In this document: one piece after another, positions 1-64,000 of the stretch
Numbering within the stretch: the stretch's first letter is position 1
Layout of the letters: every line of letters begins with the position of its first letter
Source of the DNA: Phycisphaeraceae bacterium
Lineage (GTDB): Bacteria; Planctomycetota; Phycisphaerae; Phycisphaerales; UBA1924
NCBI GenBank assembly: GCA_021297895.1
Contig: JAJTHN010000017.1
Span: 1 to 64,000, forward strand
DNA length: 64,000 nucleotides
Reading direction: 5' to 3'
Made by a program: the position numbers and the translations under genes
Notes under the pieces: generated by a model
What the model saw: the letters and a program-made list of their open reading frames with translations, nothing else
Database searches by the model: none
What the model was told of the DNA's origin: nothing

Positions 1-1
1 A

Positions 2-58
2 CACGTCGATCGCTCGCGGCTGAAGGAAGTTCACCGCAAGCATCACCCGCGCGCTTAG
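2..58 (+). CDS. 3' end of an unidentified gene cut by the window edge
   Basis: An open frame runs in from the left edge and ends at a TAG at 56-58, giving 18 residues rich in Arg, Lys and His (ending HHPRA). This is too little to assign a family. It sits 68 bases upstream of the DUF1801 gene on the same strand. It could be chance read-through, since only 57 bases are visible. Confidence 0.35.
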   Translation, partial: HVDRSRLKEVHRKHHPRA

Positions 59-126
59 CGAGAAGCCCCGAACCGATCTCGCGTACCGCGATCGACATCC
101 GTCCGGGCTGTGGTACGCTCGCGTTC

Positions 127-735
127 ATGGCAAGTTCACCCGCCGCCAAACCAGCCACCGTCGCCGAGTATCTCGCCGCGCTCCCGCCCGATCGCCGCTC
201 GGCCATCGACACGCTGCGCGAGGTCTTCCGCAAGAACCTCAGCAAGGGCTACGCCGAGGGCATGCAGTACAACATGATCGGCTACTTCGTTCCGCACGAT
301 GTGTTCCCTGACGGCTACCACTGCGACCCGCGCCAGCCGCTGCCTTTCGCGGCGATCGCCAGCCAGAAGTCGCACATGAGCCTGTACCTCATGGGCCTGT
401 ACATGAACCCCGCCGCGGACAAGGCCTTCCGCCAGGCCTGGGCCCGCAGCGGCAAGAAACTGGACATGGGCAAGTCGTGCATCCGCTTCAAGTCGCTGGA
501 TGACCTGGCGCTGAATGTTCTGGGCGACGCCATCGCCGCGATGCCCGCCAAGGTGTACATCGAGCACTACAAGGCCACGTTGGCCAAGGGCAAGCCAAAG
601 ACCAAGCCCGCCGCGAAGGCCACGCCAAAGCCCCAGCCCAAGCCCAAGCCAAAGCTCAGCCCCAAGCCCACAAGCAAGAAGGCGTCCAAGCCGCCCGTCA
701 AGTCCTCTGCCAAGCCTTCACCCAAGCGCAAGTAA
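127..735 (+). CDS. DUF1801 domain protein with a lysine/proline-rich C-terminal tail
   Basis: 202 residues. Residues about 10-150 match the DUF1801 (YdhG-like) fold: an N-terminal helix (VAEYLAALPPDRR), the GYAEGMQYNMIGYFVP strand segment, SQKSHMSLYLMGLY, and GKSCIRFKSLDDL. The molecular function of the family is not established; it is a small soluble alpha/beta protein. From about residue 150 the protein changes to about 50 residues of Lys-Pro repeats (KPKPKPK type), resembling the basic tails of histone-H1-like DNA-binding proteins. The tail is inferred to bind nucleic acid or another polyanion. The ATG at 127 has no clear Shine-Dalgarno sequence. A strong hairpin follows the stop directly. 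Confidence 0.85.
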   Translation: MASSPAAKPATVAEYLAALPPDRRSAIDTLREVFRKNLSKGYAEGMQYNMIGYFVPHDVFPDGYHCDPRQPLPFAAIASQKSHMSLYLMGLYMNPAADKAFRQAWARSGKKLDMGKSCIRFKSLDDLALNVLGDAIAAMPAKVYIEHYKATLAKGKPKTKPAAKATPKPQPKPKPKLSPKPTSKKASKPPVKSSAKPSPKRK

Positions 736-738
736 GAT

Positions 739-764
739 CCTCCCCCGGTTCCGACCGGGGGAGG
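739..764 (+). terminator. Strong hairpin after the DUF1801 gene
   Basis: A perfect 11-bp stem (CCTCCCCCGGT / ACCGGGGGAGG) closes a TCCG tetraloop and starts 4 bases after the TAA. There is no T-tract, so this may terminate with help or simply protect the 3' end. Confidence 0.6.
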
Positions 765-894
765 TGCCGAGTCTTCGAGGCGGAGGGGGAAAATCGCTCC
801 GATATTGCAAAAATCTTCCGTGCCACTGGGTCACGTCACCGCCCCGTCACCTCTGCCCCGCCCGCTTCGGGCGCACGCCCGTTGCCGGTAGCGG

Positions 895-914
895 GCGAGC
901 CTCTCGGGGCTCGC
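895..914 (-). terminator. Hairpin downstream of the minus-strand HpaB/radical SAM set
   Basis: A 7-bp perfect stem (GCGAGCC / GGCTCGC) with a 6-base loop lies 28 bases past the stop of the HpaB-like gene. Another short GC hairpin sits at 860-872 (GCCCG-CTT-CGGGC). No T-run follows, so the terminator role is inferred from position only. The stretch 736-941 otherwise holds no gene. Confidence 0.35.
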
Positions 915-941
915 AAGCCACCGGAAAACCGCACTCCCGAC

Positions 942-2531
942 TCAATCGCGCCTCTCCACCACTCCCCCAACCCCATACCCCCTCATGCACTCCTCCACGA
1001 GTTCGTTCATCTTCGCCATCCGCCCGAACCGCTGCGCCTCGCCGAGCACCTGCAACCGCACATCCTCCCACGACCCGGCGTAGCACCGCTCGTACAACTC
1101 GTGCCGCCCGGCGAACTCGCTGCCGACCGCGTCCCACAGCAGTTTCATCGTCTTGATGCGTTCTTCGTGCCCAATGCCGTGCGAGCCGCGGACGAACCTT
1201 GAAAGCAGCGCATCGGTCTCCGCATCACGCAGGTCCCGCGCCCCGCTCGGCAGATAGATCAGCCCGCTGGCCACCGTGCGCTGAATGATCTCTCGCACGC
1301 GAACGTAACACTCCGGCGCGAACACGCACGAACTCAGCGCCGCCTGCCTGCTCGGCAGCACCGCGCCGCCGAACGCGCCCGTCCCGTCTCCCCACGCGTC
1401 CGGGTTGTGGCACATCGCGTCCGAGAGCGACCAGATCATGTGCCGCCACGCGATCGCCTCGCCGAGCAGCACCTGGTTACCGCGATGCTCATCGCCGCCC
1501 GTGCACGCCAGCGCCCTGGCCAGCAGCCCGCACAGAAAGTCCAGTTTCACGCCCAGCCTCGTGCAGCCGTGAAACAGAAAGTTGTTCACGAACCCCGTCC
1601 CCGTGAAGAACGCCCGCACGCGCTGCACATCCCGATGGATCAGCACGTCCTCCCACGGCACAAGCACCCTGTCCAGCACGAGGATCGCGTCGTTCTCATC
1701 GAACCGCGAGCTCAGCGGCGCATCGAACACTCCGCGCTCCGCCGAGGTCTGCTCGTAACTCGTCCGGCAGATCAGCGTCACACCCGGCGCGCCGGTCCGC
1801 AGCATGAACGCCAGCGCCATGTCCGGCGCCTCGCTCGATGCCTTGCCCGTATTCCCGATGAATGTCCAGTTCGTCATCGCCGCGCTGGTCGCCACCACCT
1901 TCGCGCCGCTGACGATCAGGCCCGCATCGGTCTCACGCTCCACATGCACGTACACATCGCGGCACGCCTCGAGCGGCTTATCCCGATCGATCGGCGGGTT
2001 GACGATCGCATGGCAGATGAAGGGCACGCGCTCCTGCGCGATCGCGTACCACCGCCGCGCGTTCTCCGCGAACGGCCCGTAGAAGTCCGCCGCCGCGCCG
2101 AACGTCGTCGTCAGCGACGCCTTGTAATCCGGCGACCGCCCCATCCATCCGAAACTCATCCGGCTCCAGGCCGCGATCGCGTCGCGCGTCGCCACGAGCT
2201 CCTCGCGCGACCGCGGCACCACGAACGCCCGATGCGTCCGCGCGCCCGAGCCCGTATCCGTTTGGCGCGTCAGCACGTCCTGCCGATCCCCCGGCTCGTG
2301 CAGCGCATCGTACATCGCCGCGATCGATCGGATGCTGTTGCGCATCGCCGGATGCGTTGTCACATCGCCGATCCGTTCACCGCCGATGCGCACATCGCGT
2401 CCATCGCGCAGGCTCTCGATGTACTCCGCGCCCGTCATCGCCTTGCGCACAGGGCCTGCGCCCGCCCCCGCCGCGACCGTGCCGGCAGCACGTGCGCTCG
2501 TCTGCCCCGCGCTGGCCGTTGCGATCGTCAT
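942..2531 (-). CDS. 4-hydroxyphenylacetate 3-monooxygenase (HpaB) family flavin-dependent oxygenase
   Basis: 529 residues, the usual HpaB length. Family landmarks: MTGAEYIESLRDGRDV (32-47) at the start of the N-terminal domain, GRSPDYK (131-137), HAIVNPPIDR (174-183), and the acyl-CoA-dehydrogenase-like helical C-terminal part. Known members use reduced FAD from a separate reductase to ortho-hydroxylate phenols; others act as 4-hydroxybutyryl-CoA dehydratases, but the Cys/His cluster ligands of those were not recognised here. The first 30 residues are Ala/Gly-rich and may be disordered. The ATG shares one base with the TGA of the upstream radical SAM gene (TGATG), which implies translational coupling. 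No HpaC-like reductase is in the window. The substrate is unknown. Confidence 0.9.
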   Translation of the reverse strand: MTIATASAGQTSARAAGTVAAGAGAGPVRKAMTGAEYIESLRDGRDVRIGGERIGDVTTHPAMRNSIRSIAAMYDALHEPGDRQDVLTRQTDTGSGARTHRAFVVPRSREELVATRDAIAAWSRMSFGWMGRSPDYKASLTTTFGAAADFYGPFAENARRWYAIAQERVPFICHAIVNPPIDRDKPLEACRDVYVHVERETDAGLIVSGAKVVATSAAMTNWTFIGNTGKASSEAPDMALAFMLRTGAPGVTLICRTSYEQTSAERGVFDAPLSSRFDENDAILVLDRVLVPWEDVLIHRDVQRVRAFFTGTGFVNNFLFHGCTRLGVKLDFLCGLLARALACTGGDEHRGNQVLLGEAIAWRHMIWSLSDAMCHNPDAWGDGTGAFGGAVLPSRQAALSSCVFAPECYVRVREIIQRTVASGLIYLPSGARDLRDAETDALLSRFVRGSHGIGHEERIKTMKLLWDAVGSEFAGRHELYERCYAGSWEDVRLQVLGEAQRFGRMAKMNELVEECMRGYGVGGVVERRD

Positions 2532-3970
2532 CAGGCGTACCTGCCCGTCTGATGCTCTGGGCGAAAGAACTCGTAGATCAGGCGATCGATCTCCATCAGG
2601 CCCGCACGCGTCACGCTCAGCACATCACCGCTCTCGACCAGCACCCCGCGCCGGCGCCAGGAGTCGAACACCGCCCCGAACGCAAGCCGCGGGTCCGTTC
2701 CGAACTTCCTCGCAAACGCGCCCGCATCGATCAGGCCGCTCTTGAACTGCAGCGCCAGTTCACGCGTGTACACCTCATCGCGGCTGAGCGGATATGCGCG
2801 AAACGTCGCCATCTCGCCGCCGAGCACCTTGTCCAGGTACGGCTGAAAGTCGTGCTGGTTCTGGTAGTTCACGCCGCTGATGTGCCCGAAGCTCGACACC
2901 CCGATCGACAGAATGTCCGTCCCGTCGAACAGGCCCTTGCGATAAAGGAACGGCTTGCTGTCCTCGCGCACCACGGTCGTCGCCGCGGCCACCCGATAGC
3001 CGCTGCGGCAGAACTCATCGAACGCCTCGCTCACCCATCGCCGCTTGGTCTCCCAGTCCGCAACCGGCGCCACCAGCGCACCGGTCTCCTGCATCCGCTT
3101 GTAGATCGTCGTGTTGTACGGAACTTCCATCTGGTAGATGGTCACCGCGTCCGGCTTGAGCGCGATCGCCTTGGCCACCGTCTCGCGCCAGCGCTGGTCC
3201 GTCTCCTCGACCATCCCCGCGATCAGATCGATGTTCACCTGATCGAACCCGATCTCGCGGGCATACTCGTACGCCCGCCAGATCTCCTTGCTCCGGTGCG
3301 CGCGCCCGTTGACCTCGAGCACATAGTCATCGAAGTGCTCGATGCCCATACTCAGCCGCGTCACGCCCAGGTCCTTCAGCGCGCGCAACTTCTGATCGTT
3401 CAGCGTCCCCGGCTCGCACTCGAGCGTCACTTCCTCCGCTTCGTCCCACGGCACGATCCGCTTCATCCCCTCGAAGAGCACCTTCAACTGCTCCGCCGAC
3501 AGGTAGCTCGGCGTGCCGCCGCCGAAGTACACGAACTTCGGCTTGCGTCCGCTGATCGCGGGCCGCCGCGCAAAGTCCGCCAGTTCCGCGTGCAGCGCAT
3601 CGATGTACGAGCGAATGTCCCGCGCGTTCTTGTCCGTGTACACGCGGAAGTAGCAGAAGTGGCATCGCTTGCGGCAGAACGGAATGTGCGCGTAGATCCC
3701 CATGTCCACACCCGGCCGCGCCGGGCGATCCAGCGCATCGACAAACGCGCCGACATGGTCCGGCTTCCAGAATCCAAACGGCGGATAGTTCGCGACGAAG
3801 TAGTTGCCGACGCCCGTGTCCTTGGTCGACGGCTTGCCGACGATCGTCGTGCCCGCATCGCCGCTTCCGCCGCCATCACCACAGCCACCGCCACCGCACC
3901 CCGAGCCCGCTCCGACGCTCGAGCCGGTCGTTGCGTTGCCGGGCAATTGCTTCAGGCTGAGCGTGGTCAT
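2531..3970 (-). CDS. HemN-like radical SAM enzyme (coproporphyrinogen III oxidase family)
   Basis: 479 residues from the ATG at 3970, which is preceded by GGAG about 10 bases upstream; an in-frame ATG at 4075 is less likely. The radical SAM cluster motif is CX3CX2C (C99, C103, C106; IPFCRKRCHFCYF), followed by the SAM-binding VYFGGGTP motif and ECEPGTL, as in HemN/HutW-type enzymes. The C-terminal part fits the HemN C-domain (winged helix, final REALALQF-like helix). An N-terminal segment (about 20-40) is Gly-rich with C25 and C30 (GCGGGGCGDGGG). HemN relatives include true coproporphyrinogen oxidases, methyltransferases and cyclopropanases. Its coupling to an HpaB-family oxygenase points to a tailoring role rather than heme synthesis, but that is inference. 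Confidence 0.88.
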   Translation of the reverse strand: MTTLSLKQLPGNATTGSSVGAGSGCGGGGCGDGGGSGDAGTTIVGKPSTKDTGVGNYFVANYPPFGFWKPDHVGAFVDALDRPARPGVDMGIYAHIPFCRKRCHFCYFRVYTDKNARDIRSYIDALHAELADFARRPAISGRKPKFVYFGGGTPSYLSAEQLKVLFEGMKRIVPWDEAEEVTLECEPGTLNDQKLRALKDLGVTRLSMGIEHFDDYVLEVNGRAHRSKEIWRAYEYAREIGFDQVNIDLIAGMVEETDQRWRETVAKAIALKPDAVTIYQMEVPYNTTIYKRMQETGALVAPVADWETKRRWVSEAFDEFCRSGYRVAAATTVVREDSKPFLYRKGLFDGTDILSIGVSSFGHISGVNYQNQHDFQPYLDKVLGGEMATFRAYPLSRDEVYTRELALQFKSGLIDAGAFARKFGTDPRLAFGAVFDSWRRRGVLVESGDVLSVTRAGLMEIDRLIYEFFRPEHQTGRYA

Positions 3971-4156
3971 GTTCTTCGTGCTCCGTTGTCGATGTCCATC
4001 GGCGGCAGCACGGGCCTGCGCCCGCCGCACCGTCCGCTGTGCAGGTCTATCGGACGCTCGCGCCCGCGAGTTCACGCGGCCGGCACTTCAGCGGGCGTTT
4101 GTCCCCGCACAAGGTGGCCGCGCGCCCGCGTGTAACCTCACACGGACCATCCCCGC

Positions 4157-5284
4157 TCACGCCACATCGCGCACGGGGCGCAGTTCCTGCGTATCGGCCG
4201 AAGCACTCGCATCGACATCCGCGATCTCGTGCCCGCGCGCCAGCCGCGATCGCACCGCCGCGCCCCAGTCCCCCGCAGCACCCAGGCCCATCCCGGCCGC
4301 ATCGTCGAACTCGTCCATCGCCGCACGCAGACGCGACCCCGCCAGAACCGCGGCCAGATCATCGCCCACCGGCCCACCGCCGATCGCCCCGCCGCCCAGC
4401 AACCGCAGGAACTCCGCCCCGCCGTCCATCTCCGCGATCGCCGCGGCCTGACGCGCAAACATGCTCACATGCTCCGCGTTCCAATCCAGCGCGCACCGCG
4501 CGATCGACACCGCATCGCGCCCGCCGCTGGGGTCGCGGATCACCTGCCCCTCGCCGAGCAGCGCCGCCATCATGTCGCAGAAGAACCCCATCGGATGATG
4601 CCACGGCAGCGCCGAGATCACCGTCGCACGCCGATACGCCATCGCCCGCGCGATCCGCTCGCTCGTGTTCATCAGCACCGCCGATCGCATCGTCATCCAC
4701 GCCGAGCCGATGTCCGCCGCATCGGGCGTGCGTGCCGCGAACCTCCGGAACGAGATCGCCCCGGCCTCGTCCAGCCGCTCGATGCCCGAGCAGTCTCCCG
4801 GAGTCAGCCCGCTCTCCGGCGGCCTGCTGTCCCCATCCGGACTCACCGCACGCTCATCGCCGCACATCACACCCAAGTCCCCGCCCCGCTCGCACACCAG
4901 CACCCGCGCATCGAGTGCCTCCAGCAGCGCAGCCCCCTGCACCGCCTCCCGCGGCGGAACAACAAACAGCGACAGCCCCTCCCACAACGCCGACGCCACG
5001 ACCATCACAAACGCCGGCGATGCCTCGAGCGCCATCACCACGCGCTGCCCGCGGCTCAGCCCCGCCTCGCGAAACGCCTTGGTCCACAGCCTCGTCCCGC
5101 CCCACAACGACGCCCCGGGCATCGCCTTGTCCGCGAACATGAACACCGGATACGGCTGAACGAACAACGCATCGTGCAGCGGCGCGTGCCACGGATTGTC
5201 GCTCGCCGGACGACACGCGTGCACAGCCCGCTGCCGCGCGCCCTCATCTTCCGCCGCCGCGTGCTGGTGAAGGTCTTCGCTCAT
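4157..5284 (-). CDS. Short adenylate-forming (ANL) enzyme-like protein
   Basis: 375 residues from the ATG at 5284; longer upstream extensions look non-coding. It resembles the N-terminal part of acyl-CoA/aryl-CoA ligases: a substrate-side helix (GLSRGQRVVMALEASPAFV), the LPWHHPMGF motif equivalent to the A4 'LPxxHxxG' motif, and a GGGAIGGGPVGDDL segment like the loop before the A5 motif. The nucleotide-binding motif A3 (SGTTGxPKG) is not seen, and the whole C-terminal subdomain with the catalytic lysine is missing (usual family length is about 500 or more). It may be a degenerate ligase, a binding protein or a diverged enzyme. It is 186 bases upstream of the radical SAM gene on the same strand, probably in the same cluster. 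Confidence 0.65.
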   Translation of the reverse strand: MSEDLHQHAAAEDEGARQRAVHACRPASDNPWHAPLHDALFVQPYPVFMFADKAMPGASLWGGTRLWTKAFREAGLSRGQRVVMALEASPAFVMVVASALWEGLSLFVVPPREAVQGAALLEALDARVLVCERGGDLGVMCGDERAVSPDGDSRPPESGLTPGDCSGIERLDEAGAISFRRFAARTPDAADIGSAWMTMRSAVLMNTSERIARAMAYRRATVISALPWHHPMGFFCDMMAALLGEGQVIRDPSGGRDAVSIARCALDWNAEHVSMFARQAAAIAEMDGGAEFLRLLGGGAIGGGPVGDDLAAVLAGSRLRAAMDEFDDAAGMGLGAAGDWGAAVRSRLARGHEIADVDASASADTQELRPVRDVA

Positions 5285-5517
5285 GGACCGTCCGTTCCGC
5301 CCGATCACCTCATGCCGCGTCACCGCACCACGCCGGGACATCCCCGTCGCGCCGCACATCACGCCCAATCCCCTTGATGAATATCGGCCCGCGGTCGCGC
5401 GTTCTTCACCCAACCGCACCACAAACATCCCCGCCCCGCTCGCACACTTCAACGCCCGGAAACCGCCGCTCCGCCCGCGCGCTCAACTTCCGCCCACGGC
5501 GCGTCGATAACTCCCAT

Positions 5518-6075
5518 ATGGCCCACATCCACGATGAACAGACCGAGCGCCTGCTCACCGCACCACCCGCCGTCATGCGCTTGGCGATGATCCTTCTCGG
5601 CTTTGCGGTTTTCGCCGGCGCGAACATGATCCTCAATCCGCGGCAAAGCGAGGCCGGCCTCCGACCGCAGCCTCAGCCCGCCGCATCGCCCGATGTCGCC
5701 GGCCAGGCCACCCCATGGTCGAGCGGCGCCGCGGCGCCCTTCTCCTCCGCCGCCGATCAGGCGAGCGGCTCATCCGCCCAGACCCCCGCCGATCAGCCCG
5801 GCACCTTCGCGACGCGGACCATCGCCCAGGCCTCGCCCCGGTCCGAGGCCCTCATCGGCACGCTCATCGGCGCGAACTACGTCGTCAGCATCTACAGCAC
5901 CGCCGATGGCCCTCGCTACAGCGTCGCCAGCACCAGCGGCGTGCTGCTCGCCGAGCTTCTCTCGCCCACGCAGGTCCTGGCCCAGTTCCCCGACCTGCCG
6001 ATCGAGGATCTCCGACTGCTCCCCAGCGTCGACCGCCCCGGTCCGATCATGATCGCCGAGCCTGACGATCAGTAA
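5518..6075 (+). CDS. Membrane-anchored protein of unknown function
   Basis: 185 residues from the ATG at 5518. One hydrophobic segment (about 19-38, MRLAMILLGFAVFAGANMIL) anchors it, followed by a Pro/Ala/Ser-rich linker and a compact C-terminal domain (about 110-170) in which YSVASTSGVLLAELLS and FPDLPIEDL stand out. The domain is not assigned to a family I can name; similar short anchored proteins occur in planctomycetes. It is divergent from the adenylate-forming gene (233-bp shared upstream region). Its 3' end overlaps the 3' end of the holin-like gene on the other strand by 29 bases. Confidence 0.6.
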   Translation: MAHIHDEQTERLLTAPPAVMRLAMILLGFAVFAGANMILNPRQSEAGLRPQPQPAASPDVAGQATPWSSGAAAPFSSAADQASGSSAQTPADQPGTFATRTIAQASPRSEALIGTLIGANYVVSIYSTADGPRYSVASTSGVLLAELLSPTQVLAQFPDLPIEDLRLLPSVDRPGPIMIAEPDDQ

Positions 6076-6352
6076 TCACACCCGCGTTCCGCGCCCGCGC
6101 ACGCTGCATGCGTGCCATCGCGTGCGCCAACTCGCGCGATGATGCCTCCAGCGTCGCGATCGCCCGCGTGTTGGCCTCGACAACCCTGAGCAGCGAATCG
6201 GCATGCGCCCGATGCTCCAGCACGCGCTCGTGCGCCTGCGTGAGTTGCTGCTCGCGCACCGCCGCTCCGCGCCGCTCGCTGATCCACAGCAGGCCCATCA
6301 GCCCCGCCGAGCCGAACTGCACCAGCGCCGTCAACACCGCAGGTTCCACCAT
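6047..6352 (-). CDS. Small single-TM, coiled-coil protein, holin-like (last gene of the head module)
   Basis: 101 residues with a good Shine-Dalgarno (GGGAGGG 5-6 bases from the ATG). A hydrophobic N-terminal helix (about 5-24, VLTALVQFGSAGLMGLLWI) is followed by a charged helix predicted to coil (EQQLTQAHERVLEHRAHADS onward). This N-terminal-TM plus charged-helix plan is that of BhlA/UviB-type phage holins and of small phage spanin-like proteins. Function is inferred from architecture and from its position at the end of the phage-type operon. It could equally be a membrane adaptor. It is convergent with and overlaps the end of the plus-strand gene ending at 6075. Confidence 0.6.
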   Translation of the reverse strand: MVEPAVLTALVQFGSAGLMGLLWISERRGAAVREQQLTQAHERVLEHRAHADSLLRVVEANTRAIATLEASSRELAHAMARMQRARARNAGVITDRQARRS

Positions 6353-6422
6353 CGTGCCCTCCCGATTGTGATCATCCCCGATCGCCGTCCCACACCAGGC
6401 GGACGCCGTCGAACCCGAACGC

Positions 6423-6806
6423 TCACAGCAACCGCTGAAAAACCGCCGCGAACTCCATGCTCACCTCGCGGCCTCGATCGATCACGCCAGACGGCTCGAA
6501 CGACACGAAGGTCATATCCGTCCACGTCCGCCCGTGATGATCCGTCAGCGTCCGCCGCACGATCCCGCCCCCGCCCGGCTGCAACTCCGCGGCGATCGCA
6601 TCGATTCTGGCCATGAGCGCCAGCCCGGTGGCCGCCACCAGCCGGCCGCGCACCGTGACCGTCGGCTCACCCGCACCGATCAGCACCGACCCCGCCGCGA
6701 TCGTCCCAAGGCTCAGCCGCGTTCGCACCACCGGTCCCATCGATCCCATCTCGAATCTGTGCGGCGAATCGCCGAATAGATCCACCCCGCCGAACGAACT
6801 CCCCAT
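6423..6806 (-). CDS. Small phage-type structural protein (unassigned)
   Basis: 127 residues with a strong Shine-Dalgarno (GGAGGGGG) before the ATG at 6806. It opens with FGGVDLFGDSPHRFEMG and ends with VSMEFAAVFQRLL; the middle is beta-rich (VTVRGRLVAATG, HHGRTWTDMTFVSFEP). Such small beta-rich proteins are common among tail or neck components. It lies 68 bases after the preceding gene on the same strand, within the block that starts with the portal gene. A tail-associated role is inferred from gene order only. Confidence 0.6.
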   Translation of the reverse strand: MGSSFGGVDLFGDSPHRFEMGSMGPVVRTRLSLGTIAAGSVLIGAGEPTVTVRGRLVAATGLALMARIDAIAAELQPGGGGIVRRTLTDHHGRTWTDMTFVSFEPSGVIDRGREVSMEFAAVFQRLL

Positions 6807-6874
6807 CGCCCCCTCCTCTCACGCCGTCGCGCTCTCGCCGCATTCCCGCGCCCGATCACTCCATGCATCACCGC

Positions 6875-7291
6875 TCACGCCGGCGTCACCGTCACCGGGT
6901 CCGCCGCGCCATCCGCCGACACGCAAACGAACTCCATCACCCGCACCGCACCACCGGCCCTCGCGGCCCCGCCCGCCCCAACCTCGTGATCAACGCGTAC
7001 CAGCACGCAACGGCACACCACCGTCCACGCCGAAGCATCCGCGCCGCCAGCCGTCGCCGACAATCTCAGGTCGCCCAACGTTCCCAGCCCCGGCGCTTCG
7101 GCCGTGGTGGTCGTCAGGCGCTGCCGCAGCACCACGCCGCTGCGCCGTTCCGGCACATCCACGAACACCGCGTTCGGCCCGTGATCACCGAACGCGACCA
7201 CCATCTTCTCCGCGCGCCGATTGATCGCCGCCGACTCAACACCCGCCAGCACCGCCCCTGCAAACTCCACCGCCCCAGGGTTGAAGATCAT
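6875..7291 (-). CDS. Small phage-type structural protein, possibly tail tube or adaptor-like
   Basis: 138 residues from the ATG at 7291, preceded by GGGGAGG about 9 bases upstream; an ATG at 7363 would add 24 low-complexity residues. Visible segments: FNPGAVEFAGAVLAGVES, RRAEKMVVAFGDHGPNAVFVD, then beta-strand-like stretches and a final VRVMEFVCVSADGAADPV. Length and beta-rich pattern suit a tail-tube or head-completion protein, but I cannot name the family. It starts 75 bases after the end of the 210-residue gene and belongs to the same transcription unit. Confidence 0.55.
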   Translation of the reverse strand: MIFNPGAVEFAGAVLAGVESAAINRRAEKMVVAFGDHGPNAVFVDVPERRSGVVLRQRLTTTTAEAPGLGTLGDLRLSATAGGADASAWTVVCRCVLVRVDHEVGAGGAARAGGAVRVMEFVCVSADGAADPVTVTPA

Positions 7292-7366
7292 CACGCCGCA
7301 CCTCCCCGGTCCACCGCTCCGTGCACCGCCGCTCTGCCCATCACGCGCGCCCATCACGCCCACCAG

Positions 7367-7999
7367 TCATCCCCGCCTCAGCCGTCCCGACTGCACCCGC
7401 AACTCCCGATCCGCCACCCCATCCGCATCGCGATCCACGCGCACAACCAGACTCCGCCGCGCCGCCGCGTGCTCGCGTCGGTAGTGCTCGGCCTTGCCCC
7501 ACATCGGGTCATCGTCCCCGCGCATCGCCGCCGCGGCGGTGCAGATTAGCGAAAGCGATCCGAGCGTCTCGACATTCCGCCAGTCGTCCGGATTCATCAC
7601 CATCTCCCGCGACACATCCGCGTTCGGCCCGCCCGCCGACATCCCAAGGTCCGCCAGCAGCCGACGATGCACCACCGCGATCAGCGATGAGAACCCGCGC
7701 ACCTCGATCCTCGCGCTGGCCAGCGTCCGCCACGCGACCGCCGCCGCCGCACGGTCCGGCCGCGGGAGCGACACCACCAGCTCCCGCTCTCCCGCGCGCT
7801 GCACGATCTCCATCGCCACCCCATCGATCAGCGCCACACCTCCCGCGGCGATCTCCGGACACTCCGGCGGCGGTGCATCCGTGAGCACCAGCGTCTGATC
7901 CAGCGAACACATCCCCGCGAACAGCACCTGCGACAGATGCGCCGCATCGCGGAACACCGCCGGCTCTAGCACAACCAAGTCCCGATCCGCCGTGAACAT
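7367..7999 (-). CDS. Phage-type connector/adaptor-like protein (unassigned)
   Basis: 210 residues from the ATG at 7999 (GGAGG at 5 bases); the frame stays open far upstream but that part overlaps the capsid gene and looks non-coding. Notable segments are MNPDDWRNVETLGSLSLIC, which reads like an adaptor helix bundle, and MWGKAEHYRREHAAARRSL followed by an acidic VDRDADGVADREL loop that could bind a metal. It directly follows the major capsid gene, where head-tail adaptor genes usually sit. The role is inferred from position. Confidence 0.6.
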   Translation of the reverse strand: MFTADRDLVVLEPAVFRDAAHLSQVLFAGMCSLDQTLVLTDAPPPECPEIAAGGVALIDGVAMEIVQRAGERELVVSLPRPDRAAAAVAWRTLASARIEVRGFSSLIAVVHRRLLADLGMSAGGPNADVSREMVMNPDDWRNVETLGSLSLICTAAAAMRGDDDPMWGKAEHYRREHAAARRSLVVRVDRDADGVADRELRVQSGRLRRG

Positions 8000-8199
8000 C
8001 CCCGCCTCCCGGCCCCCTGGGCCCGCGTTCCAACACTTCGACCGAGCGAATCTGCCGCCCTCACGCCGATCGCCGTTCCGCCCAATTCCGTCCAGCCCCG
8101 CCCCGTCCCTTCGCCTCGACCGTCCGCAAGCCGCCGGCGAGCATCTCCGCCCGCCGACAGCCCAACGCCACCCCCGCAACCCCGCGTCGTCATCCCGGG

Positions 8200-9363
8200 T
8201 CACGTCAGCCCGCGGATCAGCCCGTGCGCGGCCTCGTTGCGGAACTCCAGCGTGTACTCGCCGATGACCTGCCCGCTCTCGCGATCGCCCGTCGTCGCCA
8301 GCGGCTTGTAGTGAAAACTGCGTCCGCTCAGCGGCAGCACATCGATCCGCGTCGAGTCCAGCAGCAGCACCGTGTCGCCCGGAGCCCAGCGGCTCATGAT
8401 GATCCTGGCCCGGCCAAAGTCCGATTCGTACTCGCTGACCACATCGCGGAAGCGCGTCTGCTCGGGGCCGCTGGTCCTGCTGGCGGTCAGAAAGGCGTTG
8501 ATCCGCCGCTTCATCGCGCCCGAGCACACGATCGTGTCCACGCGCGATCCGCTGTTCTCCCAGACCTGCCGCAGCGCCGCGTTGAGCACGGCCTCGTTCA
8601 GGTCCGTTCCCGCGCCGCCGCCGGCGGGAATCCCGTTCGCTCCCGGCGTGCACTGGTTCGTCGTGATCTGCGGGATGATCCCCGCCATCGTCCGCCGCAC
8701 GCCCGCCGCGCCCTGCGGGTTGGTCGCCGGCGCCACACCGTTGATCACGCAGTTCTCAAGATCGCGCAGCAGTTCGCGCATCCGCTGCTGCATCTGATAG
8801 TCCAGCTCATCCGCGACCCCGTGCAGCCTCGTGGCCAGCATCGAGCCCGAAACCTCCACTCCCGCCGTGAAGATCTGCGTGAAGTTCCGGCGCCGCACGC
8901 GGATCGTCTGCCGCGCATCGGGGCGATCATCCCCCTCCAGCGCCGCATTGCCCAGGATCACCAGCCTCAGCCCGTTGCTCAGCGCCGACAGCGGCGTCCC
9001 GCCGTACCTCCGCACCACCGTCAGGTTGTTCCCGCTTATCGACAGCACGAGCATCACTTCGCGCGAGGTCCCCGGCCGCACCTGATCCCCCGCTCGGAAC
9101 CGCGAGCCGTTGGTCACCGTCACCGTCGTCGCATCCGTCGCGTTCGGCGTGAACGTCGTCTGGTTCACCGTGTCGCTGTTGGCCAGCAACTCATCCTCCA
9201 TCCACTCGTGCACCACGCTGCCCGCCGCCCGCGGCGCATCGCCGAGATGATCCAGCAGCGGCGTCTCGAACGGGCTTACCAGCCCGATCACGTCCGACAC
9301 GTCCTGCACCACCTCCGGCAAGTCCGTCCCCGCGCTGTACGTCGCCTTCCCCGTAAACGGCAT
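8200..9363 (-). CDS. Phage-type major capsid protein, SU10/DUF5309 family
   Basis: 387 residues from the ATG at 9363, which has a near-perfect Shine-Dalgarno (AAGGAGGG, 6-7 bases away). The N-terminus carries the family pattern: DVSDVIGLVSPFETPLLDHL, VVHEWMEDELL, then RFRAGDQV and REVMLVLSISGNNLTVVRRYG. The middle has RNFTQIFTAGVEVSGSM and a long helix LDYQMQQRMRELLRDLENCV, as in HK97-fold capsid proteins of the DUF5309 group. These assemble the icosahedral shell without a cleaved delta domain. No prohead protease is next to it. It lies between the scaffold-like gene and the adaptor-like gene, the normal phage order. Codon use looks like that of the surrounding host genes. Confidence 0.88.
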   Translation of the reverse strand: MPFTGKATYSAGTDLPEVVQDVSDVIGLVSPFETPLLDHLGDAPRAAGSVVHEWMEDELLANSDTVNQTTFTPNATDATTVTVTNGSRFRAGDQVRPGTSREVMLVLSISGNNLTVVRRYGGTPLSALSNGLRLVILGNAALEGDDRPDARQTIRVRRRNFTQIFTAGVEVSGSMLATRLHGVADELDYQMQQRMRELLRDLENCVINGVAPATNPQGAAGVRRTMAGIIPQITTNQCTPGANGIPAGGGAGTDLNEAVLNAALRQVWENSGSRVDTIVCSGAMKRRINAFLTASRTSGPEQTRFRDVVSEYESDFGRARIIMSRWAPGDTVLLLDSTRIDVLPLSGRSFHYKPLATTGDRESGQVIGEYTLEFRNEAAHGLIRGLT

Positions 9364-9512
9364 CTCATCCCTCCTTGCTTCACCGCACCACCCCGGCCCG
9401 CGCGCCGCCCGCGGCACACCCGCCCACGCCACGCCGCCGGATACTCACCACGCCCCCTGCACCCTCATTCCCCGCAACACAGCACCCATCGCCCGCCACT
9501 CGCCCCTCAACG

Positions 9513-10016
9513 CTACCGCCCCGCACCGCCACCTCCGCGGCGTCTGGCCGCCAAGTACTCCAGCACCGCTCGTCGGTCGCCCGATCGCGCCCGCGCCAGC
9601 AACCGCTCATCAGCACCAAGGTCATCGCGCGCCGCCCCCGTCGCCTCGCCCGCCCGCGCCTCGCCCATCACCCCCATCATCCCCGCGACGCGATCCACCG
9701 CGCCAGACCCAACGCTCGTCTGCCGGAACAGCCCCGGCCGCGCCGCACGAACCTTTGCCAACGCCGCGTTCACATCCATCCCACCCGCGCCGCCCGCTGC
9801 ATCCATCGCCGCCTCGATCGCCCCGGCCGCATCATGAACATCCCGCGCCCCCGCCGCTCGCGCTGCGCGTTCGGCATCGGCGCGCCGTTCGAGCCGCTCC
9901 ACCACTCCGCGCGCCGCCGTCAGGTGCTCCTCCAGCCGCGTAAGCCGCTGGTTCAGCGCATCCTCATCCGCCCCCGCTCCCGCCCCCGCCCCCGGCCGCA
10001 TCTGCTCCCCGTTCAT
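9513..10016 (-). CDS. Scaffold-like helical protein of the head module
   Basis: 167 residues, ATG at 10016 with GGGAGGTGG upstream. The N-terminal half is a charged coiled coil (ALNQRLTRLEEHLTAARGVV and following, about 20-60). The C-terminal half is Ala/Gly/Arg-rich and ends in a basic RRRGGGGAGR tail. A small, helical, charged protein between portal and major capsid genes is the standard position of a capsid scaffold. Family not recognised; the assignment rests on composition and order. Confidence 0.6.
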   Translation of the reverse strand: MNGEQMRPGAGAGAGADEDALNQRLTRLEEHLTAARGVVERLERRADAERAARAAGARDVHDAAGAIEAAMDAAGGAGGMDVNAALAKVRAARPGLFRQTSVGSGAVDRVAGMMGVMGEARAGEATGAARDDLGADERLLARARSGDRRAVLEYLAARRRGGGGAGR

Positions 10017-10081
10017 CGCCCACCTCCCGCTTCATGCGTCCACCACCGCTCCCATCCGCATCTCTCCGCCACGCCCGCGCA

Positions 10082-11632
10082 TCACTCCACGCCCTGCTCC
10101 CGCCCATCCGGGTTCAGCCGCTCCAGCGCCCGCCCCGGATCCTCACCCAGGTCCGCCCGGATCCGCGCCGCCTCCGCCGCCACGCGCTCCTCCGTCGGCA
10201 GCGGATCAGGCCAATCCACGCCCGTCGCACGTTCCGATGGCATCGTCGCGATCACCCCGTGCGCATCCAGCGCCGCCAGAACCAACTCGTTCACCTCCAT
10301 GATCCCGCGCCCATAGGTCAGCCGCTTCCGCGCTGTGCGCGTCAGCAACCCCTGCAGCACAATCCGCAGCGCGTTCTCGCTGGTCAGGTTCCCGATCTTC
10401 GCCCGCACCAGCCCCGCGGCCAGCGGCGGCACGCCGCTCTGCTTGTCCATCGCATCACGGATCTCCGCGATGTGCGACTCCTCCCCCGGCGTCTGCTCAT
10501 CACCCCCGAACGCCGTGATCGAAGCCTCCGGATTGTCCGTCGCCCACACCGTCCCCGGCCCCACCGCGCTCTGCTCAAACCCGTCCACGCACTTGACCAG
10601 GTACATCTTGAAACTCTGCAGCGCAACCCGGTTGGCGCGGTCGCTCAGCCTCGTGTTCAGTTCATCCTGCAGCGGGATCAGCGGCTCGACCTCGCTCAGC
10701 CCCTCATGGCTGAACGGCTGGCTCAGGTTCTGCACATGCACCACCGGCACGCGTCCCGCGCCAACGCCGTGCTCGCCCACACCCTCCACCCGCGCACGCT
10801 CACCATCGCGCCCCGGCACCACCCGCCCGCGGTGCGTGCGGCCGATCACCTCCATCGTCCCATCAGCAAGACGCACCGCGAAGGCCCGCAGTTTGCGATA
10901 GTCCCCCGCATCCAGGAGCGCCATGCCGCGAGACGGCTCGATGATCTCGATCCGCACGCACCGCGCCGCGCGACGCACCAGCGCCGCATCCCCCTCCCCG
11001 CTCTCCTCAGCCTCAGCATCCTCGCCAACCCATCGCACGATCAGGTCCACGCTCCCGTGCACATGCCCGATCAGCGCCGCATCCTGCAGCAACTGCGCGC
11101 CGCCGCTGGCCTCCCACACCGCCTCGAGCACACGCTCGATCAGCCCCGCTCGCCCCGCGCCGCCAACCCTGCTGACGATCCGGATCGGCCGGTTGAACAG
11201 AAAGTCCACCATCGCCTGCACACGCCAGGCAATGTCGTTCTCGATCACCACATCCCGCGGCCGCGCCCCCGTCGCTGGCCGCAGCACACCACCCGCGCCC
11301 CCATCACGCAGCCGCGGCGGGAGCCCCCGCTCCTGCGCCAGCCCCAGCGCCCCCGGACCGCCCCGCTCGCTCGCCCACCGCGCACCACTGTCGGCCCCCA
11401 GCCCCCGCGCCGCCTCACGCCACCACGTCACCGCCGGTGCATTGCGAAAGTACGACCACAGCACCCGCGCACGCGGCAAGGTCCACCGCGCGTGCCGCTC
11501 CTGCATCAACCGCAAGTCCCCCTCGCTGACCCCGATCGCCGCCAGCCCGCCGAACGCACCCCCCGCCGCACCCCCCGCCGCACCCCCCGCCGCACCCACG
11601 CCCGCATCCCGTCCGCCCTCGCCGTTGCTCAT
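10082..11632 (-). CDS. Phage-type portal protein
   Basis: 516 residues. After a Gly/Ala-rich N-terminus (about 10-30) it shows portal features: DVVIENDIAWRVQAMVDFLFNRPI (clip/wing region in SPP1-like portals), a beta-rich wing (AVRLADGTMEVIGRTHRGRV), VHVQNLSQPFSHEGLSEVEPL, the long stem helix segment LQDELNTRLSDRANRVALQSF, and a C-terminal helical region with SGVPPLAAGLV and ENALRIVLQGLL. Portals form the dodecameric ring through which terminase pumps DNA. It is the first gene of the minus-strand head module. The matching terminase is not adjacent; it is at 55086-57170 on the other strand. Confidence 0.85.
   Translation of the reverse strand: MSNGEGGRDAGVGAAGGAAGGAAGGAFGGLAAIGVSEGDLRLMQERHARWTLPRARVLWSYFRNAPAVTWWREAARGLGADSGARWASERGGPGALGLAQERGLPPRLRDGGAGGVLRPATGARPRDVVIENDIAWRVQAMVDFLFNRPIRIVSRVGGAGRAGLIERVLEAVWEASGGAQLLQDAALIGHVHGSVDLIVRWVGEDAEAEESGEGDAALVRRAARCVRIEIIEPSRGMALLDAGDYRKLRAFAVRLADGTMEVIGRTHRGRVVPGRDGERARVEGVGEHGVGAGRVPVVHVQNLSQPFSHEGLSEVEPLIPLQDELNTRLSDRANRVALQSFKMYLVKCVDGFEQSAVGPGTVWATDNPEASITAFGGDEQTPGEESHIAEIRDAMDKQSGVPPLAAGLVRAKIGNLTSENALRIVLQGLLTRTARKRLTYGRGIMEVNELVLAALDAHGVIATMPSERATGVDWPDPLPTEERVAAEAARIRADLGEDPGRALERLNPDGREQGVE
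11566..11601. repeat. Three 12-bp tandem units inside the portal gene
   Basis: The unit GCACCCCCCGCC is repeated three times in phase with the reading frame and encodes Gly-Gly-Ala-Ala repeats near the portal N-terminus. The copy number could vary between strains without breaking the frame. Confidence 0.75.
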
Positions 11633-11815
11633 GCTCGCGCTCCTGCGTTCGTGCCCACGCCGACAACACGCCGCCCGTCAGAACCGCCAGGTGGCCCCGG
11701 CTCGTCCCGACATACCCCCCGAGCACGATCAGGTCCGCGCGCGCAAACGCGTCGGCCATGCCCGCCGACGCGTCCGCAAATGAGCAAACTTCCAAACTCC
11801 CGCCGCCCGAATCAC

Positions 11816-13033
11816 TCACGGACAGCCAACGAAAAACGCCGCAAAAAACGCAGAAAAGTCCCCGTTGTCCACAGCCCCATCCGCGCCGCCGCCCTCCGCC
11901 GCCGTCTGCCCGTCGGTGTTCGCAAGGTCCGCAATCATCCGCGCCGGATCCCCATCGGCGGCAAAGAACGCCGCGAAGAACGCGCTGAAGTCGCCGTTGT
12001 CGATCACACCATCCGGCCCGCCTCCATCGAGCGCCGTCTGGCCGTCCGTGTTCGCCACGTCCGCCGCGCTGCACGCCGTCGCGCACCCGCTCGAGGGCAC
12101 ATCCAGCGACGCGCCGAGGAACGTCAGCAGCGCGCCGTCGCTCACCTGCGCCGGGTTGCTCATGTTCAGCCCCGCCGCCCACGCCGGAACCACCGGCACC
12201 GCGAACCGCGCATAATCAAACTCCGCCCGCAAGCCCGGAGAAAACGCCAGCCAGGGGCTCGGATCGCTCACGCCGGGCACCAGCACCTGCGTGTTGTGCG
12301 CCGTCGGCGTGAATGTCGAGACCTTCGTCCAGTCCGTGTACGCCACAAGCCCCGCCTGCACCGTCGGCGGCAGGTCCGTCCGCGTGTAGCGCGCGTGCAC
12401 GATCCACTGCGCACCCTCACGCCGAAGACAGATCACACTCGAGCCGATCCGCACAATCTGCAGCACCGCCTCCGCGCTCGGCGCGTTGCTCAGCGCCAGT
12501 TGCGAGTCGCCGTTGATCGTCGTCTTGACCTCGTACTGAAACCGGCGGGGCGTCGCGTTGCCGTAGCCCACCGACAGAAACACATAGTTCTCGCCGTTGG
12601 GTGTCCAGGTCGCCGGCGTGATCACCCGCGGCGTGCGGATCATCACACCCGCCAGCGAGAACAACGCCGTCGGTACCGACACGCCATCACGCCCCGTCGC
12701 ACGCACCCGCGCCGTGATCGCAAAGTCCCCGCTCACCGTCTTGTACGCCATCGGCCCGCGATAGTTCTGGTACCACGTCACCGTGTGCGGCACCATCACC
12801 ATCCGCCCGGTCGCACCCGACAGCACCCCCGCGCCCGGCGAGTTCACGCTCCAGTGCGCCAACGGCTCAACGTTCCATCCCTCGCTCTGCTCCACACGCG
12901 ACCACGCGGCCATGCTCGCCGCGCTGTCAAACTCATCGCTCAAACACGCGGTCGGCTGCGCGCCCGCACTGCCCGCCGCGCCAACCGCCGCCCCGATCCC
13001 GACCGCCATGATGACCTTCGCTCGTCCACGCAT
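11816..13033 (-). CDS. Secreted protein with concanavalin-like region and double GC-type dockerin tail
   Basis: 405 residues, ATG at 13033 with AGGGAG upstream. A signal peptide (about 1-25, ending GSAGAQ) is followed by a beta-sandwich-like domain resembling DUF1349/laminin-G-type folds (DEFDSAASMAAWSRVEQ, YQNYRGPMAYKTVSGDFAIT). The C-terminus carries two copies of the Phycisphaerae GC-type dockerin motif, each ADxANTDG then GGxDGxxDNGDFSAFFAAFF (about 325-400), containing aspartate-rich loops likely to bind calcium. The tail is thought to be a surface anchoring or sorting module; its partner is unknown. It is 183 bases upstream of the portal gene and is not phage-like. Confidence 0.85.
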   Translation of the reverse strand: MRGRAKVIMAVGIGAAVGAAGSAGAQPTACLSDEFDSAASMAAWSRVEQSEGWNVEPLAHWSVNSPGAGVLSGATGRMVMVPHTVTWYQNYRGPMAYKTVSGDFAITARVRATGRDGVSVPTALFSLAGVMIRTPRVITPATWTPNGENYVFLSVGYGNATPRRFQYEVKTTINGDSQLALSNAPSAEAVLQIVRIGSSVICLRREGAQWIVHARYTRTDLPPTVQAGLVAYTDWTKVSTFTPTAHNTQVLVPGVSDPSPWLAFSPGLRAEFDYARFAVPVVPAWAAGLNMSNPAQVSDGALLTFLGASLDVPSSGCATACSAADVANTDGQTALDGGGPDGVIDNGDFSAFFAAFFAADGDPARMIADLANTDGQTAAEGGGADGAVDNGDFSAFFAAFFVGCP

Positions 13034-13179
13034 CGTCCGCTCCCTTCGGTTCGCCCGGGCGTCGGCCCGTGCTCTATGACATCACGCGTAAGTGCGATGC
13101 CGCAACCGCCAAACTTTGCATCAATTGTGACCCCCAGTCAAGCCCCGAACCGGTTCTCGGCCCCGCACAGACTGCAACA

Positions 13180-14826
13180 ATGCCCCGCGTGAACCCCGCT
13201 CCCGCGATCCAGCCCGATCCCGCCTCCATCCCGGTCATCAGCGCCTGGGCGCCGCTCAGGCGGCGCGTCTTCGCCGCGCTCTGGATCGGCGGCCTCTCGG
13301 TGAACATCGGCATTTGGATCCGCGAAACGGGCGCCGGCTGGCTGATGACCGATCTCCGCCCCACGCCGATCATGGTCAGCCTCGTGTCCGTCTCCACGAC
13401 GCTGCCGATGTTTCTCCTGTCGATCCCCGCCGGCGCTCTGGCCGATGTGCTCGATCGTCGCCGCCTGATGCTTGTCGTTCAGATCTTCGGCATGCTCATC
13501 GCGGCGCTGCTTGCCGCCACGGTGTTGGCCGGCCGAATCACCGCCGAACTGCTCCTGCTCTGCATGCTCGCCCTCGGCGCGGCACAGGCTCTGGTGAACC
13601 CCGCCTGGCAGGCGGCGATGGCCGATCTGGTCCCTCGTGAGGAACTCCCCGCCGCAAGCACGCTCAACAGCGTCTCGCTCAACCTCTCGCGGGCCATCGG
13701 TCCGGGCCTCGGCGGCGTGGCGATGGTCTATCTGGCGGGCCCGATCGCGGCGTTTGTCATCAGCGCACTGAGCTTCATCGCCATCATCGCCGCGCTCGCT
13801 TTCTGGTCACCCGCACAGCCCGCGCGATCGCAGAGTTCGCTCTCGGGCGAGCGGTTCTTCGGCGCGATGCGAGCGGGGCTGCGGTACGTGCGCCACTCGC
13901 CTCCGCTGCACAGCGTGCTGGTCCGGACGCTGAGCTTCGTGCTCGCCGCCAGCAGCCTGTGGGCCCTCATGCCGCTGATCGCCAGGGACCATCTCGGCAC
14001 GGACGCGGGCGGCTTCGGCACACTCATGGGCTGCATGGGCCTGGGCGCCGTCCTTGCCACCCTCGTCCTGCCGCGAGTTCGCACCCGGCTGAACAGCAAC
14101 CAGCAGGTCGTCTTCGCCACCATCCTCTACGCCGTCGCGCTCACGCTCATCGCGCTGGTCCCCGACAAGCGAGCCGCGCTGCCGGCGATGGCCCTGGCCG
14201 GCGCGGCGTGGGTCACCATGGTCGTGAACCTCAACGTCGCCGCGCAGACCGGCGTCCCGCCCTGGGTCCGCGGACGCGCACTGGCCACGTACTTCACCGT
14301 GTTCTTCGGCTCCATGGCCGTCAGCTCGCCGATCTGGGGCGCGATCGCGACCGTCACCAGCCTCCCGACGGCCATGCTCATCTCCGCCGCCGTCGCCCTC
14401 GCCGGGCTCGTCACCATGCTCCGCTTCCCGCTGACGCTGCCCAGCGCCGCCGACCTCGAGCGAAGCGGCCACTGGGAGTCGCCCCAGGTTTCGCGAGCCA
14501 TCAACCCCGATGACGGCCCGGTCGTCATCACCATCGAGTACTTCATCCCCGAAGCGCGCTCCGCCGAGTTCGCCGCGGCGATGCAACCCGTCGCCCAGAC
14601 CCGCTGGCGCGACGGCGCGATCTCCTGGACCCTGGCCCGATGCACCGAGAACCCTCGCCGCTGGCTCGAGGTCTTCGTCGTCGAAAGTTGGGCCGAGCAC
14701 CTCCGCCAGCACGACCGCGTGACGCACGGCGACCGCAAGGTTCAGGATCACGCGCGATCATTCCACGAGCCCACCAGCGGCGAACCCGAACGCCCACGCG
14801 TCAGCCACTTCATCGCGGCACGTTGA
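13180..14826 (+). CDS. MFS exporter with C-terminal monooxygenase-like domain (MFS_3 / EntS type)
   Basis: 548 residues from the ATG at 13180; upstream in-frame codons look non-coding. About 12 transmembrane segments fill residues 30-430, with the MFS A-loop ADVLDRRRLM and paired segments in the second half (VRTRLNSNQQVVFATIL). After the membrane part, residues about 445-548 (VVITIEYFIPEARSAEFAAA through RWLEVFVVESWAEHLRQHDR) form the soluble alpha/beta domain typical of the MFS_3 family. Relatives export siderophores or drugs; the substrate here is unknown. It is divergent from the GC-dockerin gene across a 146-bp region. Confidence 0.9.
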   Translation: MPRVNPAPAIQPDPASIPVISAWAPLRRRVFAALWIGGLSVNIGIWIRETGAGWLMTDLRPTPIMVSLVSVSTTLPMFLLSIPAGALADVLDRRRLMLVVQIFGMLIAALLAATVLAGRITAELLLLCMLALGAAQALVNPAWQAAMADLVPREELPAASTLNSVSLNLSRAIGPGLGGVAMVYLAGPIAAFVISALSFIAIIAALAFWSPAQPARSQSSLSGERFFGAMRAGLRYVRHSPPLHSVLVRTLSFVLAASSLWALMPLIARDHLGTDAGGFGTLMGCMGLGAVLATLVLPRVRTRLNSNQQVVFATILYAVALTLIALVPDKRAALPAMALAGAAWVTMVVNLNVAAQTGVPPWVRGRALATYFTVFFGSMAVSSPIWGAIATVTSLPTAMLISAAVALAGLVTMLRFPLTLPSAADLERSGHWESPQVSRAINPDDGPVVITIEYFIPEARSAEFAAAMQPVAQTRWRDGAISWTLARCTENPRRWLEVFVVESWAEHLRQHDRVTHGDRKVQDHARSFHEPTSGEPERPRVSHFIAAR

Positions 14827-14959
14827 ACGCGGCAAGATGACGGCGGCGCACGGCATCACGCAGCAACGCAAGTCCCGCACGCGAACGTGCACCGACTGTG
14901 GTTGCCCCGGGGTTGCTGAACGCTGATCGACGCGTGCCTGAAACGGCTCAGCGCCGGAA

Positions 14960-15517
14960 TCACCCGCCTTGCGGCTGGTCGAAGTGGTCATCGTGCTCGC
15001 CACCCTCGCCGGCATGGCCGCGTTGGATGTTGAGCTTGTCCGGGTTGAGCACACGCACGAGGCCGTCCTTGAGCAGCCGCCCGGCGAAGTTGATGATCAG
15101 GCCCAGTTCCACATCCGCCGCGCGAAGCTGCGCCCGCAACTGCGCACGCTCGTACGAGCCGACCTCGCCCGGCTTGGCCAGCACCGTGACCAGGAATCGC
15201 TCGGCGATGAACAGGTCCGCCACCGTCGAGCCGACGCGCTGGCCCTTGTAGTTCACGCTCAGTTCCGCGTTGACGCGGTGCGAGATGCCCTGGGCGCTCA
15301 GTTCGGCCGAGAGCGCCGAGAGGTACACCGCTCGGTCGAACCCCGGCCCGATGCCCATGTGCACATCACGCGCCGCGCCGATGACCTTGTGGCTCGTCGC
15401 CGTCAGTTGCGGGTCGAGTTCAGAGAGTGGGAGGCCTTTGCCCTTGCCGCCTCGATAGTTGCCAGAACCTCGATCGCCCCCGCGATCATGCCCACGTCGT
15501 TCGTTCTCGTCGTACAT
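14960..15517 (-). CDS. GxxExxY-family protein with altered signature
   Basis: 185 residues, ATG at 15517 with GGGAG 7 bases upstream. The core (about 40-160) matches the GxxExxY family, a PD-(D/E)XK nuclease-like group common in environmental bacteria: GIGPGFDRAVYLSALSAEL, VNYKGQRVG..ADLFI, then a helix and ELGLIINFAGRLLKDGLVRV. The signature glutamate is replaced by Arg (GPGFDRAVY versus GxGFLExxY), and the usual VELK strand reads VTVLAKP, so the candidate nuclease residues are missing or displaced. It also has a Gly/Arg-rich N-terminus and a His/Asp-rich C-terminus. Family function is unproven. Confidence 0.8.
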   Translation of the reverse strand: MYDENERRGHDRGGDRGSGNYRGGKGKGLPLSELDPQLTATSHKVIGAARDVHMGIGPGFDRAVYLSALSAELSAQGISHRVNAELSVNYKGQRVGSTVADLFIAERFLVTVLAKPGEVGSYERAQLRAQLRAADVELGLIINFAGRLLKDGLVRVLNPDKLNIQRGHAGEGGEHDDHFDQPQGG

Positions 15518-15673
15518 CTATCGCTCCCGATTGTGCTTGACTTCGCGGTCGGTGCACACACGAAACGACCCATCGCCACAAGAGTCGAACACCGCAGATA
15601 CGCGCCTGAGAGTTTAGCCTTCCCCGATCCTCGGTGCGCCCGGGAGCTCCGTGGTTCCAGCGACCGGATAATG

Positions 15674-15711
15674 AAACAGGGGTCCCCGCCGATGGGTGAG
15701 GCCCCCTGTTT
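15674..15711 (-). terminator. Probable bidirectional terminator downstream of the GC-dockerin gene
   Basis: A 9-bp stem (AAACAGGGG / CCCCTGTTT) with about 20 bases between the arms lies 86 bases past the stop of the minus-strand gene ending at 15797. On the plus strand the right arm runs into five T residues; on the minus strand the arm itself supplies a TTT. It lies in a 279-bp gap that holds no gene. Confidence 0.6.
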
Positions 15712-15796
15712 TTCGCGTGATTTCGAAGGTCGATGGGGCCAGGCCGCCTGCCGGCCGCCAGCCGGTTCGTCGCGGTGGCCGCGGTCTGTCCAGTGG

Positions 15797-17602
15797 TTAC
15801 CCGGGCCCGCACTCAGAAAAGAACGCCGTGAAGAACGCAACGAAGTCGCCGTTGTCGATCGTCCCGTCGGCACCGCCGCTGGCGCTGATTCCCTCACCGT
15901 CGGTGTTGGCGATGTCCGCCGCGTGGCGGCGTAGGTCGGTCGGATCGAGGAAGAACGCGCTGAAGAACACGGCGAAGTCGCCATTGTCCAGAACGCCGTC
16001 GCGAACGCCCGGGATATCGCCATCGGTCCCGGCGATGTCGGCATCGTTGCACGAGGCGGGCGGTGCCGCCGCCGGGCCGAGCGTGCCGTCCGGCCCGACG
16101 TTCTGCATGAACAACTGCCCGCCGGAGATCGCGCCGGTCACGCGACCATCGCTGAACACCGCGACGGGCATGCCGCCGCTGGTTCGCGCAAAGTCGAGCC
16201 GCGCCTTGCTCGAGAGCGACGACGAAAGCACAATGGGCGAGCCGGGCCAGACCGCCGCACCCGTCGCATCAAGCCGCGCGGCGATGACGTGCGAGGCCGT
16301 GGCGCTCTGGCTCTCGAACGCCGCGACGTACATGCCGTTCTCCGGCCCGCTCTGCACCGACACGAACGACGGCTGCTTGGGCAGATTCTCGCGAACGACC
16401 GCGCCCGTCGCGGCATACTCCAGCGTGCCGGTCGGATCGACGCGCTGCGCAAGCACACCCCAACTGCTCTGAGTCGTATTCGAGTCGATGAACGCGACGT
16501 TGTACCGATCGCTCGCCGCGTCGTACGCGCAGGCGGCACCGATGCGCAGCCTGCTGCTGGCCGGTGTAGCGCTGATCACGTTGAACCCGTTGATCGCGAA
16601 TCGCGGCGAGCCGAAGCGATCCAGATGCTGGATGTACACGCCGCGGTTGGTGTTGACGTTGTCGTACCAGCAGAACACCGCGCCGCCCTGCCCATCGCTC
16701 TGAAACGTCGGGAAGTAGCCGAGCTGAATCGAGCGCACACCGTTGGTCGGGTTGTAGATCACGACGGGCGTTCCGGCATTCGTGACCGCCACACCCGAAC
16801 CGCTGTTGTCCGTCCAGAGCGGCTGCCCGCTGGCGGAGAACAACTGCGCCGAGAGCCCGCGTGCCGAGGTCGTGCCGGCGATGGGACGGACCCACAGGGC
16901 GATGACGCCGCCGTCCTCGCCGGGTTGCACGTCGCTCATGCTCAGGCTGCGTCCGGTTTCACCCCAGTTGATGCCTCCCGCCGCCCACTGCGGCACACCG
17001 CCCGGCGAGAGCACCTGCAGCCGCACACCGCTCGGCGTGGGCGTGGTCTCGCTGCTGGTCCAGCCGACGGCGATGTTGCCGTTGCTGAGGATCGCCATTC
17101 GCGGCGTGAACTTTCCCAGCGTGCCCTGCGAGACGATCACGCCGCCGGACCCGAAGAGGAGCTGGCCCGTCGGCGAGACCTTCTGCACCGCGATCTGCTG
17201 GGCCGAGCTCACGATCGCGTCCTGAACGTTGTACGCCAGAACCGCGTTGCCATTGGCATCCACGCGCATCTCGTAGTCGTTGGTCGAACTGAGCGTTCGC
17301 GTGGCGACAAGCACGCCCTCGGGGCTCCACATGGCCTCGCCGTCCGCGTTGAAGCGCTGCAGATACACGCTGAATCCTGGGGTGCGCAGGTCGAACCACG
17401 AGACGTAGAACCCGCCGTCGAGCCGCGGGCGGATCTTCGCCTGCACCTGATCGCCGGTGGTCGTGCCGGTGGTCGGCGTGCAGAGCTTGGTGTTGAGCGA
17501 CGGGTCGCTGGTCCACTGCGCCGAGGCGCTCGAACCGGCAAGGGCCATCAACACCGCGCTCGCGGCGATCGCGCGCGACCATGAACCGAAGTGGATCGAC
17601 AT
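15797..17602 (-). CDS. Large secreted protein with GC-type dockerin tail
   Basis: 601 residues from the ATG at 17602 (GGAG 6-7 bases away). The signal peptide is about 1-27 (AIAASAVLMALAGSSASAQ). The body (about 28-520) has repeated beta-strand units with motifs such as VSWFDLRTPGFSVYLQRFNADG, LQVLSPGGVPQWA, IQHLDRFGSPRFAINGFNVI and LAQRVDPTGTLEYAA, suggesting a beta-propeller of about six blades. The C-terminus has two GC-type dockerin repeats (DIAGTDGDIPGV..DGVLDNGDFAVFFSAFF and DIANTDGE..DGTIDNGDFVAFFTAFF). It is inferred to be a surface or extracellular matrix protein. It shares the tail with the gene at 11816-13033. Confidence 0.85.
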   Translation of the reverse strand: MSIHFGSWSRAIAASAVLMALAGSSASAQWTSDPSLNTKLCTPTTGTTTGDQVQAKIRPRLDGGFYVSWFDLRTPGFSVYLQRFNADGEAMWSPEGVLVATRTLSSTNDYEMRVDANGNAVLAYNVQDAIVSSAQQIAVQKVSPTGQLLFGSGGVIVSQGTLGKFTPRMAILSNGNIAVGWTSSETTPTPSGVRLQVLSPGGVPQWAAGGINWGETGRSLSMSDVQPGEDGGVIALWVRPIAGTTSARGLSAQLFSASGQPLWTDNSGSGVAVTNAGTPVVIYNPTNGVRSIQLGYFPTFQSDGQGGAVFCWYDNVNTNRGVYIQHLDRFGSPRFAINGFNVISATPASSRLRIGAACAYDAASDRYNVAFIDSNTTQSSWGVLAQRVDPTGTLEYAATGAVVRENLPKQPSFVSVQSGPENGMYVAAFESQSATASHVIAARLDATGAAVWPGSPIVLSSSLSSKARLDFARTSGGMPVAVFSDGRVTGAISGGQLFMQNVGPDGTLGPAAAPPASCNDADIAGTDGDIPGVRDGVLDNGDFAVFFSAFFLDPTDLRRHAADIANTDGEGISASGGADGTIDNGDFVAFFTAFFSECGPG

Positions 17603-17797
17603 GTTCTGCTCCAGAATTGCGGCACCCACCACCGACGAGCATCGAAGCGGTGCCGCGACTTGCAGCAGACTACAGCCTCCGCGGCTGGAGCGATACCGCG
17701 AACTTGCCTCCGACGCGATCCGGGCGGGACGCGCGAGGGTGAGTTCAGGGGTAGTCCGGGCAATCCGGGTCTTCTTCGTTCGGCGGGCCGCCCGCGA

Positions 17798-18376
17798 CTA
17801 GAACTTCACCTTGGGTGCCTCGCGGGTCTCGGCGTCCTTGACCTCGAAGTAGTCCTTGGGCGCGAAGTTGAACGCGCTGGCGACGATCACGCTGGGGAAC
17901 TCCTGCCGCGCGGTCTGATAGCGGGCGACGCAGTCGTTGTAGTGCTGGCGTGCGAAGCCGATCTTGTTCTCCGTGCTGCCGAGTTCTTCCTGCAGGCTCA
18001 GGAAGTTCGTGTTGGCCTTCAGGTCGGGGTACGCCTCGCTGAGCGCGAAGAGTTTGCCCAGGCTCGCGGTCAGGAAGCCCTCGGCCTCGCCGCGGCCGGC
18101 GACATCACCGGCAGGAACCGCTACGGCCCGCGCGCGGGCGCTGATGACGGCCTCCAGCGCACCCTTCTCGTGGCCGGCGTAGCCCTTGACCGTCTCGACC
18201 AGGTTGGGGATCAGGTCGTAGCGGCGCTTGAGTTGAACGTCGATCTGCGACCAGCCGTTCTCGCAATCGACGCGCTTGCGGATCAGGCCGTTGTAGATGC
18301 CGATGGCCCAGATGATGAGGATGAGGCCGAGGCCGAGGACGACCAGACCGATGATGGCGACGATGCCGAAGACCAT
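17798..18376 (-). CDS. LemA family protein
   Basis: 192 residues from the ATG at 18376 with GGAG 7 bases upstream. One N-terminal transmembrane segment (about 3-25) is followed by the family core: YNGLIRKRVDCENGWSQIDV, QLKRRYDLIPNLVETVKGY, LSEAYPDLKANTNFLSLQEEL, and a C-terminal FPSVIVASAFNF. LemA proteins are helical, membrane-anchored proteins with the bulk outside the cytoplasm; their exact role is unsettled. No TPM-domain partner is adjacent. It is divergent from the polytopic membrane gene at 18645 across 268 bases without a gene. Confidence 0.93.
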   Translation of the reverse strand: MVFGIVAIIGLVVLGLGLILIIWAIGIYNGLIRKRVDCENGWSQIDVQLKRRYDLIPNLVETVKGYAGHEKGALEAVISARARAVAVPAGDVAGRGEAEGFLTASLGKLFALSEAYPDLKANTNFLSLQEELGSTENKIGFARQHYNDCVARYQTARQEFPSVIVASAFNFAPKDYFEVKDAETREAPKVKF

Positions 18377-18644
18377 GGGGAACTCCGAGTCGTTGGGGGA
18401 GGGAGGCCGTTGTGAGTGGGGGACAGCGTGATGGATCAGACGCGACGGGGGATTGTTCGCAAAGGGTTGCCGGTGGTTTCGGCCGCGCTCGGGGGAAGGA
18501 GGCTGGCCCGGAAGCCGGGCGGAGAGAAGGTTGGGGGCATGTTGCGGGCCCGGCGCGGGGCGGGTGATTCGGGTAGTATCGCCGACCGGGGCGCGCGCGT
18601 GCAACCTGACGCCCGACCCCGAGCCCGATGAACCCTGAACGCCC

Positions 18645-20075
18645 ATGAGCGACGCACCGAACCAAACGCCTCCCGGCCAGCCCCCTCACCAAGGCCAGCC
18701 CGTCCCGCACTCCGCTGTCGGCGGAGCACGCTTCACGCGTGCCGTCACGCGCTCGCCGCTGACCCTTGGCGATCTGACGCAGGACCTGCTCTGGCCGCGG
18801 CTTTTCCGCTCGGCGGGGTTGGCGCTCGCGCCGTCGCGGCTGGTGTTCTCGGTGCTGCTGCTGGTCGCGCTGGGGCTGGTCGATCGGTTGCTGGGGCTCA
18901 TCAGCGGTCGACGCATGGGGCCGATCGAGTCCATCTGGAGCATGGTAGCCGAGGCCGCGGTGAAGCTGATCCGGGCGCTCGACCCGCGAAGCCCCAACCA
19001 TGAGGACGCCGGCAGGGCGGTCGTTGAGTTGTTCGTTGTCGGGCCGGCGAGGGTGCTCGCCGAGTCGTGGTGGACGGTGCTGCTGGGGCTGCCGGTGGCG
19101 CTGGTGCTCATCGCCGTGCTGGGCAGCGCGATCGCCCGCGGGGCGCTCTGCGAGTTTGCACTGAACGCCAAGCCGACCTGGACGCAGACGCTGGGCTTTG
19201 CAACGCGCCGGTGGTTTTCGGCCTGGGGCGCGCTGTCGCTGCCGCTGCTGGCGGTGGCGCTGCTGGGGCTGGCGTTCATGGCCTTTGGCTGGCTCGTGAT
19301 GGCGACGACCGTGCTGAATGTCGTCGGGGCGCTGGTGTTCGGGCTGGTCCTCGTGCTGGCCGTGGTGGCGGCGGTGGGGATGTTCGCGTACGCCGCGGGC
19401 AACCAGATGCTCACCGGCGCGATCGCGGCGGAGAACGCCGACGCGTTCGATGCGATTCAGCGGGTGTACGCCTACGTGATCGCAAGGCCGGGGCGGACGG
19501 TGATCTACTCGCTGCTGAACTTTGTCCAGTTCGTGCTGGCCTTCACGGTGGTGGCCAGCATCGTGTTCGCGGCGTTGTGGTTCGTGCAGAGCACCACGCG
19601 GGTGCCGATCGAGCAGTTGCCGCCGCCGTCGGCAACGTTTGTGACCATGCGGGATGGTGAGGGGACGCAAGCGGGCGGCGGCATCGCGGCGAGCGATCAG
19701 TCCGCTTTCGCGCAGGAGGTGGCGCGTGCCAGTCGCGACGGGGGCACCGTCGGCGACTTCGGCTCGCGTGCCGACCGAGAGGGAATCTACAGCGGCAAGA
19801 ACGCGACGTTCGCGTGGTCGCTGCGCATCGTGGACTTCTGGACGGGTGTGCTGAAGCTGCTGGTCCTGGCGTTCGGCGTGAGTTTCTACTTCTGTGCCGG
19901 CGCGGTGCAGTATCTGCTGCTGCGCCAACTGGTCGACGGTCAGGACGCCAACGAGATCTGGATCGAGGGCTCGACCGACGCCGCGCTGCGGCCGCTGGTC
20001 AACCCCGCCGCGGTCGCCAAGCCCGATGCTCAGCCGGGCGCAGCGGCTCCCGATCCGACAGGCCCCCGCCCGTGA
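18645..20075 (+). CDS. Polytopic membrane protein of unknown function
   Basis: 476 residues with about six hydrophobic segments (roughly 62-82, 140-165, 200-222, 225-250, 288-315, 415-438). A soluble loop of about 90 residues (320-410) separates the last two segments. The pattern resembles DUF4013-like or YIP-type membrane proteins of planctomycetes, but I cannot assign a family. The C-terminus is Pro/Ala-rich. Its stop overlaps the GTG start of the next small gene by 4 bases (GTGA), suggesting coupled translation. Confidence 0.75.
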   Translation: MSDAPNQTPPGQPPHQGQPVPHSAVGGARFTRAVTRSPLTLGDLTQDLLWPRLFRSAGLALAPSRLVFSVLLLVALGLVDRLLGLISGRRMGPIESIWSMVAEAAVKLIRALDPRSPNHEDAGRAVVELFVVGPARVLAESWWTVLLGLPVALVLIAVLGSAIARGALCEFALNAKPTWTQTLGFATRRWFSAWGALSLPLLAVALLGLAFMAFGWLVMATTVLNVVGALVFGLVLVLAVVAAVGMFAYAAGNQMLTGAIAAENADAFDAIQRVYAYVIARPGRTVIYSLLNFVQFVLAFTVVASIVFAALWFVQSTTRVPIEQLPPPSATFVTMRDGEGTQAGGGIAASDQSAFAQEVARASRDGGTVGDFGSRADREGIYSGKNATFAWSLRIVDFWTGVLKLLVLAFGVSFYFCAGAVQYLLLRQLVDGQDANEIWIEGSTDAALRPLVNPAAVAKPDAQPGAAAPDPTGPRP

Positions 20076-20356
20076 GCGAGTTCAGCACGATCGCCCCCGA
20101 GCAGGCCGTCGCGCTGGCGGGCCAACTGGCCGAACGCGGCGAGCTGCTCCTCGTGCTCACGCCGGGTCCGGGTGCCGGCGATGAGCCCGCGCACGCCCCA
20201 CGCTCGCTTCATGCCCCTCGCACGCTGCACGCCCGGCAGACCGACCTGCCGCGGGAGTTGGCGAGCGCGGGCGCGGCATGGACGCTCGCCCGTCCCGATG
20301 GCACGGTGCTCGCCCGCTTCGGGCCTCGCGGCGTCCTTACGCTCCTGCTCCCGTAG
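20072..20356 (+). CDS. Small hypothetical protein, translationally coupled
   Basis: 94 residues starting with GTG inside the stop of the preceding gene. The peptide starts SEFSTIAPEQAVALAGQLAE and ends ARPDGTVLARFGPRGVLTLLLP, an alpha/beta composition with no membrane segment. Support is the GTGA overlap plus a plausible protein-like sequence. No family recognised. The next gene starts 119 bases downstream. Confidence 0.5.
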   Translation: MSEFSTIAPEQAVALAGQLAERGELLLVLTPGPGAGDEPAHAPRSLHAPRTLHARQTDLPRELASAGAAWTLARPDGTVLARFGPRGVLTLLLP

Positions 20357-20475
20357 AGCCCCCGAACCGTCGGCCGGCCCGAACCTGTCCCGATCCTCGA
20401 CCGGTTCAACCCCGGTCCGGCCGGGCCAAGACCCAGCACCATCCGCCGACACACTCGGCACTCAAGGCGAACACC

Positions 20476-22422
20476 ATGGCCTCCACAGCACCGCTTGTGC
20501 CGCAGAACCCGCCGAGCACCGTCGTCCACGTCACGCACGAGGCGATCGATCATCTCGGCGGGATCGGGACGGTTCTGGCCGGTCTGATCACGGCACCGGC
20601 GTACGTGCGCAGCGTGAAGCGCACGATCCTGGTCGGTCCGCTCCCCTGGCCCGACCGCCACACGAGCAACCCGATCTCTCGTCTGGGCGAGTTCGCACGC
20701 GAACTGCACTACTCGGGAGTCGACAACGTCGACCCGATCGGCCTCGGGGCGATCCTGCGGCCCATCGAGTGGGCCTTTGGCACGCGAATGGTCGTCGGCA
20801 CGCGCGTGTTCGAGTCTCCGGGGCACGAGCCCGCCACGGCGCAGGTGCTGCTGGTTGATGTCTCGCATCCCAACCGCGAGCGGCTGGCCGCGTTCAAGTG
20901 GCTGCTGTACGAGAAGTTCGGGCTCGACAGTCAGCGATACGAGAGCAACTGGGACTATGAGGAGTACGTGCGGCTGGCCGACCCGACGTATCACGCGCTG
21001 GCCGCGCTGCTGAACCAGAGCGCACCGGGACGCGCGCCCGGTGCCGCCAGTGCCGCCAGTGCGGCCAGTGCCGCCGCTGCCGCCCCGGCGATGGTCATCG
21101 CGCACGAGTTCATGGGCATTCCCACGGCGCTGCGCTGCTCGCTGGATCGTGCACGCTTCCGCACCGCGTTCCACGCGCACGAGTGCTCGACCGCCCGCCG
21201 GATCGTCGAGAACGTGCCGGGACACGATGTGTCGTTCTATCCGGCGATGCGCAACGCGATGAAGCTGGGCCTGCACGTCGAGGACGTCTTCGGGCATCAG
21301 GCCGACTTCGCCCGTCACGCGCTGGTGTCGCGCTCGCACCGGCTGGACACGGTCTTGGCCGTCGGGCCCGAGACGCGCGATGAGCTGCTGTTCCTCTCGC
21401 CGGCGATGCAGGCCGCGCGCCCGCGAGTGCGCGTCGCGTACAACGGCCTGCCCGCGCCGAAGATGAAGTACGAGGACCGCCTCCACGCCCGCGCGCTGGT
21501 GAACCAGTGGCTCGGGCGCGTCATGGGCTTCGTGCCCGATGTGCTCATCACGCACGTGACCCGCCCCGTGCCCAGCAAGGGCCTCTGGCGCGACCGAAAG
21601 GTGATGCTCCACCTCGAGTCGCTGCTGCGAGCGCGCAAACTGCGCGCGGCGTATGTGCTGCTGACCTGCGGCGCACCGATCCGCACGCGCGAGCAGGTCG
21701 AGCACATGGCCCGCACGCGTCACTGGCCGCTGCATCACCAGGAGGGCTACCCGGACCTGGCCGGGCCCGAGTCGGGCGTGTACCGCTCGATGCTCTCGGC
21801 CAGCGCGCACGAGCAGGCTTCCCGACGCGGCACCGACTCGGAACTGGCGATCACGCCGATCCTCGTCAACCAGTTCGGCTTCTCGCGCGAGCGACTGGGC
21901 GAGGCCGCGCCGCAGGACATGACGCTCAACCATCTCCGCGCCGCGGCGGACGCGGAGATGGGGCTGTCGATCTACGAGCCGTTCGGCATCGCGCCGCTTG
22001 AGCCGCTGCACGCCGGCGCGGTGTGCGTGGTCAGCAGCGTCAGCGGGTGCATGGGCCTTGTCCGGCGCGCGATCGCGGACCTGAACATGGACCTTCGCAC
22101 CTGCCCGCTGGTGCTGGAGGCGGACTTTGTCGCCGACAGCGTGCTGGCCGAGGCGGGGCTCATGAGCGCGGGCGATCGTCCGAGCGTTGACCAGAACGGC
22201 CAGTTCCGCTGCCGCGCGATCCAGTTCGGTGCGCACGAGCGCGACATGCTCGAGGAGCGAGTCTGCGCGCGGCTGGCGACGGAACTGGCGGCACGGCTGC
22301 CGAGTGACGAGAGCGGCCGTCGCGCCGCGTTCGATCTCGGGCAGCGTCTGGCCGATCGGATGAGTTGGGACGCGGTGGCGACCAGCGACTTCATCCCCGG
22401 CCTGGCCAGCGCGATGGTGTGA
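20476..22422 (+). CDS. Glycogen/starch synthase-like GT-B glycosyltransferase
   Basis: 648 residues from the ATG at 20476 (AAGG about 8 bases away); an earlier in-frame start at 20278 would overlap the small gene. The N-terminal Rossmann half begins VVHVTHEAIDHLGGIGTVLAGL, equivalent to the GGLGxV nucleotide-sugar loop of GT5/GT3 synthases, and continues with AHEFMGIPTAL and FHAHECSTARRI. The C-terminal half has the retaining GT-B EX7E motif in YEPFGIAPLEPLHAG. It probably transfers glucose or another hexose from a nucleotide sugar to a glycan in the cytoplasm. Ala/Ser-Ala repeats near residue 190-205 form a flexible insert. It is 38 bases upstream of nadE. Confidence 0.85.
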   Translation: MASTAPLVPQNPPSTVVHVTHEAIDHLGGIGTVLAGLITAPAYVRSVKRTILVGPLPWPDRHTSNPISRLGEFARELHYSGVDNVDPIGLGAILRPIEWAFGTRMVVGTRVFESPGHEPATAQVLLVDVSHPNRERLAAFKWLLYEKFGLDSQRYESNWDYEEYVRLADPTYHALAALLNQSAPGRAPGAASAASAASAAAAAPAMVIAHEFMGIPTALRCSLDRARFRTAFHAHECSTARRIVENVPGHDVSFYPAMRNAMKLGLHVEDVFGHQADFARHALVSRSHRLDTVLAVGPETRDELLFLSPAMQAARPRVRVAYNGLPAPKMKYEDRLHARALVNQWLGRVMGFVPDVLITHVTRPVPSKGLWRDRKVMLHLESLLRARKLRAAYVLLTCGAPIRTREQVEHMARTRHWPLHHQEGYPDLAGPESGVYRSMLSASAHEQASRRGTDSELAITPILVNQFGFSRERLGEAAPQDMTLNHLRAAADAEMGLSIYEPFGIAPLEPLHAGAVCVVSSVSGCMGLVRRAIADLNMDLRTCPLVLEADFVADSVLAEAGLMSAGDRPSVDQNGQFRCRAIQFGAHERDMLEERVCARLATELAARLPSDESGRRAAFDLGQRLADRMSWDAVATSDFIPGLASAMV

Positions 22423-22460
22423 TCGCTCCGCCGCGCGTCAGCACCCGACTAACCTCGATC

Positions 22461-24341
22461 ATGGCATCCGTCCCGTCCTCGAAAGTGCTGCGTCTGGCTC
22501 TGGCCCAGATCAACCCCACCATCGGCGCGCTCGATCTCAACGCCGAGCGAATCCTCGCCTTCGCGCGTCAGGCCCATGCGCAGAAGGCCGACATGGTCGT
22601 GTTCCCCGAGCTGGCCCTGACCGGCTATCCGCCCAAGGACCTGCTCCTGCAGCGCACGTTCATCGACGCCTGCGTGCGCACGGCCCGAACGCTCGCGCGC
22701 AGGCTGCCCGCCGGTCTGCACGTGTGCTTCGGCGTGCCGCTGCCGCTGGACCCGCGCGAGGGCTCGCCCGATCCGAGCATCGCCAACTCGCTGGTGGTCT
22801 ACCGCTCGGGCAAACTCGTCGCGTTCTACGACAAGCGACTGCTGCCGACGTACGACGTGTTCGATGAGAACCGGTACTTCACGCCCGGCGACCGCGCGAT
22901 GGTCCTCAGGATCAAGGGCGTGCGCATCGGCCTCTCGATCTGCGAGGATCTCTGGCGCGGCATGGATGCCGGCTCCGCGCACCGCTACCTCGATGCGCCC
23001 GACCCCGTCGCCGACCTGGTCTCCAAGCGAGCCCAGATCATCGTCAACCCCAGCGCATCGCCGTTTGTCTTGGGCAAGAACGCGCTGCACCGCGACATCC
23101 TCGCGCACCACGCGATGACGCACAACGTCTTTGTCGCGGCGGTGAACCAGGTCGGCGGCAACGACGACCTGCTCTTCGACGGCCACGCCTGCGTGATCGA
23201 CCCGCGCGGCGAGCTGGCGGCGGCATCGCCGGGCTTCGTCGAGCATCTGCTCGTGCACGACATCGACCCGGCGATGTGCAAAGCCGCCGCGAGAGCGGCA
23301 TCGCGGACCACCTCGCGCCCGGCCGCACGCGGATCGGCCCGGCCGATGCCGGAAGTTCTTGCGATGCCGACGATGATCGACGACCCTGCGCTCTCGCGCG
23401 ATCCGTGCGCGTTGCTCTTCGATGCGCTGGTGCTCGGCGTTCGCGATTACCTGCACAAGACCGGCTTCCGCTCGGCGGTGCTTGGGCTCTCTGGCGGTAT
23501 CGACTCGGCGGTTGTCGCGGTCATCGCCGCGGCGGCGCTGGGGCCGAAGAACGTCCTGGGTGTCAGCCTTCCCTCGCGGTACAGCAGCAAGGGCAGCAAG
23601 GACGATGCGCGGGTGCTGGCCCGCACGCTGGGCATCGGCTACCGCACCATCGCGATCGAGCCGGCGTTCAAGTCCCTGCTGCGCGCTGTCGCGCCCGCGT
23701 TCGACGGCCGACCGAGCGACGTGACGGAGGAGAACCTCCAGTCCCGCGCCCGCGGCACGATCCTCATGGCCCTGAGCAACAAGCTCGGCCATCTGCTGCT
23801 GACCACCGGCAACAAGAGCGAACTGGCCGTCGGCTACTGCACGCTCTACGGCGACATGAACGGCGGGCTGGCCGTCATCAGCGATGTCGCCAAGACACTC
23901 GTCTACGACCTGGCGCGGTGGATCAACGCCAACCCGCAGAGGCTCGGCATCCCGGACCTGCGCACGCCGCCCATCCCCGAGCCGAGCATCACCAAGCCGC
24001 CCAGCGCGGAACTGCGGCCGAATCAGACGGATCAGGACTCGCTCCCGCCGTATGAGGTGCTCGACGAACTCATCGAGCAGTATGTCGAGCAGCGGCGCTC
24101 GCCGGATCAGGTTCGCCAGCACCTGCGCGAGCAGGGCCTGAAGATCGACGATGCGATGCTCGCGAAAATGATCCGGCTCATCGACCTGAGCGAGTACAAG
24201 CGCAAGCAGGCCGCGACGGGGATCAAGGTCACCAGCGTGGCGTTCGGTTCCGGTCGGCGCATGCCGATCGCGCAGGGATGGCGTCCGGAGCGCGGCGGGG
24301 CACTGGGGCGGGCGATCTCCAAGAGCCCAAAGGACCGATAA
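22461..24341 (+). CDS. nadE: Glutamine-dependent NAD+ synthetase
   Basis: 626 residues from the ATG at 22461. The N-terminal nitrilase-type glutaminase domain has its triad: E50 (VVFPELALTGYPPKDLL), K125 (DKRLLPTYDVFDENRYF) and C161 (LSICEDLWRG). The C-terminal synthetase domain has the pyrophosphatase P-loop SGGIDSA (344-350), GNKSELAVGYCTLYGD and the family end motif KITSVAFGSGRRMPIAQGW (here KVTSV). It makes NAD+ from deamido-NAD+, ATP and glutamine-derived ammonia. An Ala/Arg/Ser-rich linker (about 275-300) joins the domains. A T-rich stretch (TTTTTT and TTTTT) follows the stop, though I see no good stem. Confidence 0.96.
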   Translation: MASVPSSKVLRLALAQINPTIGALDLNAERILAFARQAHAQKADMVVFPELALTGYPPKDLLLQRTFIDACVRTARTLARRLPAGLHVCFGVPLPLDPREGSPDPSIANSLVVYRSGKLVAFYDKRLLPTYDVFDENRYFTPGDRAMVLRIKGVRIGLSICEDLWRGMDAGSAHRYLDAPDPVADLVSKRAQIIVNPSASPFVLGKNALHRDILAHHAMTHNVFVAAVNQVGGNDDLLFDGHACVIDPRGELAAASPGFVEHLLVHDIDPAMCKAAARAASRTTSRPAARGSARPMPEVLAMPTMIDDPALSRDPCALLFDALVLGVRDYLHKTGFRSAVLGLSGGIDSAVVAVIAAAALGPKNVLGVSLPSRYSSKGSKDDARVLARTLGIGYRTIAIEPAFKSLLRAVAPAFDGRPSDVTEENLQSRARGTILMALSNKLGHLLLTTGNKSELAVGYCTLYGDMNGGLAVISDVAKTLVYDLARWINANPQRLGIPDLRTPPIPEPSITKPPSAELRPNQTDQDSLPPYEVLDELIEQYVEQRRSPDQVRQHLREQGLKIDDAMLAKMIRLIDLSEYKRKQAATGIKVTSVAFGSGRRMPIAQGWRPERGGALGRAISKSPKDR

Positions 24342-24449
24342 TCAGCGGCTTTTTTCAGTTTTTGTTCCCGTTGCAGTGTTTCCGAGTCAGGCGTAAGCCG
24401 ATGGTCTATGGAGTTGCCCCCTGAGGGGGTGGTCCATGGAGCGATCGAT

Positions 24450-26645
24450 ATGCGGGATGCGTTAAATCTCTTGAGGGTGTGTGCTGGTGTGCTCTTGTCC
24501 TCGGGCGTGGCGGTCGCGGCCGACGGCTACGCGGCACCCGTTCGACCATCGACCCCGACGGCGCAGGCGGACCTGTCGATGTTCGAGCATCTGACCAGCC
24601 CAGTGAGCCCGGTCGGGGGCACCATGCTCACGCTCGCGCTGGCAATGCTCGCGGTCGTGGTGGTCGCGACCTGTGTGGCCTTGCGGTCTGCCGGCGTCAT
24701 GCGCGCGGAGGGCACGAGCGGGTGGTCGTGGACCCTTTCGGCGAAGGTCGTCGCTCTGGGCGGCTTCCTTATGGCGATCGTCGCGATCGTCGCCGTGATC
24801 TTCACGCACGTCAACCGTCTGAACAGCCAGGCGTCGGTGGAGTACGAGCGTGTGCTCGAGCGTGTAGCGCTGATGGAACGGTTCGACCGAGCGGCACTTG
24901 AGGCCCGCATTCATGCGCGCGGCTTCCTGCTGTTCGAGCGCAACGAGGATGTGACGCTCTTTTTGAACTCGTACACCGAGGCAGGGCAGACGCTCGAGTT
25001 CATCAAGAAGCTGACGCAGGATCAGCAGGAGAGCGCGCGGCTGGATGACATCGAACAGGCACTCGGGCACTACGGCAGCGTGATCACCCGCGCCGTTGGC
25101 TTGACGGACAAGATCGCGGAAATCAGCCGCGGGCGTATCGAGCCGACGACCAGGCGTCTGGCCAATTCGATGGCGACGCTCACGGGGCTCGGGGAATCGG
25201 ATCGCCGGATAATGCAGATCACGATTACTGATGCGGGATCGCAGGTTCTGCACATGATCGCGTCGAATTCAGGTGCCGGTGCGGATGCGCTGGCCGAGTC
25301 GCTGCGCGGGCATGAGCGATCCCTTGGTGATCTGGCCCGCGCGGCATCGCCCGATGCGGATGAGCGGGCACGGATCGAGGAGGCGGCGGGGCTGATGGGG
25401 ACCATGGCCCGCGACATCGCCGAGCTCGGCGGGGTGATCGATCAGCGGTTCGACGTGATTTTCAAGCAGTGCCCGCCATCGGGCACGAAGCTCGGCGAGC
25501 TGGCACATGAGGCCATCGAGGAGATCGAGAAGCGTGTGGCGGCAATGGGTGCCGAGCCCGTCTCGAGGGCCGATCGGCTCCTCGGCGTGGCGCTGATGCT
25601 CATCGCAGCGTCCCTGGTTCTTGCCGGCGGCTTCAGCGCCGCGATGATCGCGGGTATTCGGCGACAGATGAACGGCGTGATCGCCAGCGCCGAGCGCATC
25701 GGCCGGGGCGATCTGCGACCGACGCAGGCCGGCGCGGCGGGCCGCGATGAGTTCGGCCTGCTCCAGCGGCTCATGGACAAGATCGCCGAGAGCCTGCGCA
25801 GCACGCTCGGCGAGGTCGCGCGTGCCAGCACCGCCGTCAGCGGCGGCGCGGGCGAGATCCAGGCTTCCAGCCGCAACCTCTCGAGCGATCTTGATAAGTG
25901 CGAGCAGCAGACGCAGCAGGTTTCCGCGGCGATCGAGGAGCTGTCCAGCAGCGTCGGCAGCGTGCTGCAGCAGTCGCGCGACGCACTGGCCGCGGCGGAA
26001 AACTCGGGCACCAAAGCCCAGCGCGGCGGCGAGGTGGTCGGCCAGACTATCGGCGAGATGCGAGCGATCGCCGATCAGGTCGACGCATCGGCGCGATCCA
26101 TCAGCGAACTCGGCAAGAAGTCCGAGGAGATCGGCCGCATCATCGGCGTGATCAACGACATCGCCGACCAGACCAACCTGCTTGCGCTGAACGCCGCGAT
26201 CGAGGCGGCCCGCGCGGGCGAGCACGGTCGCGGCTTCGCGGTCGTTGCCGATGAAGTCCGCAAGCTCGCCGAGCGCACCACGCACGCGACCAAGGAAGTC
26301 GCCCAGAGCATCCGCGACATTCAGGACCGCACCGGCGAGGCGGTGTCGACGATCCAGCAGAGCAGCGGCCGCGTGGGCAAGGGCGTCGAACTCGCGTCCG
26401 AGGCGGGCAGCTCGCTGCACGAGATCGTCGGCGGGTCCGACAGCCTGCGGTCGATGGTCCAGACCATCGCGACCGCGAGCGATCAGCAGTCCCAGGCCAG
26501 CGCTGATGTCGCCCGCTCCGTCGGCGCTATCGCCGAACTCTCGCGATCGCTCAGCACCTCAGCGCAGCAGACACGCTCGATCGCCGAGGCGTTCACGCGC
26601 CAGGCCGGTGCGCTCGACGCGGCGATCAGCCGATTCAAGCTGTGA
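24450..26645 (+). CDS. Methyl-accepting chemotaxis protein
   Basis: 731 residues from the ATG at 24450 (GGAG 8 bases away). N-terminal hydrophobic or signal-like segment (about 7-25), then membrane segments near 60-85 and 105-130, a helical sensor region resembling a four-helix bundle (about 130-370), a further membrane segment (LIAASLVLAGGFSAAMIAGI, about 385-405), a HAMP domain (to about 460), and the cytoplasmic signalling domain with its highly conserved hairpin VINDIADQTNLLALNAAIEA. It relays a signal to CheA/CheW at the inner membrane. No che genes are adjacent. The ligand is unknown. Confidence 0.93.
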   Translation: MRDALNLLRVCAGVLLSSGVAVAADGYAAPVRPSTPTAQADLSMFEHLTSPVSPVGGTMLTLALAMLAVVVVATCVALRSAGVMRAEGTSGWSWTLSAKVVALGGFLMAIVAIVAVIFTHVNRLNSQASVEYERVLERVALMERFDRAALEARIHARGFLLFERNEDVTLFLNSYTEAGQTLEFIKKLTQDQQESARLDDIEQALGHYGSVITRAVGLTDKIAEISRGRIEPTTRRLANSMATLTGLGESDRRIMQITITDAGSQVLHMIASNSGAGADALAESLRGHERSLGDLARAASPDADERARIEEAAGLMGTMARDIAELGGVIDQRFDVIFKQCPPSGTKLGELAHEAIEEIEKRVAAMGAEPVSRADRLLGVALMLIAASLVLAGGFSAAMIAGIRRQMNGVIASAERIGRGDLRPTQAGAAGRDEFGLLQRLMDKIAESLRSTLGEVARASTAVSGGAGEIQASSRNLSSDLDKCEQQTQQVSAAIEELSSSVGSVLQQSRDALAAAENSGTKAQRGGEVVGQTIGEMRAIADQVDASARSISELGKKSEEIGRIIGVINDIADQTNLLALNAAIEAARAGEHGRGFAVVADEVRKLAERTTHATKEVAQSIRDIQDRTGEAVSTIQQSSGRVGKGVELASEAGSSLHEIVGGSDSLRSMVQTIATASDQQSQASADVARSVGAIAELSRSLSTSAQQTRSIAEAFTRQAGALDAAISRFKL

Positions 26646-26716
26646 GCCCGCGCCGGCACCGATCACTCGCGCCACGGGCGACCACTCGCGCTTGAGGCCG
26701 CCGCACGGCCGTCGCC

Positions 26717-28459
26717 TCACGGCGTGACCCCGGCGGCCTCGGTCGCTGTCGTCGCGGCGGCCGGTGCTTCGCTTGCGGCCGGCGCGGTCGCGTCACTCGA
26801 GGGCGCCTTGACCGGCTCCGCGGGCTCGATCGCCACGACCGCGCCCGACTCATCGAGCTTCAGGCCCGCCGCGGCCAGTTCGTCGGGCCGCCACCCCTCA
26901 TCGGAGCGCTCGCCCGCGGTCGGCTCGCGCAGCAGCACGCTCTGGCCCGCGCTCAAGCCGGAGAGCACCTCGACCTGCGACTCGCTCCGCCGACCGACCT
27001 TCAGCGGCAGCCGCCGCCAGCGCGAGCCCTCGCCGATCCACACGTACCGCGCCACGCCCTCGGCGAAGAACGCCTGCGTCGGGATGTGGAGCGCATCGCT
27101 CACGCGCTCGAGCACGATCCGCGCCTCGGCACGCATGCTCGGGCGCACGTCCTTGCCCTTGATCGCATCCTTGTCCAGCAGCACGCGCACGCTGTACTCG
27201 CGCACGCTCTCATCCCAGTTGTGCTCGGCAAGGATGCCGACGGTCTCCACCGCGCCGGGCACGCTGCGCCCGCCCAGCGCGTCGATCTTCACCGTCGCCC
27301 GCTGGCCGGCGCTCATGCGCCCCGCGACCGACTCGTGAACCTTCACCACCGCGACCATCTCGCTCGTGTCCGGAAGCGCGACGAGCAGCTCGTTCGCGCT
27401 CACCTCGCTGCCGACCTTGAACGGGCCGGAATTGTCCCAGTAGCGACGCTCCACCGTCGTGCCATAAACCACCAGGCCCGCCGATGGCGCCTTGATCACC
27501 GCGGCCTCGACCTGCTCGCGCAGCTTGCGGACCTGCTCCTCGCGCATGGTCAGCGCCGAGCGCTTGTTGCTGCGCTCGGTGTCCTTGCCCATGAGCTGGG
27601 TCTGGTTCTTGATCACCGTCCGCTCGAGTTCCGCCCGCGCTTCCTCGACGGCCGACTTCTTCGTCCGCTGATCCTTGGGAAACTGGTAGTTCTCGTACAC
27701 ATCGCGCTCAAGCCGGGCCTTCTCCAGCGCCGTCTGCGCTTTGCGGAAGGCCAGTTCGTCCTTCTGCAGTTCGTCATTGGCCAGAAAGCCGTCGCGGTTG
27801 AGCTGGCGGGTCTTCTCCACGCGCTCGCGTGCGCGGTCGAGTTCGGTTTGCGACTCCTCGATCGTCATGTCGTTGGCAAGCCGCTTGATCTTCACCTCGC
27901 CGTTGAGCCACTGGGAGAAGTCCAGTTCCGCGAGATCGAGCGTGAGCTGCGCCTTGCGCGTCGCCGCGTCGTTTTCCTGAATCTGGATCGCGTGCCCGCT
28001 CTCGGCGCTCGAGAGTTCGGTCTTGGCCGCCTCCAGCGCGAGCAGTTCCTGCTCGAGTTGGCGTCGCGTTTCATCGATGTTCAGTTTCACCAGCACATCG
28101 CCGGCGTTGACGAACGAGCCTTCCTTGACGATCTCAAGGATCGTGGCCTTGCCCTCGACCTTGTTGCGCAGTTCCAACTGCGCCTTGGCCTCGAGTTTGC
28201 CCATCGCCGTGACGCTGACCTCAAAGTCGCCGCGGCTTGCCTGTGCGGTGTCGACCGGGCCGCGCTTGCCCGCGCTGCCCGCGCGAACCGGCTGCCCGCC
28301 CGGCTTGATCGCGCTGCCGGTCGTTTCGGTGTCGGTGGTGGCCATCAGCAGCGCGCCGCTGCCGACAAGGGCCACGGTCAGGCCGGCGATGATCCCGAGA
28401 CGCACGACGCGTGTGCGCTGCGAGCGCGCGGGCGGTTGTGTCCGTGTCATGGTCGGCAT
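26717..28459 (-). CDS. HlyD-type periplasmic adaptor (membrane fusion protein), copy 1
   Basis: 580 residues if started at the ATG at 28459 (GGGGAG about 10 bases away); ATG at 28450 is an alternative. A single N-terminal membrane segment (about 20-40) precedes a half-lipoyl motif (EGSFVNAGDVLVKLN), a long alpha-helical hairpin (about 130-320) rich in Glu/Lys/Arg, a second lipoyl half (IKAPSAGLVVYGT), and beta-barrel and membrane-proximal domains (RMSAGQRATVKIDALG). The Ala/Pro-rich C-terminus is unusual. Adaptors bridge an inner-membrane RND or ABC pump and an outer-membrane channel. No pump is adjacent. It is a paralogue of the gene at 31228-33039. Confidence 0.88.
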   Translation of the reverse strand: MPTMTRTQPPARSQRTRVVRLGIIAGLTVALVGSGALLMATTDTETTGSAIKPGGQPVRAGSAGKRGPVDTAQASRGDFEVSVTAMGKLEAKAQLELRNKVEGKATILEIVKEGSFVNAGDVLVKLNIDETRRQLEQELLALEAAKTELSSAESGHAIQIQENDAATRKAQLTLDLAELDFSQWLNGEVKIKRLANDMTIEESQTELDRARERVEKTRQLNRDGFLANDELQKDELAFRKAQTALEKARLERDVYENYQFPKDQRTKKSAVEEARAELERTVIKNQTQLMGKDTERSNKRSALTMREEQVRKLREQVEAAVIKAPSAGLVVYGTTVERRYWDNSGPFKVGSEVSANELLVALPDTSEMVAVVKVHESVAGRMSAGQRATVKIDALGGRSVPGAVETVGILAEHNWDESVREYSVRVLLDKDAIKGKDVRPSMRAEARIVLERVSDALHIPTQAFFAEGVARYVWIGEGSRWRRLPLKVGRRSESQVEVLSGLSAGQSVLLREPTAGERSDEGWRPDELAAAGLKLDESGAVVAIEPAEPVKAPSSDATAPAASEAPAAATTATEAAGVTP

Positions 28460-28625
28460 GGCTTTGCAACTCCCCGGCATCTCCCGATTCGCAAGACCTG
28501 TGGTCCGGCGGTCCGGGTTGTGTTGTCCCGCGAGCACTTGGATGATAACACACCTGTCAAGATCGCCTTCCGAAGGCGTTCCGTCAGAATCAGCAGCGGG
28601 AATGGTTGGCCCGACGGTCGGCGGA

Positions 28626-29291
28626 TCAGTCACGCCGCGTGCTCATCGGCAGCAGGCCGATGAGGATGCACAGCGCTCCGCCGGCGAGCAGCCAGAGCCG
28701 CGAACGCTCATTGGTCGCCCAGCGTTCGAGCATGCTCAGGTTGGACGATTCGGGGTCGAGCCGTTCGGGGCGTTCGGGCAGGACCAGCGCCTCGGGCTCA
28801 AGGGCCGCGAACGGGCTGGCCGGGCGGGCCGCGAGTTTCGATGGAGCGATCAGCGGCTCCATGTTCTCCGGGGCCTGGTTCAACTGCGTCGCGGCCAGCG
28901 AGAGGACGAGCGTTTCATCCCCGCCCCGTAGGGCCTTGAGGTACCGGTCGTACCGCTCCAGGCGCTGCTGGCGGTGCTCCTCGACCGCGGCGACGCGATC
29001 GCGGTACCAGCGAGCCTCGTCGCGGTCGCGCTGGGCGGGGATCAGCACCGTCGCCGACACGATCGCCACACCCGCGATCAGGAACAGCCACCCGGGATCG
29101 AGCAGCGCCCCGGCACGATCCGACCCTTCGGCATCGGGGGTGCTCGAAGTTTCCGCATCGGGGGCGGAGTTGGACGCGGAGTTGGGGGCGGAGTCGGAAA
29201 CGTCGGTTGTGTCGGCGCGAGTGGCATCCGCCGCGGCTGACGCCTGCACAGATTCCCCGCCAAGACCGGTTTCCTCGCGCTCGTCGCTCAT
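28626..29291 (-). CDS. Two-TM protein with Ser/Asp/Ala-rich N-terminus
   Basis: 221 residues from the ATG at 29291. The first 60 residues are a low-complexity segment with SAPNSASNSAPDAE-like repeats. Two hydrophobic segments follow (about 66-84, WLFLIAGVAIVSATVLI; and about 200-216, LWLLAGGALCILIGLLPM) separated by a charged helical region (RDRDEARWYRDRVAAVEEHR onward) likely to form a coiled coil. Not assigned to a family. It is 166 bases upstream of the HlyD-type adaptor gene on the same strand, so the two may work together. Confidence 0.65.
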   Translation of the reverse strand: MSDEREETGLGGESVQASAAADATRADTTDVSDSAPNSASNSAPDAETSSTPDAEGSDRAGALLDPGWLFLIAGVAIVSATVLIPAQRDRDEARWYRDRVAAVEEHRQQRLERYDRYLKALRGGDETLVLSLAATQLNQAPENMEPLIAPSKLAARPASPFAALEPEALVLPERPERLDPESSNLSMLERWATNERSRLWLLAGGALCILIGLLPMSTRRD

Positions 29292-29511
29292 GACCTGAAG
29301 AAGTCTATCGACCAGCCCCACCCCGAAACCGCACTTTGGCCGCGGGCATGAGGCGGGGGCCGCCGCACAGGCCCCGCACCACTGGCCAGCCGCGGCCGAC
29401 CGCAGCCGGAGATGGCCGACCGGACCCAATCCACCGCCCGAGAACCCGCCCGCGCACAGAGGCTACCCGGCCAGCACGCTGCCCTCCGGCCGTGCCCTAC
29501 GCTCCCGCACC

Positions 29512-30900
29512 ATGCGCCGGAACGTCGTCATAACCGGGGTCGGAACCGTCAGTGCTCTTGGCATCGGCATCGATGCGCTCTGGGACGGTGTGTGTCAGGG
29601 TCGCTCGGGCCTGGTGCCGATTCAGCGGTTCGACGCATCGGGCTTTGATTGCAGGCTGGCGGGCGAGGTTGCGGGCTTCAGTGCCAAGGACCATGTTCCC
29701 AAGCACTATCGCAAGGCCGTGAAGGTGATGTGCCGGGATATCGAGCTGGCGATCGGTGCCGCGCGTTGCGCCGTGCTGGACTCTGGGCTGACGACCCGCG
29801 CGACGATCGAGGATGACGGGGGCGAGGGCACGACGGAACAGGCCGCGACGACGTATCCGGGTGGTCGGATGGGCTGTCACATCGGCGCGGGCCTGATCGC
29901 GGCCGATGCGGATGAACTGGCCGCGGCGCTGGTAACGAGCGTGGCAACGGGCGACGCGGCCGGCAGCGCCGGCGGAACCCCGCCGCCGACGATCGATCTC
30001 GCCCGCTGGGGCGCAGGCGGCATGGAGGCGATGACCCCGCTCTGGCTGCTCAAGTACCTGCCCAACATGCTCGCCTGCCACGTGACGATTCTGCACGGCT
30101 GCCTGGGGCCGAGCAACACGATCACGTGCGCCGAGGCCTCCGGCCTGCTGAGTATCGGCGAGAGTCGTCGGATCATCGAGCGCAAGAGCGCCGACCTGTG
30201 CTTCTCCGGCGGTGCCGAGAGCAAGGTGAACCTCATGGGCCTGCTCCGCATGGGCTTTGCGGGCCGGCTGGCCGCGACCGGCGATGCGACCAGCGGCGCG
30301 GATCTGGTGCGGCCGTTCGACCCGGCCAGCCCCGGCGGCCTGCTTGGCGAGGGCGGCGGCATCCTGATCCTCGAGGCGGAGGAAACGGCGCGGGCACGCG
30401 GCGCGAAGGTCTACGCTCGCATCGCCGGCTTCGGCGCGGCGCACGCGCCGCCCAGCCCGTTCACCCGCGACCAGCTCGCTCGCGGCCATCGCGATGTTGA
30501 TGAGGGCCTCGCCGATGCGATCACCAGCGCGCTGAATGATGCCGCGCTCCAGCCGACGGACATCGACGCGGCGGTGGTGCTCGGCTCCGGCGTGCCGGCG
30601 ATCGATCACGCCGAGGCCGGCGCGATCGTCAGCGTCTTCGGCCCGCACGCGGCGAAACTGGAACTCGTGCCGGTGGGCCCGAATCTGGGTAACTGCATGG
30701 CCGGGACGGGTGCACTGCTGGCCGCGATCGCGGCCAAGTGCGTGAAGGAACAGATGCTCCCGGCCCGCCTGAACGCCGGCACACCGGACGCGAGGCTGCG
30801 TGCCGGGGCGGCGCCTGCCCGCAAAGCCGCGCTGCGCTACGTGCTCGTGGCGACGAGCGCCTTGGGCGGCCAGAGCGCGGCGATGATCGTGGCGGCGTGA
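29512..30900 (+). CDS. Beta-ketoacyl-ACP synthase family protein lacking both catalytic histidines
   Basis: 462 residues, ATG at 29512. It has the thiolase fold of FabF-type condensing enzymes: VVITGVGTVSALGIGIDALW at the N-terminus and the nucleophile motif GPSNTITCAEASG with C206. The first histidine motif (HGTxTxxxD in FabF) reads GSGVPAID, with S359 at the His position; the second (KSxxGH) reads GPNLGN, with N394 replacing His and Gly replacing Lys. Decarboxylative condensation by the normal Cys-His-His mechanism is therefore unlikely. It might be an acyl-transfer or chain-length-type partner, or use only the cysteine. No acyl carrier protein is nearby. It is divergent from the two-TM gene. 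Confidence 0.85.
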   Translation: MRRNVVITGVGTVSALGIGIDALWDGVCQGRSGLVPIQRFDASGFDCRLAGEVAGFSAKDHVPKHYRKAVKVMCRDIELAIGAARCAVLDSGLTTRATIEDDGGEGTTEQAATTYPGGRMGCHIGAGLIAADADELAAALVTSVATGDAAGSAGGTPPPTIDLARWGAGGMEAMTPLWLLKYLPNMLACHVTILHGCLGPSNTITCAEASGLLSIGESRRIIERKSADLCFSGGAESKVNLMGLLRMGFAGRLAATGDATSGADLVRPFDPASPGGLLGEGGGILILEAEETARARGAKVYARIAGFGAAHAPPSPFTRDQLARGHRDVDEGLADAITSALNDAALQPTDIDAAVVLGSGVPAIDHAEAGAIVSVFGPHAAKLELVPVGPNLGNCMAGTGALLAAIAAKCVKEQMLPARLNAGTPDARLRAGAAPARKAALRYVLVATSALGGQSAAMIVAA

Positions 30901-30903
30901 GAA

Positions 30904-30950
30904 GTGGCACAGTGGCAGAGTGACACAGTGGCACAGTGGCGCAGTGCGCC
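30904..30950. repeat. Imperfect tandem repeat of a GTGGCACA-type unit
   Basis: Just after the ketoacyl synthase stop, about five imperfect copies of an 8-10 base unit (GTGGCACA, GTGGCAGA, GTGACACA, GTGGCACA, GTGGCGCA) run in series. Confidence 0.6.
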
Positions 30951-30980
30951 GAACCCGTCCGAACGCTGCATGATTGAATC

Positions 30981-31022
30981 GATGGCCGATGGCCGATGGC
31001 CGATGGCCCATGGCCCATGGCT
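30981..31022. repeat. Six tandem 7-bp repeats next to a tRNA gene
   Basis: Four copies of GATGGCC are followed by two variants (CATGGCC, CATGGCT). They end 10 bases before the 3' end of the tRNA-Arg gene. The 7-bp unit makes this a candidate variable-number locus. Confidence 0.8.
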
Positions 31023-31032
31023 GCCCCCGCAA

Positions 31033-31106
31033 CACCCGGGACACGATTCGAACGTGCGACCTGCGCTTTAGGAAAGCGCTGCTCTATCCAGCTGAGCTAC
31101 CCGGGC
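31033..31106 (-). tRNA. tRNA-Arg (anticodon CCU)
   Basis: On the minus strand the 74-base sequence folds as a standard cloverleaf: acceptor GCCCGGG pairs with CCCGGGT, the D stem is GCTC/GAGC, the anticodon stem GCGCT/AGCGC closes loop TTCCTAA with anticodon CCT, the variable loop is AGGTC, and the T arm contains TTCGAAT. The discriminator base is G. CCA is not encoded. It sits in a 327-base gap between the ketoacyl synthase and the second HlyD-type gene, with short tandem repeats downstream. Confidence 0.95.
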
Positions 31107-31227
31107 ACGTCGCCAGTGTATGGTGGGCGATGCGCCCCAGCGAGTGTCGACCGAGCCCGCGCGAGCTTCCCAGACGCCGGCCCTGAGGCCCTGCGAAGGG
31201 CCGGATCGAGCATTCGTTGGTCGTCGA

Positions 31228-33039
31228 TTACTTCGCCGGTGTCGCTGCGGGGGCGTCGGTTCGGGGCTGCGCCGCCGCGGGTGCTGGTGCGGGTGCTGCC
31301 GCCGGTGCTGGCACCGGCGCTCCGCCCGCTGCGGGGCGACCGCTGGGCGGGCCACCTGCCGGTGCCCCGCCGCCGGGTCCACCCGGCGCACCGGGTCCGC
31401 CGGGCCCACCCGCGCCGGGCATCATCGCGGGCATCACCCTGCCATCTTCGCCAAGGCGCAGGCCAGCCGCGGCGAGTTCCTTGCCGTCCCACGGGCGGGC
31501 GATGAGTTCGCTCGTCGTGGCCTCGCGGAGCAGCACGCGTTCGTTCTCGACCAGGCCCGCGCGGATCTCGGCCATCCGCTCGCTCACCCGGCCAAGCCGA
31601 ACGGGGCGACGCACGAACTTGCCGCCATCCTGCACCAGCACGTACCGGACCATCCCCTCGATGAACACGGCCTGAATCGGCACACTCAGCGCATCGCTGA
31701 CGGTGTCCAGCAGCAGCGAGGCCTCGGCACGCATGCTGGGCTTGAGGCGGCCCTCGGCGTTGCCGCCGTCCAGGCGGACCTTGACCGTGTACTCGCGCAG
31801 GTTCGAGTCGCGCCAGCCGCCGCTCTCGGCGATGACGCCGATGGAATCGACCACGCCGTTGAGCGCGCGTCCGCCCAGCGCATCGATGCGCACGCTGGCC
31901 TGCTGGCCCTTGCGGATGCGTGCGGTCATGCTCTCGGGAACGCGCACGCTGGCGACCATCTCGCTCGTGTCGGGGAGCACCATCAGGCGCTGGTTGCGCG
32001 TGACCTGCCGGCCAACATCCAGCGGCTGGTCGCTGTTGCCCCAGCGGTCGCGGTTGAGCGAGGAGTCAAAGACCACCAGGCCATCGCTCGGGGCCTTGAT
32101 CGTGCAGGCCTCGAGCTGTTCGCGAAGGCGGGCGAGTTTCTGCTCGCGCAGGACCAGTTGCTGGCGCTTGTTGCTGCGCTCGGCTTCCTTGGTCGAGAGC
32201 TGGCTCTCGTTCTGGCGACGCGTGCGGTCCAGGTCGGCGATCGCCTGCTCCACATCGGACTCCTTCACGCGACGATCGCGCGGGAACTGGAAGTCCTCGT
32301 AGACCTGCTTCTCGAGCTTGGCCTTCTCCACCTGCGCCTTGGCCTCCAGGAACGCGACCTCGTCGCGCTGGAGTTCATCGCGAGAGAGGAACTGCTTCTC
32401 GTGCAGTTTCACCGCGTTCTCGTACTTCTCACGCAGACGCAGCAGTTCGCGATCGGCACGCTCCAGCGCCAGCTCGTGTTCCTGACGCTTGCTGCGCACC
32501 TCGCCCTCGAGCCACTGCTGAAGGTCCAGCCGCGCAAGGTCCAGCTTCAACTGGGCCTTGCGCTCGGCGCTGGCGTTGTCGCTCTGCTGGATCGCAAAGG
32601 CGTTCTCAGCGACCGACAGTTCCGCCCGCGCCTGCTCGACACGCAGCATCTCCTCGTCGATCTGCGTCTGGATCGCCTCGCTGTTCAGCCGCACGAGCAC
32701 ATCGCCCGCTTTGACGTTCGTGCCTTCCTTGACCAGTTCGATGATCGTCGTCGGCTGCTCGAGCTGGTTGCGGATCTCGATCTGCCGCGCCGCTTCCAGT
32801 TCGCCCGTCGCCTTGGTCGTCACGTCGAACGACTGCTTGCCCGCGGTCGCGACATCCGCTCGCTCGGCCTCGCTCCGATCGACGCTTGCCGACCGTGCGC
32901 CCGTGCCGCTCAGCACCGCCAGCAGCCCGCCCGCGCAGAGCACCACCGCGCCCGCGGTGATCCCCGCGCGGAGCATCCATCGAGCCTTCCGGCCCGCGGC
33001 GTGTGATGACGCGATGGACGATGTGGTGGTGCTGCTCAT
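31228..33039 (-). CDS. HlyD-type periplasmic adaptor (membrane fusion protein), copy 2
   Basis: 603 residues, ATG at 33039 with AAGGAG 8 bases upstream. N-terminal membrane segment (about 22-45), lipoyl half (EGTNVKAGDVLVRLN), a long coiled-coil hairpin with heptad-like charged sequence (about 110-320), second lipoyl half (IKAPSDGLVVFDS), and beta-barrel domain (RIRKGQQASVRIDALGGRAL). The last 60 residues are Gly/Pro/Ala-rich and probably disordered. Overall plan and many motifs match the adaptor at 26717-28459, so the two arose by duplication. No cognate ABC or RND pump gene is nearby. Confidence 0.88.
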   Translation of the reverse strand: MSSTTTSSIASSHAAGRKARWMLRAGITAGAVVLCAGGLLAVLSGTGARSASVDRSEAERADVATAGKQSFDVTTKATGELEAARQIEIRNQLEQPTTIIELVKEGTNVKAGDVLVRLNSEAIQTQIDEEMLRVEQARAELSVAENAFAIQQSDNASAERKAQLKLDLARLDLQQWLEGEVRSKRQEHELALERADRELLRLREKYENAVKLHEKQFLSRDELQRDEVAFLEAKAQVEKAKLEKQVYEDFQFPRDRRVKESDVEQAIADLDRTRRQNESQLSTKEAERSNKRQQLVLREQKLARLREQLEACTIKAPSDGLVVFDSSLNRDRWGNSDQPLDVGRQVTRNQRLMVLPDTSEMVASVRVPESMTARIRKGQQASVRIDALGGRALNGVVDSIGVIAESGGWRDSNLREYTVKVRLDGGNAEGRLKPSMRAEASLLLDTVSDALSVPIQAVFIEGMVRYVLVQDGGKFVRRPVRLGRVSERMAEIRAGLVENERVLLREATTSELIARPWDGKELAAAGLRLGEDGRVMPAMMPGAGGPGGPGAPGGPGGGAPAGGPPSGRPAAGGAPVPAPAAAPAPAPAAAQPRTDAPAATPAK

Positions 33040-33232
33040 GACTCGGCTCCTTCACCCGCCGCGATGGCGGGCATCGACGACGCGCCTGGCGCGGGGCATC
33101 GACTCGGCACAAATATCCGTGTAAACCCTGAAATCGGCCCCCGCCCGCGATCGTGGGATGATAGGGGCTCCCTCAGGCCGCGTTGCGGTCTCGAGCAAAT
33201 CGGCCCGCTTGGCCCCGGGCTACCGTGTGATC

Positions 33233-33967
33233 ATGACCGGTCCAAAAACAGACTGTCTGTCTGTTTCTCCCCTTCTGGTCGCTTTGGCCGCGCCGAAGGA
33301 GGTCCGCGCGGCGCTCAAGGGCCTCGGCCAGGTTGAAGGGGACATCCCACCTGAATGGGGTGTCTCCGTCGCCGGCGGGGTCCATGTGCTGCGAACCGGC
33401 GTCGGCAAGGTCAACGCCGGTGCCGCGGTGGTGTCGGCCTGCGGCGTGGTCCGGCCCGGGGCGGTGCTCAGCGTCGGCATCGCCGGTGCCCTGCCGGGCG
33501 ATGATGGCATGCTGCCCATCGGCACGGTGGTGGTCGCCGCGGCCAGCACGTACGCCGATGAAGGGCTTATGGGGCCGGAGGGTTTCCGCACCATGTCGGA
33601 CCTCGGGTTCCCGCTCGGCGCGTTCGAGGGCAATCGGATCAACGCGGCCGACGGTTTGGTGGCGGCGTTGATGGAGGCGCTGGCGGATCTGTCGCCGGTG
33701 TGCGCGACGGTAGCGACGGTGTCGACATGCTCGGGGACCGATGGGCTGGCGCGGCAGGTGGCGGTGAATACCGGCGCGCGGGCGGAGGCGATGGAGGGCG
33801 CGGCGGTGGGGCACGTCTGCTCGCGTTTGGGGATTGCGTTCGCAGAGGTGCGGGTGATCAGCAACACCACGGGCGACCGCTCGGCGCAGAGGTGGGACCT
33901 GCCGCTGTCGCTGTCGCGTTTGGCGGAAGTTCTCGGGCGTATCGGGCGTGCGAGGGTGAAGGGGTGA
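33233..33967 (+). CDS. mqnB: Futalosine hydrolase
   Basis: 244 residues from the ATG at 33233. It belongs to the nucleoside phosphorylase/hydrolase fold (PNP_UDP type): VALAAPKEVRAAL near the N-terminus, HVLRTGVGKVNAGAAVVSA, SVGIAGALPG, and the C-terminal signature STCSGTDGLARQ then ARAEAMEGAAVGHVC, where the EAMEGA glutamates bind ribose. It ends with VRVISNTTGDR and QRWDLP, typical of MqnB. It cleaves futalosine to dehypoxanthine futalosine and hypoxanthine in the alternative menaquinone pathway. No other mqn gene is in the window. It is divergent from the HlyD copy 2 gene. Confidence 0.93.
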   Translation: MTGPKTDCLSVSPLLVALAAPKEVRAALKGLGQVEGDIPPEWGVSVAGGVHVLRTGVGKVNAGAAVVSACGVVRPGAVLSVGIAGALPGDDGMLPIGTVVVAAASTYADEGLMGPEGFRTMSDLGFPLGAFEGNRINAADGLVAALMEALADLSPVCATVATVSTCSGTDGLARQVAVNTGARAEAMEGAAVGHVCSRLGIAFAEVRVISNTTGDRSAQRWDLPLSLSRLAEVLGRIGRARVKG

Positions 33968-34124
33968 GGGTTGTGGGGGCTGGGGCGAGCGGGGACTCGG
34001 GGCACTCGGGGCAAGCGGCGAAGATCGCCGCCTGTGATGGGCGATAGCACGAGGGTGGAGTGTGTTCGACCGCGATCGGCGTATCCCGACGCGCGCGGTG
34101 TCTCGATCCTCGGAGGCATGAACG

Positions 34125-35468
34125 ATGTTCCGCAAGGGCCTCGAACGGCTCACCAGGCTTGGACTCGTCAGCACGCAGAAGCCCCACGTCGCGATCGACC
34201 TGGGCTTCTCGAGCATGAAGCTGCTCCAACTCAGCGGCGGTGAGAACCCGAGTATCGTGGCGGCGCACGCGGTCAGTGTTTCCGAAGCGCTGCGCGAGGA
34301 CGCGAGCAAGCGGCTGGAGTTTCAGCTCTCGGCGCTGCCCAAGGCGTTGAAGGAAGGCGGGTTCAGCGCGAAGTACGCCGCGTGCACACTGCCGGCGGGC
34401 CAGACGCTGTGCAAGCACACGCAGGCATCGGGCGATGGGCCGCCGATGCAGAGCATCGTCAGCGCGAATCTCGCGTCGCAGTTGTCGTGCCCGAGCGAGG
34501 CGCTGCGGGTCAAGTGTCTGGCTGTTCCCGGTGCGCGCCCCGCGGGATCGTCGGGCGGCGATGCGGGCACGAGCGAGGTGATCGCGATCGCGACCAGCGC
34601 GGGGCTCATCGAGCGGCTGATGGCGGCGCTCAAGGCCTGCCGGCTCGAGCCGGTGGGGATTCACGCGGAGTGTCAGGCGCTGCTTCGGGCGTTCGATCAC
34701 CTGCACCGTCGCGCGGAGGATGCGTCGCTGGCGACGATGTATCTCGACCTTGGCGCGGGGACGACGAAGGTGTGCATCGGGCACGGCGCGGAGCTGGTGT
34801 TCCACAAGAACATCGCGATGGGGGGGCGGTTCCTTGACCGCGCTGTGGCGAGCATCGCGAAGATGACCATGAGCGAGGCCAACCGCGCGCGGTTCAGCCT
34901 CACGAGCGTGACGCGTCAGCCCGGGGCCGGGGGCAACCTCGGCAGCGTCGCCGCCGGACCGGGCGGGGCGACGGCGCTGACGGGCATCCCCGCGATCGAC
35001 GCGGCGATCGCGGCGGAGGCGGCGCGAGCCCGCGCGAGCACGAGCGAAGCGGTGGCGGGCGTGATGAGCGATGAGGACCGGCGCGAGGGCCAGCCCGCGC
35101 CGGGTCTGTCGCGGGCGAGCGACTATGACGCGCAGATCGATCTGAGCGAGCCGCTGTCGGCGATGACCGATGAGGTGGCCAGTTGCATGCGGTACTACGA
35201 GTCGCTGTTCCCGGGTCGGCGCGTGCAGCGTGTGATCTTTGTGGGCGGCGAAGCGAGGCACACGCCGCTGTGCCACCACATTGCGCGGACGCTGCGGATG
35301 CCCGCAAGCGTGGCCGATCCGTTTGCGCGGTTCGGGCACGATGCGGGGCTCAAGGTGCCGCGACTCGGCGGCGAGGATGGGGCGGGGCAACCCGCGGTGG
35401 ACCTGAACCAGCCGCAGCCCGGATGGGCGGTGACGGTGGGCGTGGCGTTGAGCCCGCCGGAGAGGTGA
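34125..35468 (+). CDS. pilM: Type IV pilus assembly protein PilM
   Basis: 447 residues. Actin/FtsA-like ATPase fold with phosphate-1 motif VAIDLGFSSMKLLQL (about 22-36) and phosphate-2 motif YLDLGAGTTKVCIGHG (from Y206), then FHKNIAMGGRFLD. A Gly/Ala-rich insert (about 265-330) is longer than in typical PilM. PilM sits in the cytoplasm, binds the PilN N-terminus and links the inner-membrane alignment complex to the pilus ATPase. It is the first gene of a pilM-N-O-P-B series. Confidence 0.92.
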   Translation: MFRKGLERLTRLGLVSTQKPHVAIDLGFSSMKLLQLSGGENPSIVAAHAVSVSEALREDASKRLEFQLSALPKALKEGGFSAKYAACTLPAGQTLCKHTQASGDGPPMQSIVSANLASQLSCPSEALRVKCLAVPGARPAGSSGGDAGTSEVIAIATSAGLIERLMAALKACRLEPVGIHAECQALLRAFDHLHRRAEDASLATMYLDLGAGTTKVCIGHGAELVFHKNIAMGGRFLDRAVASIAKMTMSEANRARFSLTSVTRQPGAGGNLGSVAAGPGGATALTGIPAIDAAIAAEAARARASTSEAVAGVMSDEDRREGQPAPGLSRASDYDAQIDLSEPLSAMTDEVASCMRYYESLFPGRRVQRVIFVGGEARHTPLCHHIARTLRMPASVADPFARFGHDAGLKVPRLGGEDGAGQPAVDLNQPQPGWAVTVGVALSPPER

Positions 35469-35553
35469 GTGTGGCGGGGAGCCACGCGGATCGATGATCG
35501 AGTGTGGGGCGAGGCGAGGATGAGGCGGGTGGAACCGACCTGGAGCCAAGCGA

Positions 35554-36585
35554 ATGAAGCTCTGGCCTGACAACCTGACCTTCGGCAAGAGCGGCACCCC
35601 CGGCGGGCCGTCGAGCTTTCTGCCCGATGACTATCTGCAGCGCAAGAGCGAGATGCGTGCGGCGCTGCTGAGCCTGGCGCTTTTCGGCGTGGTGCTCGCG
35701 GGCGTGACCGGCGCGTTCTTCGTCACCAGCAGGCAGTGGACGAGCGTGAGCGAGCGGCAGAAGCAGGTGAGCGAGGAGTATCAGGCGGAGGCGGACAAGA
35801 TCGAGCTTCTCGCGGAGCTCGAGGCCCAGCGCGAGGAATTGCTGGAGCGTGCGGAAGTCGCGGCGATGGTGCTGGAGAAGGTGCCGCGGAGCATTCTGCT
35901 CTCGGAGGTGATCAACCGACTGCCGGATCAGGTGGCGCTGACGGAGGTTGAGCTCAAGAGCAAGCGGATCAAGGAGGACGTTCGCCGCCAGGCCAAGGCC
36001 GCGCCGAAGTCGCTGTCGGCCAAGACCACAACGGCGCGCCCGGGGAGCAAGACAACGGCAAAGGCCGGTGCCAAGGGCGCGGCCGCGGGCAAGGGCGGGA
36101 AGAACAACGAGCCGGAAAGGCTCGAGCTGCCGCGTCCGCAGCGGATCGAGTTCTCGCTGATCATCGAGGGCGTGAGCACGAGCGACACGAGCATCGCGGA
36201 CTTTCAGACCGCGCTCCGCGAGGTGCCCCTCCTGGCGAGCGTGGAGGTGATGAGCTCCACGGAGCAGATGTTCATGGAGACACCGATCCGCAAGTTCCGG
36301 ATCGATGCCACGCTGCGGCAGGACGCCGACGTGCGGTCGATCGAGCCTCTGCGTGTGGCGCGGAGCTCCGGCCGGGGCAACGCTCCGGCGACGGCGAACG
36401 CGGGCTCGAGCGGCCAAGCCGGCAACGCGAGTGACGCCAGGTCGATCCTTGCGCAGTTCCTGAGCCAGCGTCGCGCCAGCGGTCCATCAGGACCGGCGGG
36501 CGAGCCCGAGATGCAGGGCGGCACGGGCCAGCCGGTGGCGGCGCCCGAGCCCGGCCCCACGGCGAGCGTGAACGAGCAGCCGTGA
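35554..36585 (+). CDS. pilN: PilN-like type IV pilus alignment protein
   Basis: 343 residues. The N-terminus carries PSSFLPDDYLQRKSEMRAAL, comparable to the PilM-binding motif INLLPxR of PilN. A transmembrane helix (about 33-54, LLSLALFGVVLAGVTGAFFV) and a periplasmic coiled coil (ERQKQVSEEYQAEADKIEL) follow, then the ferredoxin-like fold with an inserted Lys/Ala/Thr-rich linker (about 150-185). The C-terminal 80 residues are low complexity. It is longer than typical PilN (about 200) because of the linker and tail. Order after pilM supports the call. Confidence 0.85.
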   Translation: MKLWPDNLTFGKSGTPGGPSSFLPDDYLQRKSEMRAALLSLALFGVVLAGVTGAFFVTSRQWTSVSERQKQVSEEYQAEADKIELLAELEAQREELLERAEVAAMVLEKVPRSILLSEVINRLPDQVALTEVELKSKRIKEDVRRQAKAAPKSLSAKTTTARPGSKTTAKAGAKGAAAGKGGKNNEPERLELPRPQRIEFSLIIEGVSTSDTSIADFQTALREVPLLASVEVMSSTEQMFMETPIRKFRIDATLRQDADVRSIEPLRVARSSGRGNAPATANAGSSGQAGNASDARSILAQFLSQRRASGPSGPAGEPEMQGGTGQPVAAPEPGPTASVNEQP

Positions 36586-36694
36586 ACGGATGAGAAGCCC
36601 GGATCGGCGAGCGATCGGGCGGAAGCGGGCGGGCGTGTCGGAGCGGTGGGTTGAGCGTTCGAGCGAGTGTCCTGAGGCGGAACTGGAGCGGATC

Positions 36695-37294
36695 ATGACG
36701 ATCGGGATCAAGCAACTGGTGTACGCGGGCGTGCTGCTTGGCGTGCCTGTTTCGAGCTACTTTCTCGTGTTCAAGCCTCAGAACGAGGCGATCGCGCGAG
36801 CCAAGAGCGAGATCGACCTCAAGCAGAACATGCTGACGAAGCTGCGCGAGGCGACGCGCACGACCGACGACCTCAAGCGTACCAACGCGGAGATCGCCCA
36901 GAGCGTCAAGGGTCTGGAGGCCCGGCTGCCCAGCGACAAGGAGATCGACGCGATTCTGCGCGATGTGGCGCAGATCGCCGCGGCCAGCGGGTTGAAGCTG
37001 CCCGTGTTCAAGAAGAACGACAAGCCGCAGCAGGCGGGGCTGGCGATGGAGCAGCCGCTGGAGATGGAACTGACGGGCGACTTTGACGGGCTGTACCTGT
37101 TTCTGCTCAAGCTCGAGCAGCTCCCGCGGATCACGCGTCTGACGGACCTGAAGATCGAGCGACCGGCCAAGGACGCCGAGGACGGCGAGGTCAAGGCGAC
37201 GTGCACGCTGTCGATCTTCTATCAGGACGCCGCGGCATCGGCCGGCGGCAGCGTCGCAGGGGCGACGGGGCGTGAGAGCGGGGGTGGGCGATGA
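36695..37294 (+). CDS. pilO: PilO-like type IV pilus alignment protein
   Basis: 199 residues from the ATG at 36695, which has GGAG 6 bases upstream; an in-frame start at 36590 is less likely. One N-terminal membrane helix (about 6-24, LVYAGVLLGVPVSSYFLVF), a coiled coil (about 30-75), and a ferredoxin-like domain (LPSDKEIDAILRDVAQIAAA, PLEMELTGDFDGLYLFLLKL) match PilO. It partners PilN in the periplasmic part of the inner-membrane complex. The stop overlaps the start of the next gene (ATGA). Confidence 0.88.
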   Translation: MTIGIKQLVYAGVLLGVPVSSYFLVFKPQNEAIARAKSEIDLKQNMLTKLREATRTTDDLKRTNAEIAQSVKGLEARLPSDKEIDAILRDVAQIAAASGLKLPVFKKNDKPQQAGLAMEQPLEMELTGDFDGLYLFLLKLEQLPRITRLTDLKIERPAKDAEDGEVKATCTLSIFYQDAAASAGGSVAGATGRESGGGR

Positions 37295-38223
37295 ACGGGA
37301 GCAACTCCATGAGCGACACGAGCGGCGCCGGCAGCAACCCGGGCTCGGGCAACGGGATCAACGCCTTGGCGACGACGGAGAGCACGGGCTCTCCGGCGCT
37401 GCCGGGGCTCGAGGGGCTGATGCCCACCGCTCCGACGCGACGCGCGAACCTGCAGGCCATCATCCTGGTCGTGGTGGTGGTCGCGTCGGTCGCGCTGCTG
37501 CTTGGTATGCGGCAGCTTGGCGTCGCGCCGGGTCTGAAGTCCGCGCAGGCGAAGCTGAATGTCGAGGTGCCCGAGTCGCCGCGAGAGAACGCGCGTCGTC
37601 AGGAACTGCTTCTGGCCGAGCTGGCCGCGAGCCGCACGAGCCAGCAGGTACCGGTCGAGCAGCTGCGGGTCAACCCGTTCGTCGTGGCATCGACGGTGAG
37701 CGGCGCGGGCGGCGGGGCGAGCGCGGGCGGCACGACCGACGCCGACACGCAGGCGCGCGCGCAGGCCGCGGCCCGCGCTCGGGCGATCGCCGAGCGCCGC
37801 GCGAAGCTGGAGCAGTCTCTCAACGCGATGACGCTGCACTCGGTGATGGCCGGCAGTGTTCCGCTGGCGCGGATCAACTCGGGCGTGTACCGCGTCGGGC
37901 AGAATGTCGATGACATCTTCACGGTGTCGAAGATCGAAGGCCTGACGGTCACGCTGACGGCAGACGGGCAGGAGTTCATCCTGCGGATGGGCGTGGGCAC
38001 GAGCGCTCCGCGCGGCGACACGCGTCGCGGCGGTGCGAGCGGTGGCGGACCGGGCGGTGGCACGCCGCACCCGCTGGACCCGAAGGAGCAGCCGCCGGAA
38101 CTGCCGGCGCAGGGTGTGAACGGCTCGGGCGCTGGCGGCGGTGCGCCGTCGGGCGCAGGCCCGGGAGGTTTGCCGCCCAGGTCGGGCCGCAACGAGCCCC
38201 GAGGGCCGGTCGGCGCGCTGTGA
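37291..38223 (+). CDS. PilP-like pilus assembly protein
   Basis: 310 residues starting within the pilO stop (4-base overlap). After a Gly/Ser-rich N-terminus there is one membrane helix (about 52-71), an Ala/Arg-rich helix, and a small beta domain (about 175-235): LNAMTLHSVMAGSVPLARIN, VYRVGQNVDDIFTVSKIEG. This matches the PilP/GspC-type HR domain motif (LxAVM..PxAxINGxVxxVGD). The C-terminal 70 residues are Gly/Pro-rich. Unlike proteobacterial PilP it has a membrane helix rather than an obvious lipobox. The role, linking alignment complex to the secretin, is inferred from motif and gene order. Confidence 0.75.
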   Translation: MNGSNSMSDTSGAGSNPGSGNGINALATTESTGSPALPGLEGLMPTAPTRRANLQAIILVVVVVASVALLLGMRQLGVAPGLKSAQAKLNVEVPESPRENARRQELLLAELAASRTSQQVPVEQLRVNPFVVASTVSGAGGGASAGGTTDADTQARAQAAARARAIAERRAKLEQSLNAMTLHSVMAGSVPLARINSGVYRVGQNVDDIFTVSKIEGLTVTLTADGQEFILRMGVGTSAPRGDTRRGGASGGGPGGGTPHPLDPKEQPPELPAQGVNGSGAGGGAPSGAGPGGLPPRSGRNEPRGPVGAL

Positions 38224-38328
38224 TGATGGAGCGGCGACCGTCGGAGTGATGGGTCGTGGCTCGGAGGAGGAAAGCCGGCGTGTGTCGTGCCGGGCGCATG
38301 GGCCGAGACTTCAATGCAAGGGGCACGC

Positions 38329-40500
38329 GTGGCGAAGTTTGACATCGATGACATTCTGAACGAACTGGGCATCGATCCGAGCAGCGCCGATGCGACCAAG
38401 GCAGTCGGATCGAAGAAGCCCAAGCCGGCGCAGGGCGATGGCGGTGTCGGGAGCGACGCCAAGGGCGCGACGCCCGCCGGCGGCCGTCGCGAGAGCGATC
38501 GGCACATTCCGCTCGGTCTGAACACGCTCTCATTCGAGGAAGCCGAGGGGCCGACGATCATCGCCCCGACACCGGCACCAACTCAGGAACCAACTCCGGC
38601 GACGGCACCGACGGCAGCGCCGAACGCATCGGCCGCGGCAAGCCCCGCACGCACGGACGACAGCGCGGAGCGAAGCGGCCCGCCCGGCACCGCGGCGGCG
38701 CCGGCAGCGCCGGCGGCCAACGGTGGGCGTTCATCATCGATGGCGCTCTCGACGATCTATCAGCCCGAGCAGATCGACGGTGTTTCGCGCGGGCAGGATC
38801 TCGGCGAGGCGCTGCTGGCCGCGGAGGCGATCACGGCGCAGCAACTCACGGCGGCGCAGCAGGTCGTCAGGCAGTCCCCCGGTCGGCGACTGGCGACGGT
38901 GCTCGTCGAGCAGGGCGCGGATGAGGCGAAGGTGCAGAAGGTTGTCGCGGCGATCGCGGGCCTGCCCTTCGAGCAGATCGACCTTGCCAAGGGGCTCGAT
39001 GGCGGATTCGACGGGGCGTTGCTCCAGAGGCTCGGCGCGGACTTTGCGCGCAAGCACATGGTGCTGCCGCTGCGCACGGATGGGGCGCGCGTCGTGCTTG
39101 GCGTTGTGCGTCCGGACGACGTGTTCCTGCTCGATGAGATCAAGCAGCGGCTGGGTGTGCCCGCGGTGAAGATCGTGATCGTGACGGGGTTCGAGCTGCG
39201 CGGCGCGCTGGAGATCGTCGGCGATAAGAACAGCGCGCCGACGGAGGATGTGGGCAAGATCCTCGCGCAGGTTCAGGAGAGCGATGTTCAGGTCGAGAAG
39301 CGGGCCGATCAGGAGGTCGATCTCGAGAAGGAAGCCGGCGAGAGCCCGGTGATCAAGTACGTGAACCTGGTGATTCAGAACGCGGTCAAGGAGGGCGCGA
39401 GCGACATCCACATCGAGCCCAGCGACAAGAAACTGACCGTGCGGTTCCGTATCGACGGCGAGTTGTACTCCATGATGGAGCCGCCGGCGAGCATGTCCGC
39501 GGCGATCGCTTCGCGGTTGAAGATCATGGGCAATCTGGACATTTCCGAGCGCCGCCTGCCGCAGGACGGACGCATCCGCTGCATCGTCGGCGGTCGGAAG
39601 CTGGACCTTCGCTTGAGCACTCTGCCGACGCAGTACGGCGAGAAGGCCGTCATGCGTATTCTCGACACGCGATCCATCAATGTGAAGCTCGAGGACCTCG
39701 GGTTCGACGAGAACACGATGGAGAACTGGAAGAACCAGGTCAACAAGCCGCACGGCATCGTGCTGGTGACCGGGCCGACCGGCTCGGGCAAGACCACGAC
39801 CCTGTACTCGTCGCTCTGCACGCTCGACAAGACGAGCATGAACATCTCGACGGTCGAGGACCCGATCGAGTATCACCTTGATGGCATCACGCAGTGCCAG
39901 ACGCACGACAAGATCGGCATGAGCTTCGCCAAGGCGCTCAAGGCGCTGCTGCGTCAGGACCCTGACGTGATCATGCTCGGTGAGATTCGTGACCAGGAGA
40001 CGGCGCTCATCGCCGTGCAGGCCGCGCTCACGGGCCACCTGGTGCTCAGCACGCTGCACACCAACGATGCGCCGAGTTCGATCACGCGACTGGTGAACAT
40101 CGGCATGGAGCCGTTCCTGGTCGGCGCGGCCGTCAACGGCGTGCTGGCACAGCGGCTGGTCCGGAAGATCTGCTCCAACTGCAAGACCGAGCGCGAGCCC
40201 AGCGAGGAGATGAAGGAGTTCCTCGCGCTGCAGGGCTACGACGCGACGAGGATCTTCATGGGCAAAGGCTGCGACCGATGCCGCAACACCGGGTACTCCG
40301 GGCGTGTGGGTCTGTACGAACTGCTCGTCGTCGACGACCAGTTGCGAGACATCATCGCGCGCAACCCGAACGTGGCGGAGCTGCGCCGGCTGTGCGCCGA
40401 GCGCGGCATGGTGACGCTGCGCCAGGACGGGCTGAAGAAGGCCTCGCTCGGCCGCACGAGTGTTGAAGAGGTGCTGCGCGCGACCGAAGCCGCGGCGTGA
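38329..40500 (+). CDS. pilB: Type IV pilus extension ATPase (PilB/GspE family)
   Basis: 723 residues from GTG at 38329, chosen because AAGGGG lies about 6 bases upstream and the peptide AKFDIDDILNELGID looks like a genuine N-terminus; ATG 38314 and GTG 38287 are alternatives. An Ala/Pro-rich linker (about 65-130) precedes an MshEN-type domain (about 145-290). The motor domain has Walker A GPTGSGKT (482-489), Asp box and Walker B (DPDVIMLGEIRDQETA), His box (GHLVLSTLHTNDA), and the zinc tetracysteine C615, C618, C648, C651. It powers pilus assembly. It ends the pilMNOPB series. Confidence 0.93.
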   Translation: MAKFDIDDILNELGIDPSSADATKAVGSKKPKPAQGDGGVGSDAKGATPAGGRRESDRHIPLGLNTLSFEEAEGPTIIAPTPAPTQEPTPATAPTAAPNASAAASPARTDDSAERSGPPGTAAAPAAPAANGGRSSSMALSTIYQPEQIDGVSRGQDLGEALLAAEAITAQQLTAAQQVVRQSPGRRLATVLVEQGADEAKVQKVVAAIAGLPFEQIDLAKGLDGGFDGALLQRLGADFARKHMVLPLRTDGARVVLGVVRPDDVFLLDEIKQRLGVPAVKIVIVTGFELRGALEIVGDKNSAPTEDVGKILAQVQESDVQVEKRADQEVDLEKEAGESPVIKYVNLVIQNAVKEGASDIHIEPSDKKLTVRFRIDGELYSMMEPPASMSAAIASRLKIMGNLDISERRLPQDGRIRCIVGGRKLDLRLSTLPTQYGEKAVMRILDTRSINVKLEDLGFDENTMENWKNQVNKPHGIVLVTGPTGSGKTTTLYSSLCTLDKTSMNISTVEDPIEYHLDGITQCQTHDKIGMSFAKALKALLRQDPDVIMLGEIRDQETALIAVQAALTGHLVLSTLHTNDAPSSITRLVNIGMEPFLVGAAVNGVLAQRLVRKICSNCKTEREPSEEMKEFLALQGYDATRIFMGKGCDRCRNTGYSGRVGLYELLVVDDQLRDIIARNPNVAELRRLCAERGMVTLRQDGLKKASLGRTSVEEVLRATEAAA

Positions 40501-40502
40501 GT

Positions 40503-42200
40503 TCAGGCCAGTCCGGGCAGGCAGGGCTTCTTGTCGCGGAGGGCCGCGCGGAGGTCCGTCAGCGCCCGCAGCGAGGGCTTGGGCTGGGCCATGGTGGCCA
40601 TGAGCCCGCCGCCGGGCATCTCACCGCCGTTGGTCGCGGGGGCGTCGAGCAGTTCCTGCCAGCAGATGCTCGTGACGTAGGGCTTGGCGGCGACCATCGC
40701 GGCGACGGAGGCGAGCCAGGCGCTCTGGGTCTGCTCGGACCACGGCGCGCGCCAGTGGCCGGGCTCGAGTGCCGCGTCGGCGGGGGTCTCGTTGGGCTGC
40801 GCGGCGCGACTGGGGCAGCCCATGACGCTGATGGAGATCGGCTTGTCGTACGAGGCCAAGTCGTCGAGCAGCGAGCTGATCGTCAGCAGATCCCGCGCGC
40901 TGCGGCCCGGGTCGGCGTGACCGGCCTGCAGGCGGACACCGAGGATGTCGCACTCGACCTGCACCTGGTTGATCAGTTCGGCGTAAAGGCCGGGCGCAAT
41001 GGCCTTGGCGCCGCGGGCCATGCCGGTGTACTCGCCGAAGGGCATGGCCAGTTCGACGCTGACGCGGGCCTGAGGCTGGAGTTTCTTGACCAGTGCGCAG
41101 CAGAGCTTGGTCAGCTCCATGCACTGCTCGTAGGTCAGACGGAACGAGCCGCCGACGTTCAGGCCGCTGGCGACGCACCAGGTGTGCACGGTCTTGCGGT
41201 AGCGCGTGACGAGATTCTTGACATAGTCGCAGACCACATCGCGGAAAGTCTCGTAATCGTGCTCCCAGATGTACAGCCAGTCGGGCACGCACGATGGGTG
41301 CAGGTCGAGCACGGGCCCGGCGTGCACGGGGAGTTTGGCCTTCATGATGGCCCACTCGATCCAGCGGTCGGTACGCGTGAAGCTGTACTTGCCTTCGGTC
41401 GGCTCCATCTCCACCCAGCGCATGGGCAGGCAGACAAAGTCGCACGCGCCGGCGATCGAGTTGGCCAGTTCCGGCGCGAAGAACGCCGGGTTCACGCGGC
41501 AGCCGACTTTCGGAAAGTCCGTCAGGATCACGCCGGGGCTGCCGGCGAGCATGGACTTGCTCTGTCGGGCCTCGCTGTCGGTCAGGGCGTTCGCGGGCGG
41601 CGGGTGCGCGGCGATTCGGGCCAGTTCGCCCGTGACTCGTCGCGTGTGCTGCAGACGGGCCTGAAGAATGGCCATCGCCTCGCCCGCGGCGACGCCAAGG
41701 TCGAGCGCTCGCCGCGCGGCGCGTTCGGCGGCGTTGGTGTAGCCGTTGGTGATCGTCGGGTCGTAGCGCGTTGCCAGCAGTGCCGCGGTGAAGGCTTCGC
41801 GGGCCTTTTCGACCAGGCGCAGGACCGGGTCATCGGCCGCGTGCTCGAAGAGGGACCACTCCTCGAGTTTGTTCAGCAGCAGCATGATCTGGTGGCGGGC
41901 CAGTTCCAGCGAGAGCAGGTAGGGGCGCTCGCGCTCGGGGAGCATGCAGGTGCGAAGGGTGATGTTCCCGCCGCCGAGGCGGACCGAGGTGGTGCCGCCG
42001 AGGGAGACTTCGACGGACTCGGTGGGGAAGCTCAGGCCGAGGCCAGCGGAGCCATCGACGGACTTCTCGACGCAGATCGAGCCGCGTTCGAGCTCGATGT
42101 CGGCCGAAACGGTGACGCCGTCGTTGATCAGACAGTGCGCATGGCGCAGGGGGAACGCGATGGCGGGGCCCGACTTGTCGAAGACGGCGAACGTCAGCAT
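40503..42200 (-). CDS. GH10-like (xylanase-fold) protein without the catalytic glutamates
   Basis: 565 residues from the ATG at 42200; a GTG at 42209 is also possible. Residues about 210-560 resemble a GH10 barrel: FVCLPMRWVEMEPTEGKYSF then TDRWIEWAIMKAKLPVHAGP and a WLYIWEHDYETFRDVVCDYV helix. The acid/base position (W-x-V-x-N-E in GH10) reads HTWCVASGLNVGG, and the nucleophile strand (TEL) reads ISISVMGCPS, so both glutamates are absent. The N-terminal 200 residues are beta-rich then helical. It is probably a carbohydrate-binding or structural derivative. It has no signal peptide. Its stop faces that of pilB (convergent, 2 bases apart). Confidence 0.75.
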   Translation of the reverse strand: MLTFAVFDKSGPAIAFPLRHAHCLINDGVTVSADIELERGSICVEKSVDGSAGLGLSFPTESVEVSLGGTTSVRLGGGNITLRTCMLPERERPYLLSLELARHQIMLLLNKLEEWSLFEHAADDPVLRLVEKAREAFTAALLATRYDPTITNGYTNAAERAARRALDLGVAAGEAMAILQARLQHTRRVTGELARIAAHPPPANALTDSEARQSKSMLAGSPGVILTDFPKVGCRVNPAFFAPELANSIAGACDFVCLPMRWVEMEPTEGKYSFTRTDRWIEWAIMKAKLPVHAGPVLDLHPSCVPDWLYIWEHDYETFRDVVCDYVKNLVTRYRKTVHTWCVASGLNVGGSFRLTYEQCMELTKLCCALVKKLQPQARVSVELAMPFGEYTGMARGAKAIAPGLYAELINQVQVECDILGVRLQAGHADPGRSARDLLTISSLLDDLASYDKPISISVMGCPSRAAQPNETPADAALEPGHWRAPWSEQTQSAWLASVAAMVAAKPYVTSICWQELLDAPATNGGEMPGGGLMATMAQPKPSLRALTDLRAALRDKKPCLPGLA

Positions 42201-42311
42201 TCGGCACACCAGCGCTGGGCGGGGTCGGCGATCACAGCGGAGCGTAGCCGGGATGCGCCGATGCGGCGCGGCGGCCGCGGGTGGCGGGCAGATCCGCTTC
42301 GGGGGCTCCGG

Positions 42312-44102
42312 TCAGCCCAGAATGCTCCGGCGGTTGTTGACGTAGTCCCAGAGGACGAAACGGTCCAGATCGGTGCCGCCGGTGAAGAAGACGCGACCGC
42401 CCGTGCTCTCGGCGATGCGGTGAGCGAAGCCGATGTCCTCGCTGGACTGGTTCCAACTGGGCAGCAGGAAGATGTTGATGGTGATGCCGTCGCGTTTGGC
42501 GGCCAGAGCCTCGCGCATGGTGGCTTCTTCGGTCAGCGGGTCGGGGGGATAGAGCAGGTAGAGCATCGAGCCGTCCATGTGCGCGGTCGGGAGGCCGTCG
42601 GTGATCAGGACGATCTGCTTGTTGGGCGTGTCCTGCGGCGCAAGGAGGCGGCGGGCCAGCAGCAGTGCGTGCTGGATGTTCGTAAAGTGCGGCGGGATGA
42701 GCGACTCGCTGACGTTCGGGTCGCTCAGATCGGCGCGGAGGCGCACCGTCGGCGAGTGAATCGTCACGGGCTTTGGCATGAGCGTCGGCACATCGGCGAT
42801 CGCGCGGACCTTGGCCAGCGAGAAGACCTCGACGAAACTGAGATGATCGCCCGGATACTCGCGTCGGATCAGGGCATCCAGGCCCAGCGCCATGCGCTTG
42901 ACGTTGATGTACTGCCCGTCGTACCGCATCGAGCCGGACATGTCCATGAGCACGCACGTGGCGCAGCGCGGGTTGTTGCGGGTGCGGTGGACCTCGATGT
43001 CATCGGTGCGGAGTCGGACGGGGCGCGGACCGGCGGTCGGGGCGCCGCCCTCGCGCGCCCCGCGAACCATCGCGTTGATCATCGTCTGCGGGATGTCCAT
43101 GTTCGCGGCCGAGTCGCCGAACTCGTACGCGCGCGTGCTCGGCAGTTCGACCGCGCCGTCGCCGATGATCGTGCCGGTGTGGCGGCCCGAGCGCGCGGCC
43201 TGGAGCGAACTGAAGATCTCGCGCAGCACCTTGCCCTGAAACGTGCGCATGGCCTGCGGCGAGAGCTCGTAGCCCTGAGCGGAGCGCTCGAGCCCCTGAC
43301 GCGCGGCTTCGGCTTCGAGCATCTGCTGGATCTGCTCGGCGAGTTGCCGCAGTTGCTCGACCTGCGACTCATCTGCGAAGCGGGAGAGTTCATCAAGGTC
43401 GATGATCGCCACCTGGGCGTTCTTGAGCGCCTCGCGCAGTTGCTCGAGGAGTTTGTCGATCGCGATAAGTTCCTCGCGGATGGCGATCGCCTGATCCACG
43501 TCCAGGGGCGTGCGGCCCGTGAAGGTGTAGCGGGCGGCGAGATCCTCGACCTGGTACTTCTCGCCCATGCGCTCCATGAGGCGCAGCAGCTCCAGGGCGC
43601 CGGGGTTGTTCTCGCCGCCGGCCTTGTACCAGATGGTCTCCAGATCGCGGAGCTGGTCGCCCTCAACGGCCCGCTTGAAGTCCTTGCGGAGTTTGTCCGG
43701 CAGATCGACCTTGCGCGCCTGGCGATCGACGGCCTTGGCGCTGTCACGGAGCACGCCCTGGGTTTCGTAGGTCTCCAGGATCTTGCGCTTGCGCTCCTCG
43801 AGCATGTCGATGAGCGAGTCGAGACTCGGGCCCAGGCCCGCGACCTGCGACGGATCCAGCCGCACGGCGTTGGCGAGTTCTTCGGGGGTCAGGCGGCGCG
43901 TGTTGCCGAAGCGCAGCATGTGCTCCATCGCGGCGCTGGCCATATCCGGCGGCGGGGCGGTGGGGGATGGGAAGGACGAGGGATCGAAGCGCTGATAGGT
44001 GTGCACGATGCCGCCGGGGGTGCGCGGTGCCGGGCGATCGGCGGGGTTGGCGCGGTTGGCTGCGGGTTGCCGGTCGTCGGCGGGTGCGGGGTCAGGTTTC
44101 AT
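42312..44102 (-). CDS. VWA domain protein, partner of the adjacent AAA+ ATPase
   Basis: 596 residues. A Pro-rich N-terminus (1-55) is followed by a long helical region (about 70-300) and a C-terminal von Willebrand A domain with an intact MIDAS: DMSGSM (387-392), a threonine in [15 protein letters not shown], and LITDGLPTA. Such VWA proteins act with MoxR-type ATPases as chaperone-like pairs that insert cofactors or remodel proteins, in the manner of CoxE/CoxD or NorD/NorQ. The start overlaps the end of the ATPase gene by 11 bases, so the two are co-translated. Confidence 0.88.
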
Positions 44103-45570
44103 ATTCCACCCTGCCGAAGCGGCTGCTGCGGGAGACCTTGTCCATGGCCCAGAGTCCGGCGAGAACGAACTCGACGCAACTGGCGCGCACCTGGATGTCC
44201 TGGCTGGCGTTGACCTCGAAGGCCTTGTCCCAGATTGGCGGGACGCGCTTGACGCGCTCGGCGTACTGCGACGACGGGAGCATGTCGCCGACTTCGATCT
44301 TGACGCCCTTGGAGAAGATCTCGGCGATCTCGTTCAGGCCGTGTTCCTTGACGTACTCCTCGAAGACGACGCGGACACTCTCGGCGAGGATGGCCTCCAA
44401 GACCTGCCTCTCGCTCATCTGGTGCGTGCCCATGAGGTCGAGTTCGAGCTTGCCGCTGCCGGAGGCCTGGATGTGCGCCAGGTCGCTGATGCGCGGGACG
44501 CTGGGCGACTCGCCGAGCGAGATCGCGCGTCGGCGGGCGTTGGCGATCATGGTGCGGTAGTTGGCGATGCTGAAGCGGGCGCTCACGCCCGACTGCTGAT
44601 CAACGTACTTGCTCTTGCGGGCGCAGATGCTCATCTGCTCGACCACTTCCTTCATGAAGCGCGGGACCAGGACCGGGAACTCGCCGCCGAGGCTCAGCCG
44701 CGCATCGCTGTGCGACGTGTCGGGCGCGAGGGCCTCGCGCTCCATGACCTCGATGCCGGTGTCGCGGTCGAGCGGGTAATGGGTCTGGATCGTCGCGCCG
44801 ATGCGGTCCTTGAGCTGCGGGATGACCTTGCCCGAGCGGTTGTACGTGCTGGGGTTGGCGCTGAAGAGGATGACGATGTCCAGGTCGAACTTGATCGGGT
44901 AGCCGCGGATCTGCACGTCGCGCTCTTCGAGGATGTTGAACAGGCCGACCTGAACGAGATCATCGAGGTCGGGCAGTTCGTTCATCGCGAAGATGCCGCG
45001 GTGCGTGCGCGGGATCAGGCCCAGGTGCAGCGCATCCTCGCTGCCCATGCTCGTGCCCGAGGCGAGGCGCGCGGGGTCGAGCTCGCCGATAATGTCGGCG
45101 AACTTCGTGCCGGGGGCGAGGCGCTCGGCGTACCGCTCGCTCCTGTGCCACCACGCGATCGGCACGCCGTCGGCCGGTGTCTTGGCGAGCAACTCGCGCC
45201 CCGCACGCGTGATCGGCTTCTCCGGATCCTCGTGAACGGGGCACCCCGCGATGTCGAGGTACGGCACGTACTCATCGAGGAACCGCGGCAGCAGCCGCAT
45301 GAGTTTGCTCTTGCCCTGACCCTTCTCGCCCAGAAAGAGCATGTCGCTCCCGGCGAGCACCGCGTTGACCACCTCGGGCAGCACCGTGTTCTCGTAGCCC
45401 ACCATCCCCGGGAAAAGCTCCGCGCCCGCGCGCAGCGCTCGCGTCATGTTGTCGCGCAGTTCGGCCTTGACCGATCGCGAGCGCCAGCCCGAGGCGCGCA
45501 AGGCCGCGAGCGTTCGCGGCAGGGTCGTCGGGTCCATCGGTCCGGGCAGAGTGGGGGCGCTGGCGGTCAT
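44092..45570 (-). CDS. AAA+ ATPase of the MoxR / magnesium-chelatase type
   Basis: 492 residues from the ATG at 45570 (GGAGG about 11 bases upstream). Walker A GEKGQGKS (81-88), Walker B in [14 protein letters not shown], sensor 1 region [17 protein letters not shown], and a helical lid with [18 protein letters not shown]. The helix-2 insert characteristic of the ChlI/MoxR clade is consistent with the long segment between Walker A and B. It is paired with the VWA gene immediately downstream. The client protein is unknown. Confidence 0.9.
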
Positions 45571-45686
45571 GCGATGCAAGCCTCCGTGTTCAACACAGGC
45601 GGGATTTGTCTGCGTGCGTAGAGCGTACGAGGAAGAGCGTAGCACCGATGCGAACCGAGCGCGGATCCGTGTTAGACTCGCCGAGC

Positions 45687-46232
45687 ATGAGCGGACCGCC
45701 GACTCCAGCATCGCCATCGCCGAACGAGCCGAACGCACAGGCCGCGCACGCCGTAAGCCGATCGATCCCGGGCATGTCCCGGCGGGCGGCCCGTCGGCTT
45801 GTGCTCCTTGGGCTGCTGGTGGCGATCCTCGGGATCGTGCCGATCGTTCTTGTTCAGATCAGCCGATTCGTCGGCGTGGTGTACAGCGATGGCGCGGGTA
45901 GGCTGCGGGGTCTGCTCGACGCCGGCTGGTCCGAGGCGCTGCTCTGGCCACCGAGCAGGCCCGCAGAGGGCGTTCATGTTGTTCGGCGGGATGCGACCAA
46001 AGGGTGGATCGTGATCGCGGGCTCGCCCCATTCGCCGCAGTACGTTCAGAGCACGCATCTGACCGGCTTGTCTTTGCTGCCGACGGGACTGGGTGGCATG
46101 CTGGTCGTGATCGGCACGCTTGTGCTGCGTCGACCCGGTCGCGGCCAGTGTCCGCATTGCGGCTACAGCCGCGCGGGGCTGGAGCCCTCGGCGCTGTGCC
46201 CCGAGTGCGGCCGCGGCCCGATGCAGGCCTAG
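45687..46232 (+). CDS. Membrane protein with C-terminal zinc ribbon
   Basis: 181 residues from the ATG at 45687 (an ATG at 45648 is possible). Two hydrophobic segments: about 36-58 ([20 protein letters not shown]) and about 132-150. A CX2C pair ([10 protein letters not shown]) and a second pair (CPECGRGP) at the C-terminus form a zinc ribbon, a common planctomycete pattern for short membrane proteins. Function unknown. It is divergent from the AAA+ ATPase gene across 116 bases and convergent with the cysteine desulfurase gene, 12 bases away. Confidence 0.75.
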
Positions 46233-46244
46233 CGAACGGCGACA

Positions 46245-47480
46245 TCACTGCGCGTGCGATGGTCCGAGCAGCGTTGAGCCCGATAGCCGTGAGACACTGG
46301 CGACGATGATCTCGATCGCGCGGTCGATGTCGAAGCTCGTGGTGTGTCGCGAGAGCGAGAATCGCACCGAGCCGTGGGCCAACTCCGGCGGCACGCCCAT
46401 GGCCAGGAGCACCGGCGATGGATCGAGCGACCCTGATGAGCACGCGGCGCCCGCGCTGGCCGCAAGACCGCGCTCGCTCATGGCCAGCAGCAGCGCCTCG
46501 GCCTCAAGCCGCGGGAACGCGATGTTCGTGGTGTTCCATAGCCGCGCGTCGCGCGCGGTCGGGCCGTTGATCCGCGAGCCGGGCACCCGCGCGAGCACCG
46601 CCGTCTCGAGCCGATCGCGCAGTGAGGCGAGCCTCTCGCGGACGCCAGCGTCGGCGAGCCACGCGAGCGCCTCGCTCGCGGCGACGCCCGCTCCGACGAT
46701 GCCGGGAACGTTCTCCGTGCCGCCGCGGCGGCCCTGTTCCTGCACGCCGTGGAGCATCGGGCGCAGACGGAATCCCGTGCGTGTCACCAGCACGCCGACG
46801 CCTTTCGGGCCGTGGAACTTGTGCGGCGAGAACGTGACCAGATCCGAGTCGAGCATCGCGCCGCCCGGTGTGCCACCGGTCTGGCTCGGCGACGAGGGAT
46901 CCATCAGAGAGAGGTCCGTGGGCTCTTTGCCGATCCACTGCGTCGCATCGACGTGCATCGCCGCGCCCAGTTCGCGGGCGAGTGTCGTCAGCGCCGCGAC
47001 GGGTTGAATCGCGCCGGTTTCGTTGTTCGCCCATTGCACGCTCATCAGTGCCGCGGGTGTGCCGCGGAGATCGCGTGCGGCCTGCGCGGCGTCGATGACG
47101 CCTTGCGCATCCATCGGCATGTGGACGAGTTCGATCTCGCCCCGGTCGCGCAGGTCGGTCAGCAGTTCGCGCACGGCCGAGTGCTCGATCGCGCTGGTGA
47201 TGACCCGCGGCGGCCGCTCCGGATCACGCACGCGCGACAGCACGCCGCGGATCGATAGGTCGATGGACTCGGTCCCGCCGGAGACAAAAGTGACGCATCG
47301 CGGGCGGACGTTCACCAGTGCCGCGACCTGGGCGCGGGCCAGTTCGACCACGCGCCGCGCCTCCTGCCCGGCTCGGTGAACGCTGGAGGGGTTGTGCCAG
47401 GCGTGCGAAAGGGCGTGCGTCATCGCGTCGATGACCGCGGGCGAGGGCCGCGTCGTGGCGTTGTTGTCCAGATGGATCAC
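46245..47480 (-). CDS. Cysteine desulfurase (NifS/IscS family)
   Basis: 411 residues. PLP-dependent class V aminotransferase fold starting IHLDNNATTRPSP. H100 (SAIEHSA) stacks on PLP, K221 in FSPHKFHGPKG forms the Schiff base, and C347 in SAGAACSSGS is the persulfide cysteine on the family's flexible loop. QEQGRRGGTENVPGIVG is also diagnostic. It takes sulfur from cysteine for Fe-S cluster or thio-cofactor assembly. No iscU or tRNA thiolation gene lies next to it, so the exact branch (NifS or IscS) is not set. Confidence 0.95.
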   Translation of the reverse strand: MIHLDNNATTRPSPAVIDAMTHALSHAWHNPSSVHRAGQEARRVVELARAQVAALVNVRPRCVTFVSGGTESIDLSIRGVLSRVRDPERPPRVITSAIEHSAVRELLTDLRDRGEIELVHMPMDAQGVIDAAQAARDLRGTPAALMSVQWANNETGAIQPVAALTTLARELGAAMHVDATQWIGKEPTDLSLMDPSSPSQTGGTPGGAMLDSDLVTFSPHKFHGPKGVGVLVTRTGFRLRPMLHGVQEQGRRGGTENVPGIVGAGVAASEALAWLADAGVRERLASLRDRLETAVLARVPGSRINGPTARDARLWNTTNIAFPRLEAEALLLAMSERGLAASAGAACSSGSLDPSPVLLAMGVPPELAHGSVRFSLSRHTTSFDIDRAIEIIVASVSRLSGSTLLGPSHAQ

Positions 47481-47611
47481 GCGGAATCGTAGTGGTTTCC
47501 TGAGGCGATGAGAATTTTTTTGTTGATGGTGAAAGACGCCGCTGCGTCGCGTGCATCCATGGTGTCGGCGTGAGGCACGCCAACGAACAACCCCTTTCGA
47601 GGAGAAGAGAA

Positions 47612-48331
47612 ATGACCGCTCGCAGCACCATCGTCCGTCTCGCGTCCGCCACCCTTGCTCTGGCCGCCCTTTCCGGAACCGCCAGCGCCGCGGTGTTCTT
47701 CGACGGCGTGTTCAACCCCGCCGACTGGTCGCTGACGGTCTCCACCAACGCGTCGGGCGCGGGCAGCACGGTGCAGGCCAACCAGATTCCCGCCGGCGGC
47801 AACCCGCTGGAGTATCGACGCATCCGGAACAATCTGGTCGTGTCCAGCGCGGGCAACGGCTTTGTCACCGGTGTGCACATGAACGCCAACTCGTTCTACA
47901 CCCCCAGCAGCCAGGGCGCGATCAGCAGCATCAACTACAGCGAGGACTCGATCGCCTTCTCAGGGCCCGGCAACGTGCAGGGCGGCGGCCTGGCGATCAT
48001 CCAGGGCGGGCGGACGTACGTTCAGCGACTGCCGATCTTCGTGATGCCCCTGCCCGCGTTCAGCACCTGGACCGCGCAGAGCACCGTCATCACCGCGTCG
48101 GACATGTACGAACTTGACAACACGGGCAGCTTCCTGCCCTTTAGTAACCCGGACTTCACCATCGCCGGGACGATCATGCAGTTCGGCTTCTGGCGCGGCA
48201 ACTCGGCGAACCAGAACGTGAACACCGATGCCGGCATCGACAACTGGCGCGTCGAGGTCATCCCGACCCCCGCCGCGGCGAGCCTGCTGATGGGCGCGGG
48301 CGTGCTGGCGGCACGCCGCCGTCGGGCCTGA
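47612..48331 (+). CDS. Secreted protein with PEP-CTERM-like sorting signal
   Basis: 239 residues from the ATG at 47612 (GAGGAG 7 bases away). A signal peptide (1-26, ending SGTASA) leads into a beta-rich domain (about 27-215; FFDGVFNPADWSLTV, NWRVEVIP). The C-terminus has the tripartite sorting pattern: short Pro motif IPTPAA, a hydrophobic helix SLLMGAGVLAA, and RRRRA. In planctomycetes this marks exosortase-type substrates for export and surface processing. The role is unknown. A terminator hairpin stands 110 bases downstream. Confidence 0.85.
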   Translation: MTARSTIVRLASATLALAALSGTASAAVFFDGVFNPADWSLTVSTNASGAGSTVQANQIPAGGNPLEYRRIRNNLVVSSAGNGFVTGVHMNANSFYTPSSQGAISSINYSEDSIAFSGPGNVQGGGLAIIQGGRTYVQRLPIFVMPLPAFSTWTAQSTVITASDMYELDNTGSFLPFSNPDFTIAGTIMQFGFWRGNSANQNVNTDAGIDNWRVEVIPTPAAASLLMGAGVLAARRRRA

Positions 48332-48440
48332 TCCGCTCGTCCCTCGTCCCGCGTCTCCTCTCTCCAAGGACCGCAGGACGCTCGATCTCTCCAAGCGTCG
48401 GCCTCTCCACCGACGTGACAGCATGGGCACAAAGTTCGAA

Positions 48441-48473
48441 GCGGCCGACTCCAACGGGTCGGCCGCTTTCTTT
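48441..48473 (+). terminator. Rho-independent terminator after the PEP-CTERM-like gene
   Basis: A perfect 9-bp stem (GCGGCCGAC / GTCGGCCGC) with an 8-base loop is followed by TTTCTTT. It lies between convergent genes and can also serve the minus-strand ABC-F gene ending at 48506. Confidence 0.85.
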
Positions 48474-48505
48474 GGCGACCGGTTCGCACCACGTTCACGA
48501 GCGTT

Positions 48506-50431
48506 TCAGCCCTCGAGCTCCTGCCAGCGTGCGTACAGCCGGGCGACCTCGCCCTGTGCCGCGGTCATCGCCTTGCAAGCCTCGTCGAGCTTCCGCCGAT
48601 CCGCCAGCACCGCGGGATCGTTCATCGCCTTCTCGAGCCGCTGCACCTCCCCCTCGGCTTTGGCGATGTTCGCCTCCATCCCGTCGAGCTCCTTCTGCTC
48701 CTTGAACGAGAGTTTCTTCTTCGCGGCCGCCGCGGCGGGCTTGGGCGAACCGGCCGATCCGCCCGCGGGCTGCGGGGTCTGTGTGGTCTGTGTCTGCGCG
48801 GCGGCCGCGGCGGGCTTGGTCTTGGCGAGCTGGCGGAGCCGCGCCTGCACGCTGACGTACTGCAGGTAGTCGGCGTAATAGTGCGCGCCGCCCTCGCCAT
48901 CGAGCACCAGCACACGGTTGGCCAGTCGCTCGAGCATCGCGCGATCGTGCGTGACCAGCAGCACCGCGCCGGGGAACTCCTCGAGGCTCTCCTCGAGCAC
49001 CTCCAGCGTGGGAATGTCCAGATCGTTCGTCGGCTCGTCGAGCACCAGCACGTCCGCCGGCGCGAGCATGAGCAGCGCCAGGTGCACACGCGCACGCTCG
49101 CCGCCGCTGAGCGTCGCGATGGGGCTGCGCAGCTGGTCCTTGGAGAACAGGAACATCGCGGCGTACGTCGCGACGTGAATCTGGCGATCCCGATAGATCA
49201 CGCTGTCCGTCGGCGAGATCGTCTCGCCGAGGGTCATCTCCGGATCCAGTTCCGTCCGGTGCTGGCTGAAGACCACGACACGCAGCTTGTCGGCACGCTG
49301 AACGGTGCCGAGTTTCGGCGCGCTCCGCGGCAGCTCGTGCTCGATGGACTTGGCCTCGGCGATCGCTTCCTCGCTCGGCGGGTCGCTCTCGAGCTCGCCG
49401 GTCAGGACCTTGATCAGCGTGCTCTTGCCGCTGCCGTTCGGGCCCATGAGCCCAAGCTTGGTGCCCGGCGAGAGAATGACATCGACATCGCGAAAGAGCG
49501 TGCGACCGCCCAGCGCCTTGCTCACGCCGCGGGCCACGAGCAGCTTCTGCGTCCGCCGATCGGTACTGGCAAAGTCGATCGCCGCGGCCTTCGGCGGGGC
49601 GTTGCGCAGTTTCAGTGCGGCCAGTTCATCAATGCGAGCGAGAGATGCGTCGATCCGGCTTTTGCTCTTGGTCCGTCGGGCCTTGGCCCCGCGCGCCAGC
49701 CAACGCAGATCATCCTTGACCTGCCCCGCAAGGGCCTGCTGCTGACGCTGCTGGCCCTGAAGGAACTCATCCTTGCGGAAGAGGAACTCCTCCAGCCCAC
49801 CCTGCACGCTGAATGTTCCTTCGGGATACGCGCCGGACAGCTCGATGATCCGCGATGCGCACGATTCCAGGAACAGCCGATCGTGCGTGATCACGATGCT
49901 GGCGAACTCGCCAGACTTGAGCGTGTCCTCCAGCCACTCGATCCCCTCGACGTCCAGGTGGTTCGTCGGCTCGTCGAGCATGAGAAGATCCGGCTCCCGC
50001 GCGAGCGCCCGGCAGATGCTCAGCCGCTTGCGCTGCCCGCCCGACAGCACCGATGTCGGCTTGGACAGATCGTCGAACCCGACCCGGTACAGCGCCATCT
50101 CCGCCGCCATCTCGAACTCGTGCTCATCGTGCATGTGCGCCGGCGGCGCGGCACGCACCGCGTCCAGCACCGCCGACAGCAGCGTCGAGCCCGCGGGAAA
50201 CTCATCGCTCTGCGCGACATACGCGCTCCGCAGCCCCTTCCGCGGCGTGATCGTCCCCTCGTCAAAGTGCTCCAGCCCTGCGAGCATCTTCAGCAGCGTG
50301 CTCTTGCCCGCGCCGTTCGGCCCGATCAGCGCCACACGCTCGCGATCCTCCACGCTCATCGAGACGCCGGTAAACAGCGTCCGCGGCCCGAAGTGCTTGC
50401 CGATGTCACGCGCGGTCAGAAGGTTCGCCAT
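48506..50431 (-). CDS. ABC-F family ATPase
   Basis: 641 residues from the ATG at 50431 (GGAGGG 7 bases upstream). Two ABC domains without membrane segments: first Walker A GPNGAGKS, signature LSGGQRKRL, Walker B DEPTNHLD; second Walker A GPNGSGKS, signature LSGGERARV, Walker B DEPTNDLD. A linker of about 80 residues (QGQQRQQQALAGQVKDDLRW onward) is the P-site tRNA interaction motif region. The C-terminal extension (about 540-641) is a charged coiled coil like that of Uup. ABC-F proteins act on the ribosome to relieve stalling or give antibiotic protection. Confidence 0.93.
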   Translation of the reverse strand: MANLLTARDIGKHFGPRTLFTGVSMSVEDRERVALIGPNGAGKSTLLKMLAGLEHFDEGTITPRKGLRSAYVAQSDEFPAGSTLLSAVLDAVRAAPPAHMHDEHEFEMAAEMALYRVGFDDLSKPTSVLSGGQRKRLSICRALAREPDLLMLDEPTNHLDVEGIEWLEDTLKSGEFASIVITHDRLFLESCASRIIELSGAYPEGTFSVQGGLEEFLFRKDEFLQGQQRQQQALAGQVKDDLRWLARGAKARRTKSKSRIDASLARIDELAALKLRNAPPKAAAIDFASTDRRTQKLLVARGVSKALGGRTLFRDVDVILSPGTKLGLMGPNGSGKSTLIKVLTGELESDPPSEEAIAEAKSIEHELPRSAPKLGTVQRADKLRVVVFSQHRTELDPEMTLGETISPTDSVIYRDRQIHVATYAAMFLFSKDQLRSPIATLSGGERARVHLALLMLAPADVLVLDEPTNDLDIPTLEVLEESLEEFPGAVLLVTHDRAMLERLANRVLVLDGEGGAHYYADYLQYVSVQARLRQLAKTKPAAAAAQTQTTQTPQPAGGSAGSPKPAAAAAKKKLSFKEQKELDGMEANIAKAEGEVQRLEKAMNDPAVLADRRKLDEACKAMTAAQGEVARLYARWQELEG

Positions 50432-50624
50432 AGAGAGCCCTCCGCGCGGGCGGAGGAAGTGTCCAGAAAGAGGTCTGTCGGACTCGGGCCGTCCGTATAA
50501 GAAGTGATGGTCTTGGCGGACGACGATGTTGAGGGCCTCTCGGAGTATGCGAGAGTCGCATTGACTCCTGCCACGCTCCGACTGAGGCGCGACGGACAGA
50601 ACGCCAACGGCCCCCGTCGCCCCC

Positions 50625-52073
50625 TCACTTCGCCCCCGCCCCCACGCTGATGCCCACCGGAACAAACGTCCGCTTCACCCGCGCCTCGAACTCCTGCGGG
50701 TACTTGTTCATGATCGTCCGCACGGCCCAGTTGTTCCCGTCCGCCAGGCCGCAGATCGTCGTGCCGGGCATCGTGCCCATGCTCGTGGCGATCTCCAGCG
50801 CAAGGTCAAGGTCCTTCGTCTTGGCCGCGCCGCTCTCGATCCGCGTCAGCAACTGGTACAGCCAACCGCTGCCCTCGCGGCACGGCGTGCACTGTCCGCA
50901 GCTCTCGTGCTTGTAGAACCGCGCGATGTTCCGCGCAACGGCCACCATATCCGTGTCCTCGTCGAACACCGTCGGGCATGCCGTGCCGAGGCCCAGAACG
51001 TTGTACTTGCGACCGATGTCGAAGTCCATCTCCGCGTCCATCTGGTCCGGCCCGAGCACCCCCATGCTGATCCCGCCGGCGATCGCGCCCTTGAACTTCT
51101 TGCCGTTGCGCATCCCGTTGCAGTAGTCCTTGCTCTCGATCAGCACGCGCAGCGGAATGCCCAGGTCGCACTCGTACACGCCCGGGCGGTTCACGTGCCC
51201 GCTCACGCCCATGAGCTTCGTGCCCCAGCTCGCCGGCGCGCCGGCAAACGTCGAGTCGCAGCCCTGCTTGCTGAACCACTCCCAGCCCATCTCCATGATG
51301 CTCGGCACGTGCGCGAGCGTCTCGACGTTGTTGATGATCGTCGGACGCGCAAAGAGGCCCTTGATCGCCGGGAACGGCGGCTTGTTGCGGGGCCAGCCGC
51401 GCTTGCCCTCGATGGACTCGAGCAGGCCCGTCTCTTCGCCGCAGATGTACGCGCCCGCGCCGCGGTGCAGGTGCACATCCAGCCCCCACGCCTGATCGCG
51501 ATTCTTCGTGCGCGTGCCCTGTAGCAGGCCCTGCTTGCCGAAGATCCCGCGCTCGTAGCACTCGCGGATGGCCTTCTCCATCACCTTGGCCTGGTGGTGA
51601 TACTCGCCGCGGATGTAGAAGTACGCGGTCTGAATGCGGCACGCGTAGCAGGCGATCGCGATGCCCTCCAGCACGCTGTGCGGATCGAAGTCCATCAGCA
51701 GCCGGTCCTTGAACGACGCCGGCTCGCTCTCGTCGGCGTTGATCGCCAGGTATCGCTGCCCGCCGTCGCCGTTCGCGTCGGGCTTGGGCAGGAACGACCA
51801 CTTCATGCCCGCCGGGAAGCCCGCACCGCCGCGCCCGCGCAGCACCGCCTTCTTGACATGCTCGACGACCTCATCGGGCGTCATCGTCGTGATCGTCTTG
51901 CGCAGCGACTCATACCCGCCCAGCGTGCCCGCGCCGGTGTTCGCCGGCGGACGCAGATACTCGTCCAGCCAGACGGTGTGACGATCTTTCGGGTTGCCGT
52001 GCGGCCAGCAGGGGATGCGCCGGGTCAACACCGGGTACGTCGTCTTGGCTGTCCAACTCGCTGTCGGGCTCAT
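50625..52073 (-). CDS. nuoF: NADH-quinone oxidoreductase subunit F (NuoF)
   Basis: 482 residues from the ATG at 52073 (AAGGA 7 bases away). It has the NADH/FMN site (RGRGGAGFPAGMKW), AINADESEPASFKDR, GAGAYICGEETGLLESIEG, and the N3 4Fe-4S motif CGQCTPC with a later cysteine in TTICGL. This is the NADH-binding subunit of complex I or of related diaphorase modules. It is somewhat longer than NuoF of E. coli (about 445). No nuoE or nuoG is adjacent; the upstream 566 bases hold no gene. Confidence 0.94.
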   Translation of the reverse strand: MSPTASWTAKTTYPVLTRRIPCWPHGNPKDRHTVWLDEYLRPPANTGAGTLGGYESLRKTITTMTPDEVVEHVKKAVLRGRGGAGFPAGMKWSFLPKPDANGDGGQRYLAINADESEPASFKDRLLMDFDPHSVLEGIAIACYACRIQTAYFYIRGEYHHQAKVMEKAIRECYERGIFGKQGLLQGTRTKNRDQAWGLDVHLHRGAGAYICGEETGLLESIEGKRGWPRNKPPFPAIKGLFARPTIINNVETLAHVPSIMEMGWEWFSKQGCDSTFAGAPASWGTKLMGVSGHVNRPGVYECDLGIPLRVLIESKDYCNGMRNGKKFKGAIAGGISMGVLGPDQMDAEMDFDIGRKYNVLGLGTACPTVFDEDTDMVAVARNIARFYKHESCGQCTPCREGSGWLYQLLTRIESGAAKTKDLDLALEIATSMGTMPGTTICGLADGNNWAVRTIMNKYPQEFEARVKRTFVPVGISVGAGAK

Positions 52074-52639
52074 GCACCGTTCCTTCGCGCTCTGGGCGCG
52101 CACTGCTCAACCCGGCCCGAGCGCAACAAAGAGGTGGTGGGCACGCGGCCCATCGCTCGCCGAGTTCTGACGCACGCATGGTAGTCAACTCCGCACCGAG
52201 ATCACCCGCCCGCCGCGATGGGCAACCGTGAGACCATCTTGCACGCGCGCTCAAGACGCCGCGGCGACGACGAAGTCGCGCCCTCGCGCCGCTGCGATCA
52301 CCCGACCGGGGCCCCCGCAGACCCCGTCATCCACCCGCCATCCACAGCCCGGGCCGATGGCCATGCTCCGATCCCGTGTGACTGACAACGCCCTGTCAGC
52401 GGCCATCTAAGGCCATGAAGCACAGAAACTTGCGATCGTTCGCGGGCGCGTTTGTGGCCCCATTCGTGCGAATACCAAACAAACACCTTGCAAGCAGGTG
52501 GACGCGCAGCAACACTCCCCTCGTGCCCCGCGCAGCGTGCGCGGCGGCCAGTTCGGTGCGCGACGGATCGCCACCACATCCGTTCCGTCAGCGGCGCCTC
52601 GTCGGCAGGCCATCGACCGGGCGCGGGGAGTGACTGAGC
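52074..52639. other. 566-bp intergenic region without a supported gene
   Basis: This gap separates divergent nuoF (minus) and the tandem-HTH gene (plus). No open frame in it has a credible start site and protein-like sequence. It contains a group of inverted repeats (described separately) and must hold the promoter of the packaging operon. I could not place -35/-10 boxes reliably in such GC-rich sequence. Confidence 0.6.
52382..52500. promoter_or_regulatory. Cluster of three short inverted repeats upstream of the packaging operon
   Basis: Three perfect inverted repeats lie within 119 bases: CTGACA-6-TGTCAG at 52382-52399, ATTCG-TG-CGAAT at 52462-52473, and CACCT-7-AGGTG at 52484-52500. They are 140-258 bases ahead of the ATG of the tandem-HTH gene. 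Short perfect dyads in a divergent promoter region are typical operator sites. Regulator unknown; the function is inferred. Confidence 0.45.
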
Positions 52640-53338
52640 ATGTTCCACACGTCGTCCGATCGTTCCGTGTCTCCGATCGCGCCACCCGCCATCGACCCGT
52701 CGCCGCACGCCGAGCCGCCCGCTCGCACCGGTGCCTCGCGCCGGCGACGCGCGGCACGCGTTCACCAACCGAGCGACTTTCTCGCCCGTCGCCGCCGCCG
52801 TCAGCAGCAGGCCAGGCGTCACGCCGAAGGGCGCGAACTGGCGGATCAGTACGTCGAGCGTGCCGCGGCCCTGCCCAGCCGCGACCGCCAGTTGGTGCTC
52901 GCGGTCTACGAGCGCGGCATGTACATCAAGGACGCCGGCGCCGAGCAGGGGCTGTCGCCAGCGATCGCCGGGCGGCGTCTGGCTCGCCTGACGGCGCGCA
53001 TGAAGAGCCCGACATTCGCGATGGTCCTCTCCCGTCGCGATGAGTGGCCGCGAGAGGTCGCGCGGCTGGCGACGCGCATCTTCCTTCACGGCGTCTCGGC
53101 GCGCGAGTCGGCGGATCTCGAGGGTGTGACGTACTTCCGCGCACGCAAGGTGCAACTGGCGGTGCTGCTGCTGCTCAACCAGCGCCGGGTGCAGCGCGAT
53201 CGCGAGCAGATCCGCCGCGACATGGAGATCCGCTTCGACGATGAGCCCGCCGAGGTCCGCGACCCGATTCTCGACACGCCGTCATCCACATCGCCGCCGT
53301 CGGGCCAATCCCGCCCGCCGCGGCCGACATCACGCTGA
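52640..53338 (+). CDS. Tandem helix-turn-helix protein, first gene of the packaging operon
   Basis: 232 residues, ATG at 52640 with GGGGAG 9 bases upstream. After a basic N-terminus (RRRRAAR and RRRRQQQARR, about 34-60) there are two HTH-like units. The first, about 81-121, starts SRDRQLVLAVYERGMYIKDA and resembles sigma-70 region 4; the second, about 136-180, contains ARESADLEGVTYFRARKVQL. The last 50 residues are acidic then Ser/Pro-rich. In this position it may be the small terminase subunit, which usually has an HTH domain, or a dedicated transcription factor. I cannot decide from sequence. The next gene starts 85 bases downstream. Confidence 0.7.
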   Translation: MFHTSSDRSVSPIAPPAIDPSPHAEPPARTGASRRRRAARVHQPSDFLARRRRRQQQARRHAEGRELADQYVERAAALPSRDRQLVLAVYERGMYIKDAGAEQGLSPAIAGRRLARLTARMKSPTFAMVLSRRDEWPREVARLATRIFLHGVSARESADLEGVTYFRARKVQLAVLLLLNQRRVQRDREQIRRDMEIRFDDEPAEVRDPILDTPSSTSPPSGQSRPPRPTSR

Positions 53339-53423
53339 CCCATCGAACGACTCAGTCGTGATCCGTCGGCCCTCCGCCCGACCTGCCCGCGCACACGCGC
53401 ACGCACCCGCACAGAGCACACGC

Positions 53424-54323
53424 ATGACCACCCCCTCCGCTCGTCACCCCACGTCTTCGTCACATGTCACGCCGCGCACGCACGCGGGCGTCCGTCCCGG
53501 TCATCGAGCGCGCCGCCGGGCGCGACGGCGCGTCGCGCTGAGCACGCGCATCGCCCGTCGCCTGCTGCGGGCCGCGGCGATGCTCGGGATTCAACTTCCG
53601 CCGCGGGACCCGCTGGGCTCGCCACCGCCCGGCGCGGATCCGGCCTCAGGCCCGGTGGCCGATGCGGGCCCTTCACTTCCCGATCGAGTCGCCCGAGACC
53701 TTGACGACCACGCCCTGCCGGGCGTCATCACGCTGCTCAGCGGCCCAAGCGGTGTCGGCAAGAGCCGAGCGCTCCGCGCGTTGCACGCACGGCTGCGGGC
53801 GCGTCGACATCGCGTCGCGATCGTGCACATGCTCCGTCCGTCGCGCGACCGCCGACCGCTCGCGTGCGCCAGCAGCGAGCGGCTCGATCGCTGGCTCGCG
53901 CAGCTCGCCCGCGCGGGCCTTGCCGACGCCGCGTTGCTGCCCGTGCGAGCCCGCGACCTGAGCGACGGGCAGCACGCCCGCCTGCTGGTCGCTCGCGCGA
54001 TGCTCCGCCTGGCTCCGAGTCCGCCCGCCCGTCACGCGGCACGGCCGATCGACTCGCAACCGTCGCCGCTCCCGCCGCCGACGCTCATCATCGACGAGTA
54101 CGCCAGCACCCTCGACCTGCTCACCGCGCGATTGCTGACGATCAGCCTCAGCCGATGGGCGCGGCGATCAGGTGTGCGCATCATCGTCGCGAGCGCCCGC
54201 GATGAACTTGTCCCGGCCCTGCGTCGCGACCTGGCCGCGGCGCACCTGCACGTTCGCATGCTCTCGCACGCGGGTCTCATCTCGGCTGAGCCGCAGCAGG
54301 TTGCAGCGGAGATCAATCCTTGA
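53424..54323 (+). CDS. ABC-type ATPase next to terminase (COG2401-like ATPase half)
   Basis: 299 residues from the ATG at 53424; no strong ribosome site is visible and the frame is open further upstream, so the start is uncertain. An Arg-rich N-terminus (about 28-52) precedes one ABC domain: Walker A GPSGVGKS (107-114), a signature-like LSDGQ (179-183), Walker B LIIDE (221-225) with catalytic E225. The switch (H-loop) histidine position reads SARD (257-260), with Ala where ABC ATPases have His. It lacks membrane segments. In COG2401 proteins an ABC ATPase is fused to a GNAT domain; here the GNAT domain is the next gene, overlapping by 4 bases. Confidence 0.75.
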   Translation: MTTPSARHPTSSSHVTPRTHAGVRPGHRARRRARRRVALSTRIARRLLRAAAMLGIQLPPRDPLGSPPPGADPASGPVADAGPSLPDRVARDLDDHALPGVITLLSGPSGVGKSRALRALHARLRARRHRVAIVHMLRPSRDRRPLACASSERLDRWLAQLARAGLADAALLPVRARDLSDGQHARLLVARAMLRLAPSPPARHAARPIDSQPSPLPPPTLIIDEYASTLDLLTARLLTISLSRWARRSGVRIIVASARDELVPALRRDLAAAHLHVRMLSHAGLISAEPQQVAAEINP

Positions 54324-55036
54324 ACATCACCATCTCCATCGGCACACGCGCGGACTACCTCGCTCTGGCGCACCTGCACTACCGCTCGGGCCCGCCCGCG
54401 ACGATCGCCCGCGTGCTCGTCGCCACGATCGACGCATCGGCGGGCGCGGAGCGCGAAACGCCCATCGGCGTTCTGGTCGTGTCGATGCCGACACTGTCCG
54501 GCTCGTGGCGATCTGGCGCGTGGCCCGGTGTCTTCGATGTCGGCACGCCCGCCGAGCGTGCACGCACGCTCAACCGTGACCTGCGCTGCATCTCGCGCGT
54601 CATCGTGGACCCTCGCGCCCGCGGCATTGGTGTCGCCGTCGCGCTCGTGGCGCACTATCTCCGCGATCCGCTCACGCCCAGGACCGAGGCCATCGCGAGC
54701 ATGGGCAATCTCTGCCCCTTCTTCGCTCGCGCCGGCATGACGCCGATCGCCATCAGTCCCTCGTCGCGTGATCAGGCCCTGCGCCGAGCGCTGCGCGATC
54801 ATGGCCTGGATCCGGTCGACCTCTGCGATGCGCCCCGCGTCGCGCGGCGTGCACGTGCACGCCCGGCACTGGGTCGCTCGCTGCGCACGTGGGCCGACGC
54901 CTCACGCGCGACGCGCGCCCAGCGCCACGCCTCGACCGAGCGCCTCGCGGTACTCGCCGCACGGAGTATCTCGCACCGCAAAGTCGCGTTCGTCCACACC
55001 TTCGCCCGTGATGCCGCCGCGCTAGCGCACACCTGA
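54320..55036 (+). CDS. GNAT-fold acetyltransferase-like protein (COG2401-like acetyltransferase half)
   Basis: 238 residues starting with TTG at 54320 inside the TGA of the ATPase gene (TTGA overlap), so translation is coupled. Landmarks: HYRSGPP (20-26), PIGVLVVSMP (48-57), the GNAT motif A core SRVIVDPRARGIGVA (92-106) with the acetyl-CoA pyrophosphate loop RGIGVA, and CPFFARAGM (132-140). HYR and PFFxxAGM are also features I associate with the acetyltransferase part of COG2401 proteins. The C-terminal 80 residues are helical and Arg-rich. The substrate is unknown. TerL begins 49 bases downstream. Confidence 0.78.
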   Translation: MNITISIGTRADYLALAHLHYRSGPPATIARVLVATIDASAGAERETPIGVLVVSMPTLSGSWRSGAWPGVFDVGTPAERARTLNRDLRCISRVIVDPRARGIGVAVALVAHYLRDPLTPRTEAIASMGNLCPFFARAGMTPIAISPSSRDQALRRALRDHGLDPVDLCDAPRVARRARARPALGRSLRTWADASRATRAQRHASTERLAVLAARSISHRKVAFVHTFARDAAALAHT

Positions 55037-55085
55037 TCCGCTGATTGGACCGATCAGCACCCAGCCCCGCTCCCGGAGCACCCCA

Positions 55086-57170
55086 ATGCCCTCACGCAGA
55101 CCCACGCGCCATACCTCCCGCCGCACCCGTCGCCCTGCCCGCACGTCGCGTGCTTCACGCCCCACGCGCGCCGCGGGAACGCGACGCAACTCCGCCTCGC
55201 GGCGTTCTCCGCAAGCACCGCCCACGTCATCGGCCGCACCCCCGTGCACTTCCGCTGCCAGGTCCGCCGCGTCGGCCGTGCGTGTCGACGGTGATGTCTC
55301 CGCCGCGCCCGCGAACATCGACGCGTTGCACGCGTTCATCGAGCGGACATGGGCCGTGCGTCTGGCGCGTGTGCCGATGGCCGCGCTGCCCGCCGCGTCG
55401 AGCGGTGCGGCGATCGATCGCGCAAGCGGGCCATCTGCTGCCGCGAGTGCCGCGCCGATGGACTACATCGCGTGGGCGTTCTTCGAGGGCCTTCCGCCAT
55501 CAGACGCGCCGCCCGCGACGATCGACTCGCTCGATACGCCGATCGAGTTTCGCCGCGCGCCCAGCGACGCCGTCGTCTGGGCCTCTCGCGGCGGGGGCAA
55601 GACGTTTCTCGGCGCACTGGCCACCGCGCTCGACCTGATCTTCAAGCCCGGTATCGAGGTCCGCATCCTCGCCGGCTCGCTGGAACAGGCCGCACGCATG
55701 CACCACCACCTCCGCGCGTTCTTCCGCATTCCTGCGCTCGAGCCGCTGGTCGCCGGACGAATCACCGATCGCCGACTGGCACTCATCAGCGGCTCGCGGG
55801 TCGAGGTTCTCGCGGCGAGCCAGACCAGCGTCCGCGGTTCACGCGTCCAGAAACTCCGCTGCGATGAGGTCGACCTGTTCCATCCGGCGGTCTGGGAGGC
55901 CGTGCAACTGACCACCCGCTCGCTCGATGTCGCCGGACCGTGGGGCCCGCGCGTCCGCGGCTCGGTCGAGGCACTCAGGACGCTGCACATCCCCGGCGGT
56001 CTGATGTCGAGCATCGTCGCCGATAGCACGCCGATCCCGGGCCGCCCCGACACCGATGCGCACCCGCCCGCGACGCGCGCGCTCTTCCGCTGGTCCGTAC
56101 TCGACGTGCTCGAGCACTGCCCGCCCGAGCGCTCGTGCGATGCCTGCGCGCTTCTGCCCGAGTGCGCCGGTCGAGCCAAGCTCCGCGCCCCGGCCGACGC
56201 GGGACATCTCCGCATCGATGATGCACTCGCTCAGCGGTCGCGCGTGTCGCTCGCGACCTGGAGCACCGAGATGCTCTGCAGACGTGCGAACCGCACCGAC
56301 GCGGTGTTTCCGGAGTTCGACCCGGCGGTCCACCTTCATCGCACCGATGCGGTGCCGACCGCGTCCGAAGGTGCGGCACCGCCACCATCGCCGACCGAGA
56401 CACCTTCGGTGCAGCCACCTCCGCCGGCCCATCCGCTCGCGCCGGAGCAGGTGCTGCCCGGCCCGGTCGGTCCGCAGGCCGCGGAGCACATCGTGCGCGT
56501 GTGCGCCATGGACTTTGGCTGGCGAAACCCAACATTCGCCATCCTCGCGACGCTCAGCCCTGACGGCACGCTGCACATCGTCGACGAGCGATCGTGGGAG
56601 CGCACCGCCATGGAGCAGATCATCGACGATCTCCGCGCCGCGGGCTGGGGCCCCTCCGGGCCTGCCGCGGCGGCCTGGATCGGTGTCGATCCCGCGGGGC
56701 ATCAGCGGACCACCGCCGGTCCGATCAGCCCGATCTCGCTCCTGCGCCGCGCGGGATGGACGGTTCGTGCCGCGCGCTTTCCACTCGCACGCGGCCTCGA
56801 ACTCGTGCGACGCCGATTGGAGCCGCGAGCCGACACGCGACGACCGCCGCGGGCCTCGCTCTCGCGTGCCATTCGCGCGGCGGCGCTGCGCAACTCCCGC
56901 GACGCGAGCGCCGCTCGCGGCGATCAGCAGGAGATCGCCACGCACGCGTCTGCTTCGACCGATCCCGGTCCGTCGCTCTTCATTCACCCGCGATGCTCGC
57001 AGCTCACACGCGCGCTCTCGAACTATCGCTGGCCCGGCGGCCGCCCGGACGCGGCCGAGCCGCTGAAAGACGGCAGCGACCACGCCGCGGACGCGTTGAG
57101 GTACCTCATCGTGAATCTCGATCGCCACCTCGATCGCCTGCATCACCCGCCGGCGATGCGATACTCCTGA
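55086..57170 (+). CDS. Phage-type terminase large subunit (TerL)
   Basis: 694 residues, ATG at 55086 with GGAG 7 bases upstream. A strongly basic, low-complexity N-terminus (about 1-65) precedes the ATPase: Walker A ASRGGGKT (166-173), Walker B LRCDEVDLF with D260-E261, and a coupling region SSIVADSTP. Four cysteines (C345, C351, C354, C360) lie between the ATPase and nuclease domains. The RNase H-like nuclease has MDFGW (D476), GVDPAG (D535) and DGSDHAADALRYL (D665/D669), giving the acidic triad. The protein cuts and pumps DNA through a portal. The portal gene is 43 kb away on the opposite strand. Confidence 0.92.
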   Translation: MPSRRPTRHTSRRTRRPARTSRASRPTRAAGTRRNSASRRSPQAPPTSSAAPPCTSAARSAASAVRVDGDVSAAPANIDALHAFIERTWAVRLARVPMAALPAASSGAAIDRASGPSAAASAAPMDYIAWAFFEGLPPSDAPPATIDSLDTPIEFRRAPSDAVVWASRGGGKTFLGALATALDLIFKPGIEVRILAGSLEQAARMHHHLRAFFRIPALEPLVAGRITDRRLALISGSRVEVLAASQTSVRGSRVQKLRCDEVDLFHPAVWEAVQLTTRSLDVAGPWGPRVRGSVEALRTLHIPGGLMSSIVADSTPIPGRPDTDAHPPATRALFRWSVLDVLEHCPPERSCDACALLPECAGRAKLRAPADAGHLRIDDALAQRSRVSLATWSTEMLCRRANRTDAVFPEFDPAVHLHRTDAVPTASEGAAPPPSPTETPSVQPPPPAHPLAPEQVLPGPVGPQAAEHIVRVCAMDFGWRNPTFAILATLSPDGTLHIVDERSWERTAMEQIIDDLRAAGWGPSGPAAAAWIGVDPAGHQRTTAGPISPISLLRRAGWTVRAARFPLARGLELVRRRLEPRADTRRPPRASLSRAIRAAALRNSRDASAARGDQQEIATHASASTDPGPSLFIHPRCSQLTRALSNYRWPGGRPDAAEPLKDGSDHAADALRYLIVNLDRHLDRLHHPPAMRYS

Positions 57171-57191
57171 CCGCGGCACTTCCTGTGCGCT

Positions 57192-58328
57192 TCAAGCCGG
57201 CGTTGTGCGGATGGACGGTGGGCGGAGCGACACCTGCCGAGCCCGCTCGTCGGCCGCGGTCACCCACGTGTGGATCTTCACTTCCGGGTTTGCGTCCCCC
57301 GACAGCATGTGGGCCGGATGTTGATGGGGAAGCACGCCGTGCCAGAGTTGAAGCAGTTCGAAGCGCGAGTTCACGCCCATCGCGGCGTAGATCGACTTGA
57401 TGTGGTCATGCACCGTATGGACGCTTCGGTGAATCCTCTGAGCGATCGCGCGTTCTTTGAGCCCCTCGATCATGAGTTCGAAGATTCGCTGTTGTGAAGT
57501 CGATGCCCGAGCCAGCATCGCGTTTCGCCTGGCCATGGGCCTGCCAACCTGCTGCGCATAGGCCCGTGCGATCGATGGGCCTATGGCCTTGAGCAGCATC
57601 CGCACGCGTTCCATCGTCGCGGCGGCGTCGGCTGAAGGGACACCGGAGCCCGACCCGGCGCGATCAGGACCGAAGACCTCGGGAAGGTCCACCTGCACGA
57701 TCATCCAGCGCCCCGCGCGTTCGCTGGTCTCCGGAGTACACAGCCTGCAGAAGGGCCCGAGTCTTGCTTCACGTCGGAACGCCGCGTACGGCGTGAGCGC
57801 GAACTCCGCGGGGCTCATGATGTCCTCGAGCAGCCATGCCCCGCTGCGCGGTGATCCGTTGCGCGGCCGCCAGCCGCGAGGAAGGTCATCGCTCGCGCCG
57901 CCTCGGGCCAGATCTTCGCCGATACGAGTCGCGATGGGGCCACTGGCGTAGCCGCATACGGCCGAGGCGAGCGGGTTCCACGTGGAACCCGGCGGGCTGG
58001 TCGCCATCGCGGCCTCGATGTGCCACACACTCACCCCAACCGCCGGCCTGACTGCCGGCACACACTCGAGCATCAGGTCGCGTATGCACGACGCGGCGAG
58101 CGTCATCCAGTGCCGCGCATCGGGCTCGCCGCCCGGCAACAACTTCACCATCGCCGACGCGACCGCGGCGACGGCCCCGAGGTCCCAGGATTCTCGACCC
58201 GCCGCGTCCGGCGCGGCCCGGTCCGGCCCCGAGCCGTGTCGCCACTCGTGGGAATCCGCACCGGCACTGTGCCAGTCGTGCCTCATCCCCGCGGCATGGT
58301 CGCGGTCATTCGACGAGAATCTGTCCAT
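57192..58328 (-). CDS. LuxR-type (GerE HTH) transcription regulator
   Basis: 378 residues from the ATG at 58328, 4 bases after the stop of the small upstream gene. Residues about 285-345 form a LuxR/GerE DNA-binding domain: RIFELMIEGLKERAIAQRIH then RSVHTVHDHIKSIYAAMGV and SRFELLQLW. The N-terminal 280 residues form an unassigned domain (GRWMIVQVDLPEVFG, GPFCRLCTPE) that could sense a ligand or partner. No receiver domain is seen. It is convergent with TerL (stops 21 bases apart), so any control of packaging genes is only a possibility. Confidence 0.8.
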   Translation of the reverse strand: MDRFSSNDRDHAAGMRHDWHSAGADSHEWRHGSGPDRAAPDAAGRESWDLGAVAAVASAMVKLLPGGEPDARHWMTLAASCIRDLMLECVPAVRPAVGVSVWHIEAAMATSPPGSTWNPLASAVCGYASGPIATRIGEDLARGGASDDLPRGWRPRNGSPRSGAWLLEDIMSPAEFALTPYAAFRREARLGPFCRLCTPETSERAGRWMIVQVDLPEVFGPDRAGSGSGVPSADAAATMERVRMLLKAIGPSIARAYAQQVGRPMARRNAMLARASTSQQRIFELMIEGLKERAIAQRIHRSVHTVHDHIKSIYAAMGVNSRFELLQLWHGVLPHQHPAHMLSGDANPEVKIHTWVTAADERARQVSLRPPSIRTTPA

Positions 58329-58332
58329 GGGC

Positions 58333-58632
58333 TCACGGCTTGATCGCGTTGCGGATCGCCGCAACGAGATTGATCAGGTTCTGATTCGTGGTCGGATCGA
58401 GGTTGTTGTCCGGGCTCTTGAGGTGATTGTCGATCGCATCCAGGAGCAGGAGTAATCGTGCCGCGTCCACCGGGTTACTGACGTCGGGTGGCCCCATGGC
58501 ATTGAACACCCCCGTCATGAACGCCACCAAGTCGTGCGCAATCGGCTTGGGTGGCAGATCCGCGCAGTCGCCGTTGTAGAACTTGTACAGACGGCAAATC
58601 AGGTCCCAGAGTTCCTGTTCCCACGTGGGCAT
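58333..58632 (-). CDS. Small acidic/helical hypothetical protein upstream of the LuxR-type gene
   Basis: 99 residues, ATG at 58632 with AAGGA 6-7 bases away. Sequence is helical: WEQELWDLICRLYKFYNGDC, LVAFMTGVFNAMG, LLLLLDAIDNHLKSPDNN, LINLVAAIRNAIKP. No family recognised. It ends 4 bases before the LuxR-type start, so it is likely co-transcribed and perhaps a partner of that regulator. Confidence 0.65.
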   Translation of the reverse strand: MPTWEQELWDLICRLYKFYNGDCADLPPKPIAHDLVAFMTGVFNAMGPPDVSNPVDAARLLLLLDAIDNHLKSPDNNLDPTTNQNLINLVAAIRNAIKP

Positions 58633-58705
58633 CTTCGTCCTTTCTTATGAGCACCGCGCTCACATATCCTCTTCCCCGTTCAGAGACGCTCCGGAGTGTC
58701 CGAGT

Positions 58706-59302
58706 GTGAGCAGCGGCGACGAAAAATCTGAGCACTCGCGACCCGCGTTCGGGTTGCATTCGGACCGACGCGAGCATCTCGCCCATCTTCTCATGAACCA
58801 TCTCCCGGTTCTCGAAAGGGTGGCTCAGCGCAAACTCACCAACCGGACTCGAAGCGTCCATGACGGGGCCGATGTCGCATCCTCAGTGCTGCGACGAATC
58901 GACCGGCTCGCCCTGGAGGGGCGGCTGACCGGGATGACCGATGATCAGGTCGTCGCCTTTGCCGTCACCATCGCCAGCAATCAGGCCATTTCCCGAACGC
59001 GTTCCATGGAGCGCCTGGCCACCCATCTCGGCGAGGACGGGGAGTACGCCCGACTGCTGCATGAGCGCCTTGTCCGGCTTCATGATGATGAGGAGGCGAC
59101 GATGCTCCTCTGCCGCATCGCGCTGGGCATTGAAGACACCGCATCGCGTCAGCTCTTTCTCCTTCGCTGGAAGGGCCTGAGCTTCCCGATCATCGCCCAA
59201 TTGCTGCGGATCACCCCGGAAGCCGCGCGGCAGCGATGGTCGGCGCTCCGGAAGATCCTCGAGGCTCGACTGCGCGGAGGGGAATTCGATGAGAGGCTTT
59301 GA
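58706..59302 (+). CDS. ECF-type RNA polymerase sigma factor
   Basis: 198 residues if started at GTG 58706 (GGAG 9 bases upstream); an ATG at 58793 is the next choice. Region 2-like sequence (HLPVLERVAQRK, VHDGADVASSVLRRI) and a clear region 4 HTH at the C-terminus (RQLFLLRWKGLSFPIIAQLL, TPEAARQRWSALRKILEARL) fit the short planctomycete ECF group. The stop overlaps the start of the kinase gene by 14 bases, a typical sigma factor/kinase pairing. The target promoters are unknown. Confidence 0.78.
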   Translation: MSSGDEKSEHSRPAFGLHSDRREHLAHLLMNHLPVLERVAQRKLTNRTRSVHDGADVASSVLRRIDRLALEGRLTGMTDDQVVAFAVTIASNQAISRTRSMERLATHLGEDGEYARLLHERLVRLHDDEEATMLLCRIALGIEDTASRQLFLLRWKGLSFPIIAQLLRITPEAARQRWSALRKILEARLRGGEFDERL

Positions 59303-60941
59303 ATCCCGCTGGCTGAGCACGCAGGCGGACATCGCATGGCTCAACAGCGAGGTCCCTTATGACTGCCCGGGCCCGGTCGACACCCAGGGGCGGTGGCAAC
59401 TCCATGACCTCGTCGCGGTCGGACCTCGAAGCTGGGTCTACATCGCCCACGATACCCGGCTCTCAACACCGACCTACAAAGCGCGCGTCGTCGTCAAGAT
59501 CAGCCGCGAACCCGGCGGGCGGGAGGCCGAGCTCAGTCGCCAGATCGAGCATCCGGATGTTCCCGCCGTCCTGGACCGAGGGATCACCGATCTCGGTCAC
59601 GCGTACATCGTGCTGGAGCTGATCGAGGGCCAGGGCCTGGACACCATCCCGGTCCCGTGGGAGCGCTCTCTTACCGTCCGGTTTGTCGCTCGCCTGGGGC
59701 GGATCATCGAGGCCGCGCACGCAAGGGGAATCGTTCACTGCGACCTCAAGCCCGACAATGTTCGCGTGGGCACCGACGGAAGGCCCGTCCTGATCGACTT
59801 CGATCTCGCCGCGTTGTCGCAGGGCGACTCCGGCGAGCCGAGTCGGGGCAACCTCGGGTACATGTCTCCGGAGCAGTTCCGAGGCGACATCGATGCGATC
59901 TCTCCGCAGGCCGATGTGTACGGACTCGGCGGACTGCTAACCTATCTCCTCACGGGCCAGCCGGTCAACGGTCGCGACGCCGATGAGGCCCGCGCCAATC
60001 TGGCGGCCGCACGACCGTGGGCGGCGAGTGTCGGCGAGAACGCGCTGAACCTGATCATCCGCCGCGCCGTCGCTGTCAGGACCGCCGAGCGGTATCGCTC
60101 GGTTTCGGACTTCGTGGGTGATCTCGAGCGCTGGCAGAGCAAGTTGCCGATTGCGTGGCAGAACCCCCCGCTGCACCATCGCGTCAGGCTCTGGGTACGG
60201 CGACGTCCCGGAGCCGCGACCGCCGCGGCGGCTTCGATGCTGCTCGCGAGCGGTGTCATCGCCGCGGCGTTTGCCTGGCAGAACATCCGCGCCGAAGCCC
60301 GGGCCGAATCGATCAGGCTCAACGCCAAGTTCGAGGCCGATCGGATCGCGATGGAGGCCCGGAAGGAGGCGGACCTCCTGTGGCAGGTGAATCAACGCTC
60401 ACAGGCCGAGATCGAGCGTCTGCACAGCGCGGGCCGGGCCCAGATCCTGTTGTTCGCAAACTCGATGTTCTCCCGCTCCGCAAGCGGACAGGGTGAGCAG
60501 TACCTGCCCATGCTCAACTTGCTCCGGATGGTCTCGGACTATGCGCTCCTCGAGGCCAGCGGCAGGCCGCAGTTGCTCAAGGAGCGCCTCGCAACGCTCG
60601 AGAAGATGGAGGCGCGGGCACGGGAGCTCGGACAGTCCGACTCGGTCGCTCAACTCCTGACACGCATCGGAATCTGTGAGTTTCTCATACGCGACGGTCG
60701 ATCGAACGAGGCGCTCGAGCGCCTCCGTGCGCTCCGTGCCGATTGGCAGGAGCGTCTCTCGACGAATGATCCGCTCAACGCGGTCCTCGATGCCATCGAG
60801 CTCTCGGCTCGTTTGGGCGTCGGCCAGCCGGTCGATGCTGAAACGCTGCGGCGTTGCCACGAAGCCCTTCAGCGTTCCGATGCTCCCACGATCTATTCGA
60901 AGATCCTGAGCGATGCGGAGAAGGCCTTCTCGCGACCGTGA
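59289..60941 (+). CDS. Membrane-anchored Hanks-type Ser/Thr protein kinase
   Basis: 550 residues, ATG at 59289 with GGAGGGG upstream. The kinase domain (about 35-285) has K70 (VVVKISRE), the catalytic HCDLKPDN with D152, DFD with D170, and SPEQ at 193-196. The glycine loop reads VAVGPRSWVY, which is less glycine-rich than normal. A membrane segment (about 314-334, AASMLLASGVIAAAFAWQNI) leads to a C-terminal helical domain (about 335-550), perhaps a sensor or TPR-like region. It likely controls the sigma factor encoded just upstream, which it overlaps. Confidence 0.88.
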   Translation: MRGFESRWLSTQADIAWLNSEVPYDCPGPVDTQGRWQLHDLVAVGPRSWVYIAHDTRLSTPTYKARVVVKISREPGGREAELSRQIEHPDVPAVLDRGITDLGHAYIVLELIEGQGLDTIPVPWERSLTVRFVARLGRIIEAAHARGIVHCDLKPDNVRVGTDGRPVLIDFDLAALSQGDSGEPSRGNLGYMSPEQFRGDIDAISPQADVYGLGGLLTYLLTGQPVNGRDADEARANLAAARPWAASVGENALNLIIRRAVAVRTAERYRSVSDFVGDLERWQSKLPIAWQNPPLHHRVRLWVRRRPGAATAAAASMLLASGVIAAAFAWQNIRAEARAESIRLNAKFEADRIAMEARKEADLLWQVNQRSQAEIERLHSAGRAQILLFANSMFSRSASGQGEQYLPMLNLLRMVSDYALLEASGRPQLLKERLATLEKMEARARELGQSDSVAQLLTRIGICEFLIRDGRSNEALERLRALRADWQERLSTNDPLNAVLDAIELSARLGVGQPVDAETLRRCHEALQRSDAPTIYSKILSDAEKAFSRP

Positions 60942-60991
60942 TCGCGATCCGCGCGCACGCCTGATGCGGGTGATTCTTCATCTCGCCACGC

Positions 60992-61933
60992 TCAGGCAAG
61001 CGGCTCGCACGCCCGCGCCAGTTCTGCCGCGGCGTTCGGCGTGCTCAGGTCAACCCGCACGGTCACTCCGCGCTCGTGATCGCTGTTGAGAATCAGCGTG
61101 TTGGGCTCCAGCAGCGTGCAGCCGTCCGGCGCCTTCTCATGCCCCAGGATGAAGGTCCCCGCGTTCATCGATGTGCCCAGCGCCGTCAGGTCGGCGGCAC
61201 GGTGCCCGCGGCCCCAGACGATCAGCGACGCCGAGCCCCGCCGCGGGGCATAGTCCTCGTCGATCAGCGGTCGATCCATCACGGCCGGGTCGAACCGGTC
61301 CATGAGTTCCGGCGATGGCAGGCTGTGCAGGCAGAGCAGATCGCGCCCGCCCGCGCCGGCACCGCGAACGCGCAGCGCAACGGGCATGGAACGCACGAAC
61401 GAGCCGATCGCCGCGTCGATGCGCGGCGAGTCCGCGCCGAACACGCGGCGGACACCGTCGTTGAACAGTTGCACCACCGGCACGCCGTCCTTGACGATCC
61501 CCGCGCCGGCGATCTGGCTGAGCTCGTGGTTGGCAAGCAGCGTGTGAACGTGATCCGGGAACAGCGCCTTGAGGTTCGCCACGCGGGCCAGCGCGCGGTA
61601 CGAAAGGTCCAGACCATCGACGAGGTTCTCGCCGTGGATGACCTCGTGCAGCGTCAGGTGCGCCGCGGGGGGCTCGTCCGGTTCGGTCATTCCCGCGGCC
61701 TGCACGACGCGGGCCATGTGCACCGGGTTATCGTGCAGATCGCCCGTGGCGATGAGCCATCGATCGCCCGCCTGCTCGGCCCGCTCTCGCTGGTCCGGCG
61801 AAATCGGCCCGATCACATCGCACGAGCCCACGCGCACGCGCGAGGTCAGGTTCGCCCGCGCGCCGCGCTCCAGCGCGTCGATCACGCTGTCGGCGTCCAT
61901 CAGGTTCAGATGCAGGCTCGCGTACACAGGCAC
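60992..61933 (-). CDS. Metallophosphoesterase (calcineurin-like) family protein
   Basis: 313 residues starting with GTG at 61933 (ATG at 61900 is an alternative). Metal-binding motifs of the family are visible: ATGDLHDN (GDxHDN), LANHE (GNHE-like), LHSLPSPE and the late histidine motifs VWGRGHRA and LGHEK. These ligate a two-metal centre that hydrolyses phosphoester bonds. The substrate is unknown. It is 49 bases downstream of the kinase gene ending at 61983 on the same strand, so both may be one unit. Confidence 0.8.
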   Translation of the reverse strand: MPVYASLHLNLMDADSVIDALERGARANLTSRVRVGSCDVIGPISPDQRERAEQAGDRWLIATGDLHDNPVHMARVVQAAGMTEPDEPPAAHLTLHEVIHGENLVDGLDLSYRALARVANLKALFPDHVHTLLANHELSQIAGAGIVKDGVPVVQLFNDGVRRVFGADSPRIDAAIGSFVRSMPVALRVRGAGAGGRDLLCLHSLPSPELMDRFDPAVMDRPLIDEDYAPRRGSASLIVWGRGHRAADLTALGTSMNAGTFILGHEKAPDGCTLLEPNTLILNSDHERGVTVRVDLSTPNAAAELARACEPLA

Positions 61934-61982
61934 CCCGGAGTAAGTCGCACGCCCGACGGCCCGCGCCGCCCGCCCCGCACAA

Positions 61983-62918
61983 TCAATCGTCCTCGTCGTC
62001 GTCCATTTCGCTGGGCGGACTCATGCCCGTTCTCGAGCCGCTGCTCTGACGCTGCGAGCCCTGGCGTCGCAGCGCCGCCTCGCCCTCGAGTTCCAGCACG
62101 ATCTGGTGCAGCCGCTCGGCGACCTCCGCCATGTTCGCCGGGCGGTCGCTCGGCTCGATCTCGACACAGTCCATGATCAGCCGGTCGAAGCTCTCGGGCA
62201 CGCGCGAGTTGTACTCGCGCGGGCGCTTGGGCTTGGCCATCATCGATTCATCGATGTGCCCCAGCAGCGACTCGTCGCTGCCCAGCGCCGTCGGCACGTT
62301 CCGCCGCGTCAGCGTCCAGTACATCGTCGCGCCGAGGTTGTACACGTCGGTCTTCTCGGTGATCGGCTTGCGGTGAACCTGCTCGGGCGCGATGTAGTCC
62401 GGCGTGCCCTGGATCCGCTTCTTGATCGTGTTGACCGCGCAGCTCTGCCCGAGATCGATCACCTTCGCGAACCCGTCCGCGTCGGCGATGATGTTGTTCG
62501 GCTTCATGTCCGCGTGCACAAACCCGCGGCTGTGCATGTACGCCAGCGCCCGCGCCACCTGCTCGAAGATCTTCGCCGCCATCTCGAAGGTCCGCGGCGG
62601 CAGCTTCTCCAGTGGCTGGCCGTCGGCCAGTTCCATCAGCATCAAGAGTTCATCGGGCTTGCGCAGCAGCCCGGGACGCTTCTTGATCAGCTTGTGAACC
62701 TTGCGGATGTTCCGATGATCGAGCTTGCTCGCGATCGCGTACTCGCTCTCGGTCTGCTCCAGGAACCGCTCGTCCTTGTCCATGTGCTTAATGACCTGCT
62801 TGAGCGCCCAGATCTGCTTGCTCGATGGGTCCTGCACCAAGTAGATCGCCGACGCCGCCCCGCGCCCGATCTCCGAAATCACCCGGTAGCCCTCCACCGA
62901 GTCACCCACCTTGATCAC
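61983..62918 (-). CDS. Hanks-type Ser/Thr protein kinase (soluble)
   Basis: 311 residues from GTG at 62918; an ATG at 63014 would add 32 residues that look non-coding. The kinase domain has a normal glycine loop (ISEIGRGAASAIYLV), K40 (ALKQVIK), the catalytic HADMKPNN with D137, DLG with D155 in place of DFG, and GTPDYIAPEQ. The C-terminal 60 residues are Gln/Arg/Ser-rich then acidic (DDDEDD). No membrane segment. The 392 bases upstream (62919-63310) hold no gene other than a terminator hairpin. Confidence 0.9.
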   Translation of the reverse strand: MIKVGDSVEGYRVISEIGRGAASAIYLVQDPSSKQIWALKQVIKHMDKDERFLEQTESEYAIASKLDHRNIRKVHKLIKKRPGLLRKPDELLMLMELADGQPLEKLPPRTFEMAAKIFEQVARALAYMHSRGFVHADMKPNNIIADADGFAKVIDLGQSCAVNTIKKRIQGTPDYIAPEQVHRKPITEKTDVYNLGATMYWTLTRRNVPTALGSDESLLGHIDESMMAKPKRPREYNSRVPESFDRLIMDCVEIEPSDRPANMAEVAERLHQIVLELEGEAALRRQGSQRQSSGSRTGMSPPSEMDDDEDD

Positions 62919-63219
62919 TGTTCCCGGCAAGCCCACGTCCCTGGCCGATCCGGCCCGTTGCTGACCTTCGCTCCCGCAAAGCCCCCCGGCGGGACCATCC
63001 CGCCCGGGATCCATCGTTCACCGTTCCCGATCACGGGCAGAACGCCGCGTGCTCCGAAAGAACATGGTCGGACAGCATACCCCGTCGCGTGACTCTCCGA
63101 CACGCTCGGCCCGCCGGTTCCCGGCAGGTGAGTCGGGATATTCCGTCGGTTCCACGCAGACCCCGCGTTTCGGGCTTTCTGATCGCGGTGGAATCCCTGT
63201 CAAATTGTTCCGAAAACAC

Positions 63220-63248
63220 CGCCGCGACCGGGAGACCCGGTCGCGGCG
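63220..63248 (-). terminator. Rho-independent terminator downstream of the amidase-like gene
   Basis: A perfect 13-bp stem (CGCCGCGACCGGG / CCCGGTCGCGGCG) with an AGA loop. On the minus strand it is followed by GTGTTTTCG. It lies 62 bases past the stop of the gene ending at 63311. Confidence 0.8.
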
Positions 63249-63310
63249 AAGGAGTGTCAGAGAATGCCGGAGACCGAACGCCGGTGACGAGGCCAACCGG
63301 GGTCAGCGAA

Positions 63311-63982
63311 TCACCGCCCCAAGGACTCGCGCAGCCAAGCCTCGGGGAAGAGCTTGCCCGGTCCGGAGACCGGCGCGATGTCACGGGCCAGAACGACCCT
63401 GTCGCGAGGGATCTTCAGTTCCGTGCACAGGGTCGAGATGAGGTGCTCGAGCCGGGCCAACTGAGCGGGCGTGAACTTCTGCCGGTTGCCATCGCCCACA
63501 AGGCAGATGCTGATCGCGTGCTGGTTGTACCACGGACCCTTGGCGCCGCCGGCGTGGGCGCCGGGGGCCTGATCCTGCCAGCGGTAGCCGACGTACAGCT
63601 CGCCATCATCCATCTTGCGGCCGTTGCCGATGATGAAGTGGTGGCCAAGACCCTTGGAACCGCGGGACTGATGCTCGCGGGCGATGCTGTCGGCGTCGCT
63701 GACGCTCGACCCGGAGTGGTGGATCACGATCGCCTGCCAACGCTTGCGGTCGAGTTCCGTCGTCGTGCGGAAGATCGCCTCGATGCTCGAGGTGGTCGCA
63801 GCGGTCGCCAGCGGCGTGAGCGTGAAGCCGTCGGCACGCGGCGCGCTGCGGTCCATGATCAGCAGCAGGCCGCCCACACACGTCATGGACGCCAGAAGCG
63901 ACATCCAAACCGTGCGAGAACGACGGGAAATCCCGCCAACGGCGGGTGTCTTCGATCGGGTTGAGCGGTGACGTCGAGCCAT
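63311..63982 (-). CDS. N-acetylmuramoyl-L-alanine amidase (Amidase_2/PGRP fold), zinc ligands incomplete
   Basis: 223 residues, ATG at 63982. A basic N-terminus and one membrane segment (about 26-43, VWMSLLASMTCVGGLLLIM) place the domain outside the cytoplasm. The domain runs from about 75 to 223: WQAIVIHHSGS with the first zinc histidine, GLGHHFIIGNG, YNQHAISICLVGDG, and the C-terminal ligand loop. That loop normally reads GHRDLxPxRKxPGxxFP but here reads LARDIAPVSGPGKLFP, with Ala for the second zinc histidine and no Cys/Asp for the third ligand. It may bind rather than cut peptidoglycan. Confidence 0.85.
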   Translation of the reverse strand: MARRHRSTRSKTPAVGGISRRSRTVWMSLLASMTCVGGLLLIMDRSAPRADGFTLTPLATAATTSSIEAIFRTTTELDRKRWQAIVIHHSGSSVSDADSIAREHQSRGSKGLGHHFIIGNGRKMDDGELYVGYRWQDQAPGAHAGGAKGPWYNQHAISICLVGDGNRQKFTPAQLARLEHLISTLCTELKIPRDRVVLARDIAPVSGPGKLFPEAWLRESLGR

Positions 63983-64000
63983 AGAGGCGATTACCCCACT

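Follow-up and report, generated by a model that had tools for sequence, protein, structure and literature searches.

A COG2401-like ABC ATPase and GNAT pair in the packaging operon of a probable gene-transfer-agent-like element of Phycisphaerales

Gene transfer agents (GTAs) are defined by proteins of tailed-phage ancestry that are fully endogenised, often at several loci, by mostly vertical inheritance with co-diversification with the host, and by tailed-phage-like particles whose heads encapsidate random host DNA, hold less than the agent's own genes and deliver their content to other cells (available part of PMC9662315). The same part of that source names GTAs from alphaproteobacteria, a spirochete, a sulfate-reducing deltaproteobacterium and a methanogenic archaeon. 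Among the systems closest by description to the one reported here is the Brachyspira agent BhGTA (VSH-1), whose genes are likewise fixed in the host genome with terL outside the structural cluster and which also co-diversifies with its host, being itself inducible by mitomycin C; BhGTA belongs to another phylum and comes with no ABC-GNAT pair in the available part of the source (PMC9662315). RcGTA of Rhodobacter capsulatus and its relatives are similar in consisting of vertically inherited phage-derived genes at multiple loci (available part of PMC9662315). The system described here differs from RcGTA by its SPP1-type portal, a major capsid protein (MCP) of phrog_1328, separated packaging and head loci and the presence of an ABC ATPase with a GNAT protein. 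RcGTA itself is presumably built from the HK97-type families PF05065 (capsid) and PF04860 (portal), neither of which gave a match in the genome of our window (G000) at E <= 0.001; HK97 portal and capsid matches are sporadic, in 13 and 10 of 80 genomes, respectively. A prophage TerL of the planctomycete Zavarzinella formosa has been placed near RcGTA-like TerLs (available part of PMC7947584), and a search of titles and abstract starts in the open PubMed Central literature found no paper on a GTA of Phycisphaerales.

The window analysed here is a 64,000 nucleotide stretch of a Phycisphaerales genome (contig JAJTHN010000017.1). It encodes an ABC-type ATPase resembling the first half of COG2401 (53424..54323, plus strand), assigned from profile matches, conserved motifs and relatives, and a GNAT-fold protein resembling the second half (54320..55036, plus strand). 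The ATPase frame, which is open already from 53241, runs from an ATG at 53424 to the TGA at 54321-54323 (299 aa) and the GNAT from a TTG at 54320-54322 to 55036 (238 aa), the four bases TTGA at 54320-54323 combining the GNAT start with the ABC stop. After 49 bases follows the ATG of the large terminase TerL at 55086, a position at which TerL's true start is uncertain. These coordinates agree with the preliminary description, which had read a one-domain ABC ATPase and a GNAT overlapping by TTGA 49 bases upstream of TerL and had pointed to HYR and PFFARAGM segments in the GNAT. Both segments are there, at residues 20-22 and 133-140; in 45 aligned sequences H20, Y21 and M140 are invariant, G139 is kept in 44 and R22 in 27, and in the CoA loop Arg101 is found in all 45 and Gly104 in 43. 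The ATPase scores 27.3 bits against Pfam ABC_tran (cut-off 25) and keeps Walker A, LSxG and DE in 34/34 sequences; an Arg replaces the usual H-loop His in the window, as it does in 8 of the 34. The GNAT stays below threshold in Pfam and matches phrog_886 at 5.4e-10, and its predicted model (pLDDT 94) has a GNAT fold.

The pair lies in an operon with the conserved order HTH-ABC-GNAT-TerL. Its first gene (52640..53338, plus strand) encodes an HTH protein with a sigma-70 region-4-like motif (TIGR02937, 1.8e-4; Sigma70_r4_2 at 1.9e-11 for the protein of one relative), and this gene is found in 77/151 genomes, mostly adjoining GNAT. TerL (55086..57170, plus strand; phrog_2, 2.2e-13) has the Walker A/B motifs and the acidic residues of an RNase H-like nuclease expected of a tailed-phage large terminase, all intact: GGKT (G169, G171, K172, T173), D260-E261, D476, D535, D665 and D669 are invariant in 21 sequences, while the first ~100 residues are poorly conserved. 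It gave no match among named phages. Terminase_6N has no match in the window's genome either and also misses the TerL of the operon itself, so that this search rules out no other terminase in the genome.

Of the 151 genomes sampled from the order, 86 gave a match to the GNAT, a count that takes in one probably spurious hit (G006; E 4.7e-4 over 46 residues of a 73-aa frame). In the family 45 of the 46 members match; the assembly of the 46th, G113, ends within the operon at a contig end. TerL adjoins GNAT in 20/20 relatives chosen by GNAT, and the ABC and GNAT genes stand at 63 of 64 loci chosen by TerL with sufficient upstream sequence. In a separate search for the ABC gene, the match of G129 is probably a different ABC gene. 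As both ways of choosing give the same picture, the linkage of the pair to TerL exceeds chance, and it extends to 3/3 phage genomes opened. We place the pair in the packaging machinery on account of this conserved linkage, which the preliminary description had proposed to survey; of the role suggested there, in DNA packaging or particle control, the place in packaging is thereby well supported, while a modification of capsid or terminase or a loading of DNA by the pair, also named there, would be a further supposition. In operons of other families a ParB-like gene and a small protein, in the position of TerS, stand between GNAT and TerL.

A second locus (6047-11632, minus strand throughout), which the preliminary description did not connect with the pair, encodes head proteins in the order portal, scaffold-like protein, MCP, d3, d6, d4 and holin-like protein. 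Its first gene is an SPP1-type portal (10082..11632; phrog_104, 3.4e-14), followed by a scaffold-like protein (9513..10016) that matches its own family profile at 3e-16. In the window this protein has no PHROG match; a relative reaches phrog_194 (head scaffolding) at 0.003. The MCP (8200..9363) matches phrog_1328 at 5e-80. Three conserved genes follow, d3 (7367..7999, start taken as MFTADRD), d6 (6875..7291, its frame open to 7363) and d4 (6423..6806), with family profiles at 4e-45, 1e-49 and 6e-47, respectively; together with the f6-type genes d10 and d13 they found no match in the libraries searched. The last gene, d5 (6047..6352), encodes a small holin-like protein with a hydrophobic stretch near the N-terminus, recognised by eye; it has no Pfam assignment and matches families 'involved in bacteriocin production or immunity' weakly (0.05-0.08). 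Searches with Pfam, PHROGs, NCBIfam and PDB profiles brought up no recognisable tail gene, and none is seen between the adjacent loci of a class-level genome assembled as a single contig. The portal was matched in 61/80 genomes, 59 of these 61 having the MCP as well, and it finds 7 records among named phages at a coverage of 36-41%. A stand-alone domesticated terminase, considered in view of the sporadic HK97 matches, was dropped once the SPP1-type portal matched.

The two loci co-occur, follow the host tree and stand under purifying selection. Within the 151 genomes, GNAT and MCP are found together in 78, GNAT only in 8, MCP only in 5 and neither in 60, with the MCP in 83/151 overall and in 46/46 family members (three split, one a fragment); the eight with GNAT only include the probably spurious G006 and four assemblies of 40-470 contigs (G070, G106, G130, G133). 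A single contig carries both loci in 36 out of 72 genomes, with a median distance of 39.7 kb (range 11-645 kb). They are 32-130 kb apart in the seven single-contig genomes having both and within 14 kb in a class-level relative. In the window they lie 41 kb apart with other genes between, the head genes being 41-49 kb from the operon and the whole span ~51 kb. Tree distances correlate with those of rpoB in Mantel tests for portal (r = 0.855, 21 taxa), TerL (0.709, 18 taxa) and MCP (0.614, 17 taxa), the observed r being reached in 0 of 5000 permutations for each with 17-21 of 24 taxa. For close pairs, dN/dS ranges from 0.02 to 0.24 for MCP and portal; the GNAT of G053/G068 and G049/G055 and the TerL of G049/G055 (wrong or partial ORFs) as well as three further rows with unusable dS were left out.

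A phage setting was not borne out, the system being chromosomal in Phycisphaerales and inherited with the host. We reject a phage or prophage context on account of the chromosomal flanks, where nuoF, ABC-F, LuxR and kinase genes were recognised by eye, and of the comparison of nine long regions (80-120 kb), in all of which only the clusters of HTH, TerL, portal, MCP and holin-like genes recur. Of 18 module profiles, only those of the operon's own genes and of the ABC-F gene matched within 40 kb of the operon.

A divergent S24/LexA-type repressor gene usually flanks the operon (17/21 neighbourhoods); the window lacks it there, as do 3/20 relatives. The one repressor scanned, from a relative, combines an HTH with an S24 domain (PF00717, 64.8 bits). 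lexA TIGR00498 is matched at 4.7e-8, and in the repressors of relatives the AG cleavage site (14/17) and the GDSM (13/17) and FKRV (16/17) motifs, with the Ser and Lys, are mostly kept. No shared operator was found upstream of both loci; in 9 genomes the match did not surpass that of the best among 12 control genes.

Among phage records, 19 are GNAT-positive, and in the three opened (SSU5, nickie and BUCTxx99) split ABC and GNAT genes lie upstream of TerL, in the common order ParB-like gene or genes, ABC ATPase, GNAT, one to three small genes and TerL; for SSU5 this order was read across the ends of the linear record. One of the three carries a methyltransferase gene. The homology is clear from hhalign of the window pair against the nickie pair (98.2% and 99.9%), but these are phages, SSU5 with an annotated tape measure gene, and the MCP of nickie belongs to phrog_212, which the window MCP matches only at 0.036. 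The MCP of Sporosarcina phage Lietuvens is homologous to that of the window (31.6% over 95%); in Lietuvens, an ordinary phage, the terL, portal, capsid and tail genes lie together in a single stretch. The solved phage capsids 9ny2, 9in6 and 7z45 match the window MCP at 1.5e-35, 3.8e-18 and 1.7e-11. The relation to COG2401 claimed earlier is plausible: COG2401, an MK0520-like ABC ATPase fused to an acyltransferase, has the same two domains, homologous phage proteins are annotated COG2401/MK0520, and in 27 of the 63 operons ABC and GNAT share an open frame, whereas the pair is split in the window. In the open PubMed Central literature we found no paper on COG2401, nor one treating GNAT, ABC ATPase, terminase and ParB together.

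Taken against the definition of GTAs, the profiles of TerL, portal and MCP and the PDB relatives of the latter are those of tailed-phage-derived proteins, the genes are endogenised at two loci, and their inheritance is mostly vertical and follows that of the host (Mantel r 0.61-0.86). As to tailed-phage-like particles, head genes were found, no tail gene was recognised and several conserved genes remain unmatched. We consider it probable that the pair belongs to the packaging operon of a GTA-like element of Phycisphaerales which has been domesticated and fixed in the chromosome, the domestication being best read as an independent one; judged from its genes, this element of phage descent may form particles resembling viruses and so mobilise bacterial DNA. 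Against this reading stand the want of a recognised tail gene, the existence of broken copies, the three genomes that keep the operon without the SPP1-type portal and MCP, the lack of a common operator, the missing repressor beside some operons and the Arg in the H-loop of the window's ATPase. In the mechanism we envisage, DNA damage would cause the S24 repressor to cleave itself, whereupon the sigma-4-like HTH protein would activate the packaging and head genes. Capsids would assemble, TerL would dock on the portal and load the heads with fragments of host DNA, and the holin-like protein would aid lysis. The ABC-GNAT pair would come in as packaging begins, most probably as a complex that handles DNA with the energy of ATP, its GNAT subunit acylating either DNA awaiting packaging, in a Mom-like manner, or a protein of the motor.

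The same genes could instead form a domesticated capsid and packaging module that serves no gene transfer, its tail-less, DNA-filled capsids being kept or released on lysis for DNA storage, as a decoy or in a damage response, with the pair again acting in the loading step. The lack of recognised tail genes near either locus agrees with such a module, as does the persistence of the packaging operon in G025, G026 and G058 (93-98% complete), which show no match to the SPP1-type portal or MCP. However, the holin-like gene stands downstream of the head genes in 9/9 long regions, which points to release, and tail genes may simply be too divergent to be seen, d3, d6, d4, d10 and d13 being without a match; we regard this explanation as unlikely. 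Far less probable, and already disfavoured, are repeatedly acquired, decaying prophage remnants in which the pair would be leftover phage cargo. The parts are indeed of phage descent, their TerL and MCP relatives occur together in 6 of 65 viral-contig loci, and broken copies exist: stops interrupt the frame of the MCP in G071 and G014, of the portal in G089 and of the GNAT in G107, where the MCP is reduced to a fragment sharing one frame with a portal fragment, and five MCP genes are split by an insert. Repeated acquisition and decay are nevertheless hard to reconcile with the near-complete presence of MCP and GNAT throughout the family, with distances that track rpoB and dN/dS far below 1, with invariant catalytic residues of TerL and with the constancy of no genes besides those of the two loci in the long regions.

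Within the GTA-like reading, the GNAT could be a Mom-like DNA base modifier, helped by the ABC ATPase and a ParB-like protein, that marks DNA for packaging or shields packaged DNA from restriction by recipients. The best VIA matches listed for the model (residues 1-235) include Mom of phage Mu (8bv8; Z 12.6, rmsd 3.2, 145 aligned), although it ties within 1 Z with many GNATs, and a Mom protein ranks second in the viral library. The HY after the first helix and the Arg on the strand before the CoA loop, matched by eye, are shared by 45/45 sequences here and 7/7 of Mom, and the ParB-like genes in three phage versions and the methyltransferase in one fit as well. Against this, the best Foldseek matches are RNA and protein acetyltransferases, a common fold does not show function, and profile homology to Mom is absent, with hhalign probabilities of 0.2% and, for seven Mom sequences, 0.6%; the raw score of 10.3 exceeds that of 20 shuffles (maximum 3.4), but with one column aligned. 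Mom as a sequence homologue is thus unsupported and kept as a fold-level lead only, and base modification seems to us possible, if rather improbable. A slightly more doubtful idea, which takes up the modification of capsid or terminase named in the preliminary description, would have the GNAT time maturation by acetylating one of the particle or motor proteins (MCP, portal, TerL). The conserved Arg101 and Gly104 of the CoA loop and fold neighbours such as the protein N-acetyltransferases RimI and NAA60 speak for it; the three phage pairs, which follow ParB-like genes on TerL's far side from the head genes, speak against it.

If the GTA-like reading is true, the element would be a further independently domesticated GTA, kept by over half the genomes sampled in a Planctomycete order and by almost all those of one family, a hint that entire lineages of bacteria may have retained virus-like DNA transfer over very long periods. 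A COG2401-type ABC ATPase and acetyltransferase would moreover gain a place in a defined process, DNA packaging. An extended version, which we hold to be improbable as a whole, would have an ancient independent GTA of Phycisphaerae with two loci, a cleavable repressor and an ABC ATPase with a Mom-like GNAT modifying the loaded host DNA, its capsid gene serving as insertion site of satellite-like elements with a capsid gene of their own. The GC3 of the module genes, 0.79-0.90, is similar to that of three host genes compared.

The packaging operon lies in bacterial chromosome (the window's genome comprises 3.48 Mb on 84 contigs), where the ABC ATPase (53424-54323) and the GNAT protein (54320-55036) share a TTGA and TerL starts 49 bases on, at 55086, just as the preliminary description had it. 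A further operon member (52640-53338) encodes an HTH protein that contains a motif resembling sigma-70 region 4. ABC and GNAT show a COG2401-like architecture, as two separate genes in the window and as one in many relatives, with both domains in one open frame in 27 of 63 operons. Among 151 sampled genomes of the order, matches were obtained in 86 for GNAT (45 of the family's 46), in 82 for ABC and in 77 for the HTH protein; ABC and GNAT occur together in 81, and the operon genes are mostly adjacent. The proposed linkage to TerL also holds in other genomes, as TerL adjoins GNAT in all 20 relatives picked by GNAT. Sequence of 2.6 kb or more precedes the TerL match in 64 of the 80 named TerL loci kept; ABC and GNAT are present there in 63 of the 64, L206 being the one without. 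Six loci of families f4-f6 encode a ParB-like protein between GNAT and TerL, and in five a small protein occupies the TerS position which, judged by location and size alone, would be TerS. Among 329 TerL relatives in named genomes, the best 80 nearly all bear Phycisphaerales, Phycisphaeraceae, Phycisphaerae or Planctomycetota titles. Two TerL loci amid Phycisphaerales matches are titled Cyanobacteria bacterium (L144) and Isosphaera sp. (L134), titles that may be wrong. Directly downstream of the operon, the window holds a sigma-factor-like and then a serine/threonine-kinase-like gene (58583-60941, named by eye), both outside the set conserved between the window and the neighbourhoods of its relatives.

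The head locus starts with an SPP1-type portal (10082-11632, minus strand), a family matched in 61 of 80 genomes. In 21 neighbourhoods, 20 from relatives picked by portal plus the window, the gene order is fixed as portal (21), scaffold-like (16), major capsid protein MCP (19), d3 (14), d6 (9), d4 (11) and holin-like d5 (10), some of the absences being gene-calling misses; a profile search found all seven genes on the window's contig. MCP matches phrog_1328 (5e-80) as well as solved phage capsids, and its alignment has a mean column identity of 67%. Some f6 and f5 genomes carry extra genes downstream of d3/d4 (L071 12543-19544, L072 13465-19785, L084 13977-19901), namely d13 in one or two copies, a LamG-domain protein (PF13385), a TIGR03790-like gene below cut-off and d10; profile searches gave no tail assignment for these four, and their products could possibly be surface or receptor-binding proteins.

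We state that the packaging operon and the head locus belong together. MCP was matched in 83 of the 151 genomes and in all 46 of the family (three split, one a fragment only in G107, and one, in G027, accompanied by a second, weaker relative). GNAT and MCP are both present in 78 genomes, GNAT only in 8, MCP only in 5 and neither in 60 (Fisher p 5e-27, counting genomes as independent despite their relatedness). The two loci share one contig in 36 of 72 genomes at a median distance of 39.7 kb (range 11-645 kb), and lie 32-130 kb apart in seven single-contig genomes having both. The only gene clusters common to all nine 80-120 kb regions are HTH, TerL, portal, MCP and the holin-like gene; ABC was found in eight and GNAT in seven, counts probably lowered by joined or wrongly split frames, which fail the reciprocal-hit rule. 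MCP relatives extend wider in the phylum, to 54 of 392 genomes (E <= 0.001), with weak matches in three. In G458, related at class level, a stretch of ~14 kb contains both loci on the same strand, separated by ammonium-transporter-like and transposase-like genes (named by eye).

Tree distances were compared with those of rpoB across 24 genomes having rpoB, giving correlations of r=0.855 for portal (21 taxa), 0.709 for TerL (18) and 0.614 for MCP (17), none of which was reached in 5000 permutations. Close pairs gave dN/dS values, rough since dS exceeds 1 in some pairs, of 0.02-0.20 for MCP, 0.03-0.24 for portal, 0.04-0.34 for TerL, and 0.20 and 0.45 for the two valid GNAT pairs. The catalytic residues of TerL do not vary among 21 sequences, and GC3 is alike in eleven module genes (0.79-0.90) and three host genes (0.80-0.92). 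Some damaged copies speak against this picture: besides the five insert-split MCP genes described below, in-frame stops were found in MCP of G071 and G014, portal of G089 and GNAT of G107; the last genome holds a decaying copy, its portal and MCP fragments joined in one open frame (L323, near 11589). MCP of G015 looks as if an inversion had broken it, its first part being on one strand and the later parts on the other (L321, 7138-9626); in G012, a shortened copy of portal lies ~68 kb away from the head cluster (L086, G012:C1 near 3293822; L325). Weaker MCP relatives besides the main copy (E 1e-25 to 1e-31; G004:C36/C49/C65, G014:C3, G024:C15, G027:C2) may perhaps be true prophages with the same capsid type.

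The features of the definition of a gene transfer agent (GTA) in PMC9662315 that are visible in sequence were found here: phage-derived proteins, endogenisation over several loci and vertical inheritance. No tail genes were recognised in the element, and the portal and capsid families tested reject an RcGTA-like identity, as HK97-type portal (13/80 genomes) and capsid (10/80) are only sporadic here and the portal is of SPP1 type. For these reasons we call the two-locus element, known here from its genes, GTA-like. Three genomes (G025, G026, G058) keep the packaging operon with no match to this portal or this MCP, and this reading therefore calls for caution. As for a source, TerL and MCP relatives occur together in 6 of 65 viral-contig loci, which indicates that phages of this head type exist and makes an origin of the GTA-like element from them plausible. 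One of the 65, L263, contains most of the head cluster and may itself be host DNA; the GNAT profile matched none of the 65.

The ABC-GNAT pair itself is found in phages as well. Relatives of GNAT were found in 19 phage records, where the annotation in some cases reads 'ABC-type ATPase fused to a predicted acyltransferase domain' or MK0520. Three of these were examined for gene order, nickie, BUCTxx99 and SSU5 (in SSU5, the order runs across the ends of the linear record). In each, one or more ParB-like genes, ABC and GNAT lie upstream of TerL, separated from it by at most three small genes, and capsid genes are found downstream; a portal is annotated in two of the three. In profile comparison with their nickie counterparts, ABC reached 99.9% (E 4e-35) and GNAT 98.2% (E 3e-14). 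Because the pair sits with TerL in both phages and host, we take it to act, presumably, at the start of packaging. The GNAT model (pLDDT 94.3) adopts a GNAT fold, and residues invariant in 45 sequences include H20, Y21, R64, R89, R93, R101 and E123. Its top Foldseek matches, all with low TM-scores, include tRNA cytidine acetyltransferase, NAT10, KacT, AtaT and RimI. Structural alignment with phage Mu Mom (Z 12.6, rmsd 3.2, 145 aligned) tied with many GNATs, and profile comparison found no GNAT-Mom homology. The ABC model (mean pLDDT 76.8, core good) has an ABC fold. The H-loop His is Arg in the window (R259, 54198-54200); across 34 sequences, window included, the position is His in 21 and Arg in 8.

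A divergent S24-type repressor lies by the operon in 17 of 21 neighbourhoods (20 GNAT-picked relatives and the window) and is absent beside the window's operon. HTH and S24 domains were found in the one repressor scanned, and simple pattern matching located the AG site in 14, GDSM in 13 and FKRV in 16 of the 17. The presence of such a repressor in most neighbourhoods suggests that the element may be under SOS control, a likeness, seen here from genes, to BhGTA, which is induced by mitomycin C according to PMC9662315. No operator common to both loci was found.

In five of the 83 genomes with MCP matches, about 10.5-11.4 kb of inserted DNA interrupts the gene somewhere between codons ~55 and ~64 (L316 in G097, L317 in G033, L318 in G119, L319 in G125, L320 in G140). 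The inserts of G097 and G033, the two that were clustered, have in common a large serine integrase, assigned to phrog_95 in the one scanned, and a fusion of prohead protease and capsid, which in the one scanned matches phrog_4523 and NF045541; primase- or methyltransferase-like genes occur in the three inserts sampled. Judged by this gene content, the insert would be a capsid-bearing, satellite-like element whose site is the capsid gene of the GTA-like element.
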